From the NCBI RefSeq assembly GCF_000430995.1, contig NZ_HF952018.1:646798-698010 (forward strand): a DNA stretch of 51,213 bases, in the 5' to 3' direction. The DNA is from Thermobrachium celere DSM 8682. GTDB lineage: Bacteria > Bacillota > Clostridia > Clostridiales > Caloramatoraceae. Positions within the stretch are counted from its first letter, which is position 1. Every line of letters starts with the position of its first letter. Shown here in pieces: positions 1-51,213 of the stretch. A program made the position numbers and the translations under genes. The notes below the pieces were generated by a model, which saw nothing but the letters and a program-made list of their open reading frames with translations, had not been told where the DNA came from and made no database searches.

Positions 1-449
1 TCTCAATTTGAGATATGTTCAAAATATAATATTTCTTCTTATGGTGTTTTACAGAGTTGGATTAAGAAGTATAATGGTCATAAGGGGATTAAGCTACTCT
101 AAAAAAAGGACAGGGGGAAAAACTATTATGACCAAAAAAACTAACTATTTCTTTTGTAGCAAAAAGTAAGATATAGTTAGATATTGTGTTGAGCATAACC
201 ATAATTATAAAGAAACAGCTAAAAAATAACAATGTATCATATCAACAAGTTCGTAGATGGCTTGAAAAGTATGAAAAAGGTGGAGTTGAAGCCTTACAAG
301 ATAAAAGAGGTAAGAGAAAGTCAATTAATGAAATGTCTGAAATAGAAAAATTAAAAGCAGAAAAGAAGCTATTAGAAGCTCAAAATCGCAGATTACAATT
401 GGAGAATGAATTCTTAAAAAAATTGCGAGAATTAGAAAGGGGATGGTAA
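1..449 (+). pseudogene. IS3-family transposase orfA, frameshifted and interrupted
   Basis: OrfA normally supplies the helix-turn-helix and leucine-zipper part of the OrfAB transposase. Translation starts in frame 1 at base 1 with an HTH-like stretch (SQFEICSKYNISSYGVLQSW) and stops at 100-102. It continues in frame 2 from about 101 (MTKK at 128), with an in-frame TAA at 167-169 and another at 227-229. One extra base near 227-230 moves the reading to frame 3, which then runs open to 449 (NNVSYQQVRRW, then a K/E/L-rich coiled coil ending LRELERGW). So there are at least two frameshifts and one nonsense codon compared with intact clostridial homologues as I remember them. The open piece beginning at GTG 186 is only the C-terminal remnant. 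The 5' end is outside the window. Confidence 0.8.
416..422 (+). other. Probable -1 programmed frameshift site (A7 run)
   Basis: A run of seven A residues lies near the end of orfA. The orfB frame (-1) is open upstream of its ATG at 443 through this run. That is the usual arrangement for -1 frameshifting to the OrfAB fusion in IS3 elements. With orfA decayed, this signal is probably only a relic. Confidence 0.5.
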
Positions 450-1342
450 ATCATAGCGTTAGCTATGAAAACATTTATATTGTAATAAAAATGTTTAATG
501 AGGAAGGTAAAGCTTCCATAAGTGAGCTTTGTGAAATTGCAGGAATACATCGTAGTAGCTATTATAAATGGTTAAAAACGAGAAAGAGTAAAAGAGAAAT
601 TGAAAATGAAAATTTAATTGAATTAATAAAAGAAGCTTATGAAGAACGTGATGGAATACTTGGCTACCGCCAAATAACTATTAAAATTAGAAGAGAACAT
701 AATTTAAAAGTAAATCATAAACGCATTTACAGATTGATGAAATTAATGGGTTTACAGTCAGTATGTCGCAGAAAAAGATATCGTTATATTAAATCTACTC
801 CTGACATTACTGCTGAAAACATACTAAACAGAAACTTTAGAGCACAGAATACGTGTGAGAAATGGCTAACAGATGTTACTGAGCTTAGATATGGTAATGG
901 TAAAAAGGCTTATCTTAGTGCAATATTAGATTTAGGAGACAGAAGTATAGTTTCATATGTTATTGGACACTCAAATAACAATGCACTTGTTTTTGAAACT
1001 TTTGATGTTGCAATCAAATTAAATCCAGGTGCAAAACCTCTAGTTCATAGTGACAGAGGTTTTCAATATACGAGCAAAGCATTCAGAGAAAAGCTAGATA
1101 AGGTTGGAATGAAACAAAGCATGTCGCGAGTTGGTTGCTGTTTAGATAATGCTCCAATGGAAGGTTTTTGGGGTATACTTAAGGCTGAAATGTATTACTT
1201 ACGTAAATTTGAAACATTTGAGGAATTAAAAATAGCTATTAAAGATTATATCGAATATTACAATAACAAAAGATACCAAAGAAGATTAAACTGCATGTCT
1301 CCGTTAGAATATAGAAAATACCTATCCAATATAAATACATAA
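443..1342 (+). CDS. IS3-family transposase OrfB (DDE integrase core)
   Basis: This 299-residue protein is full length for an IS150-subgroup OrfB. It has an N-terminal HTH_21-like region (RSSYYKWLKTR, then GYRQITIKI) and an rve integrase core. The acidic triad can be read directly: D144 (WLTDVTE), D204 (HSDRGFQYTS) and E240 (APMEGFWG), with 35 residues between the last two, as in DD(35)E enzymes. The C-terminal YNNKRYQRRL motif is also present. It starts inside the end of orfA and would normally be made as an OrfAB fusion. The frame is intact, but without a working orfA it may only act together with OrfA from another copy. Confidence 0.93.
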   Translation: MVNHSVSYENIYIVIKMFNEEGKASISELCEIAGIHRSSYYKWLKTRKSKREIENENLIELIKEAYEERDGILGYRQITIKIRREHNLKVNHKRIYRLMKLMGLQSVCRRKRYRYIKSTPDITAENILNRNFRAQNTCEKWLTDVTELRYGNGKKAYLSAILDLGDRSIVSYVIGHSNNNALVFETFDVAIKLNPGAKPLVHSDRGFQYTSKAFREKLDKVGMKQSMSRVGCCLDNAPMEGFWGILKAEMYYLRKFETFEELKIAIKDYIEYYNNKRYQRRLNCMSPLEYRKYLSNINT

Positions 1343-1343
1343 A

Positions 1344-1369
1344 AAGTGTCAATCAAACGATTGACACTT
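1344..1369 (+). terminator. Hairpin after orfB (AGTGTCAATC type)
   Basis: An 11-bp perfect stem (AAGTGTCAATC / GATTGACACTT) with a 4-nt loop lies directly after the orfB stop. The T tract is short (TTT). A near copy occurs at 2125-2156, outside this element. Confidence 0.6.
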
Positions 1370-1440
1370 TGAAGAAGATTTACATTTTTCAACTGTCTAC
1401 TTGACAGGGTGCAGTTAATTTTACTTTTTAAAGATATATA

Positions 1441-1472
1441 TGGGAAATTTCACATTTCACCTGGGTGGCACT
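1441..1472 (+). repeat. 32-bp repeat, copy A (29/32 match)
   Basis: The sequence matches copies B (2286-2317) and C (12267-12298, inverted) at 29 of 32 positions, differing at repeat positions 4, 9 and 21. Its core is CACATTTCAC followed by TGGGTGGCACT. It is in the same orientation as copy B and lies about 30 bp outside the presumed IS3 right end. Confidence 0.85.
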
Positions 1473-1552
1473 TTGGTGGAATATTTTTTTTAGAGAGGTA
1501 ATATATTGTATTGTAGTCCAAAAGAAATAAAAATGGTGTTGGGGGGATTAGG

Positions 1553-1789
1553 ATGTTTTATTGTACAAGCTGCAAAAGAATAGTTAAGGATGGAGGAGTT
1601 TGTGAGTTTTGTGCAAGTCAACAGTTGAAGGAGCTTAAATTAGATACTCCTGTAAATGTAGTTGGAACAAAATTAAAGGGAAGAGTATTAAAGGTTTCAG
1701 ACGATAAGGTTAGGCTATTAATTAGGGATGATTCAAATAATAGATTTATTAAGGAATATAGCTATAAAGAGCTTAAAAAGATATTATAA
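1553..1789 (+). CDS. Small zinc-ribbon protein, function unknown
   Basis: This is a 78-residue protein. Residues 4-20 hold two Cys pairs (CTSC and CEFC), a typical zinc ribbon. Residues about 30-78 form a basic, beta-rich tail (TKLKGRVLKVSDDKVRLLIRDD) that could be a small OB-like or SH3-like barrel; that is a guess. The start is supported by GGGGGGATTAGG before the ATG. It stands alone between the IS3 element and a hairpin-rich gap, flanked by repeat copies A and B. I do not recognise the family. A nucleic-acid-binding or transcription-related role would be inference only. Confidence 0.75.
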   Translation: MFYCTSCKRIVKDGGVCEFCASQQLKELKLDTPVNVVGTKLKGRVLKVSDDKVRLLIRDDSNNRFIKEYSYKELKKIL

Positions 1790-1813
1790 TTTAATTTAAT
1801 ATAGGGATTTTGA

Positions 1814-1894
1814 GTGCCATGAATGGTTGTTTTGTATAAGCATGTGATTTAAATAATACACAGCTTATGCATTTAATAAAACTCTTCATGGCAC
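1814..1894 (+). terminator. Long imperfect hairpin after the zinc-ribbon gene
   Basis: The outer arms GTGCCATGAA (1814-1823) and TTCATGGCAC (1885-1894) pair perfectly. Inner arms ATAAGCATGTG (1836-1846) and CACAGCTTAT (1859-1868) pair with one bulge. CCTTTTATG follows. It is probably the terminator of the zinc-ribbon gene, although 81 nt is long for one. Confidence 0.55.
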
Positions 1895-2124
1895 CTTTTA
1901 TGTTTATTCCAATAAAAATTAAATACTGTCTAAAAAAATTAACAGACTGAGTACGAATTTTGGTAAAGCTGAAATTAATAACTTTGATATATTTTAAGGT
2001 AAATGTCTTGTTTATTAAAGTTTTGTGTATGTAGTATTATTCTCTCTATATAAAATATATGAAAAAGTAAAACAACAAATATTAGAGGAAAATTAAATGT
2101 GACCTTTAGGTTTATGGAATATAT

Positions 2125-2156
2125 AAAAAGTGTCAATCGGATGATTGACACTTTTT
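2125..2156. repeat. Second copy of the AGTGTCAATC hairpin
   Basis: AAAAAGTGTCAATC (2125-2138) pairs with GATTGACACTTTTT (2143-2156) around a GGAT loop. The stem is nearly identical to the hairpin at 1344-1369 inside the IS3 element, and the bases just before it (AATATATAAA) resemble those before that hairpin. It could act as a terminator in either direction, or be a remnant of another element copy. Confidence 0.6.
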
Positions 2157-2200
2157 GAGGGATTTGAATTATACAAATATTTGTTTGATAGCTTGGATTA

Positions 2201-2249
2201 AACTTATTTTTTGTGTTGGGGTTATCAAGACTTTAAACAAAAATAAGTT
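2201..2249. repeat. Inverted repeat in the non-coding gap
   Basis: AACTTATTTTT (2201-2211) and AAAAATAAGTT (2239-2249) are 11-bp perfect complements separated by 27 nt. No gene is adjacent, and the function is unknown. Confidence 0.45.
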
Positions 2250-2285
2250 GATGGTAGAAAATTATTAATTTAATTGGAACAAAAA

Positions 2286-2317
2286 TGGAAAATGTCACAT
2301 TTCACTTGGGTGGCACT
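2286..2317 (+). repeat. 32-bp repeat, copy B (left arm of perfect inverted pair)
   Basis: It is identical at 32/32 positions to the reverse complement of 12267-12298, and the match ends abruptly at both sides. It begins TGGAAAATGTCACATTTCAC and ends TTGGGTGGCACT. It overlaps the stop codon of the minus-strand deacetylase gene (stop 2316-2318). Confidence 0.95.
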
Positions 2318-3284
2318 ATGGGAGGGCAGTTAGGGGTTTGAATTCGTAGCCCATCTCTTGAAGTTTATCAATTATTGTTGGGAGAGCTTCTGTATTGCTC
2401 TTTGATACTGCATGTAGCAGCATTATTTCACCATTATGGCATCTATCTAGAACTCTTTGTATTGTTGTTTCAACTGGAGGTTGCTCATTAACAAGCCAAT
2501 CCTTATGTGCAAAGCTCCAAAAGATTGTCTTATATCCTAGCTTTTGTGTATAGTATAGTGATAGTTCACTGTATTTTCCCATTGGTGGTCTGAAAAATTT
2601 TGGCATATCCTGTCCTGTTACTTCTTTAAAGGCAATCTCAGTATCTTCAAATTCTTTTTTGAATTTCTCAAAGTCCAAAGCTTTCTGTGGCATAGATGGA
2701 TGTGTTGAGCTGTGATTTGCTACTATATGCCCTTCTTCTACCATTCTTTTTATTAACTCCTTGTTTTGTAGTATATACGGCCTTGTTACAAAGAATGCTG
2801 CTTTTACGTTTTTCTCCTTTAGAATATCAAGTATCTTACTAGTATATCCATTTTCATATCCCTCATCAAATGTTAAATATATTTCCTTTTTAGATGTGTC
2901 TCCTAAATAATAGGCATCATATTTTTTAAATAGTTCAACTATCTCCTTTGGCATGTATTGTGGTTTATGATCCTTTATAGGTGGAGGGCCGAAGTCAATT
3001 TCCTTGTTACTTAAGTTTGGTGCATTTACATTTATGTCATCTTTGGTTTGTTCGTTTGATGGTTCTTCATTATCTGTTACTGTTTCTTTGGTTTCATCTG
3101 TGCTTTGATTATCTTCTTTAGGCGTGTTTTCATTATCCTTTGGTTTATTATCTGTCTGGTTCTGATTATTTATATTTTCATTTGATGTTGTATTATTGGG
3201 TAGGTTGTTGTTAATTGACTGTCTATGAATACATGATGAAAAGATCAGCAGTAATACTAATATTACTGGAAGTATTTTCTTCAT
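2316..3284 (-). CDS. pdaA: PdaA-like polysaccharide deacetylase lipoprotein
   Basis: This is a predicted peptidoglycan N-acetylmuramic acid deacetylase of the NodB/CE4 family, PdaA branch. In sporulating Firmicutes PdaA starts muramic delta-lactam formation in spore cortex. Residues 1-18 form a lipoprotein signal ending FSSC. Residues about 23-95 are a disordered N/T/E/D-rich linker. The NodB domain runs from about 118, with motif 1 TFDEGYENG (D140), motif 2 HSSTHP (metal-binding His pair), motif 3 RPPMGKYS and a late LLHAVS. The TFDEGYEN form is typical of PdaA. The start overlaps the upstream stop by 4 bp (ATGA). The stop lies in 32-bp repeat copy B, so the last residues may have been reset by that repeat. 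Confidence 0.88.
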   Translation of the reverse strand: MKKILPVILVLLLIFSSCIHRQSINNNLPNNTTSNENINNQNQTDNKPKDNENTPKEDNQSTDETKETVTDNEEPSNEQTKDDINVNAPNLSNKEIDFGPPPIKDHKPQYMPKEIVELFKKYDAYYLGDTSKKEIYLTFDEGYENGYTSKILDILKEKNVKAAFFVTRPYILQNKELIKRMVEEGHIVANHSSTHPSMPQKALDFEKFKKEFEDTEIAFKEVTGQDMPKFFRPPMGKYSELSLYYTQKLGYKTIFWSFAHKDWLVNEQPPVETTIQRVLDRCHNGEIMLLHAVSKSNTEALPTIIDKLQEMGYEFKPLTALP

Positions 3285-4339
3285 TCTGTTGCCTCCTTTA
3301 ATATGTTACTAAGTATATTTTGTGCAAATTTCTGTGCTTTATCTTCAATGTTTTCAACTTTTTTAATTTCACCCATATCATTTGCTATTTCCATTATAGC
3401 AAAATAGGGAGGCAGTATAAAACCTTTGTTTACATTTAGTGCACCGATAAGCTGTTTTGCAACAGAATCACTTCCAGAATTTCCAGACACAATAACAGAA
3501 AAGAGCATTTTATCGTAAAATGGATTTCTTCTATATAGGGCAGTTATTCTATTTATTAATGCACTTAAATTTGCAGAAATTGCATCATTATAGTTTGGAC
3601 AAATAAATACAACAGCATCAGCATCTTCAATGGCAGGAAATATTTCTTTAACAATTAATCCTCCATAAAAACAACTTTTTTGTTTTGAAAAGTATATGCA
3701 AGTTTTAAATGGACATCCAATGCAATCCTGTATTGTACCATTTTCTACGTGGTGTTCTGATATAGATAGTTTACTTAGGTGTTTTTTAATCATATACCAC
3801 AATGTTAGGGTGTTTGATGTATCTCTATGGCTGGCATGCAGTACAGAAACTTTTGGTTTATCTTTTTTTATCATTTTAAAGTTGAAAAATCTATCAGATA
3901 GTCTACCACATAATGTATAACATATTTCTTCAAGGGGCATATCAAGGGTTTTCTGCCATGTTTTGAAGTTTAAAAATCCTTCAATTGCTTCAACAACAGG
4001 GTGGCCTAAAAAGGTACATCCTAAACTGTTGCATATAAATATAATTTGTTGAGAAAAGCTCTTTGTGTATAGTTGAGAAGAGCTTCTAATCAATATGCAT
4101 GCAATAGATCCCATTAATGCATCTTTTCCTTGTAAATAGATTTTATTTAGTACTTCAAGTATATATGGACAAACCCCAATGTTATTTAGTTCAACAGCAA
4201 ATACTATTTTTTTGTTCTGAAGATTTTTATGCCTTTGAGGGTTGTATTCCTCAAAGGCATTATCCTTCATAAAGGATTTTATCATGTTGTTTAATATTTC
4301 AGATTTATTCAATGAGGAGATAAGTATTGTATCACACAT
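3281..4339 (-). CDS. Flavodoxin-fold (NADPH-dependent FMN reductase-like) protein
   Basis: This 352-residue protein has a C-terminal half (about 165-335) resembling iron-sulfur flavoproteins and NADPH-dependent FMN reductases. It has a phosphate-binding-loop start (VLHASHRDTSNT), a Cys-rich segment (CIGCPFKTC, then KQKSCFYGG) and PNYNDAISANLSALINR where the family has its flavin-contact motif. The N-terminal half (about 45-130) also reads like part of such a domain (GCTFLGHPVVEA), so the gene may be an internal duplication. The Cys set could bind a cluster, but spacing differs from the compact Isf motif. It overlaps the upstream gene by 8 bp and the downstream gene by 4 bp, so the three are co-translated. 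Substrate unknown. Confidence 0.7.
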   Translation of the reverse strand: MCDTILISSLNKSEILNNMIKSFMKDNAFEEYNPQRHKNLQNKKIVFAVELNNIGVCPYILEVLNKIYLQGKDALMGSIACILIRSSSQLYTKSFSQQIIFICNSLGCTFLGHPVVEAIEGFLNFKTWQKTLDMPLEEICYTLCGRLSDRFFNFKMIKKDKPKVSVLHASHRDTSNTLTLWYMIKKHLSKLSISEHHVENGTIQDCIGCPFKTCIYFSKQKSCFYGGLIVKEIFPAIEDADAVVFICPNYNDAISANLSALINRITALYRRNPFYDKMLFSVIVSGNSGSDSVAKQLIGALNVNKGFILPPYFAIMEIANDMGEIKKVENIEDKAQKFAQNILSNILKEATE

Positions 4340-5534
4340 TAAATTCTACCAGCCTTTCATAGCTATTTTTAATTCTTTCAAATAGCTTGCTATCTAAATC
4401 TCTATAGCTTTCAATTTGCACTCCGTTCTTAGTTATTCTATTTTTTATTCCTAAGAAGGTTCCACCTAAAGAAACGGTACTATAATGCCATTCACCCTTA
4501 AGGCATGCATGTATTGAAAGGGCTCCAGATGAAAGGGCAGGAGCTATATATGGTTTAAATCCAGTTTTCCTAACTTCAATATTTGCATTCTTAGTTTGTT
4601 CAGTTAAATTTAAAGAGAGTTCATGGTTATATTTTTTTATGCTATCTGCTATAACAAGCTCACTGCCGTGGGGTCCAAAGGCCCTTCCTTCATCACCAAA
4701 ATATTCAATACCTAATTTTTCTGCAAAGTATTTAGCCCTTGCATACATAACACCAAGTCCAAAACCTTTTATATTGTCAGCTGGAAAAGTATATTCTTTA
4801 TTAAGTTCAACGAGAGCTTTTTTACATAGGTGGTCAACAGGGTCAGATACAATAAAGAAATATCCATTATAGTTCACTTTTTTTGCAGCTTCAACATACC
4901 TTTCTATTATTTCAGCATTTCCTTTATATTGAACAATCCTTACATCAATATCTTTTATTGATATGTCTGGAACTTGTCTTGTTATGCAGAATATAAATAC
5001 GTCACAGTCAAATACTTCTTCGTATCCTATTGGTTTTACTTTAGGTAATTCAATATTATTAGGGTAGTTTATTTGGTTTAATTCGTATTCCCATCTTTTT
5101 ACTTTATTTTCATCAAGATCAAAAATTCCAATTTCAGATATAATGTCATATCCTAAAAGTTTAAGTCCAATTGCAAGAGTTCCACCAACATCGCCAAGTC
5201 CAGCAATATTAACTTTGTATTTGTTTTTTATAGGACTTTGTTTGTACATATATTGCCAATCTGAAAATGTAGTGTTTATTGAAGATAGTTTTTCTTCATT
5301 AATTAATTTTCCTAAAAAACTTGAGTCTTCTTTGTATAAAATGTAATTTATGTCTTCATCATCATTTATTTGTGTAATTGAGTTTATTATCTGTTTAAAT
5401 TTTGTTTTATGTTTATCGCCTTTTTTAAGGAGATAAACGTGTTCAGCATTATATAATTCTTCTTTTGATGCAGTCTCAAAGTTAAAGCTATGATTAGATA
5501 TGAAAATGTCCCCGTTATATTTATATATATTCAT
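4332..5534 (-). CDS. Lactate/malate dehydrogenase-superfamily protein, divergent
   Basis: This is a 400-residue protein. Residues 1-105 form an N-terminal extension without a recognised domain. A Rossmann NAD-binding motif follows (VNIAGLGDVGGTLAIGLKLL, first Gly at 112), then an acidic strand end (IGIFDLDENK). Further features match the LDH/MDH family: DCDVFIFCITRQVP after strand 4, VSDPVDHLCKKAL in place of the usual NPVD segment, GLGVMYARAKYFAEKLGI, and GPHGSELVIADSI where LDH/MDH carry the catalytic His. The key His is therefore kept, but the substrate-recognition residues look different. It sits 10 bp after the giant fusion gene. The reaction is unknown; I infer an NAD(P)-dependent 2-hydroxyacid-type oxidoreductase. 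Confidence 0.7.
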   Translation of the reverse strand: MNIYKYNGDIFISNHSFNFETASKEELYNAEHVYLLKKGDKHKTKFKQIINSITQINDDEDINYILYKEDSSFLGKLINEEKLSSINTTFSDWQYMYKQSPIKNKYKVNIAGLGDVGGTLAIGLKLLGYDIISEIGIFDLDENKVKRWEYELNQINYPNNIELPKVKPIGYEEVFDCDVFIFCITRQVPDISIKDIDVRIVQYKGNAEIIERYVEAAKKVNYNGYFFIVSDPVDHLCKKALVELNKEYTFPADNIKGFGLGVMYARAKYFAEKLGIEYFGDEGRAFGPHGSELVIADSIKKYNHELSLNLTEQTKNANIEVRKTGFKPYIAPALSSGALSIHACLKGEWHYSTVSLGGTFLGIKNRITKNGVQIESYRDLDSKLFERIKNSYERLVEFNV

Positions 5535-5544
5535 TATATTCCTC

Positions 5545-8500
5545 CTACTTTAGTATTGGTTCTAGTTTTTCAAGTTGCTCAAGGTCATTTTTAAGATATA
5601 CAGAAGGGGAAAGTGTTAGGTCATAGTACATAAACTTTCCATGGTCTGGATATCTAGGATAAACTAATGCATCTCCAATGTTTTGTAGCGTTAAGCTTCT
5701 TTCATTTATTGTTTCATACTCAGATTCTATTGCTTCAAGAAGCAGTTTAGCATTTTGTATACATACCTTTGATAGGTTATATATATCCTTTGTTGAAGCA
5801 CCTTTTAAGAAGGTTGGAACGGCGTAGGGAAGAATTAAATTAACTGAAGGTATTAAATTTCTTTGAGGATTTTTTCCTCTAAAGAGTGTATCCCCGCCAA
5901 TAAAGGGGTAGAGGGCATCTTCATAAAACCATGCTCTAAGCTTTGGGATAAAGTATGCACTGTCCACCTCTCTATTTTGTATGTCCATTATTTCTTTACC
6001 TTGGCCAGATAATATTCCCACTATAATTTTATGAACGTTTACCTTTTCATTTTTTAGTATAGGATCAATTGCCTTTATTCTATATCCCTTATGAAGTATG
6101 TCGTCTACTAATATTATTGGCCTATCAAAGCAGGCTATAGTTTTAACTTGAAGTTCAAGGCTTAAATAGTTTGGATATGGACCAATTTTAAATGTTTTAA
6201 GGTTAGGGTTAAAAAGCTTTTCGGTATGTAGAGCCTTTGTAACAGTATTTGGAATTATATTTCTTTTCAATATATTTCCATAGGGTACACACATCAATGG
6301 CCCCAATGTTCTAGGTGTAAGCTGTGTGGTTGGAACTCCATTTTCATTGCAAATCTTTTGAACAAGCTTTTTATATATTACGTCCCTTTCAAAGATCAAA
6401 ACTAGATGCCCAGGATACAGCTTTGTAAGTGCGTCCTTTAGGTTTTCGCGTGTTTTATTAATTGCAAGTTTAACACTCTTTGTATTTCTGTAGGGCTCCT
6501 TTATTATTGTTTCAATATCAAGAAGTAGTGTAATTGGGTAGTTCATATTAACTGCATAGCATTTTGTAAGTATATCTTCAGATTTAACTTGAATAAATCC
6601 ATTTGAGAGCAATAGCTTTTCTATATTGAAGTTTTCTCTTATGTCTATAGTGTTTTTGTATATAGCATAGTCGTAGTCCTTCTTTATGCAGAAGGATAGG
6701 GTTTCGGTTAAAATAAGTTGAGGAAGTGCATCAATTGTAGAATTTTTATCTACATAAATTCCATCAATGCATATAATTCTACCTACAGCATTTTCTCTTA
6801 GAAAGTTTGAAATCATAGTATCGTTTAGTTCAATATAAAAGGAGTTTGAACGTAACCAATGGAATGTACTAAATCCTATAATATTATCGTTTGTCTTATC
6901 AATTGCTATAAGTATTCTTGCTGATGGCTTTGAAAACAGCTTCATTATTTTTTCTTTAACTACATAGAAATTGAGTTTAAGTAATTTTGATAGTTTTTCA
7001 ACAACAGCTTCTTTGTATTCCTCAATAACTTCAAAGTCAATAGGAGAGGTTGTAAGTACAGATTTATATTGAGGTTCTCTTCTGTAAAATCCATTTTCAT
7101 ATATATATTTTTGAACAAGTGGATCCACTAAATTGGATATATCTCTATTTTCATCTATACTTTCTCTTATTTGGGTTGAACTTATATCTTCATACTGTGG
7201 AGGAAGGTTTAATTTAATTATTTTTCCTTCTATATTATTTAAAGCCTCTTCAAATTTTTCTTGGCTATATTCATTTATACTTCTTCTTTCAAATATTATG
7301 TGATTTAAGGTATGAATAGAGTCAGCTGTTTTTTCCTTTTTATAGGCAGATGCATTAATTATAACGTCGCTTCCAACAACTATATAAACTTCATATTTTG
7401 AGAAGATGTCCTTAAGTTTTCTAATATCCTTAGGGTTTGAAATGTTTATAGGTTGTGTTTCTGGGAATATATATACGTTTCTTTCATCAGCTACAGAAAG
7501 GCTAGCAATGGTTCTTCTTATATAATTTGGCAAAGCCTTCTTAGACCAAGAAAATTCATCTATTGCAAGATATACTTCAAATCCTAAATCCCTTATCGCT
7601 CTTGCAATTTCCTTATGGCCTAAAGAGAATGGGTCAAAGGTTCCAGGCATGAATGCAATTTTATTTGGTATATCAAGTTTTATTTTTGAAATAGTGTTTT
7701 GTTCTGCTATAAATCTATAAATATGGTTTAGGGCAGCCGAATTTACAAGAAATAATAGTTCGTCCTCTTCAAATTGTCCAACTATTGTTAAAAACTTTTT
7801 TGCTATCAAATTAAATATTTCTGTTTTATCCTCTAGAGAAAGTTCCTTTGATCCAAATACAAATCTGCCTAAGCAGTTTAATGCAAACTGCCTTATCTGG
7901 TTGTTGTAGTTTATAAGTCCACTTAAAATTATTGAAATAAGCTTGTTTATTATCTTTTTATATTCTTCTTCCTTTTGAACCCCTGTTTTGTAAATGTTAA
8001 TGTTTGAAAGGGCAACAGAGGAAGTTTTAAGTATTAATGATGATATTCTTGGGTTTGATGTTTTAATTTTTTCATATGAGTCATCTAAAAATTCATTAAG
8101 TTCAACGGTAGGTAGATATAGTATTATTCTTCCAAGGTAGTTTGGAATATATTTTGTAAACCTATATCCTTCCATTTCAAGGGCGCGAACAAGTTCGACT
8201 GCTATTTCATTTCTTTGATCCATTGGAAGATACTTTATTATGTTTAGAATTGATTCGCCAGCTTTATTTCTAACAGCCTCTACTGCACTAACCTTTAAAA
8301 GATTACAGAAGTGTAGAGCTGTTTGAAGCCCTCTCTCCTTTATGTTTTTTAATGCATAGTCAAGAAGTATGTCTATTTGTATCTTTTTAGTTATCCAACT
8401 TGTTGCTGTTTTAAGGTTGCTAAGGAATATATCTGTAATGTTATCTAGGTTATTAAGGTAATATCTTAGATAGTCGTTTATTACCATTTTGTCTAGGTTG

Positions 8501-10365
8501 ATTTTTTCGGCTATACAAAGTTTAAGATAGTTTTCAGGTGCAGTTGAATTATATTTTATTTCTTTAGAGAATATATCTTTTATTTTATCTACTACATTAT
8601 TTGAAGGAGTCTTCTTTTTAAGTTGAAAATAGAGAGTATCAAGTGCCATAATTCTAATGTTGTGTCTATCTGAGGATAGTCTTTTTAATATAAATTCGAA
8701 AAATACATCGTCTCCTTCATCAAGTGGAATGTATTTTGCAGCATCTAAAAGGTATATTTCCATTTCCTTTGATAGATTTTGTTTATTGTAGAATTCAACC
8801 AGTACATCCTTATACTTTAGTTGTTCATTTTCGTTTAGTTTATTAAAAATAGATTTAATAAAAATAGCAAGGCTATATCCAATCCATTCCTTAAGTGTAT
8901 CTATTAATTTATGATCTGGTGAAAGCATAATGGATATGTACTTCTTAAATAGTGCTATTGAACTTATTTCAGGCTCTTCTATCTTTGCGTTTTCAGGAAG
9001 TTCCTTTCTATAGTCTTCATCAAAGGATGCAATTAATAGTCCAAGTATTTCAGCAGCTTGTCTTCTTATATCCTCTTCATTATGTACAAGTTGTTCATAA
9101 AGGAAGGATAGTGTTATTATCTTTTGCTTTTGAGTAAGGTATGTTGAATATTCTTCAATTATATCAAGGTATGCACGCAGAGATTGAGAGTCTTGAACAT
9201 TCCTTGCATTTTCAAGTATTTCATTAAGTGAAAATTCACTTCTAAGTTTATGCATTAACCTTATATTGTGACTGATTGATTGATATTTTATATTTTCAAT
9301 AACCTCATCTCCAAACATAAGGGCGTAACATTTTTCTTTTGAAGGTTCTGTTACTGTTCTTTCTAAATCAACGTTAATACCTAAGTCTACCAGATAGTTT
9401 TCAAAGTCCTTTAATTTTGAATAAACTTTCTTGTATCTTAATATTTTCTTTTCATCAACATTGTCAAGCTTATTTAGAATTACATCAAAGGATTCATCTA
9501 GATTATATATATACATTTCATCTTTACCATTTATTTTTTTGTTTTTTACTCTAAAGTCACTGTAGATAAGTATTAATGATTCAATAGATAGATTTTCAAG
9601 CTCAAGATCCCATGTAGAATGGTTTATGGCTATATTTCTTATGTAATTTATGTTATGTTTTTTAAACCAAACATCTGTGTAGTAATAGTGAAGATATGGT
9701 ACTCTTTTAAGTTCAATTCCCTTACATCCAAATTTTCCTATGTCATGTCCTGCAGCAGCACCAGAAATTCTTCCTAAATCTATTGGAATATTTTTGCTCT
9801 TAACTTGTCTTGCTATATATAAGGACAAATAGTGAACGCCACATACATGATCTAGAGTGTTATATCCTATTATTTCTTGATTAAGTTTCATCATTTCATA
9901 TATATAGTCTTCATTAAAGGCTTTAATAAAGGTTCTATATTCACTAGGGTCCTCAAGGGTGCTTTCTTCTTCAGGAGTTAGGAAGAATAAAGGATATCTG
10001 CTTTGAAAGCTACCGTCATTTGAGAGTTTTTGGAATTTTGAAAAAACTTTAAGTAGTATAAGATAGGTTTCAAATATTGCAAAGTCCTCTTCGTAAAGAG
10101 GTAAAGTTACAGCTTCGCTAAAGGATTTAGAAAGGGCATATTGATATACAGCAAATAAGAAATCATCATCTCTTTTATAGAAGCTTTTTATTATTTCTTC
10201 AAGGCATTTATAACACCTTAAACAGCTATAATCTCTTTGAACTGCTGCCTCACTTAGTTTGTTTTTAAAATCTTGGTGATTTAACATATCTATTAGACTT
10301 CTATATATATGTGAAGATGTTATTATTTTTGACTTAAGTATAAGTTCTAAAAATTCTCCAAACAT
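5545..10365 (-). CDS. 1606-residue fusion: HD, helical repeats, NadD-like, GNAT-like, PRTase-like
   Basis: The domains can be read in order. An HD metal-dependent phosphohydrolase-like region covers about 150-340 (H in TLDHVCGVH, then GHDIGKFG with D208, then NHST). A long alpha-helical HEAT/ARM-like solenoid covers about 380-890. A nicotinate-nucleotide adenylyltransferase-like domain covers about 900-1075 (MPGTFDPFSLGHKE with H917, VVGSDVI, SSTQIRES). A GNAT-like region covers about 1095-1260 (IIGFSTFHWLRS). A type I phosphoribosyltransferase-like domain covers about 1300-1520, with PRPP-loop variant IILVDDILHKG (D1421). Motifs of the adenylyltransferase look intact. The gene heads a four-gene operon and has a good RBS (AGGAGG) and promoter. 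The set suggests nucleotide or NAD-related metabolism or signalling on a scaffold. The overall function is unknown to me. Confidence 0.85.
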   Translation of the reverse strand: MFGEFLELILKSKIITSSHIYRSLIDMLNHQDFKNKLSEAAVQRDYSCLRCYKCLEEIIKSFYKRDDDFLFAVYQYALSKSFSEAVTLPLYEEDFAIFETYLILLKVFSKFQKLSNDGSFQSRYPLFFLTPEEESTLEDPSEYRTFIKAFNEDYIYEMMKLNQEIIGYNTLDHVCGVHYLSLYIARQVKSKNIPIDLGRISGAAAGHDIGKFGCKGIELKRVPYLHYYYTDVWFKKHNINYIRNIAINHSTWDLELENLSIESLILIYSDFRVKNKKINGKDEMYIYNLDESFDVILNKLDNVDEKKILRYKKVYSKLKDFENYLVDLGINVDLERTVTEPSKEKCYALMFGDEVIENIKYQSISHNIRLMHKLRSEFSLNEILENARNVQDSQSLRAYLDIIEEYSTYLTQKQKIITLSFLYEQLVHNEEDIRRQAAEILGLLIASFDEDYRKELPENAKIEEPEISSIALFKKYISIMLSPDHKLIDTLKEWIGYSLAIFIKSIFNKLNENEQLKYKDVLVEFYNKQNLSKEMEIYLLDAAKYIPLDEGDDVFFEFILKRLSSDRHNIRIMALDTLYFQLKKKTPSNNVVDKIKDIFSKEIKYNSTAPENYLKLCIAEKINLDKMVINDYLRYYLNNLDNITDIFLSNLKTATSWITKKIQIDILLDYALKNIKERGLQTALHFCNLLKVSAVEAVRNKAGESILNIIKYLPMDQRNEIAVELVRALEMEGYRFTKYIPNYLGRIILYLPTVELNEFLDDSYEKIKTSNPRISSLILKTSSVALSNINIYKTGVQKEEEYKKIINKLISIILSGLINYNNQIRQFALNCLGRFVFGSKELSLEDKTEIFNLIAKKFLTIVGQFEEDELLFLVNSAALNHIYRFIAEQNTISKIKLDIPNKIAFMPGTFDPFSLGHKEIARAIRDLGFEVYLAIDEFSWSKKALPNYIRRTIASLSVADERNVYIFPETQPINISNPKDIRKLKDIFSKYEVYIVVGSDVIINASAYKKEKTADSIHTLNHIIFERRSINEYSQEKFEEALNNIEGKIIKLNLPPQYEDISSTQIRESIDENRDISNLVDPLVQKYIYENGFYRREPQYKSVLTTSPIDFEVIEEYKEAVVEKLSKLLKLNFYVVKEKIMKLFSKPSARILIAIDKTNDNIIGFSTFHWLRSNSFYIELNDTMISNFLRENAVGRIICIDGIYVDKNSTIDALPQLILTETLSFCIKKDYDYAIYKNTIDIRENFNIEKLLLSNGFIQVKSEDILTKCYAVNMNYPITLLLDIETIIKEPYRNTKSVKLAINKTRENLKDALTKLYPGHLVLIFERDVIYKKLVQKICNENGVPTTQLTPRTLGPLMCVPYGNILKRNIIPNTVTKALHTEKLFNPNLKTFKIGPYPNYLSLELQVKTIACFDRPIILVDDILHKGYRIKAIDPILKNEKVNVHKIIVGILSGQGKEIMDIQNREVDSAYFIPKLRAWFYEDALYPFIGGDTLFRGKNPQRNLIPSVNLILPYAVPTFLKGASTKDIYNLSKVCIQNAKLLLEAIESEYETINERSLTLQNIGDALVYPRYPDHGKFMYYDLTLSPSVYLKNDLEQLEKLEPILK

Positions 10366-10398
10366 AGCATCCTCCTAAATTTTTGAGTATATATTTTA

Positions 10399-10428
10399 AT
10401 ATTACAAAAAATAAGCATAAATAGTCAA
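10399..10428 (-). promoter_or_regulatory. Sigma-A promoter of the four-gene operon
   Basis: On the minus strand, TTGACT (10428-10423) and TAATAT (10404-10399) are separated by 18 bp. The -10 end lies 34 bp before the ATG of the 1606-residue gene. The same 130-bp gap must hold the divergent pepF promoter. Confidence 0.65.
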
Positions 10429-10495
10429 ATTAATTATCTTAATATGGAAAGATTTATAAGATTGTGTAATAATTTATTAAAGGAGGTGTTTTTTT

Positions 10496-12289
10496 ATGGA
10501 TTATAGTTTAGTTGATAGGAAGGAAGTTCCACAGGAGTTTAAATGGGATATAGATACTATATACCCTGATGAAGTAAATTTAAAGCAGGATATTGAAAAA
10601 TTAAGAGGCATGATTGAAGAGATTAAGAATTTTAAAGGTAAGTTTAGGGATGGAGCAAAATATTTATATGAATGTCTTAAAATTAGAGATGAAGCAGGAA
10701 GGCTTTGCGATAAGATAACTGTATTTTGTTTCATGAAGAGGGATGAAGATAACAACAACACCAAAGGACAGGAACTTGCTGATATTGGAGAGAGAATATC
10801 AGTTGAGTTTGGTAGTGCTACAGCCTTTATATATCCAGAGATATTGTCGCTTGAAGAAGGGACTATTGATAGATATTTTAAAGAAGTTGAAGAATTAAAA
10901 TTATATTCACATGAACTTGATGATTTAATAAGACAGAAAAAATACGTTTTATCTGATAAAGAAGAGGAGCTTTTATCAAAGACAGCAGAAATGTCTTTGG
11001 GATACGAAAATGTGTTTAAGATGCTTAGCTTTGCTGATTTAAAGTTTGATAAGATAAAGGACTCTTTAGGTAAAGAATTTGATCTTACTATAAACAATTT
11101 TTCTCAATTTATAGTTTCAAAGGATAGGGAGCTTAGAAAAAATGCCTTTTTAAGCCTTCATAGAGGTTTTATGAAGTATAAAAATACATACGGAGCACTT
11201 TTATCATCAAAGATTAAATCTGATGTTTTTTATTCTTCAGTTAGAGGATTCAGATCATCCCTTGAGGCAGCACTATTTTCTGACAATATAGATGTTAATC
11301 TATATCATAAATTGATTGATATTGTATCAGAAAATATAATTCACTTTGATGAACTTATGAAATTAAAGAAAAAGGAATTAAAACTAGATGAGTTACATCT
11401 TTATGATTTATATGTTCCTATAGTTGAAAGTGTTGATATGGAAGTAAAATATGATGAAGCAAAGGAAATGGTAAAGGAAGGATTAAATATACTAGGTGAC
11501 GAATATCTAAGGGTTCTAGATGAGGCCTTTAATAATAAGTGGATAGATGTTTATAGCAATAAGGGTAAGTATTCAGGTGCATATTCTTGGGGTGCTTATG
11601 ATACAAAACCATATATACTTTTAAATTACAACAACAGGCTTGATGATGTATTAACTTTAGCCCATGAACTAGGACATTCAATACATTCATATTTTTCAAG
11701 AAAAACACAACCTTATGTTTATTCAAATTATACAATCTTCTGTGCAGAAGTTGCTTCAACAACAAATGAAGTTCTTATGTATTTCTACCTAATGGATAAG
11801 CTAAAGGGAGAGGCTAGAAGATATATTATAAGTGAATTTATGGAGCTTATAAGAACAACATACTATAGACAGGTTCTCTTTGCAGAGTTTGAACTTATAA
11901 CCCATACAATGGTTGAAAAGGGAGAACCACTTAATGGTGAAAAACTATCAGAGATTTGGATGAATCTATACAAAAAATACTATGGAAGAGAATGCGTAAT
12001 TGATGAGGAGATAAACATAGAATGGGCAAGAATACCTCATTTTTACGATGGATACTATGTATATAAATATGCAACAGGATTAAGTGGAGGAATTAGCATT
12101 GCAAAGTCAATTTTAGATAATAAAAAGAATGTAGATAGGTATCTAAACTTCCTAAAATCAGGAGGTAGCAAATATTCACTAGAACTATTAAAGGATGCTG
12201 GGGTGGATATGCTTTCAGGCAAACCGATATCTGACACAGCAGAAGTTTTAAAGTATCTCATTAAGGAGTGCCACCCAAGTGAAATGTGA
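10496..12289 (+). CDS. pepF: Oligoendopeptidase F (M3B metallopeptidase)
   Basis: This is a cytoplasmic zinc peptidase that cleaves short peptides. Its 597 residues match the family length. The zinc motif HELGH is at 390-394 in the TLAHELGHSIHSYFS context, with the third ligand region FCAEVASTTNE about 25 residues later and the substrate-side HFYDGYYVYKYATG motif near 520. The start is set by AAAGGAGGTG 7-8 bp upstream. It is transcribed away from the 1606-residue gene. Its last residues (ECHPSEM) and stop codon are encoded inside 32-bp repeat copy C, so the native C-terminus was probably replaced or trimmed slightly when the repeat arrived; the conserved part ends earlier, so activity should be unaffected. 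Confidence 0.95.
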   Translation: MDYSLVDRKEVPQEFKWDIDTIYPDEVNLKQDIEKLRGMIEEIKNFKGKFRDGAKYLYECLKIRDEAGRLCDKITVFCFMKRDEDNNNTKGQELADIGERISVEFGSATAFIYPEILSLEEGTIDRYFKEVEELKLYSHELDDLIRQKKYVLSDKEEELLSKTAEMSLGYENVFKMLSFADLKFDKIKDSLGKEFDLTINNFSQFIVSKDRELRKNAFLSLHRGFMKYKNTYGALLSSKIKSDVFYSSVRGFRSSLEAALFSDNIDVNLYHKLIDIVSENIIHFDELMKLKKKELKLDELHLYDLYVPIVESVDMEVKYDEAKEMVKEGLNILGDEYLRVLDEAFNNKWIDVYSNKGKYSGAYSWGAYDTKPYILLNYNNRLDDVLTLAHELGHSIHSYFSRKTQPYVYSNYTIFCAEVASTTNEVLMYFYLMDKLKGEARRYIISEFMELIRTTYYRQVLFAEFELITHTMVEKGEPLNGEKLSEIWMNLYKKYYGRECVIDEEINIEWARIPHFYDGYYVYKYATGLSGGISIAKSILDNKKNVDRYLNFLKSGGSKYSLELLKDAGVDMLSGKPISDTAEVLKYLIKECHPSEM

Positions 12290-12298
12290 CATTTTCCA
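12267..12298 (-). repeat. 32-bp repeat, copy C (right arm of perfect inverted pair)
   Basis: It is the exact reverse complement of 2286-2317 over 32 bp. It starts AGTGCCACCCAAGTGAAATG and ends TTTTCCA. It encodes the last residues and the TGA stop of pepF. Confidence 0.95.
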
Positions 12299-12448
12299 AG
12301 ATAAACCATATAAATTTTTAAAATACTTCATCTAGTGTAAATTATATTGTTAAGTATGAGATATAGTTTTGTCCTTAATTAACTTCAAAAAATCATACTA
12401 GAAACAAAAAAATTAAAAAATTTTTTGTGTAGATGTATAAAAATATGT
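12299..12448. other. AT-rich non-coding stretch before the structured RNA
   Basis: No gene is visible between pepF and the structured element at 12449. The stretch is very AT-rich. TATAAA at 12436-12441 could be a -10 box, but I find no well-placed -35. Confidence 0.4.
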
Positions 12449-12563
12449 GGGATGGTTAAAATTATTAATGAAAGCTCAAGGAAACCACCTTGAGATGGAA
12501 ACAGTAGTTTCCATAAACAGAACCCCCCATCCCCCTTAGGGCCGAGAAACGGCCCATTTTTTT
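12449..12563 (+). ncRNA. Candidate structured leader RNA with terminator, unidentified
   Basis: GGGATGG (12449-12455) pairs with CCATCCC (12527-12533) and closes a three-way junction. The two internal helices are CTCAAGG/CCTTGAG (12475-12481 with 12488-12494) and ATGGAAAC/GTTTCCAT (12495-12502 with 12507-12514, AGTA loop). A strong terminator GGGCCG/CGGCCC (12539-12544 with 12550-12555) and a T tract follow at once. The amidase gene begins 114 bp later. The architecture is that of a riboswitch or other cis-regulator, or a short independent RNA. It matches no riboswitch class whose consensus I can recall. Confidence 0.6.
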
Positions 12564-12676
12564 ATACTTACAAATGTCAAAAAATACATAAATTTAGGTA
12601 AAATAGCTGTTAAATTATTGATAAATATGCTGATTTAATATATAATTTAATTACATTAAACTTGGGGGTGGATTTC

Positions 12677-14755
12677 TTGAAGCTTTTCAAAAAGGTTGCC
12701 AGTTTGATAGTTGCATTTATGATGTCTTCAAATATAGCTTTTGCAGGTATGTTAGATGGTAGAAAAATAGTGCTTGATGCTGGTCATGGTGGTAAGCAGT
12801 CAGGAGCGTATTATTATAATATAAAGGAAAAAGATTTAAATATTGCTATTATAGAAAAACTTTCCAATATTCTAAAGAATTTTGGAGCAGAAATAATATT
12901 TACAAGAAAACCAAATAATGATGTTTTTGTTGAACTTAAAGATAGAGCTAATATAGCAAATAGTAATTCTGCAGACATGTTTATAAGTGTCCATAACAAT
13001 GCATCAGCGAGTGCTAAAGTAAATGGTACTGAAGTTTATTATAGTACTAATAGAGTAAATAATAAAAAGTTTGTATTGTTAAATGGAATAGCATACCAGT
13101 ATTTAAGAGAGATTAAAATAAATGATGTAGATTATGTTTATTATTTAGAGGGTAATAATGAAGCAATAATAGAAAAAAGTAAAGTTAAAATTGTTTATAG
13201 ATATGTTGAATTAGAAGGCAATAGATATGAATATTTAAGAGAAGAGAAAATTGATGATGTAGATTATGTTTACATTTTAGTTGATAACAAAGAGCAAAAA
13301 GTTGAAAAGAGTAAAGTTAAAATTGTAGATAGCAATGTAGCTTTTCAGGCGCTTGAAAGTATAGATTTAGCGAAACTAATAGTAAGCGGTATTTCTTCAG
13401 TAGGATTTGCTAACAAAGGTGCTAAAAATTCTAATTTTTATGTAGTTAAATATACTACAATGCCTTCTGTTTTAATAGAAGCAGGATATATGACAAATGC
13501 TGAAGAAATAAAGAAATTATCTAATCCTGATATACAAGAAAAAATAGCCTACAAAATAGCAGATGCTGTGTATAGATATTATGAAGAATATGAAAAGAGT
13601 AAAAGAAGGGCATTTGGTTTTATCAAGTCTTTAAATTTAAAGATTTCAAAAAGATTGTTATTGGTAGGACAAGCAGTTGATCTAGAACTTGAGGGGTTAG
13701 ATGATACAAGTAAATATTTATACAGAGTAGAGATAAAAAGAAATGGAGAAAATGTATATTCAACAGAATATGGACAAGCAACAAAGGTAAATTATATACC
13801 AAATAAAGAAGGTATATATGATGTTACTTTTTATATTAAGTCAGTTGATTCAAGTAATGATTATGATGATAAGATAACAGGTAATTATGTTGTATGTAAA
13901 GATCCTACAATAAAAAGTTTAAATCTTTCTGGCCAAAAAGTTAATGAAAAAAATCCGGTTAGTATAAATGTTGAAGTTCAAAATGGAAGCTATGAAGGGG
14001 TAATTTATAAATTTGAAGTATATTCTGGAGAAAGGTTAATATCAACTCAAACAAATACTACAGGAGTTTTAACATATAACCCTCAAGCAGCAGGAGAGTA
14101 TAGGGTTATAGCATATGTAAAAGATAAGTTAAGTGATAAAGAATATGATGATAAAAAAGAGGTAAAACTGCTTGTTGAAAAACAGGAGGAGATGTCAAGA
14201 GGTAATTCAGCTCCTCAAGAGAATAAAATACAGTTAGTTTATACAAGAACCCTAAAGAAGGGTGTAAAGGGAACAGATGTAGTGCAGCTACAACTTGCAT
14301 TACAAAGACTTGGATATTATAAGGCAAAATCAACGACATTGGAATTTGATGCAAATACAGAAGCTGCAGTAAAGGCCTTTCAAAAGGCAAATAAATTAAC
14401 TGCTGATGGAATAGTTGGAAAAGGTACTATTGTTAAGTTAAACAGTGCTTTGGGGGTAAGTACAGTAAATAAGAGTAATACAACAAATACAATAAATACA
14501 GCTAATACATCAAAGCCTACAATGCAGCTTGTATATAAAAGAGTATTAAGATCGGGATCAGTAGGGGAAGATGTAAGGCAACTTCAGCAGGCGTTGAAGA
14601 TTTTAGGATATTTTAAATATTCAACAACTACTAAATTTAGTAGTACAACTTTAAATGCTGTGAGAGCATTTCAAAAAGCAAATAAGTTAAATGCTAATGG
14701 AATTGTAGATAAGAAAACTGTAGATAAAATCAATGAAAGATTAAGAAGTAGATAG
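12677..14755 (+). CDS. N-acetylmuramoyl-L-alanine amidase with two PG-binding domains
   Basis: This is a secreted cell-wall hydrolase of 692 residues. I chose TTG at 12677 because GGGGGTGG precedes it at 5 bp and it yields a clean signal peptide (MKLFKKVASLIVAFMMSSN, cut near AFA). The Amidase_3 domain shows its zinc and catalytic motifs: VLDAGHGG (near residue 39), SVHNNA and VLIEAGYMTN. Between them a duplicated 44-residue element is inserted (about residues 127-218). Two Y_Y_Y/Ig-like repeats follow (about 315-500), then two PG_binding_1 domains (LKKGVKGTDVVQLQLAL and LRSGSVGEDVRQLQQAL, each ending in FQKANKL..GIV). It is probably a monocistronic gene between an upstream attenuator-like RNA and its own terminator. 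Confidence 0.9.
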   Translation: MKLFKKVASLIVAFMMSSNIAFAGMLDGRKIVLDAGHGGKQSGAYYYNIKEKDLNIAIIEKLSNILKNFGAEIIFTRKPNNDVFVELKDRANIANSNSADMFISVHNNASASAKVNGTEVYYSTNRVNNKKFVLLNGIAYQYLREIKINDVDYVYYLEGNNEAIIEKSKVKIVYRYVELEGNRYEYLREEKIDDVDYVYILVDNKEQKVEKSKVKIVDSNVAFQALESIDLAKLIVSGISSVGFANKGAKNSNFYVVKYTTMPSVLIEAGYMTNAEEIKKLSNPDIQEKIAYKIADAVYRYYEEYEKSKRRAFGFIKSLNLKISKRLLLVGQAVDLELEGLDDTSKYLYRVEIKRNGENVYSTEYGQATKVNYIPNKEGIYDVTFYIKSVDSSNDYDDKITGNYVVCKDPTIKSLNLSGQKVNEKNPVSINVEVQNGSYEGVIYKFEVYSGERLISTQTNTTGVLTYNPQAAGEYRVIAYVKDKLSDKEYDDKKEVKLLVEKQEEMSRGNSAPQENKIQLVYTRTLKKGVKGTDVVQLQLALQRLGYYKAKSTTLEFDANTEAAVKAFQKANKLTADGIVGKGTIVKLNSALGVSTVNKSNTTNTINTANTSKPTMQLVYKRVLRSGSVGEDVRQLQQALKILGYFKYSTTTKFSSTTLNAVRAFQKANKLNANGIVDKKTVDKINERLRSR
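13094..13330 (+). repeat. 132-bp tandem duplication inside the amidase catalytic domain
   Basis: The unit beginning at 13094 (YQYLREIKINDVDYVYYLEG...) recurs at 13226 (YEYLREEKIDDVDYVYILVD...) with a 132-bp period, 44 codons. Both end KSKVKIV. Long DNA stretches are identical between units, which suggests a recent duplication. The second unit is cut short at about 13330. Confidence 0.85.
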
Positions 14756-14763
14756 GTATAAAT

Positions 14764-14793
14764 AAGGTCGAAAAGTGTTTCTCTTTTCGACCT
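14764..14793 (+). terminator. Terminator of the amidase gene
   Basis: AAGGTCGAAAAG (14764-14775) pairs perfectly with CTTTTCGACCTT (14782-14793) and is followed by ATTTTAT. Confidence 0.85.
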
Positions 14794-14834
14794 TATTTTA
14801 TGCAATCTGCTATGATTTATTAAATAAATTAACA

Positions 14835-14863
14835 TTGAAAATTGCAAAAATTTCCTTTATAAT
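14835..14863 (+). promoter_or_regulatory. Sigma-A promoter of the ROK gene
   Basis: TTGAAA (14835-14840), a 17-bp spacer and TATAAT (14858-14863) form a near-consensus promoter. The ATG follows 19 bp after the -10, so the leader is very short and this placement argues against the longer reading frame starting at 14775. Confidence 0.75.
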
Positions 14864-14882
14864 GTATATGGGGGGATGTATT

Positions 14883-16046
14883 ATGGATAACATAGTTCCA
14901 GGAAGTTTTCAATTGATGAAGAAGATAAATACAGGACTTATTATAGATATTATAAGGCTTAAAGGTCCTATATCAAGGGCAGAGATAGCAAAGACGCTTA
15001 ACTTAACTCCAGCTACAGTTACTAACATAACAGCAGAACTTATAAATAAGAATATTATAGTAGAAAGTGATTTAGGACAGTCTACCGGAGGGAGAAAGCC
15101 AATTCTCCTTAAAATAAATGCAGAGTCTTATTATATTGTATCTATACATATTGGATCAACAGGAATAAGAACAGCTATTTTAAATATGGAATCCAAAATA
15201 TTAGATAAAATAACTGTAAAGACAAGACCAGAAACAACCTATGAAGAGGCAATAAAAATTATAAAGGAAAGTGTTGAAAGATTGATTACCCAAAATGAAA
15301 AGGTAAAGGGTAAGCTACTTGGTATTGGTATTGCTGCCCATGGTATTGTTGATACTGAAAAGGGTAAAATAGTTTTTTCTCCAAACTATGGATGGAAGGA
15401 TAAAGATATAAGAACTGATTTGGAAAGAATGTTTGATGTTCCAGCCTTCCTAGATAGAGATGTTAGAGCTATGGCATTAAGCGAAAGTTGGTATGGTGCA
15501 GGCAAATATGTGGATCAATTTATAAGTGTAAAAATAGGATATGGTGTGGGTGTTGCACTTACAAACAATAAGCAGCAGATTAGGGGTTATACCGACGGGT
15601 TTGGAGAGTTTGGACATACAAAGATAGCCTTTGATGGTCCACTTTGTAGTTGTGGAAATAGAGGGTGCATTGAAACATTTAGCTCTGAAAAGGCTGTAGA
15701 AAGATATGCAGCAGAACTTGGTATAGATGCAGATTGTATGGCAGTGCATGAATTATCTTTAAATGGAGATGAAAGAGCAATTACAGCTATAAATAAGGCT
15801 TCTGAATATTTAGGCCTTGCGATTGCAAATTTAATTAATATTTTTAATCCTCGTCTTATTGTTTTAGGTGGAGATTTGATAGATATAAACGATTATTATT
15901 TCAATGGTGCAGTAGAAAGCGCTAAAAAATATGCACTGACTGATTTATATAAAGTATGTGAAATTAAAAGAGCAGAGTCAAAGGGAGATGCAATTATAAA
16001 GGGAGCAGCTGTTTTGGTATTGGAAAATCTGTTTGATAATATATAA
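14883..16046 (+). CDS. ROK-family transcriptional regulator / sugar kinase-like
   Basis: This 387-residue protein carries a MarR-like winged helix at about 15-65 (GPISRAEIAKTLNLTPATVT) followed by a ROK domain. The ROK zinc site reads CSCGNRGCIE (Cys 255, 257, 262) after GEFGHTKI, which supplies the His. The layout is that of XylR/NagC-type sugar-responsive repressors rather than a pure glucokinase. The start at 14883 is set by GGGGGGATGTATT and by the promoter at 14835-14863; a longer frame begins at 14775 but lies in the terminator of the previous gene. No sugar operon is directly attached, so the effector is unknown. The pullulanase and glgP genes are 12-17 kb away. Confidence 0.9.
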   Translation: MDNIVPGSFQLMKKINTGLIIDIIRLKGPISRAEIAKTLNLTPATVTNITAELINKNIIVESDLGQSTGGRKPILLKINAESYYIVSIHIGSTGIRTAILNMESKILDKITVKTRPETTYEEAIKIIKESVERLITQNEKVKGKLLGIGIAAHGIVDTEKGKIVFSPNYGWKDKDIRTDLERMFDVPAFLDRDVRAMALSESWYGAGKYVDQFISVKIGYGVGVALTNNKQQIRGYTDGFGEFGHTKIAFDGPLCSCGNRGCIETFSSEKAVERYAAELGIDADCMAVHELSLNGDERAITAINKASEYLGLAIANLINIFNPRLIVLGGDLIDINDYYFNGAVESAKKYALTDLYKVCEIKRAESKGDAIIKGAAVLVLENLFDNI

Positions 16047-16054
16047 GAGTTAAG

Positions 16055-16100
16055 TAAGCCCTATGGATGAATTTTTTAGGGAATTCATTCATAGGGCTTA
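16055..16100. terminator. Bidirectional terminator between convergent genes
   Basis: TAAGCCCTATGGATGAATT (16055-16073) pairs with AATTCATTCATAGGGCTTA (16082-16100) with a single G-T mismatch. It serves the ROK gene and the minus-strand lipoprotein gene. Confidence 0.8.
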
Positions 16101-16107
16101 TATACAA

Positions 16108-16761
16108 TTAGTTATCTTTTACTATGTATGGTTCAATCTTAATATCTAAAAAGTTAAGTTTGCCTAGGCTATTTAACTTATAGGTAGTTGAAACTGTATA
16201 TTTGGGTTGGTTTTTGTTATTTACTAAAACTCCTTCGGTTATTATAGCTTTACCGTAATCTGTGTATTCTGTTGTAGAATACAATAGCTTTAAATCTAAT
16301 GGTTCCTTTGATTTAATAGAGCTTTTGTAGTTTCCACAGCTAATTGTGTAGCTGTTTCCATTTTTTATAAAATTAATCTGCTCGTTAATTATTGAGGGTG
16401 ACAGGACTTGTGTTATTGAATCTTTAAATGTAAATACAAAAATGTTTTCTGTTCCTTCATCCATGGTGTTTATGATAAAGTCATCACAACCATCGTCATT
16501 GATGTCTTCAACATTGCAGTAGAAATTACTGAGATTTAATTTGATATCCTGAGTTTTAATTGTTCTTTTGCTTTTAAAAATGATTTTTACTACATCACCT
16601 TCTCTTATAAGTTGAATGCTGTCAATTCTAGAATCGCCATCAAAGTCCCCGACACATGAGTAGATTATGTTGTTGTCTTCAATTTTGTTTTTTGTAAGAG
16701 TTGAAATTGTACAAGAAGATAGATTGATTAAAATTAAAAGGACTGCAAATACTTTTTTCAT
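16108..16761 (-). CDS. Lipoprotein with FG-GAP/EF-hand-like Ca loops
   Basis: This 217-residue surface lipoprotein has a signal sequence ending in NLSSC (MKKVFAVLLILINLSSC). Two acidic loops, GDFDGDSRIDS and DINDDGCDD, have the DxDxDG pattern of VCBS/FG-GAP or EF-hand-like calcium sites. I placed the start at the third Met because GGAGG lies 8 bp upstream of it. It is 42 bp after the related gene 16804-17706 and probably co-transcribed. I infer a cell-surface role; no enzyme motif is seen. Confidence 0.65.
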   Translation of the reverse strand: MKKVFAVLLILINLSSCTISTLTKNKIEDNNIIYSCVGDFDGDSRIDSIQLIREGDVVKIIFKSKRTIKTQDIKLNLSNFYCNVEDINDDGCDDFIINTMDEGTENIFVFTFKDSITQVLSPSIINEQINFIKNGNSYTISCGNYKSSIKSKEPLDLKLLYSTTEYTDYGKAIITEGVLVNNKNQPKYTVSTTYKLNSLGKLNFLDIKIEPYIVKDN

Positions 16762-16803
16762 AATCATAACCTCCATTGTTAGTATTTGCAGTCTTTATAA
16801 AAT

Positions 16804-17706
16804 TTATTTAATTATATTTAAATCTGTAATAGTATATTTTGGTAATTTATCTTCTACTTTTGATAGTGACATTTGAACTTTATATACTAATGCTTCATTT
16901 CCTGAATTGGATTGTACACTAGTTCTAACTAAATATGTTATGTCTGTTGGCATTCCGTCCTTGTTATATTTTATATCTGTTATCTTAGCATCCTCAAAAT
17001 TGCCATTTTGAATTGTTGAAGTTAGTTTGTTGTCTATTATTTGATTAAATGCTTCTACCTCCTTCTTTTCAACATACTCAATAAAGGATGCTATAGTGTC
17101 CTTTCCTAAAGATAGATTATTGAGTGTGCTAAGTACTGGAGTTAGTTTTCCTTCCTTTGCTATGAATAGATTAAAATTCATACTGCTATTATTTCTTGAT
17201 CCAAGAACTACAAAGTTATTAGATGATGCAGGATGCTTGATTAGACCATAAACTTGATATCTTCCTGAAGCCATCTTTTCAAACTTATCATTGTTGAATC
17301 TAAATATGCTCAAAATAGGTCCAGTTTTATCCTTGGATTGAATTATTATTTCTTTGACCTTATCTTTGTCAATGTCATCAACTGTCACATGCATTGGCCA
17401 ATCAGGTGAATAGTAGCCTAAAGTTTTTATAGTTTTATCAGCTTCAATAATATAACCCTTTCCGTCGCTCATAGCAACGCTTAGATTATATTCTTTTGTC
17501 TTTTCATCAACATTAATAACTATGCTATCGATTTTTCCGTCGTTATTTATATCATCTTTAATTGTATATTGTGATCCTATGTGATTTAGAGTTTCATTTG
17601 TGCTTCTTCTTGTAGCAATTATAACTGCTGCGATAATGATGATAGCTAGTATAATTGCTGCCCATATCAGATGTTTCTTTTTTATTACGTAGATTCTCAG
17701 TTTCAT
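16804..17706 (-). CDS. Membrane-anchored protein with Ca-binding-loop repeats
   Basis: This 300-residue protein has one N-terminal transmembrane helix (IWAAIILAIIIIAAVIIA, about residues 14-32) and an extracytoplasmic domain. Acidic loops DINNDGKIDS and DDIDKDKVKE resemble FG-GAP/VCBS calcium sites. The C-terminal part (about 190-300) resembles a beta-rich lipoprotein domain. GGAGGTGAT before the ATG at 17706 fixes the start; a longer frame to 17871 would overlap the divergent gene and is rejected. It is related by layout and loop motifs to the downstream lipoprotein, so the pair looks like a duplication. Function unknown. Confidence 0.65.
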   Translation of the reverse strand: MKLRIYVIKKKHLIWAAIILAIIIIAAVIIATRRSTNETLNHIGSQYTIKDDINNDGKIDSIVINVDEKTKEYNLSVAMSDGKGYIIEADKTIKTLGYYSPDWPMHVTVDDIDKDKVKEIIIQSKDKTGPILSIFRFNNDKFEKMASGRYQVYGLIKHPASSNNFVVLGSRNNSSMNFNLFIAKEGKLTPVLSTLNNLSLGKDTIASFIEYVEKKEVEAFNQIIDNKLTSTIQNGNFEDAKITDIKYNKDGMPTDITYLVRTSVQSNSGNEALVYKVQMSLSKVEDKLPKYTITDLNIIK

Positions 17707-17788
17707 ATAATCACCTCCCACTAATATATATGTTGTAATATTAAAAAATATTTGTGGTAAAATACTAATAATAATATTTTTGTTAAAG

Positions 17789-17817
17789 TGGAAATCTAAT
17801 ACAAATAGTTGTATAAT
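17789..17817 (+). promoter_or_regulatory. Promoter of the solute-binding protein gene
   Basis: TGGAAA (17789-17794), a 17-bp spacer and TATAAT (17812-17817). The -35 is weak. AGGAGGCGGAAGG before the ATG at 17853 is the RBS. Confidence 0.5.
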
Positions 17818-17852
17818 CAATATGTCAACAATTACAAATAGGAGGCGGAAGG

Positions 17853-19109
17853 ATGAAGAGATTAATTTCATTTTTTATATCTGTGTTATTAATATTTATG
17901 TTTTCAGGTTGTGGACTTATGAATAAAAAGCAAGAAGAAAAAACAAAAATTAAATTTGCAACTTTTTATAGCCAAAAGAGTGAAGAAAAGATTGTAGAGG
18001 TTTATAAAAAAATAATAGAAGAATATAAAAAGAAAAATGATAAAGTAGAAATTGAGCTTGTTACAGAGTATGCTGATGAAAATAAGATAAAAAATGATGT
18101 TGCATCAGGAGAAGTTGATTTGATCGGATTAAAACGTGGTCAGATAATTGAATTTGCAAAGGCTGGTATGCTAACTGATTTAACACAGTTCTTTTCAGAA
18201 AAGGAGTTAGATAAAAAAATATATGATGCATCATTAGGATATGGGCTTTATAATGATAAGATATATGGTTTCAATGATATGCCACTTACAATGGAATTTT
18301 TCTATAATGTTGATCTATTTAAGAAATATAATCTTCAAGAACCTAAAACATTAAATGAGCTATTTGATGTTTGTAAGAAGCTTAAATCAAAGGGTATAGT
18401 TCCAATGGAGGTTGGAGCATTAGATAACTGGACGTTATCAATACTTTTTAGCCAAATAAATGCACAAACAACCGGATCCATTGAAGTTACAGCTAAGTAT
18501 AATACTGATAAAAATGGATATCAGACATTAATGGGAATAGACAAATCCTTTGATGTATATGAAAAATTAATAAAAAATGCACTTGCAAAGGGAAGCTTGG
18601 ATATAAACTATAGGCAAAGTGTAGATGATTTTATAAAGGGAAAAACAGCTATTCTTCCAGCTGGTGCATGGGCACAAAAGCTTATTGATGAAATAAAACC
18701 AGCTAATTTCAACTATTCAGTGTTTACAGAACCATTAAAATTTATTGATGAGCCTATTTCAATGTTTGCTGCAGCAGGAGGACAGACAATAGCAGTTCCT
18801 CAAAAGAGTAAGAATGCTAAGGAGGTTCAAGCCTTTTTAGAATATCTTCTTTCAGAAGAAGCACAGAAAAAATTTGTAGAGGCAGGATATATATCACCGC
18901 TTAAAAGTGCCAACAGCAATGATAATGAGATACAGGATAAGCTTTTAAATCATCTAAATTCTACAGATAAAAATAGTATACTTTTTATAGATAATATTCC
19001 TTCAAAGATGCTTGATGTTCTATCAAAGATTTTATATGACATGTTTGAAGGAAGAGTAAAGGCTAATGAAGCATGGGATAAGGTTTTGAAGATGACATAT
19101 CAGCAGTAG
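17853..19109 (+). CDS. ABC transporter solute-binding lipoprotein (family 1)
   Basis: This 418-residue protein has a lipoprotein signal with lipobox FSGC (Cys at about 20). The rest fits family 1 extracellular solute-binding proteins that bind sugars or oligosaccharides: IKFATFYSQKSEEKIVEVYKK at the N-terminus, LTDLTQFF, YGFNDMPLTMEFFYNVDLF, KGKTAILPAGAWA, and QTIAVPQKSKNAKEVQAFLEYLLS near residue 310. No permease or ATPase gene lies within the window, so it must pair with a transporter elsewhere or act as a sensor. It is divergent from the two Ca-loop proteins and has its own terminator. Confidence 0.88.
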   Translation: MKRLISFFISVLLIFMFSGCGLMNKKQEEKTKIKFATFYSQKSEEKIVEVYKKIIEEYKKKNDKVEIELVTEYADENKIKNDVASGEVDLIGLKRGQIIEFAKAGMLTDLTQFFSEKELDKKIYDASLGYGLYNDKIYGFNDMPLTMEFFYNVDLFKKYNLQEPKTLNELFDVCKKLKSKGIVPMEVGALDNWTLSILFSQINAQTTGSIEVTAKYNTDKNGYQTLMGIDKSFDVYEKLIKNALAKGSLDINYRQSVDDFIKGKTAILPAGAWAQKLIDEIKPANFNYSVFTEPLKFIDEPISMFAAAGGQTIAVPQKSKNAKEVQAFLEYLLSEEAQKKFVEAGYISPLKSANSNDNEIQDKLLNHLNSTDKNSILFIDNIPSKMLDVLSKILYDMFEGRVKANEAWDKVLKMTYQQ

Positions 19110-19136
19110 GGGGCTGTAATAACAGCTCCTTATTTT
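19109..19136 (+). terminator. Terminator of the solute-binding protein gene
   Basis: GGGGCTGT and ACAGCTCC form a short stem around 19110-19129, followed by TTATTTTTTT. Confidence 0.65.
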
Positions 19137-19146
19137 TTTAATAAGA

Positions 19147-19172
19147 AAAAGGAGCTTTATTGAAGCTCCTTT
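19147..19172 (-). terminator. Terminator of the PerR-like gene, overlapping its 3' end
   Basis: AAAAGGAGCTT (19147-19157) pairs with AAGCTCCTTTT (19162-19172). The right arm also encodes the last codons of the regulator. Confidence 0.7.
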
Positions 19173-19576
19173 TGACATTTTGGACAAACACCATAAAAGT
19201 ATAGTTTATGGGTTGAAACCTTATAACTTGTATAGTTTTCTACCTCTTTGTTAAGATGCTCAAATACTGCATCTTCTATATCGTCAACCCTACCACATTT
19301 TGTGCATACGATGTGGGGATGATTTTCTACATTAGCATCGAATCTAAAGTTATCTTCTCCTACATTAAGCTCTTGAACTAAGCCTAACTCAATTAAAGTA
19401 TTTACTGTCTTATAAACAGTTGCCAAGCTCATTGTAGGAAAATCAGGCTTTAATGCTTCGTATATCATTTCAGCAGAAGGATGTGATTTGGTTGACTTAA
19501 GGTATTTATATATAGCGTATCTTTGTGGGGTCAGTTTTAAGTTTTTTTCTTTAAAAAGAGCAGTTAAATTTTCCAT
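19157..19576 (-). CDS. perR: Fur-family regulator, PerR-like
   Basis: This 139-residue metal-dependent repressor has a winged helix (LTPQRYAIYKYL, then MSLATVYKTVNTL) and a dimerisation domain. A structural zinc site is visible as CTKCG and CPKCQ. The regulatory metal-site residues line up with B. subtilis PerR: HPSAE, RFDAN, NHPHIVC and VDDIED, giving the His/Asp set including the Asp (not Glu) used for peroxide sensing. PerR represses oxidative-stress genes until its His is oxidised. I chose the second Met because AAGGATGGTGA lies before it. It is monocistronic. Alternatives are Fur or Zur, but the residue pattern favours PerR. Confidence 0.85.
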   Translation of the reverse strand: MENLTALFKEKNLKLTPQRYAIYKYLKSTKSHPSAEMIYEALKPDFPTMSLATVYKTVNTLIELGLVQELNVGEDNFRFDANVENHPHIVCTKCGRVDDIEDAVFEHLNKEVENYTSYKVSTHKLYFYGVCPKCQKELQ

Positions 19577-19634
19577 GTTCACCATCCTTTTGTGGAAAAA
19601 TATTTTCTATTAATATTTTAACTCCAAAAATAAT

Positions 19635-21044
19635 TTAAGTCAAAGGTTTAGGCCTTTTAAATATAGTGTAAATTAGTAAAAATAACGTGCATAAGGAAAG
19701 AATTGCTGAGTATTCTCTTATAAGATTTTTAAATAGACGCAGCTTATAAAAGTTACCTGTTAAAAAGTCTAGGTTATAACAAGTATTTCCTACTAAATCC
19801 AGCATAAATTTTCCCCATTTTAACATATACTGGGTACTGATTTGGCTTTTATATGACAAAGCTGCAATATTAGTGTATTTGTTTGTAGAGCTTAAGTCAA
19901 TATTTTTTGATAAAATACTTATTTGATTTTTTTTAAGATAATATTCTGCAGTGGATGTTAGGTCCTTCTGATGTTTAGAGTAATTTATTATTGAAGTATT
20001 AGAGGAACCTATGTCTTCAAACAAAATTAAGTCATAGTCATCAAAATTGTTTTGCAAAATCCTCAAGCCATATTTATTTTGATTATACCCAGATAAAAAG
20101 GCAAAAACTATCGTTCTATCTGGTTTAATGAGTTTTTGAAATTGTATTGCTCGTATAACCTCTAGCATTATGCTTGTAGGTAAAAAGTTGCCTGCAGATA
20201 TATTATTAGAGTTAGTATCGAACTTATATTCACCATCATAGAAGACTGCAAATATTATAGGATTATAGAGTTTATTTTTACCTTCAATCATACCATAGAC
20301 ATTATATAGGTTACCCTCTTTAATTTCAGCACCTGATTTTATTTTAAATTCATATCCTTTACTTGCAAGATATTTAAGTTCATCGAAAACCCTTTGTGAA
20401 ACGATAAGTTTTGTTAAACCTTCACCTGCTTGATAATAAGTTCCATTAAATAAATTTGAGTTAGAAACCAAATCATTAGTTGGTGAAGGAGATATAACTG
20501 CTGAAATTCCTATTTTTTTAAGTTTTAAGTCTATATTAAATATTTCATATAAGCTTTTATCTTTATAAATATCTGTTAACGCAATAGAGGATCTGTATTT
20601 GACTTTATCTAAATCTTCAGTATCTATTATTTGCGGAACCGAATTATATATACCAGGGGAGATTATACCCCTATAATCTTCAAAGTAGTCATCTATATAT
20701 TCGTATTTTTTTACCACCTTACCATATTTAGATATTACTTCTAAAGTAGATGAGTGCTTTTTGTTTGGGATGAGTATTGAATAGTTGTGTATATAGGCAT
20801 TTTCAATCTGCTTTAAACCATTTACTTTTAAGAAGTTTTGTATATAAGAAGTAGAGCTTTTTAGGTATTCTTCGTAATTTTTTGATTTAGTATGTCTTGA
20901 TAAAATTGCATTGTAGTTTGCAAGGGCATATGTAGTTGAAAAGCCATCTGTTTTAAAGTTTTGACCTAGATTGGATAGTAAAATTATTATTACTAAGATA
21001 GTAATAAAAATGAAATATATTTTTTTACCCTTTAGGTCGTCCAT
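19635..21044 (-). CDS. M28-like membrane protein, predicted inactive
   Basis: This 469-residue protein has a transmembrane helix at each end (IYFIFITILVIIILLSN near residue 10 and AILSLCTLFLLIYTIF near the C-terminus). The middle aligns by eye with PA-domain plus M28 aminopeptidases: FAVFYDG (residues about 266-271), then NSNNISAGNFLPTSIMLEV, then DRTIVFAFLSGYNQNKYG. Active M28 enzymes have H-x-D, N-D and E-E at these places. Here the metal His is Phe268, the second Asp is Asn, and the Glu pair is Tyr-Asn. So the fold seems kept and the zinc site lost. Start at ATG 21044 follows AGGAGG at 7 bp. Role unknown, possibly a pseudoenzyme scaffold. Confidence 0.6.
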   Translation of the reverse strand: MDDLKGKKIYFIFITILVIIILLSNLGQNFKTDGFSTTYALANYNAILSRHTKSKNYEEYLKSSTSYIQNFLKVNGLKQIENAYIHNYSILIPNKKHSSTLEVISKYGKVVKKYEYIDDYFEDYRGIISPGIYNSVPQIIDTEDLDKVKYRSSIALTDIYKDKSLYEIFNIDLKLKKIGISAVISPSPTNDLVSNSNLFNGTYYQAGEGLTKLIVSQRVFDELKYLASKGYEFKIKSGAEIKEGNLYNVYGMIEGKNKLYNPIIFAVFYDGEYKFDTNSNNISAGNFLPTSIMLEVIRAIQFQKLIKPDRTIVFAFLSGYNQNKYGLRILQNNFDDYDLILFEDIGSSNTSIINYSKHQKDLTSTAEYYLKKNQISILSKNIDLSSTNKYTNIAALSYKSQISTQYMLKWGKFMLDLVGNTCYNLDFLTGNFYKLRLFKNLIREYSAILSLCTLFLLIYTIFKRPKPLT

Positions 21045-21071
21045 ATACAAACCTCCTAAAAATTTTGAAAA

Positions 21072-21100
21072 TTGAAAAATATTAAAAAATAGTGTATAAT
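21072..21100 (+). promoter_or_regulatory. Promoter of the small membrane peptide gene
   Basis: TTGAAA (21072-21077), a 17-bp spacer and TATAAT (21095-21100) lie 30 bp before the small ORF. Confidence 0.65.
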
Positions 21101-21130
21101 TATATTAAAGAAACCGAAAGTGGTGATATT

Positions 21131-21271
21131 ATGCTAATTTATATTTTAACACTTCTTTTACTTGGTTTTAATATACTTATATGTTGTCATTTTATATTAA
21201 ATTCAATATTAAAGTCAAACTATTCTTCAGTTCTTAAGATAGATAAAAATAATATAGAGGACATTTTATAG
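21131..21271 (+). CDS. 46-residue membrane peptide
   Basis: This small gene has a full set of signals: a TTGAAA-N17-TATAAT promoter, AAAGTGGTGATATT as RBS, an ATG, a TAG stop and a terminator right behind. The product begins with one hydrophobic helix (MLIYILTLLLLGFNILICCH) followed by a short polar tail (about 20 residues). It is probably a single-pass membrane microprotein. Family unknown. It is divergent from the M28-like membrane protein. Confidence 0.6.
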   Translation: MLIYILTLLLLGFNILICCHFILNSILKSNYSSVLKIDKNNIEDIL

Positions 21272-21277
21272 TTTTTG

Positions 21278-21300
21278 AGGCTGATTTTCAGCCTTTTTAT
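21278..21300 (+). terminator. Terminator of the small membrane peptide gene
   Basis: AGGCTGA (21278-21284) pairs with TCAGCCT (21288-21294), followed by a TTTTTAT tract. Confidence 0.75.
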
Positions 21301-21402
21301 TTTTGGTAAAATATTAACAACTAATTTAAAAACTGTTAAAAAATTGGATTTGAAAATTGTATAGTTTTTGATAAAATTATTATGGAAAGGAGCGTGGGGA
21401 GC

Positions 21403-22221
21403 ATGCTTGTAAATGACTGGAAGGAATTTTTAATCCCCTACGAACAGGCAGTTGAAGAACTAAAGATAAAGTTTAAGAGCATGAGGAAGCAGTATAGAAG
21501 CAAAAAGGAATATTCTCCAATAGAATTTGTTACTGGCAGAGTTAAAGAAGTTTCAAGCATATTGGAAAAGGCAAAAAAGCTAGATATTCCTCTAAATAAA
21601 ATAGCAGAGGAAATGGAAGATATCGCAGGTATAAGAATAATGTGCCAGTTTGTTGAGGACATATATAAGGTGGTACAGTTAATTAGGCAAAGAGATGGAA
21701 AGGACTTAAAGATAGTATATGAAAAGGACTATGTTAAAAATAAAAAGGATAGTGGATATAGAAGCTATCATGTTATAATAAAGTATCCTGTTCAGACAGC
21801 AGATGGAGAAGTTGAAATTCTTGCAGAAATACAGATAAGAACACTTGCTATGAACTTTTGGGCAACTGTTGAACATTCGCTAAATTATAAGTACAAACAG
21901 AGTATACCAACAGAAATTAAAGAGAGGTTGAAAAGGGCTGCTGAACTTGCCTTTCTGTTAGATGAAGAGATGTCGGAGATTAAAGAAGAAATAATAGAAG
22001 CTCAAAAGATGTTTGAAGAAAAATCAGGTATAATATCTGATATATTAGATAATATAATTACTTTATATTCATTGGGTAAAATATCAGAATCTACAGATTA
22101 CCAGGATAGATTTAATAGGCTGCTTGAATCGGGGGATATAATTGAATTTAAAAATCTATTAGATGAGCTTAAAAAGAAGGTACAGCAATATAGATTAGAA
22201 CAATTTCAATTAGAAGAATAA
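21403..22221 (+). CDS. GTP pyrophosphokinase, small alarmone synthetase
   Basis: This 273-residue single-domain RelA/SpoT synthetase makes (p)ppGpp from ATP and GTP/GDP. Synthetase motifs are visible: GRVKEVSSILEKAKK, EDIAGIRIMCQF, DSGYRSYHVIIKY, EIQIRTLAMNFWATVEHSLNYK. There is no HD hydrolase, TGS or ACT domain, so it fits the small alarmone synthetases (RelQ/YjbM group), with a longer C-terminal helical tail. The ATG at 21403 is preferred over 21382 because AAGGAGCGTGGGGAG lies between them. It is probably a single gene; a terminator follows the stop. Confidence 0.9.
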   Translation: MLVNDWKEFLIPYEQAVEELKIKFKSMRKQYRSKKEYSPIEFVTGRVKEVSSILEKAKKLDIPLNKIAEEMEDIAGIRIMCQFVEDIYKVVQLIRQRDGKDLKIVYEKDYVKNKKDSGYRSYHVIIKYPVQTADGEVEILAEIQIRTLAMNFWATVEHSLNYKYKQSIPTEIKERLKRAAELAFLLDEEMSEIKEEIIEAQKMFEEKSGIISDILDNIITLYSLGKISESTDYQDRFNRLLESGDIIEFKNLLDELKKKVQQYRLEQFQLEE

Positions 22222-22245
22222 AAGGCTAAGCTTGATGCTTAGCCT
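22222..22245. terminator. Bidirectional terminator between SAS gene and argS
   Basis: AAGGCTAAGC (22222-22231) pairs perfectly with GCTTAGCCTT (22236-22245). It abuts both stop codons. Confidence 0.8.
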
Positions 22246-23942
22246 TACATTTTATCTACAACTTCAATTCCAAGTAGTGCTAGTGCATTTTTAATTACAT
22301 ATGTTGAAGCTTCAACAAGTTTTAGTCTTGCGGCCTTAAGGCCTGAATCTTCACATGAAAGTATTGGACATAGGTTGTAGAACTTATTAAATGCCTTTGC
22401 AACATCAATTACGTATCTTGTAACTATAGATGGTTCATATTTTTCTATAGCAAGTAGTATTGCTTCATTGAAGGATGATAATATTTTTGTAAGTTCAAAT
22501 TCTTCGGATGAAGTTAATTTTGAATAATCTGGATTAACTGCGAAACCTTCTTCTTGTGCACGACGAAGTATACTTTTTGCTCTTGCATAGGAATATTGAA
22601 CGTATGGTCCTGTTTCTCCGTCAAAGTTTAGTATGTCATCAAAGTTAAATATTATATCTCTTTCTCTATTGTTCTTTAAATAAGTAAATATAACTGCACC
22701 AAGTCCAACCTTTTTTGCAACCTCATCCTTGTTTTCAAGTGAAGGGTTCTTTTCTTCTATTGCTTGCTTTGCACGAGCTATTCCTTCATTTAGAAGGTCT
22801 TCTAGGAATATAACGTCTCCCTTTCTTGTTGACAGCTTTTTATCAGCAAATTTAACTAATCCAAATCCAACATGAACACAATTGTCAGCCCAGTCATATC
22901 CCATAAGTTTTAATGTAGTAAATACTTGTTTGAAGTGTAGAGATTGGTCCATTCCAACTACATATATGTTTTTGTAAAAATCGTATGTCTTCTTTCTATA
23001 TATTGCAGCTGCAAGGTCGCGAGTTGCATATATTGAAGCTCCATCAGCCTTTAATATAATACATGGAGGCATGTTGTATTCATCAAGGTTTACTACTTGA
23101 GCACCTTTACTTTCTACAAGTAGGTTCTTTTCTTTTAGTTCTTCTACAACTGCATCCATTTTATCGTTGTAGAAGCTTTCGCCTGCATATGAATCAAATT
23201 TTATATTTAACATATCATATATTCTATTAAATTCCATTAAGCTAACATCCTTAATCTTTTGCCAAAGTCTAACTTCTTCTTCATTTCCATCTTCAAGGTT
23301 TTTAAAATGTTGTCTTGCAATATCTTCAAGTGATGGGTCCTTTTCAGCTTCTTCATGGAATTTAACGTATATTCTAAGTAGCTCCTTGATTGGTTCCTTT
23401 TCAAGGGCCTCTTCATCAACCCAGCGTTTATATGCAGCTATAAGTTTTCCAAATTGTGTACCCCAGTCACCAAGATGGTTAATTCCAATACATTTATATC
23501 CTTGAGAAGAAAGAATTTTATAAAGTGAGTTTCCTATAGCAGTTGAACAAAGGTGGCCAACATGGAATGGCTTTGCTATGTTTGGTGAAGAAAAGTCTAT
23601 TGTTATTGTTTTGCCTTCTCCTATGTTTGAGTGACCGTAATTTTCCTTTTCAGTTAATATCTTTTCAATTATGTTTTTTGAGAAGGATGATTTATTTACA
23701 AAGAAGTTTAAGTATCCTCCAACAGTTTCAACCTTATCTAGACCTTCTTTATCTATTTTTTCTGCAAGCTCTTGAGCGATCAAATTTGGAGCTTTTCTAA
23801 ATACCTTTGCTAGTTGAAAGCATGGGAAAGCAAAATCACCCATTTCAGGTTTTGGTGGTATTTCAATTAGTTTTTGAACATCATCAATATTAAGTTCAGT
23901 TGCCTTTGCTATTTTATCAGCAATTAATAATTTATAGTTCAT
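22245..23942 (-). CDS. argS: Arginyl-tRNA synthetase
   Basis: This 565-residue class I synthetase charges tRNA-Arg. An N-terminal Arg_S domain (residues 1-85) precedes the catalytic core with HIGH-type motif HVGH at 127-130 ([12 protein letters not shown]) and a KMSKS-type loop KLSTRKG near 370. The C-terminal DALR anticodon-binding domain ends the protein ([12 protein letters not shown], then LCPILSC). GGAGGTGCAAAT is the RBS. A T-box leader and own promoter control it, and plsY lies just upstream on the same strand. Confidence 0.97.
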
Positions 23943-23980
23943 ATTTGCACCTCCGTTAAAGCTTATTTTATAAAATAAAA

Positions 23981-24005
23981 AACCGCCTCAAAGATAGAGG
24001 CGGTT
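23981..24005 (-). terminator. Attenuator terminator of the argS T-box
   Basis: On the minus strand, AACCGCCTC pairs with GAGGCGGTT, followed by a T tract (TTTTTTATTTT). The T-box sequence just before it would form the competing antiterminator when uncharged tRNA binds. Confidence 0.9.
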
Positions 24006-24210
24006 GTCCGCGGTACCACTCTAATTGGCAAATGCCCACTCATTTTGATAACCCACACGGGTCTTACCATACTTGCGTTAAGCTTTCTGGCAGAGTCTCC
24101 AAGGCTCTTTTCTCAAAAGGTCTGTGTAGAGCTTCCACCGTCCTCTACTCGCTATAACAGATGGCTTTTGATACTCCTCCTCTTCATAGACTTTAAAATA
24201 TTAAATTTTT
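23981..24210 (-). promoter_or_regulatory. T-box leader controlling argS
   Basis: The signature AGAGTGGTACCGCGGA is read on the minus strand at 24022-24007, followed by the terminator. Upstream, a stem I can be traced: AGTCT/AGACT at the base, an AGTA bulge element, AAAAG/CTTTT, TCTGT/ACAGA, and a terminal hairpin GTAGAG/CTCTAC with GGTGGAAG in the loop. An AGA triplet (24108-24106), an Arg codon, lies in the 3' side of the predicted specifier loop. This fits sensing of uncharged tRNA-Arg. The exact specifier assignment is by eye. Confidence 0.93.
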
Positions 24211-24216
24211 AGCAAT

Positions 24217-24245
24217 ATTATAAGACATATTTTTAAAATAATCAA
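24217..24245 (-). promoter_or_regulatory. Sigma-A promoter of argS
   Basis: On the minus strand, TTGATT (24245-24240), a 17-bp spacer and TATAAT (24222-24217). It starts 4 bp after the plsY stop, so argS has its own transcript. Confidence 0.8.
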
Positions 24246-24248
24246 GCT

Positions 24249-24836
24249 TTATCTGTTAGGATTGACTTTGTTTTCTGTGCCGGATAAAAGCCTTTTTATA
24301 TTGCTTCTATGTAGATATACGATGAAGAAGGATAATAGAATTAAAACCAAAAATAGTTTTATATTTCTGTATTTGTAGTAGAAGATAAAAGAAATAATAA
24401 AACAGGATGTCATAGAAGCAACCGATACATAATTGGTTACATGTTTTAGTGTTTTCCATATTATAAGTAATATAATTCCAAGTATAAAGTCTAGTGCAAA
24501 TATTATTCCAAAGAAGGAAGAAACACCTTTACCACCTTTGAAGTTTGCAAATATCGGGTAACAGTGTCCAAGCAGAGCACATACTCCAACAAATGCAGCA
24601 GCTTGAAAGGATAAGAACTGCTTAGCTATAAGTACAGGTAAGAATACTTTGATTACATCAATAAATGATACTATAAATCCAGCTTTTTTACCTAAAACTC
24701 TGCCTGCATTTGTTCCACCCATATTTTTAGAGCCGTGCTCTCTTATGTCGATGTTATAAAACTTTTTTCCAATTACAACGCCTGTAGGAAATGATCCGCA
24801 AAGATAGGCTGCTATAAAAAATATTATGTTCTTCAT
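24249..24836 (-). CDS. plsY: Glycerol-3-phosphate acyltransferase PlsY
   Basis: This integral membrane enzyme transfers acyl groups from acyl-phosphate to glycerol-3-phosphate, the first step of phospholipid synthesis. Its 195 residues match the family length. Conserved motifs are GSFPTG near residue 15, DIREHGSKNMGGTNAGRVLG at 30-50, and GHCYPIFANFKGGKGVSSFFG near 95. Five or so hydrophobic helices are evident. I moved the start to the third in-frame Met (24836), because GGAGGTAAAG precedes it by 5 bp. The upstream gap 24837-25137 holds no clear gene. Confidence 0.95.
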   Translation of the reverse strand: MKNIIFFIAAYLCGSFPTGVVIGKKFYNIDIREHGSKNMGGTNAGRVLGKKAGFIVSFIDVIKVFLPVLIAKQFLSFQAAAFVGVCALLGHCYPIFANFKGGKGVSSFFGIIFALDFILGIILLIIWKTLKHVTNYVSVASMTSCFIISFIFYYKYRNIKLFLVLILLSFFIVYLHRSNIKRLLSGTENKVNPNR

Positions 24837-25137
24837 CTTTACCTCCATTTTCAAGTAGTTTTTAATATATATATATTTTATATTAAGCTAAATAATTATG
24901 ACAAGGTTGAATTTGTTTTAATTGTATATAACTAATATAAAATTATATAGTTATTATTTTTAAATAAAGAAAAATTAACTTTTTGAAGTGTGAAAAGTGT
25001 GGAAATATTTATAATTAATGGTATAATGTTTTTAATATTGTGGATTGGAGGTGTGTATTTAAATTCAAAAAATAGTTTTTTAAAAAGTAATTTAAAGGTA
25101 TTGAATGTAAAATGTAAAAATTGGGGGTTAATTAAAA

Positions 25138-25707
25138 ATGAAAAGAAGTGCATATGAGAATTTGTTTTGGGGTATGATCTTTATATTTTTTAACTTTTAC
25201 ATCAATATATTAAACATTTTGCCTAATTTTGTTGGATATATATTAATTTTACTAGCAGTTAATAATCTTGTTTATAGAAGAGATATATTTAACAAAATAA
25301 AGATTCCAACTATAATATTAGTTGCATTAGGTTTAAGGGATATATTTTCTCAGAATTATCAAATGGGAAATATGTTTAATACAGCTAATACAAGATGGGT
25401 TTTGAGTATATTAACTTCGTTAGAGTCTATAATATTTTTATATGTAATGTATATACTATGTGAAGGAATAGTGGATATTTTAAATGAAAAGGGAGTATAT
25501 ACGTTAAGTGATAATATTAAAAAGACATTTAAGATATTCATGATTTCATCTATAATTGGTATCATATACAGTCCTCTATCTATGTATCTTCCAGTGCAAA
25601 TTTCGGTTATTATGCTTATTATTGCGGCATTGTATGTAGTAACAGGTGTTTATTTAGGTTATCTTTTTAAAACTGTAAAGAACTATGATAGTGAAATAGG
25701 TAATTAA
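25138..25707 (+). CDS. Multi-pass membrane protein, function unknown
   Basis: This is a 189-residue hydrophobic protein with about five predicted transmembrane helices (for example LFWGMIFIFFNFYINILNIL and ISVIMLIIAALYVVTGVYLG). It has no recognisable catalytic motif. GGGGG lies 10 bp before the ATG, a rather long spacing. TATAAT at about 25020 could be its -10. It is isolated between plsY (divergent) and the convergent aminotransferase gene. Confidence 0.65.
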   Translation: MKRSAYENLFWGMIFIFFNFYINILNILPNFVGYILILLAVNNLVYRRDIFNKIKIPTIILVALGLRDIFSQNYQMGNMFNTANTRWVLSILTSLESIIFLYVMYILCEGIVDILNEKGVYTLSDNIKKTFKIFMISSIIGIIYSPLSMYLPVQISVIMLIIAALYVVTGVYLGYLFKTVKNYDSEIGN

Positions 25708-25730
25708 GTGGAAGTGCAAATTAGTTAGTT

Positions 25731-25789
25731 GCCCCATGTAATGTTTTCTTCTACATGTTTAATAAATGCAAGAAAACATCACATGGGGC
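25731..25789. terminator. Long bidirectional hairpin terminator
   Basis: GCCCCATGT-A-ATGTTTTCTT (25731-25750) pairs with AAGAAAACAT-C-ACATGGGGC (25770-25789), an approximately 20-bp stem with one mismatch. Confidence 0.8.
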
Positions 25790-25802
25790 ATTTATATAAG
25801 AT

Positions 25803-26954
25803 TTATAATTTACATATTTTATATATTGCATCTAGTGTATATTTAACTTCTTCTTCTGTATTCATATGTCCAAAGCTAAATCTTACAGTTCCTTTAGGGA
25901 AGGTGTTTAATGTTTTATGGGCAGATGGTGCACAGTGTAGACCAACTCTTGTCATAATTCCATATTCTCTATCCAGTAAAAATGCTACTTCTGAGTTGTC
26001 TTTATTTAAAAAGTCTATTGAAACTACAGCAGCTCTATTATGAATGTTGTCATATCCAATAAGTCTTATTTCATCAATGTTTTTAATCCCATCGATAAAT
26101 ATTTTAGTTAAATGAAGCTCCTTTTCTCTAATTGCCTTTGTCGTTTCCTTTTCTATATATTTTAAAGATGCATTAAGTCCATAAATAACAGGTAAGCAGA
26201 GAGTTCCAGATTCAAATTTATCAGGTAGATATTCAGGTTGTTCTTCAGATTCTGAAAGGCTTCCAGTTCCACCTTCAATTAAGGGATTAATTTTTGATGA
26301 GAATTCAGGAGTTATAATAAATCCTCCAATTCCTTGGGGACCTAAGAGGCCCTTGTGTCCTGTAAAGCATAGAGCACTTAAATTTGCCCTTTTAAAATCT
26401 ATATCAAAAATACCAGCAGTTTGTGCACTATCAATAACAAAGTAAATGTTATGTTTTTTAAAGATTGAGCCTAATCTTTCAATATCCTGCATTGTTCCAC
26501 ATACGTTTGAAGCATGGGATATAATTGCTAATTTGGTGTTTGGTCTAATTAGCTTTTCTACTTCGTCATAAATAATTTGACCATATATATCACAAGGTAT
26601 CTTTGTATATTCAACTCCAATCTTTTTTAGGCTGTTTAAAGGCCTCATAACTGCATTGTGTTCCATTGAGGATACTAGGACATGGTCGCCTGCCTTTAGG
26701 AAGCCCTTTAAAATCATATTAATACTTTGAGTAATGTTCATAGTAAAAATTGTAGATAGAGGATTGTCATAATTAAACATATTACATAGAAGTTCTCTTG
26801 TTTCATAAACAACTTGTGCAGCAGAGTAGGAGTTCTCGTAACTGCCTCTTCCAACGTTACTTCCTATATTTTCAATAAAATCATATACAGCGTCAGATAC
26901 GCACTTTGGTTTTGGATATGTAGTTGCAGCGTTATCTAAATATACTTTCTTCAC
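25803..26954 (-). CDS. Cysteine desulfurase-family aminotransferase (class V)
   Basis: This 383-residue PLP enzyme is of the NifS/SufS/Csd type. The start YLDNAATTYPKP is typical. The PLP lysine is K201 in CFTGHKGLLGPQG, with the PLP-stacking region SSMEHNAVMRPL and DSAQTAG before it. The persulfide Cys motif GLHCAPSAHKT is near residue 347. These motifs suit the subgroup annotated as cysteine desulfurase-family proteins, some of which act on selenocysteine or supply sulfur outside the main Isc/Suf system. No scaffold protein gene is adjacent, so the acceptor is unknown. Confidence 0.9.
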   Translation of the reverse strand: MKKVYLDNAATTYPKPKCVSDAVYDFIENIGSNVGRGSYENSYSAAQVVYETRELLCNMFNYDNPLSTIFTMNITQSINMILKGFLKAGDHVLVSSMEHNAVMRPLNSLKKIGVEYTKIPCDIYGQIIYDEVEKLIRPNTKLAIISHASNVCGTMQDIERLGSIFKKHNIYFVIDSAQTAGIFDIDFKRANLSALCFTGHKGLLGPQGIGGFIITPEFSSKINPLIEGGTGSLSESEEQPEYLPDKFESGTLCLPVIYGLNASLKYIEKETTKAIREKELHLTKIFIDGIKNIDEIRLIGYDNIHNRAAVVSIDFLNKDNSEVAFLLDREYGIMTRVGLHCAPSAHKTLNTFPKGTVRFSFGHMNTEEEVKYTLDAIYKICKL

Positions 26955-27063
26955 TATATCACTCCCTTAGTCTTCATATACATATAATATTTTAACATAT
27001 ATTTAATATAAATTTGTAATTTTTTATAAATTATTATAAAATAAAATAAAAAGGGGTGATGTT

Positions 27064-27786
27064 ATGAATAAGCCGTTAATTGGTATAACTTGTGATTATA
27101 TGATATCAGATAAGGATTTATCTTTAGGGCAGGAGAGAAACTTTGTAGCTAAGGATTTTGTTGATGCGGTTATGGAAGCAGGTGGAGTACCAGTATTAAT
27201 TCCTATTATAAATAGTGAAGAGGATATTTTAAAGATAATGGATACTCTAGATGGAATAATTCTATCAGGTGGATTTGATGTAAATCCTATTTATTATGGA
27301 GAAGAACCTTCACTACATGTAGGTTTTACTTATACACCTAGGGATTTGTGTGAACTATTCATAGTTAAGGCGGCAATAGAGAAGGATATGCCAATACTTG
27401 GTATAAGTAGGGGACAGCAGATTATAACTGTGGCCTTTGGAGGAAAACTATATCAAGATATAAGTGAGATGGAAGGAACATATGTTAATCATTTTCAAAG
27501 AGCAGGAATACATGACATTGGACATTATGTTGAAATAAAGAAGGGAACAAAACTAGCAGAGATATTTGATACAGATAGAATTTTAGTAAATAGCTTTCAT
27601 CATCAAGCAGCAAAGATAGTTCCAAAGAATTTTAAAGTATCTGCATATTCATCTGATGGTGTTGTGGAGGCTATAGAGCACGATTATAAACCAATTATGG
27701 CAGTTCAATGGCATCCTGAGCTTATGGCTAAGAGACATCCTATTATGATAAGATTATTTGAGTATTTTATAAATTTATGCAAATAA
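27064..27786 (+). CDS. C26 gamma-glutamyl hydrolase-like protein, Ser replaces catalytic Cys
   Basis: This 240-residue class I amidotransferase-fold protein belongs to the PuuD-like gamma-glutamyl-gamma-aminobutyrate hydrolase family (GITCDY start, ILSGGFDVNPIYYGEEP). The nucleophile elbow, usually GICRG, reads GISRGQQ here, with Ser at residue 115 (codon AGT at 27406-27408). The rest of the triad is kept: FHHQAAK and QWHPELM. It may therefore be inactive, use Ser, or bind glutamyl compounds without hydrolysis. AAGGGGTGATGTT is the RBS. It is monocistronic. Confidence 0.88.
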   Translation: MNKPLIGITCDYMISDKDLSLGQERNFVAKDFVDAVMEAGGVPVLIPIINSEEDILKIMDTLDGIILSGGFDVNPIYYGEEPSLHVGFTYTPRDLCELFIVKAAIEKDMPILGISRGQQIITVAFGGKLYQDISEMEGTYVNHFQRAGIHDIGHYVEIKKGTKLAEIFDTDRILVNSFHHQAAKIVPKNFKVSAYSSDGVVEAIEHDYKPIMAVQWHPELMAKRHPIMIRLFEYFINLCK

Positions 27787-27828
27787 AAAGGCTGGTTGAA
27801 TGGAGTACCTCTGTTCAACCAGCCTTTT
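27786..27828. terminator. Bidirectional terminator between C26 gene and pulA
   Basis: AAAGGCTGGTTGAA (27787-27800) pairs perfectly with TTCAACCAGCCTTT (27814-27827). Confidence 0.85.
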
Positions 27829-27833
27829 AATAA

Positions 27834-29963
27834 TTAATCAGTATATGTGTTAGAAAGGATAGTTAAAGATATAGGCTCTGTTTCAATTTCTAATTCAAAA
27901 CTTTTTATTGGAGTTTTGTAGATATTGTTTTTATCTACGTAGAGATACCATCTTCCCTGTGGAAGATTAAATTTAAATGGTTTATTTTGGGCATTATATA
28001 TAACAATTATATCCTTAAACAAATCTCCGTTGGCATGCCCTTTTATCATGTATATGATTGTTCCCTTAGGAGAGTCTAAAAATTCAATATGATTATATAT
28101 CATTTCACTTTCAAACATTCTAAATGCAGGATGCTTCTTTCTAAAGGATATTAGTTCTTTGAAATATGTGTATACATCTATGTTTTTAACCTTTAAATTC
28201 CAGTCAACTTTATTTATACTATCTGGAGAATTATAGCTATTTTCAACACCTTGTTTTGTTCTTAAAAATTCATCTCCCGAATGTATAAATGGAACACCCT
28301 GTGATGTTAAAACTATTGCATATGCTAACTTCTGCATAGCCTTTAAATCCTCAAAACTACTTTGAGGGTTAGATAAATTTAATTTATCCCAAAGAATATG
28401 GTTGTCATGACAGGATACATAGTTTATGCTTTGGCATGGAGATGTATAAAGGTATGGGAGCCCCTTTATACAATCTTTCAATGTTTCCTCTAATCCTAAT
28501 GCACCACTTACAAATCCTTTTTCCTTGTATTCAAATACACTTCCCCTTACAACATTTCTTATTGTGTCATTAAAGAAACCTATTCCCTTTAGTTTATTTG
28601 AGTTTTTCTGTATTGCCCTAAATTCCTCATCAATTCCTGTTGGTATATTCCAACCTTCTCCATATAGCATTGCATATGGATTGATCTTATGTACTTCCTC
28701 CTCTAATTTCTTCATTGTTTCTATATCATGAAGTCCCATTAAATCAAATCTAAATCCATCTATATGATATTCTTTAACCCAAAACTTAACAGAATCAATT
28801 ATATATCTTCTCATCATATAGTTTTCAGATGCAGTGTCGTTTCCACAGCCACTTCCATTTATAAAAGTTCCATCTAGATTTTTTCTAAAATAATATCCTG
28901 GAACTAAACCTTCAAAATGTGTATTTCTTTCTTCAAACATGTGGTTGTAAACAACATCCATATTTACCCCAATTCCTATGCTATGGAGCTTTTGGATTAG
29001 TTTTTTAAGTTCTATTATTCTTGTTTTTGGACAAAATGCATTTATAGAGTAGGAGCCTTCAGGACAATTATAGTTTTGAGGATCATATCCCCAGTTGTAT
29101 TTATCAAGAGGGTATTTCTCATCAACACTTTTATAGCTAAAATCAAACATTGGCATAATCTGTAGATGTGTAACACCTAAATCCTTTATATGTGATAGAC
29201 CAGTATCAAATCCATGTAGTTTTGTATTTTCTTCTATAAGTCCTAAATATTTTCCCTTTAGATTAACACAACTTGATGAGTCAATAGTAAAATCTCTAAT
29301 GCTTATTTCATATATAACGGCATCAACATAGTTGTTTAACTTTACATACTGGTCATTTTCAAAACCCTCTGGGTTTGTTTTGGCTAAATCTACTATAGCT
29401 CCTCTTAATCCATTAATGCTAACTGCAGGGGTATAGGGGTCAACAACTATTTTTCTATCTTCATACACTAATGCTTCATAGTTATAGTATAAATTCTCTA
29501 AATCTCCATCTACTTTAACATAAAATACCCCTCTTTCTAATCTTTGCATTCTATATTTAATAGGTTCTTCATCTATGGATGGATTAAATCCCTTAAACAA
29601 AAGAAGGTTTATTTCCTTTGCAACAGGAGACCAAACAAAGAACTCTGTATAGTTTTTATTATATATATATCCTAAAGGACCATCATAGGCATATAGATTA
29701 TTAAATTCTTCTGTTTTAAAAAGAGGAGAATAGTTAATTTTTATGATATGTCCTTCAATTGAAACAGATGATTCTTGAGTAATATCTATTATGTTTTTTA
29801 AATTTATATATAACTCATTTCCATTTAGATAGACGCTTTTAATATCATGATGCACTCTAGGTTGAAATATCTTGATTTTTGTATTTTTGTTTATTCTAAT
29901 TTTATTTTCCTTCACACCATGAACTATAATTTGATTAAATCTTGACAGATAAGCATACATCAT
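27834..29963 (-). CDS. pulA: Type I pullulanase
   Basis: This GH13 debranching enzyme hydrolyses alpha-1,6 links of pullulan, glycogen and starch. It has 709 residues, no signal peptide, so it acts inside the cell. An N-terminal domain (1-100) precedes a CBM48-like domain (GYIYNKNYTEFFVWSPVAKE) and the TIM barrel. The pullulanase signature YNWGYDPQNYN is present. Catalytic residues are D407 (GFRFDLMG), Glu in LYGEGWN near 436 and Asp in VSCHDNH near 520. It probably works with GlgP (31898-33520), which degrades the linear chains it releases. Confidence 0.95.
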   Translation of the reverse strand: MMYAYLSRFNQIIVHGVKENKIRINKNTKIKIFQPRVHHDIKSVYLNGNELYINLKNIIDITQESSVSIEGHIIKINYSPLFKTEEFNNLYAYDGPLGYIYNKNYTEFFVWSPVAKEINLLLFKGFNPSIDEEPIKYRMQRLERGVFYVKVDGDLENLYYNYEALVYEDRKIVVDPYTPAVSINGLRGAIVDLAKTNPEGFENDQYVKLNNYVDAVIYEISIRDFTIDSSSCVNLKGKYLGLIEENTKLHGFDTGLSHIKDLGVTHLQIMPMFDFSYKSVDEKYPLDKYNWGYDPQNYNCPEGSYSINAFCPKTRIIELKKLIQKLHSIGIGVNMDVVYNHMFEERNTHFEGLVPGYYFRKNLDGTFINGSGCGNDTASENYMMRRYIIDSVKFWVKEYHIDGFRFDLMGLHDIETMKKLEEEVHKINPYAMLYGEGWNIPTGIDEEFRAIQKNSNKLKGIGFFNDTIRNVVRGSVFEYKEKGFVSGALGLEETLKDCIKGLPYLYTSPCQSINYVSCHDNHILWDKLNLSNPQSSFEDLKAMQKLAYAIVLTSQGVPFIHSGDEFLRTKQGVENSYNSPDSINKVDWNLKVKNIDVYTYFKELISFRKKHPAFRMFESEMIYNHIEFLDSPKGTIIYMIKGHANGDLFKDIIVIYNAQNKPFKFNLPQGRWYLYVDKNNIYKTPIKSFELEIETEPISLTILSNTYTD

Positions 29964-30089
29964 TATGACTACTCCCTTCAGAATTAAATGTCTTTTACTA
30001 TTTTACAACATTTTAGCAAAAATGTAATCTACAATAATTTAACAAAATATGTATTTATACAATTAAGTATAGAAACAGGAACCAAATGT

Positions 30090-30118
30090 TTGCGCTATAA
30101 GGATAAATAGGTTATAAT
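30090..30118 (+). promoter_or_regulatory. Promoter of the formate/nitrite channel gene
   Basis: TTGCGC (30090-30095), a 17-bp spacer and TATAAT (30113-30118). Confidence 0.65.
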
Positions 30119-30145
30119 AAGGAAGGCTAACTCCCTTGTTATAAC
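30111..30145 (+). repeat. Inverted repeat over the focA -10 and leader
   Basis: GTTATAATAAGG (30111-30122) and CCTTGTTATAAC (30134-30145) are complementary at 11 of 12 positions with an 11-nt loop. It contains the -10 box, so it may be a repressor operator or a 5' leader hairpin. Confidence 0.55.
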
Positions 30146-30170
30146 TTTATCAAAGGAAAGGAGCTGTAAT

Positions 30171-31025
30171 ATGGAAAAAAGAATGCTAGTACCAAACGAG
30201 ATAGTAGACGAAGTTATTGCTGCTGGTGTAAAAAAATCAAAGCTTTCAGCATTGCAAATGATTATTCTTGGAACAATTGCAGGTGCATTTATTGCGCTAG
30301 GTGGTTATTCATCAGCTGTTGCAAGCCATTCAATTGAGAACTTTGGTGTTGCAAAGTTTTTAGCAGGAGCAATATTCCCTGTTGGACTTATGATGATTTT
30401 ACTTGCTGGTGGAGAATTATTTACAAGCAATACTATGATTTTAGTTGGTGTGGTTGATGGTAAAGTAAAATTAAAAAATATGTTTAAAAATTGGTTTTAT
30501 GTATATTTTGCTAACCTTTTAGGTTCAGTAATAATAGCTTACTTAATATTTGTTTCAGGTGGACTTGATGTAGATGGAGGAAAACTTGGTGCATACGCAC
30601 TTAAGGTTGCAGCATATAAGGGAAGCTTACCGTTTTACAAAGCCTTTACTAGTGGAATACTTTGTAATATATTAGTTTGTGTAGCCGTTTGGATGGCATA
30701 TGGGGCAAAGGATGTAATACATAAGATTTTTGCTGTATGGTTCCCTATTATGGCGTTTGTTGTTGCAGGATATGAGCACTGTATAGCAAATATGTATTAT
30801 TTTTCAATAGGATTATTTGCAAAGACAAATCCAGCTTATGCCGAAATTGGACATTTTACATCTGAAAAGTTATCCCATATATCAATAGAAGCAATGGTAC
30901 AGAATTTAATTCCTGCAACATTAGGTAATTTAGTGGGAGGAGCTATTTTTGTTGGATTAATGTATTACCTAGCTTTAAAGAAAATACCAGCTAAAATGGA
31001 TGTAAATAGGACTTTAAATATGTAA
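30171..31025 (+). CDS. focA: Formate/nitrite transporter family channel
   Basis: This 284-residue FNT-family membrane channel carries formate or nitrite. Six hydrophobic helices are visible. FNT hallmarks are GAFIALGGYSSAV near residue 40, GGELFTSNTM near 85, GILCNILVCVAVWMAYGAKD near 165 and AGYEHCIANMYY near 203. AAAGGAGCTGTAAT is the RBS. The next gene is mobA, involved in molybdenum-cofactor work, which suggests a link to formate dehydrogenase and favours formate over nitrite. That assignment is inference, because no dehydrogenase is in the window. Confidence 0.92.
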   Translation: MEKRMLVPNEIVDEVIAAGVKKSKLSALQMIILGTIAGAFIALGGYSSAVASHSIENFGVAKFLAGAIFPVGLMMILLAGGELFTSNTMILVGVVDGKVKLKNMFKNWFYVYFANLLGSVIIAYLIFVSGGLDVDGGKLGAYALKVAAYKGSLPFYKAFTSGILCNILVCVAVWMAYGAKDVIHKIFAVWFPIMAFVVAGYEHCIANMYYFSIGLFAKTNPAYAEIGHFTSEKLSHISIEAMVQNLIPATLGNLVGGAIFVGLMYYLALKKIPAKMDVNRTLNM

Positions 31026-31063
31026 AGTAAACAGAAGGTGCTTGCCACCTTTTGTTTACTTTT
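31024..31063 (+). terminator. Terminator between focA and mobA
   Basis: AAAGTAAACAGAAGGTG (31024-31040) pairs with CCACCTTTTGTTTACTTT (31045-31062) around CTTG, followed by TTTAAT. Confidence 0.8.
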
Positions 31064-31080
31064 TAATTAGGGGGAATTTT

Positions 31081-31692
31081 ATGAAGAGTTTTTCAACTGC
31101 AGCAATACTATGTGGAGGCAAAAGTTCTAGGATGGGATTTGATAAGAGTAAAATAATTATAAATGGTAAACCTTTAATTGAGGATATAGCAGAAAGGCTT
31201 AATAGTGTTTTTGATGATATAGTATTAATTACTAATGATAAAAATAAGTTCAATATTAAGTATAGGGTAGTTGAAGATGAAATAAAAGATTGTGGTCCTG
31301 CAGGTGCAATATATACAGCACTTTTAAATTCAAAATCTAAGTATGTTTTTGTGGTAGGTTGTGACATGCCATTTATTAATGTTGATTATGTAAAATTTCT
31401 AATTGAAAAAATGAGGGGGAAAAGTATAGAGTGCTTAATAACTAAAAAGGGCAATTACTATGAACCTTTGTATTCCTTTTATTCTATTGATATAAAAGAT
31501 ACATTTAAGAATGAAATAGAAAAGGGAAATTTTAGAATAATGGATATTATAAAAAGTTGTAAGGTTGAATTTACAAAGGATGAAGAAGTACAAATGTTTA
31601 TTAATAAATATGACATGTTCACAAATTTAAATTATCTTGATGACATAAATAAAATTAAAAAATTGGGCTTTGAATATGAGAATTTAATATAG
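31081..31692 (+). CDS. mobA: Molybdenum cofactor guanylyltransferase MobA
   Basis: This 203-residue nucleotidyltransferase attaches GMP to molybdopterin to make the bis-MGD-type cofactor. The N-terminal GTP-binding signature reads AAILCGGKSSRMGFDKSK. Further family motifs are DIVLITND, DCGPAGAIYTAL, GCDMPFI, and EPLYSFY. The ATG at 31081 has AGGGGG 6 bp upstream; an earlier in-frame Met (31042) lies in the terminator. No other moa/moe genes are nearby. It presumably serves a Mo/W enzyme such as formate dehydrogenase. Confidence 0.92.
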   Translation: MKSFSTAAILCGGKSSRMGFDKSKIIINGKPLIEDIAERLNSVFDDIVLITNDKNKFNIKYRVVEDEIKDCGPAGAIYTALLNSKSKYVFVVGCDMPFINVDYVKFLIEKMRGKSIECLITKKGNYYEPLYSFYSIDIKDTFKNEIEKGNFRIMDIIKSCKVEFTKDEEVQMFINKYDMFTNLNYLDDINKIKKLGFEYENLI

Positions 31693-31817
31693 CAATTTTT
31701 TATTTTTAATCCAATTTATAGTTTAAAGGATTAAATGGAATTTAGTTACTTTGATAGGGTTGTTTAATTGATTTTATGTATTTTATATAAATTTAATTTA
31801 TTTTTTTATTTTTTTGC

Positions 31818-31833
31818 ATGCAATCGATTGCAT
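31818..31833 (+). promoter_or_regulatory. Perfect cre / LacI-type operator at the glgP promoter
   Basis: ATGCAATCGATTGCAT is a perfect 16-bp palindrome that fits the CcpA cre consensus WTGNAANCGNWNNCWW at every position. It covers the -35 box, so binding by CcpA or another LacI-family protein would repress glgP. Confidence 0.8.
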
Positions 31834-31856
31834 TTTTTAAAAGTATAATGTATAAT
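31828..31856 (+). promoter_or_regulatory. Sigma-A promoter of glgP
   Basis: TTGCAT (31828-31833), a 17-bp spacer and TATAAT (31851-31856). The -35 shares bases with the palindrome. Confidence 0.8.
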
Positions 31857-31873
31857 AACCATTGTAAAGCTAA

Positions 31874-31885
31874 TTAAACGTTTAA
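31874..31885 (+). promoter_or_regulatory. Second palindrome downstream of glgP start site
   Basis: TTAAACGTTTAA is a perfect 12-bp palindrome with a central CG, just before the RBS (AAGGAGG). It may be a second LacI-family half of the control region. Confidence 0.45.
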
Positions 31886-31897
31886 GGAGGATAAGAA

Positions 31898-33520
31898 ATG
31901 AATAAGACATTACCAAAAGTTGCATATTTCTGTATGGAATACGGTCTTGATACAAACTTTAAAATCTACTCAGGTGGACTTGGAATTCTAGCTGGAGATA
32001 TTATTAAAGCAGCTAAGGATTTAGAGGTTCCAATGGTTGCTATAGGAATTAAGTGGAAGCAAGGTTATGTAGATCAATACATAGGACAAGATGGAAAGCC
32101 TGTAGATACTTACAGGGTATATGAATATGACTTTTTAGAAGATACTGGAGTTAAGGTTCCAGTAGAAATTAGAGATAGAAAGGTTTGGCTAAAGGTTTGG
32201 AAGTGTGAAAAGTTCAATAATGTTCCTCTATATCTACTTGATGCAGACCTAGATGAAAATGCAGATAGACTATTAACAGCTCAGTTATATGGATGGTTTG
32301 CAGAAGAAAGGGTTGCACAAGAAATAATACTAGGTGTAGGTGGAGTTAGAGCATTAAGAGAGCTTGGAATTGATGTTGATGTATACCACTTTAATGATAA
32401 CCATCCAGTATTTGCTGGACTAGAGCTTATAAGAGAAAAGATGGAAGAAGGAATGAGCTTCAATGAAGCATTAGAAAAAACTAGAGAAGAAATAGTATTT
32501 ACAACACATACTCCAGTTCCAGCAGGAAATGAAGTGCATCCACATAGACTACTTGAGTATATGGGGGCATATCTAAACCTAGATTATTGGCAAATGAATA
32601 GACTAGGTGGAGATCCTTTCAACATGACAGTTGCAGCTCTTAGAATGGCAAGAATAGCAAATGGTGTTGCACAACTTCATAAAGAGACTGCAAATGATAT
32701 GTGGTCATTTGTTGAGGGAAGACCAGAGATAATTGGTATAACAAATGGTGTACACAACGGTACATGGCAAGATGAAAGAATTAGAAAGGCATATGAAAAT
32801 GGGGAAGATCTACTTAAGGTTCACCAAGAAATTAAGAAGGAGCTTATTGAATTTGTTGAAAAGAGAACAGGTGTTAAGCTTGATGCTGACAAGCTTCTAA
32901 TTGGTTTTTCAAGAAGAGCAGCTCCATATAAGAGAAGTAATCTAATATTTACTGATGAAAAGCTTATAGCACCATACCTTGAAAGTGGAAAGATCCAAAT
33001 AATATTTGCAGGAAAGGCCCATCCAAATGACTATACAGGAAAGGGTATTATTGCAGATATTATTAAGTATGCTAAAAAGTATCCAAATAGCGTTGTATTC
33101 TTAGAAAACTATGATATGGAAATTGGTGCAATGCTAACTAGAGGATGCGACATATGGCTAAACAATCCTAGAAGACCACAAGAGGCATCAGGTACATCAG
33201 GAATGAAGGCGGCAATGAATGGTGTTCTAAATTGCAGTATTTTAGATGGATGGTGGCCAGAGGCTTGCAACCATGGAGTTAACGGATGGCAATTTGGAGA
33301 TGGTAAGGGTGTTGACGATTTTGAAACATTAGAAGAACTAGATGCACACGATGCAAAATGCCTATATGAAGTTCTTCTAAATGAAGTTGTTCCAACATAT
33401 TATGAAAACAAAACTAAGTGGGCTGAGATGATGAGAGAAAGCATTAAGTCAACACAAGAAAAGTTCTCAGCTGCAAGAATGGTAAAAGAATACTATGATT
33501 TAATGTATATAAAGAAATAA
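31898..33520 (+). CDS. glgP: Alpha-glucan phosphorylase (short GlgP type)
   Basis: This GT35 enzyme releases glucose-1-phosphate from glycogen or maltodextrins using phosphate. At 540 residues it is the short, Thermotoga/Clostridia type, shorter than the 800-residue classical form. It starts KVAYFCMEYGLDTNFKIYSG, typical of that group, and has HFNDNHPVFAG, TTHTPVPAGNE, and the PLP-lysine motif SGTSGMKAAMNG with K437. AAGGAGG precedes the ATG. Promoter and operator sequence upstream suggest carbon-catabolite control. It works with the pullulanase at 27834-29963. Confidence 0.96.
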   Translation: MNKTLPKVAYFCMEYGLDTNFKIYSGGLGILAGDIIKAAKDLEVPMVAIGIKWKQGYVDQYIGQDGKPVDTYRVYEYDFLEDTGVKVPVEIRDRKVWLKVWKCEKFNNVPLYLLDADLDENADRLLTAQLYGWFAEERVAQEIILGVGGVRALRELGIDVDVYHFNDNHPVFAGLELIREKMEEGMSFNEALEKTREEIVFTTHTPVPAGNEVHPHRLLEYMGAYLNLDYWQMNRLGGDPFNMTVAALRMARIANGVAQLHKETANDMWSFVEGRPEIIGITNGVHNGTWQDERIRKAYENGEDLLKVHQEIKKELIEFVEKRTGVKLDADKLLIGFSRRAAPYKRSNLIFTDEKLIAPYLESGKIQIIFAGKAHPNDYTGKGIIADIIKYAKKYPNSVVFLENYDMEIGAMLTRGCDIWLNNPRRPQEASGTSGMKAAMNGVLNCSILDGWWPEACNHGVNGWQFGDGKGVDDFETLEELDAHDAKCLYEVLLNEVVPTYYENKTKWAEMMRESIKSTQEKFSAARMVKEYYDLMYIKK

Positions 33521-33538
33521 GGCCCTTTGGCCTTATTT
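33515..33538. terminator. Bidirectional terminator between glgP and the cytochrome b5 gene
   Basis: AAATAAGGCC (33515-33524) pairs with GGCCTTATTT (33529-33538). It overlaps both coding ends. Confidence 0.8.
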
Positions 33539-34123
33539 CTTTATTTTACCCACAGGTATGAGCTTTGAAAGAATTTCTTCTTTGTTTGGATGGCAGCTAT
33601 TTATCTCATCTGTTAAATCGCGGCCTGCAATAAGTCCAAAATGAACTCCATCTATCCAAGATTTACTATTTGTTACGTCGTAAATGATTCCGTCAATTGC
33701 AACGTATGCAGGTTTACCGTTTGAACCATTATAGTTTAAAAGTTCATCTAGGGTTAAATTAACTTCATTTCTCTGCTGATTAACTAAACTTTTAATCACT
33801 TCACATTTTATTTTTATAAGCTTTATCAATGGTTCTTTTAAATCTTGTTCCTCCTCCCTTAATAGATCATTATAATAGGCAATGTCGTCTATCATGTTGG
33901 TAATTATTTCTTCTCTAGCTCTAGTATCAAATGTGGGAACATCTATTTCTAAGTTTATGTTATATTGAGACAGCATTTTTGCTAAATTTAATACTGCATA
34001 GCTGTGTTCTATAAAAAGGTTTTTAACTTCCATACCTCTCTTATCATTAGTAAATAGTATGTTTGAAGTGCTTTTTTCCCTATTTATGATATTTATAAGT
34101 TCAGCTATCTTTTGAATATCCAT
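33533..34123 (-). CDS. Cytochrome b5-like heme-binding domain protein
   Basis: This 196-residue soluble protein has two parts. Residues 1-118 are helical (DIQKIAELINIINRE; then RAREEIITNMIDDIAYYNDLL) with no known domain. Residues about 122-196 are a cytochrome b5-like heme/steroid-binding domain: LTLDELLNYNGSNGKPAYVA, GIIYDVTNSKSWIDGVHFG, then SCHP. The His in DGVHFG and that in SCHP are the likely heme ligands. The start at 34123 has GGAGGTGTGT upstream. Similar domains occur in anaerobes and their partner is unknown. Whether it binds heme is not proven. Confidence 0.8.
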   Translation of the reverse strand: MDIQKIAELINIINREKSTSNILFTNDKRGMEVKNLFIEHSYAVLNLAKMLSQYNINLEIDVPTFDTRAREEIITNMIDDIAYYNDLLREEEQDLKEPLIKLIKIKCEVIKSLVNQQRNEVNLTLDELLNYNGSNGKPAYVAIDGIIYDVTNSKSWIDGVHFGLIAGRDLTDEINSCHPNKEEILSKLIPVGKIKK

Positions 34124-34200
34124 ATACACACCTCCATAAAACTTCTATCATATTAAAATATGAATTAGTTTATAAAAATAGAATAGACAAATATTTTTTG

Positions 34201-34230
34201 TTGAAAATTAATTATATAATATGATAATAT
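34201..34230 (+). promoter_or_regulatory. Promoter of the 135-residue gene
   Basis: TTGAAA (34201-34206), an 18-bp spacer and TAATAT (34225-34230), 30 bp before the ATG. Confidence 0.55.
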
Positions 34231-34260
34231 AGGTTTTGTGCGTATTGGAGGTGTGGCTAG

Positions 34261-34668
34261 ATGATTAGAGCAGCAGTTGAAAATTTAGATTTACTAAAAA
34301 GGATTGAAAGAATATTAAAAGGAAGAAAGAATTTAATGTTTTATGATGGAAGAAAAGATGGCTTAGAAGAAAATATAGTCTTTAAGTATTTTTATTCAAG
34401 TCCTAAAAATGCACTTGACTTTATAAATATTGATATATATGAAAAACCTATAGATTTTATCTATGGATCTATAAGTATAATTATGGATTATGATGATATA
34501 TATAAAGAGTGCAGTTGTGATTATGGTAAAATTGAAGCTGAAAAAACAAATATAAGAGGTGTGGAAAAAGTAAGATTGAGCCTTCTACTTAATAGATATG
34601 GATTTGAAAATATTGAGGATGCTATAATTTTTTTTGAAGGATATATCACTAATAAGACTCTTATTTGA
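34261..34668 (+). CDS. Conserved-looking hypothetical protein
   Basis: This is a 135-residue protein without recognised domains, signal or membrane segment. It begins MIRAAVENLDLLKRIERIL, followed by an alternating hydrophobic pattern (FINIDIYEKPIDFIYGSISI) and an acidic CSCDYGK. GGAGGTGTGG is the RBS, its own promoter precedes it and a terminator follows, so it looks real. Function unknown. Confidence 0.65.
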   Translation: MIRAAVENLDLLKRIERILKGRKNLMFYDGRKDGLEENIVFKYFYSSPKNALDFINIDIYEKPIDFIYGSISIIMDYDDIYKECSCDYGKIEAEKTNIRGVEKVRLSLLLNRYGFENIEDAIIFFEGYITNKTLI

Positions 34669-34694
34669 TAAAAGGTTTTAAAAGAGCAAAATTT

Positions 34695-34720
34695 AAGGTG
34701 GCCAAATAAATGGCCACCTT
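34695..34720. terminator. Bidirectional terminator before degV
   Basis: AAGGTGGCCA (34695-34704) pairs perfectly with TGGCCACCTT (34711-34720). Confidence 0.85.
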
Positions 34721-34722
34721 TA

Positions 34723-35565
34723 TTACATAGGTAAGAATACTAGACCAATTAATCCAGGACCTGAATGAACAAGTAGGGCAGGGCTTATTTGACCAATAAT
34801 TATTTCTTGAATATTTCCCAGGGATTTAACCTTTTCAGCGAATTTTAAAGCTTCTTCTTTAACACATGCATGAGGTATACCTACAATGTATTTTTTATTG
34901 TTTATTACGGCCCTCAATTCATCTAACATCCTGTCTAATGCTTGATTTTTTCCCCTAGCTTTATTAAATGTATAGTATTTTCCATTTTCATCAACTGAGA
35001 TTATAGGCTTTATACTTAATAAGCTTCCTATTGCAGCTGTAACACGACCAATTCTACCGCCTTTTTTTAGATATTCAAGTGTATCTACTATAAAAAATCC
35101 CTTAACCTCTTCTTTTAATTGGTTTATTCTGCTTATTATTTCATCAAATGATAGCTTTTCCTTGATCATTTTAGAAGCCTGTAGTACAAGTAAGCCTAAA
35201 CCTAGAGAAAGTATTTTTGAATCTATTACTTCAATGACCATGTCACTTATTTCACTTGTAACCATTTTTACCATATTATACGTACCACTTAAACCTGAGG
35301 AGATAGTGAGAATCAAACAATGGGTATACCCATCTTGTTTTAGTTTGTTTATTTTCTCCAAAACATCGCTAGGTGATGGCATAGAAGTTTTTGGTATTTC
35401 CCTATCTAAGTTTTGGGCAACTTCTTCAGGTGTAATATTAACTCCATCCTTAAACTCTCCATTAGAGTATATTACCTGGAGAGGAATTATTTCGATGTTG
35501 TTTTCAATTAAAATTTCTTTAGGTAAATCACATGAACTGTCTGTAATTAAAGCTATTTTTTCCAT
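34723..35565 (-). CDS. DegV family fatty-acid-binding protein
   Basis: This 280-residue protein is full length for the DegV/FakB family, which binds fatty acids and can present them to the kinase FakA. The family motifs are ALITDSSCDLPKE at the start, KTSMPSPSDVLE near 60, LTISSGLSGTYN near 87, and LEYLKKGGRIG near 165. The typical C-terminal HSGPGLIGLVF (residues 267-277) closes the lipid pocket. No FakA is adjacent. GGAGGTTTGTT precedes the ATG. Confidence 0.93.
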   Translation of the reverse strand: MEKIALITDSSCDLPKEILIENNIEIIPLQVIYSNGEFKDGVNITPEEVAQNLDREIPKTSMPSPSDVLEKINKLKQDGYTHCLILTISSGLSGTYNMVKMVTSEISDMVIEVIDSKILSLGLGLLVLQASKMIKEKLSFDEIISRINQLKEEVKGFFIVDTLEYLKKGGRIGRVTAAIGSLLSIKPIISVDENGKYYTFNKARGKNQALDRMLDELRAVINNKKYIVGIPHACVKEEALKFAEKVKSLGNIQEIIIGQISPALLVHSGPGLIGLVFLPM

Positions 35566-35734
35566 AACAAACCTCCGATATTGACTTATGAATTTATTAT
35601 ATATTGTTTTTTAATTATTAACAATTAAATTTTGTTAATTTTTGACTAGAAGAATTAAAATAATTTTCTTTATTAGTATTATTTACATTTAATTTGGTAA
35701 TAATGTAAATAAAAATGTTTGGGGTGGTGGAATA

Positions 35735-37057
35735 ATGACAGATAAGGAAAAGTTAATTGCTTTTGAAAAATATATGAGAGAAAAGGGGATAGATGAAGAT
35801 ACAATAAAGTTTAATTTGCTTGTGGTTAAACTTCTTATAAACAGAGTCCTATTTTATTTTCAAGAAAGTTTAGAGACGATTGATTCATTTACCTTTGAGG
35901 AATTTACTGATATGGTAAATATGATAGATATTGAATTTGGAGGCAGAGAAGGAATACCTAAGATGTTAAACGCTATGCTTGAATTAACAGAATTTTTAAA
36001 GGTTAATAAGTTTATAAAGGGTGGAAAAATAGCACACTATAAAAGGATGTTTAGCAATGTTGAATACTATTTAGAAAAATATGATAGACTTACAGGAAAA
36101 AGGGATGATACAAAAGAATTTATAAAAGAAATAACAACAAACAGCTTTAGTAAGTTTGTTATAAAGAACTGTGAGTATGTAAATAACTATGATTTTAAAA
36201 CAATGATCCTTCTTGAAAAAATACTAAATGATATTCCACTTGAGGCATATGAAAAGAATGAAGAGACAGATCTTTTTATGAAATTTTTAATTCAAAATAA
36301 TTTAATCACTATAGAAAAAAATACATTAGAGGTAACTAAGAAAGGAAGAGCACTATCAAGGCTTGATATTGATGATAGGTATGCAGGAATACTTTATTTA
36401 ATGCTTTTTAAAACAAATTGGGCAAGCATAGTGGATAATATTAACTTTGATATTACAAAGATAAGAGATATTTTAATAAGTATTTTTAGTAAAAAGACAG
36501 AAGTAAAAATAAATGTAAATGAAATGATTAAAATTGACGAAAAGAATAGTATAGTTGAAATTGCCAGTGATAGATTTAGACTTGCAAGCATTGAAGCTAT
36601 GACAAAAGGTGGATGCATATTAGACTTATGTTTTGTAAATATGGGTTTAGTTGAAATAAAAGCTGTTAATGGATGCTTAATATACAGAGCAACAGAGCTT
36701 GGGAAGAAAGTATTTGAAAGCTTATACAAAGATATGATAAGTGATATAAAGTATAATATAGAAATAATAAATAATGCTATAAGGGATAAAAATTATGACA
36801 GAGCAGAAAAGAAGATTTTTGAGTATTTAATGATATATGGAGGCAACAATATAGTTTGGGATTATCTAGCTCAACTTCTTATATTTAACAAAAAATATGA
36901 TGAAGCATATATTGTACTTAAAAATGCCTATGAAAATTCATCTAAAAGAGGAAATGCAGTAAGGACAATTCTTTATCATTTGGTGCTAGTGGCAAGAAAA
37001 CTAAAGCTAAAGGAAGAAGTTGAATTTTATGAGGGTAAGCTTAGTAATTTTAAATAG
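35735..37057 (+). CDS. Winged-helix plus TPR-like protein (paralog of 42149-43219)
   Basis: This 440-residue protein has no match I can name. Residues about 175-235 form a winged-helix-like segment (FLIQNNLITIEKN, then EVTKKGRALSRLD, then LFKTNW). The C-terminal third (about 345-440) is helical with TPR-like pairs (AEKKIFEYLMIYGGNNIVWD, YDEAYIVLKNAYENS). The same two blocks occur in the same order in the protein at 42149-43219, so they are paralogs. Residues 1-150 are an acidic helical N-terminal region. The RBS is GGGGTGGTGG. It may be a regulator of the wHTH-TPR type; that is inference. Confidence 0.65.
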   Translation: MTDKEKLIAFEKYMREKGIDEDTIKFNLLVVKLLINRVLFYFQESLETIDSFTFEEFTDMVNMIDIEFGGREGIPKMLNAMLELTEFLKVNKFIKGGKIAHYKRMFSNVEYYLEKYDRLTGKRDDTKEFIKEITTNSFSKFVIKNCEYVNNYDFKTMILLEKILNDIPLEAYEKNEETDLFMKFLIQNNLITIEKNTLEVTKKGRALSRLDIDDRYAGILYLMLFKTNWASIVDNINFDITKIRDILISIFSKKTEVKINVNEMIKIDEKNSIVEIASDRFRLASIEAMTKGGCILDLCFVNMGLVEIKAVNGCLIYRATELGKKVFESLYKDMISDIKYNIEIINNAIRDKNYDRAEKKIFEYLMIYGGNNIVWDYLAQLLIFNKKYDEAYIVLKNAYENSSKRGNAVRTILYHLVLVARKLKLKEEVEFYEGKLSNFK

Positions 37058-37136
37058 AGGATAAGCATTTTAAGAGTATATTAAAGAAAAAAGGCGAATA
37101 ATATACAAAATTATGAATATTTTAAAAAAATATAAA

Positions 37137-37165
37137 TTGTTAAATTGGTATTTTTTTTATATTAT
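37137..37165 (+). promoter_or_regulatory. Promoter of the CoA-transferase operon
   Basis: TTGTTA (37137-37142), a 17-bp spacer and TATTAT (37160-37165). A TATAAT is offset by about 2-5 bp. Confidence 0.55.
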
Positions 37166-37198
37166 ATAATTAAAGAATGGGGGTTATGGAGGTGGGTT

Positions 37199-37855
37199 AT
37201 GAATAAAATAAAAACTATTGATGAAGTAATGGAGTTTATTAAAGATGGCCAAACAATAATGTTTGGAGGATTTTTAGCTGTAGGAACAGCAGAGAATATT
37301 GTAGATGCAATTGTTAAGAAGGGTGTTAAGGATTTAACAATAATTTGCAACGATACAGCCTTTGTAGATAAAGGTGTTGGAAAGCTTGTTGCAAATAAAC
37401 AAGTTAAAAAGGTAATTGTGTCCCACATAGGTACAAATCCAGAAACAGGAAGACAAATGAATGCTGGAGAGATTGAAGTAGAACTTGTACCACAAGGTAC
37501 ACTAGCAGAAAGAATAAGAGCCTATGGTGCAGGGCTTGGTGGAGTATTAACACCAACAGGTTTAGGAACAGTTGTAGAAGAAGGAAAAACAATTATTGAG
37601 GTAGACGGAAAGAAGTATCTACTTGAAAAGCCACTTAAGGCAGATGTAGCTATAATAAAAGGAAGCAAAGTAGATAAAAAAGGTAATGTATGGTACTCAA
37701 AAACCACAAGAAACTTCAATCCAATTATGGCTATGGCTGCAGATTTAGTAATTGTTGAGGCAGAAGAGATTGTTGAGGTTGGGGAAATAGAGCCTGAGAA
37801 TGTGGTTACTCCCCACATTTTAGTTGACTATATAGTTAAGGGGGGAGAAAGATGA
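37199..37855 (+). CDS. CoA-transferase subunit A (AtoD/CtfA type)
   Basis: This 218-residue alpha subunit of a class I 3-oxoacid/acetate-type CoA-transferase has the family signature [19 protein letters not shown] near the N-terminus, plus [21 protein letters not shown] and [20 protein letters not shown]. The pair moves CoA between acyl-CoA and acetate, acetoacetate or butyrate, and names such as AtoD or CtfA are used. I moved the start to 37199 because GGAGGTGGGTT precedes it; the longer frame from 37145 is not needed. It overlaps subunit B by 4 bp (ATGA). Confidence 0.92.
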
Positions 37856-38514
37856 TTGATAAAAATCTAGTTAGGGAAATAATAGCAAAAAGGGTTGCTA
37901 AGGAATTTAAGGATGGAGATGTTGTAAATTTAGGAATAGGTCTTCCAACAGAGGTTGCAAACTACATAGACAAAGATGTTGAGGTTATACTTCAATCAGA
38001 AAACGGATTTATAGGATTAGGTCCTGCTCCAGAAGAGGGAAAAGAGGATAAAGACCTTGTAAATGCAGGTGGGAAATACGTAACTATGATGCCAGGAGGG
38101 GCATGTTTTGATAGTGCTATGTCATTTGCAATAATTAGGGGTGGACATGTAGATGCAACAGTGCTTGGTGCTCTTCAAGTAGATGAGGAAGGAAACCTTG
38201 CTAACTGGATGATACCAGGAAAAATGGTTCCTGGAATGGGTGGAGCAATGGATTTAGTAGTTGGTGCTAAAAAGGTTATTGTTGCAATGGAGCATACGGC
38301 AAAGGGCGCTCCAAAGATATTAAAGAGATGTACTTTACCTCTTACTGCAGCAAAGGAAGTGAATTTGATTGTAACTGAAATGGGAGTTATAGAGGTAACT
38401 GATAAGGGACTTGTTTTAAAGGAGATTGCTCCAAATACTACTGTTGAAGAGGTAATAGCAGCAACTGAAGCTAATTTAATTATATCTGAAGATTTAAAGG
38501 TAATGGAATTATAG
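37852..38514 (+). CDS. CoA-transferase subunit B (AtoA/CtfB type)
   Basis: This 220-residue beta subunit carries the catalytic Glu of class I CoA-transferases: E50 in [12 protein letters not shown]. Other family features are [35 protein letters not shown], and a typical [15 protein letters not shown]. It overlaps subunit A by 4 bp, so both are made in equal amounts. Substrate range (acetate, acetoacetate, butyrate) cannot be read from sequence. Confidence 0.94.
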
Positions 38515-38518
38515 TTTT

Positions 38519-38556
38519 AAAGGTGCCACAAATATTAACTATTTGTGGCACCTTTT
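38519..38556 (+). terminator. Terminator of the CoA-transferase operon
   Basis: AAAGGTGCCACAAATA (38519-38534) pairs with TATTTGTGGCACCTTTT (38540-38556) around a 5-nt loop. Confidence 0.9.
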
Positions 38557-38613
38557 TGGTTTACTTAGGAATAGGACACATATTTTGTGTAAAAACTAAA
38601 ATGGGGTGATTAT

Positions 38614-39513
38614 ATGTTAAGGAAGAAGAAGCTAGAGAGTAATATAATAGGAATAGGTAGAAATAAGGATGAAAAGGCAGCTTTAAGGGAGGCATTAGGA
38701 TATCTTCCAATTCAAAGTCTAATAGATAATACAACTACAGTTACTGTTATTGCAAACCTTGTCAATGTAAATCCTCCCAATAAAGGGGTAGTTGTTGGGG
38801 GAGAAACATTAAGGGAGCTTATAAGATATATAAAATCAAAAAATCCAAAGAGATTTGTTGTATCAGGAGGGGCAGGAGGGGCTAATACATTAGATGTATT
38901 GAAATCTAATGGATATGACAAGATATTAAATGAGGAACAGGTGGAATTTATTGATTTAAACTTTGGTGAATATTTTGATCTAGAATTAGAACACAGCATT
39001 GTAAAAAGCACTAAGGTAAATAAAATTATTAAAGAATCTGATGTTATAATTTCATTTACACAGCTTAAGGTTCATGAAGAGGCTACAATGTCTGCATCGA
39101 TAAAAAACATGGCATTATCCATTCCACCTGCAGAGATACATGGATATCCTAAAAAGTCATTAGGAATTCATGAGGATCTTCATGGATTTATTTACGCTAT
39201 GGCAAAGGCTGTTCCAATTGATCTAGCTATAGTTAGTTTAAGTCCTGCAATGATTGGTACTGGTCCATCAAAGGGAGTAGCAGTCCATACTGATATGCTT
39301 GTAGCTGGAGTTGATGCAGTTGCTGTAGATACAATTTGTGCAAGGCTTTTAGGTTTTAGACCTCAAGCAATAAATTATCTTTTTAGACTAATTAGGGATG
39401 GAGTAGGGCAAGGTAATTTGGATAATATAGATGTAAAGGGAGTAAAACTTATTGATGCAGAAAAGGCCTTTTCTAAGATTGCATATGGAAGTGAGTTTGC
39501 AATTGATGAGTAA
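38614..39513 (+). CDS. DUF362 domain protein, no ferredoxin part
   Basis: This 299-residue protein matches the DUF362 family: VTVIANLVNVNPPNKGVVVGG near 40, ANTLDVLKSNGYD, the central FTQLKVHEEATMSASIKNMA near 150, and GVDAVAVDTICARLLGF near 225. Many DUF362 proteins carry two 4Fe-4S motifs; this one has only one Cys-containing position (TICARL) and no CxxC clusters. The function of the family is not known to me. It follows the CoA-transferase terminator and has its own RBS (GGGGTGATTAT). Confidence 0.8.
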   Translation: MLRKKKLESNIIGIGRNKDEKAALREALGYLPIQSLIDNTTTVTVIANLVNVNPPNKGVVVGGETLRELIRYIKSKNPKRFVVSGGAGGANTLDVLKSNGYDKILNEEQVEFIDLNFGEYFDLELEHSIVKSTKVNKIIKESDVIISFTQLKVHEEATMSASIKNMALSIPPAEIHGYPKKSLGIHEDLHGFIYAMAKAVPIDLAIVSLSPAMIGTGPSKGVAVHTDMLVAGVDAVAVDTICARLLGFRPQAINYLFRLIRDGVGQGNLDNIDVKGVKLIDAEKAFSKIAYGSEFAIDE

Positions 39514-39544
39514 AATTTATGAATATTATGTTTTGAGAATTTTT

Positions 39545-39575
39545 AAAGCCCCATGAAACTCTTCATGGGGCTTTT
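39545..39575. terminator. Bidirectional terminator
   Basis: AAAGCCCCATGAA (39545-39557) pairs with TTCATGGGGCTTT (39562-39574). Confidence 0.85.
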
Positions 39576-39607
39576 ATATATTTATTTTTTATTAGCAGTG
39601 TATATTT

Positions 39608-41077
39608 TTACTTATAATTCTTTGTATATTCGTTAAGCAACCTTTGTTTTAATCCCCATACCTTAGTTGATAGGTCAACGTAGTATTTATGAGGATTTTC
39701 AAAGCGTAGTATTTCTTCCCATAGAGTTTCTAGTTGACTTTTAGCGAATTCGCGTATTTCTTTTACATTTGGAGATTTGTAAACAAGTTTTCCTTTGTCA
39801 AATATTTTGACAAGAAGAGGTTTTGCATAGAAGTTAGTTACTGTCTTTCTTTTCCATGTGAAAATAGGGTCAAATATCTCAAGGGGTTTTGTTTCATCTA
39901 TTGTTTCATCATGGAAGGTTATAAGGTCAGCTATTGCTTTATTTGTTTCTTTATCAAACAGTCTATATATTTGTTTAAAACCTGGGTTTGTAATCTTTTC
40001 TTCATTTTCGCTTATTTTGATTTTAGGTATTATTTTACCATTTTCTTCAACCGCTACTAATTTATATACTCCACCAAAAACAGGCTCTGACTTTGCTGTA
40101 ATTAATCTTTCACCAACTCCAAAACCATCTATCTTTGCTCCCTGTCTTAATACATCTTTTATTATATATTCATCAAGTGCATTGGAAACTATTATCTGAC
40201 AGTCAGGAAATCCAGCTTCATCCAGCATCTGTCTAGCCTTTTCTGAAAGGTATTTTATATCACCACTATCAATTCTAATTCCTCTTGGTCTTATACCCTT
40301 TGGAAGAAGCTCTTCTTTAAAAACTTTAATAGCATTTGGTATTCCTGATTTTAAAACGTTATAGGTATCAACTAAAAGGAGGCAGTTTTCAGGATAAGTT
40401 CTTGCCCATGCTCTAAAGGCTTCAAGCTCTGAATCAAAAAGCTGTACCCAGCTGTGGGCCATTGTACCAACTGCAGGAATTCCAAACATTTTTTCAGCAA
40501 TTGTACAAGCACTAGCTGAACATCCTCCAATATATGCAGCACGAGCTCCAAAAATAGCACCATCATATCCCTGTGCTCTTCTTGAGCCAAATTCTAGAAC
40601 AGATCTTCCTTCAGCAGCCCTTACAATTCTATTTGCCTTTGTTGCAATTAGTGTTTGATGATTTATTGTTAAAAGCACCATTGTTTCAATAAATTGTGCT
40701 TGCATTATAGGACCTCTAACTACAATTAGAGGTTCATTGGGGAATACTGGTGTTCCTTCAGGAATAGCATAAACGTCACATTTAAACTCAAAGTTTTTTA
40801 AATACTCAATGAATTCTTCGCTGAATATATTTTTACTTCTTAGGTATTCTATGTCATCATCTGAAAATCTTAAGTTCTTCAGATATTCAATAAGTTGCTG
40901 TAACCCAGCTACTATACAATACCCCCCATTATCTGGAACCCTTCTAAAATACATATCAAAATAGGCTATCTTTTCTCCAACTCCATTTTTAAAATAACCA
41001 TTTGCCATTGTTAGTTCATAAAAGTCTACTAGCAAAGATAGGTTTCTATCTTCCTTCCAGTCAAATGTTAAGGACAT
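39608..41077 (-). CDS. pncB: Nicotinate phosphoribosyltransferase
   Basis: This 489-residue enzyme makes nicotinate mononucleotide from nicotinate and PRPP, the salvage route to NAD. Family motifs include LVDFYELTMANGYF at the start, VLEFGSRRAQGYDGAIFGAR near 165, GTMAHSWVQLF, and DSGDIKYLSEKAR near 270. The length fits the long bacterial type. GAAAGGAGCAAGGTAA is the RBS. It is a single gene. The product NaMN is also the substrate of NadD-type adenylyltransferases, one of which seems to be fused in the 1606-residue protein here. Confidence 0.95.
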   Translation of the reverse strand: MSLTFDWKEDRNLSLLVDFYELTMANGYFKNGVGEKIAYFDMYFRRVPDNGGYCIVAGLQQLIEYLKNLRFSDDDIEYLRSKNIFSEEFIEYLKNFEFKCDVYAIPEGTPVFPNEPLIVVRGPIMQAQFIETMVLLTINHQTLIATKANRIVRAAEGRSVLEFGSRRAQGYDGAIFGARAAYIGGCSASACTIAEKMFGIPAVGTMAHSWVQLFDSELEAFRAWARTYPENCLLLVDTYNVLKSGIPNAIKVFKEELLPKGIRPRGIRIDSGDIKYLSEKARQMLDEAGFPDCQIIVSNALDEYIIKDVLRQGAKIDGFGVGERLITAKSEPVFGGVYKLVAVEENGKIIPKIKISENEEKITNPGFKQIYRLFDKETNKAIADLITFHDETIDETKPLEIFDPIFTWKRKTVTNFYAKPLLVKIFDKGKLVYKSPNVKEIREFAKSQLETLWEEILRFENPHKYYVDLSTKVWGLKQRLLNEYTKNYK

Positions 41078-41193
41078 TTACCTTGCTCCTTTCAACAAAA
41101 TGTAGTAAAATCTTTACGCATAATATAATTTTATTACTTATTGTAAATTAGTACAAGTATAATAAAATTAACATTTTTAGGATGGTGATTTTA

Positions 41194-42135
41194 TTGGCTT
41201 CAATATCTGATGTAAAAAGAAGACTTCCAGGAGAATTTATAGAATTTATATATGAAGAGTTTTCAGCAGGTACAGCTGATAAGATGCTTTATTCCTTTAT
41301 GGGAGATAGGTATACTACTTTAAGAGTAAATACAATAAAATACGATATAAATAGTTTGATGGAATATTTTAAAAAGGAAAATATAAAGTTTGATAGAGTA
41401 CCATGGTATAAAGATGCTCTAATCATAAAGAATGCAGATGAAAAGGATTTAGAGAAGCTTGATGTATATAAGAATGGATATATATACATACAGAGCTTAC
41501 CTAGTATGATTCCTCCACTTGTTTTAGATCCAAAGCAGGGAGAGAAAATACTAGATATGACAGCAGCTCCAGGCAGTAAAACGACACAAATGGCTGCTAT
41601 GATGAATAATGAAGGATATATTCTAGCAAATGAGCTTGATAAGATAAGATGTGAAAGGTTAAAATATAATGTGGAGCTTCAAGGAGCCAAAATAGTTGAA
41701 GTTATAAATGGAAGAGGAGAGCAATTAGGAGAAAAATATAAAGAGGAGTTTGATAGGGTTCTTTTAGATGCGCCCTGTAGTGGAGAAGGTAGATTTAATA
41801 TAAATGATGTAAAATCATATAGGTTTTGGTCAGTTAAAGAGGTAAACAGGCTTTCAAATCTACAGAAAAAATTATTAGTAAGTGCCTTTAAGGCTTTAAA
41901 AAAAGGTGGAATTTTAGTATATTCAACATGCACATTAAATAAAAAGGAAAATGAAGAGGTAGTTAATTGGGCTTTAAATAATTTAGATTTAGAAATAATG
42001 GATATTGATTTAAAAATAAATGGTGCTATTCAGGCTTTTAGTGAGGGATTTAATAAAAGTATAAGCAAAGCTATTAGAGTGTTACCATCAAAGGAATTAG
42101 AAGGGTTCTTTGTTTGTAAATTTAAAAAGAAATAG
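41194..42135 (+). CDS. NOL1/NOP2/Sun-type RNA m5C methyltransferase
   Basis: This 313-residue SAM-dependent RsmF/RsmB-like methyltransferase modifies RNA cytosine-5. It has the SAM-binding motif ILDMTAAPGSKTTQMA near 120, the catalytic site LDAPCSGEGRF near 190 (first Cys) and VYSTCTLNKKENEEV near 242 (second Cys). An RNA-binding N-terminal part includes TTLRVNT. The C-terminal PUA-like domain of E. coli RsmF is absent. I prefer TTG at 41194 over ATG 41182 because GGATGGTGATT acts as RBS for it. It lies 13 bp before the next gene, probably one operon. Confidence 0.88.
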   Translation: MASISDVKRRLPGEFIEFIYEEFSAGTADKMLYSFMGDRYTTLRVNTIKYDINSLMEYFKKENIKFDRVPWYKDALIIKNADEKDLEKLDVYKNGYIYIQSLPSMIPPLVLDPKQGEKILDMTAAPGSKTTQMAAMMNNEGYILANELDKIRCERLKYNVELQGAKIVEVINGRGEQLGEKYKEEFDRVLLDAPCSGEGRFNINDVKSYRFWSVKEVNRLSNLQKKLLVSAFKALKKGGILVYSTCTLNKKENEEVVNWALNNLDLEIMDIDLKINGAIQAFSEGFNKSISKAIRVLPSKELEGFFVCKFKKK

Positions 42136-42148
42136 ATGGAGGAGTTAG

Positions 42149-43219
42149 ATGCTAAAGAAGGTACAGCTACTAGATGCGGCAGTAGTTAGAGATGATTTAT
42201 ATAACATAGTAAAGACAGAGGGTTATATTGCAGATGAGGTTATAGAAGATTTAACCTCTATAATAGATGTATTTGAAGAAATAAAGATGGTTCAAAGAAT
42301 TTCAAGTGAAAGGCTTATTGCAGATTTAATTGCAAAGTATTTTAACAAAAGTTCATCATACATTAATTTGCTTATTAAATTTTTAAAGGAACAGGGTTTA
42401 ATAGATTTAGAACATGAAGTAAAAATTACTTCAAAGGGAAAACTTTTAAAATATCTTGATAGGTATTATTTATCAACTGAAATTTTACGTTTTGTTTTGT
42501 TAAATTTAAATTGGGAAGAGTGCTTTAGGTCAAGAGATATTTTATTAAATTTAGATTCAAGAAGATATGTATTTGCTATGGTTTCTCAAACAAATTCAAA
42601 ATTAGTAGAAGATATGAGTAAACTTAAAGAAAATAAAGTCTATAACAGTTCCTATTTTGGAGCAATAACTAATATAAACTCAAGTTCTGGTTTTAAAAAG
42701 GTAGTAGAAGAGTGTTTTGTAAAACTTAATTTGGGTTATGTTAAGAAAGATTTTTTCATACCAAACAATTTTGGGATGAAAGTTTTTAGATATTTAAGTA
42801 GAGATCTACTTGACCAGTATAATAGATTATTAGATGAATGTTGGGATTATTATGACAGGGGCAATTTTGAACAGGCCTTTGATATTGCAAGTAGCATAAT
42901 AAAGGTACTTTTATTTGTTCCAGAAGCTTATAATGTATTAGGTTGCGTTTATATTAAGATGGGAGATATAGAAAAGGCAAGGGATATGTTTAATTTTGCT
43001 ATAGAGGTATATGAAAAAACTAGCTTTGGAGATATTGATGCTGATTCATATATATCTTTATACTACAATTTGGGCCTTTCGTATTATTATATGAATGATA
43101 ATTTTAAAGCCCTTAAAATATTTAAAACTATTAAAAAGAGCATACCATATAAAATCGATAATTTAGATGAACTAATTGAAGGAATAAAGGCTTTTACATT
43201 AATAAGGCCTTCAAACTAA
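42149..43219 (+). CDS. Winged-helix plus TPR-like protein (paralog of 35735-37057)
   Basis: This 356-residue protein contains a winged-helix segment at about 75-130 (SYINLLIKFLKEQGLIDLEH, EVKITSKGKLLKYLD, LLNLNW) and a TPR-like repeat region at about 230-340 (AYNVLGCVYIKMGDIEKARD, YNLGLSYYYMNDNFKALKIF). The wHTH block and the FGMKVFRYLSRDLLD linker line up with the protein at 35735-37057. It follows the RNA methyltransferase by 13 bp. AGGAGTTAG is the RBS. No catalytic motif; function unknown. Confidence 0.65.
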   Translation: MLKKVQLLDAAVVRDDLYNIVKTEGYIADEVIEDLTSIIDVFEEIKMVQRISSERLIADLIAKYFNKSSSYINLLIKFLKEQGLIDLEHEVKITSKGKLLKYLDRYYLSTEILRFVLLNLNWEECFRSRDILLNLDSRRYVFAMVSQTNSKLVEDMSKLKENKVYNSSYFGAITNINSSSGFKKVVEECFVKLNLGYVKKDFFIPNNFGMKVFRYLSRDLLDQYNRLLDECWDYYDRGNFEQAFDIASSIIKVLLFVPEAYNVLGCVYIKMGDIEKARDMFNFAIEVYEKTSFGDIDADSYISLYYNLGLSYYYMNDNFKALKIFKTIKKSIPYKIDNLDELIEGIKAFTLIRPSN

Positions 43220-43238
43220 TGACAGTTTGAAGGCCTTA
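43203..43238. terminator. Bidirectional terminator
   Basis: TAAGGCCTTCAAACT (43203-43217) pairs with AGTTTGAAGGCCTTA (43224-43238), overlapping the 3' end of the wHTH-TPR gene. Confidence 0.85.
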
Positions 43239-43241
43239 TTG

Positions 43242-45215
43242 TTATATTCTGAATTTATTAATTTGTTCTTTTAGCTTATTAGATATAGCTTCAAGCTCTT
43301 TAGCATAATTGTGTATTATGTTTATTCCTTCAGATTGTGAAACTGTTGATGATGCAACTTCATCTGTAATTTGAACTGTATCTTCTATTGATTGACTTAT
43401 TGTGTTTATTACTGCAGACATTTGTTCAGCTGAAGCAGATTGTTCTTCAGCAGCTGCAGCAACTTCTTCAATGTGTTTGTTTAATATATTTATTTGATTT
43501 TGTATAGTTGTAAGGGCAATTTTTAACTCTTCAGTTGCTTTGCTACCTTCTTCTACCAAATTTATTTCATTTTTTGTTGTCTCAACAGCAGCTTCAACCT
43601 TTAGTTGTATATTTTCTATCAATTTACCAATGTTTTTTGCCGCATTGCTACTTCCTTCAGCAAGCTTTCTAACTTCATCTGCAACTACTGCAAAACCTCT
43701 GCCTGCTTCACCAGCACGTGCAGCTTCTATTGCAGCATTTAGTGCTAATAGGTTTGTTTGAGAAGCAATATCTGTAATGGTCTTTACAATTATATCTATT
43801 TGCTTTGAAGCCTCATAAAGTTCAGTTACAACTTCCATAACTTCTGTTGCTGATTTCTTTATCTTTTCCATTGCATGTGTTGTATTCTCTACAGTTTTAT
43901 AGCTGTTGCTTGCAGCTAAAACAGCCTCTTCACTGTTATCCTTTACCTTTAAAACAGACTCTGCTACAAGTTGAGCATTTGAAGCTATCTCTTCAATTCC
44001 TGCATTTGCTTCTTGAATGCTTGCTGCATTTGTTTGAGTAGTTGATGCAATGTTTTCCATAGATTTAGTTATAGTATCGATAGCTTTTACGCTGTTTTCT
44101 GTTGAAATATTAATATCGTTTGATGCATTTAGTAGCTGTGAGCTTGTTGCAGCAATTTCTGTAATAATTTGTCTTTGAACACTTACAAGGTTTAATAGGC
44201 TTCTTTGAATTATTCCTAGTTCATCATCTCTATCTATTTTAACATCTACAGATAGGTCTCCCTCTGCAATAGATTTAATATTCTCTACTAATTTGTTTAT
44301 AGGAGTCGTGATATATCTTACAATTAGTACTCCTAAAAATACTGATAGCGCTGCAATTATAACAACTAGAATTGATGTGGTTAATAAAGTACTTCTATAG
44401 GCCCTTTCATATTCATCTTGGGATAGGGTTGCAACAAGTATCCAACCTGTTTTTTGTGAAGTTGCTATACCCATTATTTTTTCAATTCCCTTAAAGTTAT
44501 ACTTTATATTTCCGCTTTTTTGTTCAATTAACTTTTTACCCCAATCATATTTTTCAGCAAGATTTATTCCAACAACTGATTTATCTGGATGAACTAGTAC
44601 TGAACCATTTGAAAGAACTATAGAAGCATATCCTTTTTCTCCAACCTTTGTCTTTGAAACAACTTCTGCTAATGTTGTCATGTTTATATCTTCAGCAACT
44701 ACTGCTGTCTTTCCATTAGCAAGTTTAATTGCCTTTGCAACAGTTACAACTATTTGTCCTGTTGCAGCGTCGTTGTATGGATCAGTTACAATTATTTTTC
44801 CAAAATTAGCTTCAGCAGTTTTATACCATGGACGAGTTGTTGGATCATAGCCTTCAGGAAGCTGTTCCTTAGGAAACATTATCATTTGTTTATCTTGAGT
44901 ACCAATGTAGGCATATAAAACAGTTGGGTCAGATGATTGTATTGATTCTAAATTTGTGTAAATATTGTTTATGTCGAAATTAGCAGCAGAACAAATTTTG
45001 ATTATACTTTCTACTTGCTTTTCATATTTTTCAATAAACTGATCAACATAGGCTGCCTTTTCTGTTGCTATTTGTGATGTCAATTCATTAACTTTGCCTT
45101 CAATTACTTTTCCAAATTTAAAAATAGTAAATGTAGAAGTTATTAATATAGGGATAATTGCAATTAAAGAGATAATTGGAATTAACTTAAAACTAAGTTT
45201 TTTGTTTTTCTTCAT
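43242..45215 (-). CDS. Methyl-accepting chemotaxis protein (dCache)
   Basis: This 657-residue transmembrane chemoreceptor has TM1 at about residues 10-30, an extracellular dCache ligand domain (about 40-275; [11 protein letters not shown], then [20 protein letters not shown]), TM2 ([20 protein letters not shown], near 285), a HAMP domain with [20 protein letters not shown] and a cytoplasmic signalling domain. The MCP hairpin tip is intact: [20 protein letters not shown], then [20 protein letters not shown]. dCache domains with this DPYND-type motif often bind amino acids. The start at 45215 follows GAGGTG. No che genes are nearby. Confidence 0.95.
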
Positions 45216-45370
45216 CCATAACACCTCACGACTCTTTTTTTTTAAATTTCGATAATAAAATCCATAGACTTGAGTATTAATACAAAATTTTAATAATTAA
45301 ATTAATTATGATGAAAAAATGTGTAGAATTTAGTAAAATATAAATAGCGAATAAAATAGGAGGGACTTAA

Positions 45371-46168
45371 ATGAACTTAATTGAGCAAATATATAATGTA
45401 AATGATGCAGTAAATAATAAGGCTATAGACAAAAAAGGATTTTTGGTATCTTTAAATTATAAAAACTATGAGTTTTTATATAGAAGTCTAAAAAACAAAA
45501 ACAATTCTGTATATATAGATAATCAAAATGAGGTTAGTTTTGTTATAAAGCTTAACAAAATAGTTGATATAAAAGAAATTTTATACTATAAAAAATCTAT
45601 TGATGTGAAAATGGATTTAGAGGGCCCAGTTATAGAGCTTATAGTTGATGGACTTAGTAGTTATGAATTTTTATTTAATTTGAATGATAGATTTGGAGTT
45701 ATAGCTTTAAAAAGTTTTTTAACCAATAAGCAGGTAAATGTTCATTTTGTAGTAGAAACAGCAGGAATACTGCAGAAATTCTACTCTTCATTAATGCCAA
45801 TTGATGATAAAGTTATAGAGAGGGTAGAGTATGTTTTAAAATGTTTAAATGAGTATTGTTATCCTAAGATAGAAGAAGATGTTTTACAAAAAGAATCTGT
45901 AATTTTTGAGGTAGAATCAGATTATGAAATTCTGAATGATTTAATAAACATAATCGAAGCACTGCAGAAGTGGAATAGTAAAGATATTTTTTCTATTGTT
46001 GTTGATAAGGATGATAAATTTAAGATACATTTTGTTGGAGAGTTTAAGAACAAAAATTATTTTAAAACACAACTTGAGAAAAATTACAGTATAAAGGAGT
46101 ATAATGGATTTTCAAAGGGTAAAAAGTTTTTAAAATATGATAGAGGGATGATTTATTTCTATATTTAA
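45371..46168 (+). CDS. Hypothetical protein
   Basis: This is a 265-residue cytoplasmic-looking protein, with no signal or membrane segment. It begins MNLIEQIYNVNDAVNNKAID and contains regularly spaced beta-type segments (EVSFVIKLNKIVDIKEILYY, PVIELIVDGLSSYEFLFNL, VNVHFVVETAG), a central helical part around KVIERVEYVLKCLNEYC and a C-terminal part rich in K and F. AGGAGGGACTTAA is the RBS and a terminator follows. It is divergent from the chemoreceptor. I do not recognise the family. Confidence 0.65.
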   Translation: MNLIEQIYNVNDAVNNKAIDKKGFLVSLNYKNYEFLYRSLKNKNNSVYIDNQNEVSFVIKLNKIVDIKEILYYKKSIDVKMDLEGPVIELIVDGLSSYEFLFNLNDRFGVIALKSFLTNKQVNVHFVVETAGILQKFYSSLMPIDDKVIERVEYVLKCLNEYCYPKIEEDVLQKESVIFEVESDYEILNDLINIIEALQKWNSKDIFSIVVDKDDKFKIHFVGEFKNKNYFKTQLEKNYSIKEYNGFSKGKKFLKYDRGMIYFYI

Positions 46169-46173
46169 AATAT

Positions 46174-46200
46174 GTGCCATAAACTATGGGTTTATGGCAC
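46174..46200. terminator. Bidirectional terminator before ftsH
   Basis: GTGCCATAAAC (46174-46184) pairs with GTTTATGGCAC (46190-46200). Confidence 0.8.
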
Positions 46201-46207
46201 TTAAATT

Positions 46208-47947
46208 TTAAGAAAGTATAGAATCAATTTCTTCTTCATAGATTGTTTCCTTCTCTAAAAGCTCATTTGCAAGTCTATGAAGTTTATCTAAATTGTTGTT
46301 AATTAGATCCATTACTTCTTCATAAAGTGTTTTTACAATGCTATTTGCTGTATCAACTATATGCTTCATATCGATATAGGAATTCTCTTGTATAACAGAA
46401 TAGCTAAGAAGTCCTGAAGTTTCAAACATACCATAGTCTTTAATCATGCTTATTATAATTTCAGTAACCCTTTGAATATCATTTGAGGCACCGGTTGTTA
46501 TATTGTCTTTTCCAAATATAACTTCTTCTGCAGCTCTACCAGCAAGATATACTTTTATTGTGTCAAGGAGCATCTTTTTGGTTTGATAATTTGCATCCTT
46601 TGGAACAGTTAATGTATATCCACCTGCTCCCTTTGTGCTTGGAATTATAGTTATTTTTCTTATGCTTGAGCTGTTTGTAAGCTTTGCAACCAATGCATGT
46701 CCAGCTTCATGATATGCCGTAATTTTTCTATCAGTTTCAGAGAATACATCTTTGTTTTTCTTTTCTGCACCTGCTATTACTATTGATAGAGCTTTGTCAA
46801 GGTGCTTCATTGTTATATATTCAGAGTTTTCTTTAGCAGCAAGTATAGAGGCTTCGTTCACAAGATTTTCTAGTTTTGCACCAGAAAAATATACAGTAGA
46901 CTTTGCAATTTTACTAATATCTACATCATCGGCAAGTGGCTTGTCCTTTAAATATAGTTCAAGTATTCTCTGCCTATCCTTTACATCAGGAAGATTAACT
47001 TCTATGTGTCTGTCAAATCTCCCAGGTCTTAAAAGTGCTTCGTCAAGAATATCAAGTCTATTTGTTGCAGCAATTACTACAATACCATCACTACTTTTAA
47101 ATCCTGACATTTCGGAAAGCAGGGCATTTAATGTTTGGTCTCTTTCATCAGATCCACTATCTGCCCTCATTGAACGTTTTTTACCTATTGCGTCAATTTC
47201 GTCAATGAAAATAACTGCTTTCCCCTTTTCCTTTGCCTTTTTAAATAGATCTCTAATTCTACCTGCACCAACTCCAACATATATTTGTACAAAGTCTGAA
47301 CCATTTACTGCAAAAAAAGGTACATTGGCCTCTGTTGCAAGTGCCTTTGCCATAAGTGTCTTACCGGTTCCAGGAGGACCATATAAGATTACTCCTCTTG
47401 GCATTCTAGCTTTAAACTTTGCATATTTTTCAGGCGTTTTAATAAAGTCAACTAATTCTTTTATGCTCTCCTTTGCTTCTTCGTTACCAGCTATATTTTC
47501 AAATGTTATACCAGTATCAGTTACTGCATCAACTTCAATTGAGGATAGCTTAAAGGCTCCCCCTTTACTTTTTGAATTCTTTGTTGTTAAATATATTAAA
47601 GCAGATACAAGTGATGATGCAATAATTATAAGTATTATTGTTTCAGCTTTAGAGGATGCACTTCTTTCATGTACTTTTACACCATTTAATAGTAGAGTTT
47701 CCTTTAAGTTTAGAGAACGAGGGTTTTCGGTTGTTAATATACTTCCATCCTTTAATTTAAACTCCATCGCTTCTCTGTTTGTAATATATACATCTGTCAC
47801 ATTGCCTTTTTGAACTTCTTCTATGAAGTCTTTGTACATAATTTCAGAGTGAGGTCTTGAATTTTTAAATGAGAAGAAAGCAATAATTAAAACAAAAACT
47901 AAAAGGAGTATTGGAATTAATATATTTTTATTTTTTAATCTATTCAT
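46208..47947 (-). CDS. ftsH: ATP-dependent zinc metalloprotease FtsH
   Basis: This 579-residue membrane-anchored AAA+ protease degrades membrane and unstable cytosolic proteins. TM1 (ILIPILLLVFVLIIAFFSF) and TM2 (TIILIIIASSLVSALIYL, near 105-125) flank a short extracytoplasmic domain. The AAA core carries Walker A GPPGTGKT at 190-197, Walker B VIFIDEIDAIG, and the pore motif FVQIYVGVGAGR (usual FVEMFVGVGA). The zinc site is HEAGH at 413-417. The start is moved to 47947 (GGGGGGATATA), removing 14 residues of a longer reading. At 579 residues it is a little short, lacking the long C-terminal tail of some homologues. Confidence 0.95.
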   Translation of the reverse strand: MNRLKNKNILIPILLLVFVLIIAFFSFKNSRPHSEIMYKDFIEEVQKGNVTDVYITNREAMEFKLKDGSILTTENPRSLNLKETLLLNGVKVHERSASSKAETIILIIIASSLVSALIYLTTKNSKSKGGAFKLSSIEVDAVTDTGITFENIAGNEEAKESIKELVDFIKTPEKYAKFKARMPRGVILYGPPGTGKTLMAKALATEANVPFFAVNGSDFVQIYVGVGAGRIRDLFKKAKEKGKAVIFIDEIDAIGKKRSMRADSGSDERDQTLNALLSEMSGFKSSDGIVVIAATNRLDILDEALLRPGRFDRHIEVNLPDVKDRQRILELYLKDKPLADDVDISKIAKSTVYFSGAKLENLVNEASILAAKENSEYITMKHLDKALSIVIAGAEKKNKDVFSETDRKITAYHEAGHALVAKLTNSSSIRKITIIPSTKGAGGYTLTVPKDANYQTKKMLLDTIKVYLAGRAAEEVIFGKDNITTGASNDIQRVTEIIISMIKDYGMFETSGLLSYSVIQENSYIDMKHIVDTANSIVKTLYEEVMDLINNNLDKLHRLANELLEKETIYEEEIDSILS

Positions 47948-48059
47948 TATATCCCCCCTTAAACAAGTTTGCATAACATAAATATACATATAATTTTTAA
48001 TTTTGTAAAATAAATTGTAAGTTATTTACCATGTTAATTTGAGGAATGGAGGTTATAAT

Positions 48060-48524
48060 ATGAAGGAAGTAACAATATATACAGATGGTGGTTGTAGAGG
48101 CAATGGCAAAGAGGCTGCTGTTGGTGGATATGGTTGTGTATTAATATATAAGGATAAGATAAAGGAGATAAAAAAGGGGTTTGAAAATACAACAAATAAT
48201 ATTATGGAATTAACTGCAGTAATTGATGCTTTAAGTATGCTTAAGGAACCATGTAAGGTTAAGCTACACAGTGATTCGGCCTATGTTGTGAATGCTTTTA
48301 ATCAAGGTTGGATAGAAAAATGGCAGAAGAATGGATGGAAGAATAGTAATAAAGAGCCTGTAAAAAATAAAGAACTGTGGGAAAAGCTAATAGAACTGAC
48401 AAAAATACATGATGTTGAATTTATTAAGGTAAAGGGACATAGTGATGATTATTACAATAACCGTTGTGATGAGCTAGCAAACTTGGCAATGGATGAAGTA
48501 GAAAAGAATATGTTAAACAAATAA
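48060..48524 (+). CDS. rnhA: Ribonuclease HI
   Basis: This 154-residue enzyme cleaves RNA in RNA-DNA hybrids. It matches the usual RNase HI length. The catalytic acidic set is visible: D in [11 protein letters not shown] in [10 protein letters not shown] in [11 protein letters not shown] and D in NNRCDELAN, with KGHSDDYYN before the last. The start at 48060 follows GGAGGTTATAAT. No neighbour suggests a particular role; it is divergent from ftsH. Confidence 0.95.
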
Positions 48525-48625
48525 CGATATGTAATATACAATAGATAAAATATTAATCGAAATATGATGAATATATTATAATAAATGTCGCACATTGAAA
48601 GAAAAAAATATTTTACAACTCCATA

Positions 48626-48654
48626 TTGCAATTTTTAATGCAAAAGCGTAAAAT
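48626..48654 (+). promoter_or_regulatory. pckA promoter with palindromic operator candidate
   Basis: TTGCAA (48626-48631), a 17-bp spacer and TAAAAT (48649-48654). TTGCA (48626-48630) and TGCAA (48639-48643) are inverted half-sites with an 8-nt AT-rich centre, covering the -35 and part of the spacer. A regulator binding here could block transcription. Confidence 0.6.
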
Positions 48655-48685
48655 AATATTGAAGTAAATTTTAGGGGGCAGGAAT

Positions 48686-50239
48686 ATGGAGTTGCAAAGT
48701 TATTTACAAAAAATAGGAATTATTAATCCTAAAAATATCTTTTATAATCTATCTGTGGGCAAGCTAGTAGAGCATGCTCTTTTAAAGAATGAGGGAGTAT
48801 TATCAGAAACAGGGGCGATTACTATAACAACAGGGGAATATACAGGTAGATCGCCAGAAGACAGATTTATAGTTGATACTGAAAATGTTCATGATTTTAT
48901 TTATTGGGGAAAAGTAAACAAGCCAATTTCAGTTGAAGTGTTTAATAAAATTTATGGAAGGTTAATGGCGTATTTAGAGAATAGAGATATTTATATTTTT
49001 GATGGATACGCTGGAGCAGATGAGAGATTTGGGCTAAAGGTTCGTTTTATAAATGAAATGGCGGTTCAAAATTTATTTGTACATCAGCTTTTTATAAGAA
49101 GGAATGATTTAAAGGATTTTGAACCAGATTTTACTGTTATTGCAGTTCCAAACTTCAAGGCACAGCCAATTATAGATGGTACAAATTCAGAGGCGTTTGT
49201 TATTATAAATTTTGAAAAGAGAATGATTATAATTGGAGGAACAAAATACTGTGGAGAAATAAAAAAATCTGTCTTTTCTGTTTTAAATTATATTTTGCCT
49301 CAAAAGAATGTTCTTCCAATGCACTGCTCAGCAAACGTTGGACGTGATGGAGATGTTGCATTATTCTTTGGACTATCAGGAACAGGAAAAACAACACTTT
49401 CTGCTGATGGTAATAGATTTTTAATTGGTGATGATGAACATGGCTGGTCAAGTGAAGGTGTTTTTAACTTTGAGGGTGGATGTTATGCAAAGTGTATTGG
49501 GCTTGAAAAGGAAAAGGAACCTCAAATTTATAATGCAATAAAGTTCGGAACTATACTTGAAAATGTGGTGCTAGATGAAAATAGAATTCCTGACTATAAG
49601 GATGCTTCATTAACTGAAAATACAAGGGCAGGTTATCCTATTGAATATATAGATAATGCACTTTTAGAAGGAAAAGCAGGGCATCCAAAAACCATAATAT
49701 TTTTAACAGCAGATGCCTTTGGAGTTCTGCCTCCTATATCAAAATTAACAAAAGAGCAGGCAATGTATCATTTTATGTCAGGTTATACTAGTAAGCTTGC
49801 AGGAACAGAAAGAGGAATTAAAGAGCCTAAGGCAACATTTTCAGCTTGTTTTGGAGAACCATTTATGCCTTTAAGTCCATTAAAGTATGCTAAAATGCTT
49901 GGTGAAAAAATAGAAGAACACAATGTTAGAGTGTTTTTAGTAAATACAGGTTGGATAGGTGGCCCATATGGAATAGGGCATAGAATAAACTTAAAATATA
50001 CAAGGAGAATGGTTGAAGCGGCTATAAATGGTGAACTTGATAATGTCAAATATGAAGTACATCCAATATTTAATTTGAATATGCCTACATTTATAGATGG
50101 AGTTCCATCAGAAATTTTAAATCCAATTAATACATGGAATAATAAAGAGGAATATATAAAAAGTGCAGAGGATTTAGCAAGAAGATTTGATGAAAACTTT
50201 AAAAGATTTGATGGGAATAGTGAGATTTTTAATTTTTAA
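48686..50239 (+). CDS. pckA: Phosphoenolpyruvate carboxykinase (ATP)
   Basis: This 517-residue ATP-type PEPCK interconverts oxaloacetate + ATP and PEP + CO2 + ADP. It has the signature loop [14 protein letters not shown] with K235 in the P-loop, followed by IGDDEHGWS, the metal- and phosphate-binding part. [10 protein letters not shown] near the N-terminus and [16 protein letters not shown] fit the family, as do [13 protein letters not shown] and [11 protein letters not shown]. In clostridia it can serve gluconeogenesis or carboxylate PEP in the reverse direction. GGGGGCAGGAAT is the RBS and the gene is monocistronic. Confidence 0.97.
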
Positions 50240-50282
50240 AGTATTTCATATAATTATATGAAAGTTTAATTATTATAAATTA

Positions 50283-50328
50283 ACCCCATGTGAGGATTAC
50301 TTCTATTTAAAAATCCTTGCATGGGGTA
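50283..50328. terminator. Terminator of pckA
   Basis: ACCCCATGTGAGGATT (50283-50298) pairs with AATCCTTGCATGGGGT (about 50312-50327), with one mismatch, followed by ATTTTTT. Confidence 0.8.
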
Positions 50329-50412
50329 TTTTTTAGTATCATTAAAATAGAATTGTTCATTAAATATTTGTTGTTGTATAATTGAATTAATTAATATATT
50401 TGGGGTGATTTG

Positions 50413-50838
50413 ATGAGAATAAATAGAATAAATAGAGCAAGTTCGGGAGAAAATAAGCAAGTATCAAGGACATCTACAGCAGCAAGTTTTTCAACTGCTC
50501 TAGATCTTGCAAGTAAGGATCAAACTGAACAAAACCTTCAAAGGATGCTAAATGAAATAGACAGATTAGGCAAAAGATTAATTGCAACAAGAAGTGTAGA
50601 GGATGCAAGGGAATATAAGAAAAGGGTTCAGGAATATTTAAGCTATGTAGTTAAGAATGCATATGTATTAAAAAGAGAGATTGGGCCATATAGTTATAGT
50701 CTTCATGTAAAAATAGAAGTAATAAATGAAAAGGTTGATGCTTTAACAAAAGAACTTCTAGAACAGCATAAAGATACAATTGAGCTGGCAGATAAGATTG
50801 AAGAGATTAAGGGATTATTAGTAGATGTTTACAAATGA
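50413..50838 (+). CDS. yaaR: YaaR family protein (DUF327)
   Basis: This 141-residue helical protein matches the YaaR/DUF327 family of Firmicutes. It has TAASFSTALDLA, the core LNEIDRLGKRLIATRSVEDA, YKKRVQEYLSYVVKNAYVLK, and the tail ELADKIEEIKGLLVDVYK. Length (about 140-150 residues) fits. B. subtilis yaaR lies in the DNA-replication cluster near tmk/holB, but here it lies alone between pckA and the IS30 end. Biochemical function is not established. I use ATG 50413 with GGGGTGATTTG before it. Confidence 0.88.
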   Translation: MRINRINRASSGENKQVSRTSTAASFSTALDLASKDQTEQNLQRMLNEIDRLGKRLIATRSVEDAREYKKRVQEYLSYVVKNAYVLKREIGPYSYSLHVKIEVINEKVDALTKELLEQHKDTIELADKIEEIKGLLVDVYK

Positions 50839-50860
50839 TAATTAATTTTGATTACTTAAA

Positions 50861-50880
50861 TTGCAATATTAAATGCAACA
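50861..50880. repeat. Probable IS30 terminal repeat
   Basis: TTGCAATATTAAATGCAACA contains inverted TTGCA/TGCAA halves. It agrees at 16 of 18 positions with the pckA palindrome at 48626-48643. Confidence 0.45.
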
Positions 50881-50969
50881 CCCCTGTGAAAAATCATGTA
50901 GAATAGGACTGACAATAGTCAAAATCAGCCTTAAGCCCATCTTAATAATAACAGGAGATGGAGTGCATG

Positions 50970-51017
50970 GGTTTGTCAAGGGCTGCGTAGCAGGCGGAGC
51001 TTTACCCTTGATAAACC
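50970..51017. repeat. Hairpin between IS30 end and transposase
   Basis: GGTTTGTCAAGGG (50970-50982) pairs with CCCTTGATAAACC (51005-51017) at 12 of 13 positions. The loop holds TGCGTAGCAGGCGGAGC, richer in G+C than its surroundings. It lies after the transposase stop and could end transcription or stop read-in from outside. Confidence 0.5.
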
Positions 51018-51050
51018 ACAAGCGACATCTATAATATTCAAAATATGGGA

Positions 51051-51213
<163 letters not shown>

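Follow-up and report, generated by a model that had tools for sequence, protein, structure and literature searches.

The large protein encoded in the window, which is the whole stretch of 51,213 nucleotides of Thermobrachium celere DSM 8682 DNA analyzed here, forms one fixed, obligate trio with a lactate/malate dehydrogenase-like protein and a flavoprotein. This association had been missed in the preliminary description of the sequence. The trio may make or control a nucleotide-type compound. The positions of the three genes and of the domains and motifs of the large protein are listed in Table 1.

Table 1. Coordinates of the trio genes and of the domains and motifs of the large protein in the window.
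Feature	Residues or length	Positions	Strand	Basis
Large multidomain protein	1606 aa	5545..10365	-	ORF; 48 full-length copies aligned, window included
HD phosphohydrolase domain	130-345	9331..9978	-	Pfam HD, structure model, structural neighbours
HD motif; other predicted ligands H173, H226, H249, D270	H207-D208	9742..9747	-	Identical in 48/48
Helical HEAT-type solenoid	346-889	7699..9330	-	Pfam HEAT
NadD-type nucleotidyltransferase domain	890-1102	7060..7698	-	CTP_transf_like, NadD models, profile matches
Nucleotide-binding motif GTFDPFSLGH	908-917	7615..7644	-	F910, D911, P912, F913 and H917 in 48/48
ISSTQIR motif	1061-1067	7165..7185	-	R1067 in 47/48
GNAT-like linker domain (weak assignment)	1103-1285	6511..7059	-	Acetyltransf_1, hhalign
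PRTase-like C-terminal domain	1275-1606	5548..6543	-	Pribosyltran, hhalign
PRPP-loop-like motif VDDILHKGYR	1420-1429	6079..6108	-	Conservation in 48 sequences
Partner 1, LDH/MDH-like dehydrogenase with extra N-terminal region	400 aa	4332..5534	-	Ldh_1_N, E 1.8e-8
Partner 2, FMN_red-type flavoprotein with four-Cys motif, possibly Fe-S	352 aa	3281..4339	-	FMN_red

The reading frame of 1606 residues reported in the preliminary description is real and lies on the minus strand, which had been left unstated. It runs uninterrupted from an ATG to a stop codon, and translation of the plus strand of the same region gives many stops. The genome around the window comprises 2.64 Mb in 55 contigs, and the closest named relative found was Caloramator sp. 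mosi_1 (L037), in which pieces of the large protein are 82-89% identical. The motifs quoted earlier are all present, namely GTFDPFSLGH, SSTQIR as part of ISSTQIR, VDDILHKG at residues 1420-1427, and the HD pair. The large protein had been described as a fusion of five domains; the HD domain, the solenoid, which is of the HEAT type, the NadD-type domain and the PRTase-like end stood, whereas the GNAT-like domain stays weak. What this analysis shows is the identity of the HD, HEAT and NadD-type domains, a motif resembling a PRPP loop, an architecture and key residues that are conserved, and three genes that go together.

For the analysis of conservation, 48 sequences were aligned, comprising the window copy, 25 copies from a first round, six from a search of the phylum and 16 from a second class; the second copies present at L051 and L062 were included, and fragments and the frameshifted copy of L037 were excluded. 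The predicted HD ligands and the nucleotidyltransferase His were found in all 48 sequences, and in the PRPP loop D1421 was present in 47, D1422 in 44, G1427 in 47 and R1429 in 47 of them. The objection that the catalytic residues might not be conserved, which had been raised against the fusion, therefore fails, as the key residues are kept across the 48 copies. A chance fusion was ruled out by the occurrence of 48 full-length copies with the same domain order in at least two classes.

The large protein was matched in 148 of the 291 genomes of the class. Among the matches listed, 25 genomes carry the large protein itself, in some cases cut by a contig end, and the other 123 matched in the nucleotidyltransferase region only, mostly with short ORFs. 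A profile of the C-terminal domain gave matches in 8 of 398 genomes of the phylum and in 18 of 379 genomes of the class of G657, a genome present in both sets. Since these matches sit in open frames of 1573-1678 residues, with the exception of a split copy in G914, the C-terminal domain was not seen outside the large protein, and no genome with this domain alone was found in the searches of the 398 phylum genomes and the 379 genomes of the second class.

The two partners follow the large protein closely. Among the matches listed, the large protein occurs in 25, the dehydrogenase in 24 and the flavoprotein in 23 of the 291 genomes, and every genome with a partner is among the 25 that have the large protein. 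The partner cut-off of E 1e-30 was set to leave out ordinary LDHs and flavoproteins, and the listed matches were all at 1e-131 or better. No genome among the 291 had a partner at E 1e-30 or better without having the large protein, an exclusivity that refers to matches of this quality and leaves room for weaker relatives elsewhere. Contig ends accompany the missing partners: the genome lacking both (G178) has a completeness of 84% and a large gene truncated at a contig end, and in the genome lacking the flavoprotein (G240) the dehydrogenase gene is truncated in the same way. The dehydrogenase was also present in all six further genomes from the phylum. In the second class, the three genes were found together in 16/16 fetched loci, taken from 18 matched genomes; G914 was left out of the fetched loci, and the G657 locus likewise has all three genes. 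In one locus of this class (L175), the flavoprotein ORF is shortened.

Spacing was measured in the 27 loci for which the large gene was full and the fetched sequence also covered the partners. In 24 of them, the dehydrogenase gene overlaps the large gene or lies at most 21 bp from it, and wider gaps occur in L056 (198 bp), L048 (310 bp) and L045 (5648 bp). The two partner genes share an overlap of 4 bp in 16 of the 27 loci. In the window, the dehydrogenase gene starts 10 bp after the large gene and is overlapped by the flavoprotein gene by 8 bp. The pairwise divergences of the three proteins correlate in these 27 loci (r 0.82-0.93), a result that would also be expected from the shared ancestry of the genomes. 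For five loci (L046, L047, L051, L062 and L073), the fetched sequence contained no partner. The partner pair is located 5.4 kb downstream in the genome of L046. In that of L047 it is found at the start of another contig, with the large gene near the end of its own contig. In the genome of L073 (G606), the partner pair is on another contig; as the large gene is located away from the ends of its own contig, the genes are separate in this genome. The remaining two, L051 and L062, are second copies and have no partner next to them. The L062 copy has altered nucleotidyltransferase motifs and intact HD and PRPP-loop residues, which argues that the domains need not act in series.

The divergently oriented neighbours in five loci appeared housekeeping-like by reading of their sequences (RpoD, DnaG and a dGTPase-like protein), and other neighbours were assigned by Pfam as RecG, phosphotransacetylase, CpXC and parts of glutamate synthase. 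The wider neighbours were considered as members of the system and were taken as local synteny instead. Together with the searches of mobile elements, these surroundings make it very unlikely that the trio is a mobile or anti-phage defence cassette. Its patchy distribution would fit such a role, and defence systems often involve NAD and nucleotide chemistry. However, none of the three proteins matched PADLOC at E 0.01, and no relative was found in viral contigs, searched with the HD and PRTase-like profiles, or in phage records. As the single match in a plasmid collection was a record of 2.63 Mb, evidently a chromosome, and no relative occurred in the phage records, carriage by phages or plasmids was set aside.

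A role in sporulation or dormancy might be suggested by the next downstream gene on the same strand in the window, which encodes a PdaA-type spore cortex deacetylase (TIGR02884, over cut-off), and by the 19 genomes, out of the 25 carrying the large protein, that have a strong Spo0A match. The other six (G064, G069, G097, G164, G269 and G281), which are 99-100% complete, had no Spo0A match better than 1e-25, and the deacetylase is not a recurring neighbour, its cluster being made up of two loci, one of them the window's own place. Since the trio is present in organisms without a convincing Spo0A, this role is disfavoured and largely refuted, and we consider it highly improbable.

The N-terminal part of the large protein had been described as an HD phosphohydrolase-like domain. 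In agreement with this, 23 of 26 family members matched Pfam HD (best E 6.8e-8), the window copy itself being below the cut-off, and the H...HD...D residues of the superfamily are present (H173, H207, D208 and D270). Together with H226 and H249, which are likewise identical in the 48 full-length sequences, they are predicted to be metal ligands by analogy with the HD superfamily. A structure model of residues 120-346 had a pLDDT of 68.7 and a pTM of 0.73. In a structural second look with VIA, most of the 50 rows shown were HD-type proteins as judged from their titles. The top rows were 1xx7 and 2cqz (rmsd 4.6 and 4.9 with 133 and 134 aligned residues, respectively), both with a Z of 7.7, a value that is middling according to VIA's own note, above all for helical models, with many rows tied. 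Small alarmone hydrolases, YpgQ, YfbR, HD-GYP and YqeK proteins followed in lower rows. Foldseek returned no matches for the model at E 0.001 or better, and the HD profile matched only 1xx7 (E 0.0067) and one HD-GYP protein (E 0.01) among solved structures.

The domain shares with YqeK the order of its conserved residues (H, HD, H, H, D), and we considered whether it is a YqeK protein. This identity is unsupported, because in a profile comparison the sole control, HD-GYP, gave a better E-value (5.1e-5) than YqeK (5.4e-4). TIGR00488 gave no row for the large protein up to E 1 in the NCBIfam search, and 8wmy, which is titled YqeK, reached a Z of 5.5 in VIA compared to values of up to 7.7 for other HD chains.

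The helical scaffold of about 500 residues noted in the preliminary description could be identified as a HEAT-type solenoid, with Pfam HEAT matching 21 of 32 members (best E 2.1e-7) and the window slice scoring above the cut-off (25.1 versus 23.5 bits). The GNAT-like domain proposed to follow further downstream in the chain was not confirmed, as only two of 26 members matched Acetyltransf_1 (best E 0.024). By hhalign, this part gave an E of 0.024 to GNAT and of 0.22 to a PRTase control. Across 26 sequences, its columns were on average 48% identical, four of them being invariant. No Q/RxxGxG/A loop for acetyl-CoA was seen on reading the alignment of this part, and the search of solved structures with its profile yielded only one unrelated chain (E 0.2). 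One of 26 members matched ACT_8 here (E 0.0095).

The assignment of a NadD-like domain holds up. CTP_transf_like was matched above its cut-off (E 2.5e-11), the NCBIfam NadD models gave an E of 6e-13, and a profile of the domain matched solved NadD and CoaD chains. Residues 907-1094 align to the whole of TIGR00482 and contain the TFDP and ISSTxIR motifs of NadD. In contrast to NadD, however, the score of 48.7 bits is far below the curated cut-offs (112.45 for TIGR00482 and 150 for NF000840), and all 48 sequences have Ser or Thr instead of His as the first residue of HxGH, the second His being the invariant H917. In addition, the large protein has a near-invariant DEFSWSK where, by reading of the sequences, the genome's own NadD has its PPHK segment. 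That NadD is encoded by a separate nadD gene, whose presence the preliminary description had proposed to check and which has yqeK as its neighbour. Consequently, the large protein is not the only NadD-type protein of the cell.

A PRTase-like end with a PRPP-binding loop had also been proposed, and the loop indeed resembles that of type I PRTases. Pfam Pribosyltran matched 17 of 26 members (best E 7.9e-5), the window copy remaining below the cut-off (E 0.064), and hhalign aligned 36 columns around the PRPP loop with eight PRTases encoded in the same genome (E 6.2e-5, compared to 0.23 for a GNAT control). As in type I PRTases (PF00156), a hydrophobic strand is followed by DDxxxxG, and the two align in register. 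Unlike in these enzymes, the likeness is limited to the loop, the residue before the loop Gly is mostly Lys (38/48) and rarely the usual Thr (1/48), and the large protein has a conserved NTVTKxLHTEK stretch and a C-terminal tail. When the C-terminal profile was compared with the PDB, an unrelated chain came first (E 0.18), followed by a hypoxanthine PRTase (E 0.63). A model of residues 880-1606 from a four-row alignment (window, L036 and L037) was too poor to use (mean pLDDT 37.7).

These domains bear on the question whether the large protein is a spare machine for NAD synthesis or its quality control, which would rely on the PRTase-like end for a mononucleotide, on the NadD-type domain for NaAD or NAD, and on the HD domain for proofreading. 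The NAD-salvage PRTases are type II, and as the PRPP loop of the large protein is type I-like, ordinary nicotinate or nicotinamide salvage by this protein is unlikely. The presence of nadD and yqeK side by side elsewhere in the genome also makes plain NAD salvage less likely. For NadV, an excerpt of PMC9503650 gives a 'sandwich-barrel hybrid' fold. The top nucleotidyltransferase models are those of NadD, the order of the HD residues matches YqeK, and an excerpt of PMC9426524 describes YqeK as fused to or clustered with NadD and as proofreading, all of which would suit a spare NAD machine. Set against this are not only the separate nadD and yqeK genes and the type of the PRPP loop, but also an HD domain that is no closer to YqeK than to HD-GYP, the Ser or Thr in HxGH and the DEFSWSK segment. 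We therefore judge this explanation to be unlikely.

The first partner, the dehydrogenase, has the nucleotide-binding motif of the LDH/MDH family (PF00056) and the invariant residues R199, R266 and H289 (28/28). We take the two Arg residues to be at the places of the substrate Arg of LDH and H289 to be the catalytic His. The position which we take to be that of the catalytic Asp is occupied by Met263 in all 28 sequences, so that the set of catalytic residues of L-lactate or malate dehydrogenases is incomplete. The protein also differs from the family by an extra N-terminal region of about 100 residues, which is missing in some copies (L040, L171). The second partner, the flavoprotein, contains an FMN_red domain in 28/28 copies (window copy 1.4e-21), as do the iron-sulfur flavoproteins and NADPH-dependent FMN reductases (PF03358). 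Four Cys residues (C206, C209, C214 and C223) are invariant in the 28 sequences, which suggests an Fe-S cluster. Different from the PF03358 family are the Cys spacing (CX2CX4CX8C) and about 160 extra N-terminal residues without a significant Pfam match. The profile of this partner gave no match to solved structures at E 0.001.

The main rival explanation is a regulator that adds a nucleotide to the redox partners and removes it again. In a GlnD-like manner, the nucleotidyltransferase would modify the redox partners or some other protein, a change that the HD domain would reverse, with the PRTase-like and GNAT-like parts acting as sensors of nucleotides or acyl-CoA, so that the redox reaction would be tuned to the energy state. 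The combination of HD domain and nucleotidyltransferase on one chain, a large HEAT scaffold suited to partner binding and the close association with two redox enzymes are in line with this, as are the weak conservation of the GNAT-like domain and the departure of the PRPP loop from the canonical form. On the other hand, the nucleotidyltransferase is of the NadD kind and not of the GlnD/GlnE fold, and no adenylylation target is known. Nucleotidyltransferases of the NadD kind join nucleotides to phosphates of small molecules. Such a regulator thus appears possible, if rather doubtful.

The explanation that we prefer, tentatively and without calling it probable, is that the trio is a self-contained pathway that makes, checks or hydrolyses, and uses a nucleotide or dinucleotide, with the redox partners feeding it or using its product. 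Such a dedicated route is suggested by three sites on one scaffold combined with redox enzymes that were not seen without it. In this pathway, the PRTase-like end would use PRPP to attach ribose-phosphate to a base or a different acceptor. Adenylylation by the NadD-type domain would turn this product into a dinucleotide, and faulty or excess product would be removed through hydrolysis by the HD domain. The HEAT scaffold would hold the three sites together, and the dehydrogenase and the flavoprotein would either produce the acceptor or employ the finished compound, be it as a cofactor or as an effector. The activity of the sites, the order of the reactions, the nature of the compound and its connection to the redox enzymes are what we infer from the folds and the gene context. 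It is a more specific and, in our estimate, unlikely variant that the product is an NAD-like dinucleotide cofactor or signal with a base other than nicotinamide, made from PRPP and ATP, policed by the HD domain and used by the partners.

Several observations speak against the preferred pathway. The PRTase match covers only 36 columns with a loop lacking the usual Thr, and the NadD-type domain is far under the curated cut-offs and without the substrate segment of the cell's own NadD. The dehydrogenase has no catalytic Asp, two genomes have second copies with no partner beside them, the partners are away from the large gene in G606, and nadD and yqeK exist separately in the genome of the window. 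The nucleotide or NAD-linked pathway envisaged in the preliminary description is consistent with the data and had no match in the libraries searched. With its occurrence in at least two classes of one phylum, its conserved key residues and no described match, the trio is a well-bounded target, and it is small enough to be expressed as a whole. It may yield a new cofactor or signal, or it may represent a new tie between redox enzymes and nucleotide state.

With GlnD-type regulators, the large protein shares opposing nucleotidyltransferase and HD hydrolase domains on one chain, but the nucleotidyltransferase fold is a different one and Pfam revealed no ACT domain in the window protein. The nearest known pairing is that of NadD with the HD hydrolase YqeK, which according to an excerpt of PMC9426524 is reported to proofread NAD synthesis and by analogy shows that it would make sense to pair an adenylyltransferase with an HD hydrolase. 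A fusion of the two (JCVISYN3A_0380), described in the same excerpt, likewise has a NadD-type and an HD domain in one chain. Unlike this fusion, the large protein has about 1600 residues, has the HD domain as the first of its domains, carries the NadD-type domain behind a HEAT solenoid, and adds GNAT-like and PRTase-like domains and two redox partner genes. No model covering the whole large protein was found in Pfam, NCBIfam, PADLOC or PHROGs, and no description of the protein or the trio in the open-access literature searched. The parts themselves are known folds, but we know of no kind of system that combines them.

Second copies of the large protein were found in two genomes at loci where the adjacent partner genes, encoding the dehydrogenase and the flavoprotein, are absent (loci L062 and L051). 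Alignment of the large-protein copies revealed that the L062 copy has intact HD and PRPP-loop residues and altered nucleotidyltransferase motifs, and that the L051 copy departs from the ISSTxIR motif in its ISST portion. Judged from its residues, the L062 copy is a putative natural separation of the domain functions.

Features of the window and of other loci
Feature	Location	Remarks
PdaA-type delta-lactam-forming deacetylase	window 2316-3284	strand of the trio; TIGR02884 over cut-off
Transposase-like ORF	window 443-1342	near downstream end of the trio
Second copy of large protein	L062, 6197-11113	adjacent partners absent
Second copy of large protein	L051, 7827-12722	genome G155; adjacent partners absent
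Broken trio	L037, 6001-13033	Caloramator sp. mosi_1
345-aa ORF	G000:C32:1692139-1693014	loci L005 and L151

In Caloramator sp. mosi_1, frameshifts break all three proteins of the trio into pieces, and some adjoining genes are likewise fragmented. This assembly may contain many indel errors; for comparison, the one-contig genome G677 of the same genus has a stated completeness of 74%.

The deacetylase gene lies directly downstream of the trio in the window, but a comparison of neighbour genes across loci did not identify it as a recurring neighbour. The transposase-like ORF presumably resembles the IS3 family, by the look of its sequence. In the second class (that of G657), the gene ahead of the large gene in L171 encodes a CpXC protein, and ORFs of equal length, matched by length alone, occupy this position in L172, L176, L178, and L182. 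The trio is followed by a phosphotransacetylase gene in L171 and L174 and by a RecG gene in L176.

A precedent for the joining of GNAT and CTP_transf_like domains is the 345-aa ORF, which is probably a citrate lyase ligase. In the large protein, the NadD-type domain and the putative GNAT-like domain stand in the opposite order.
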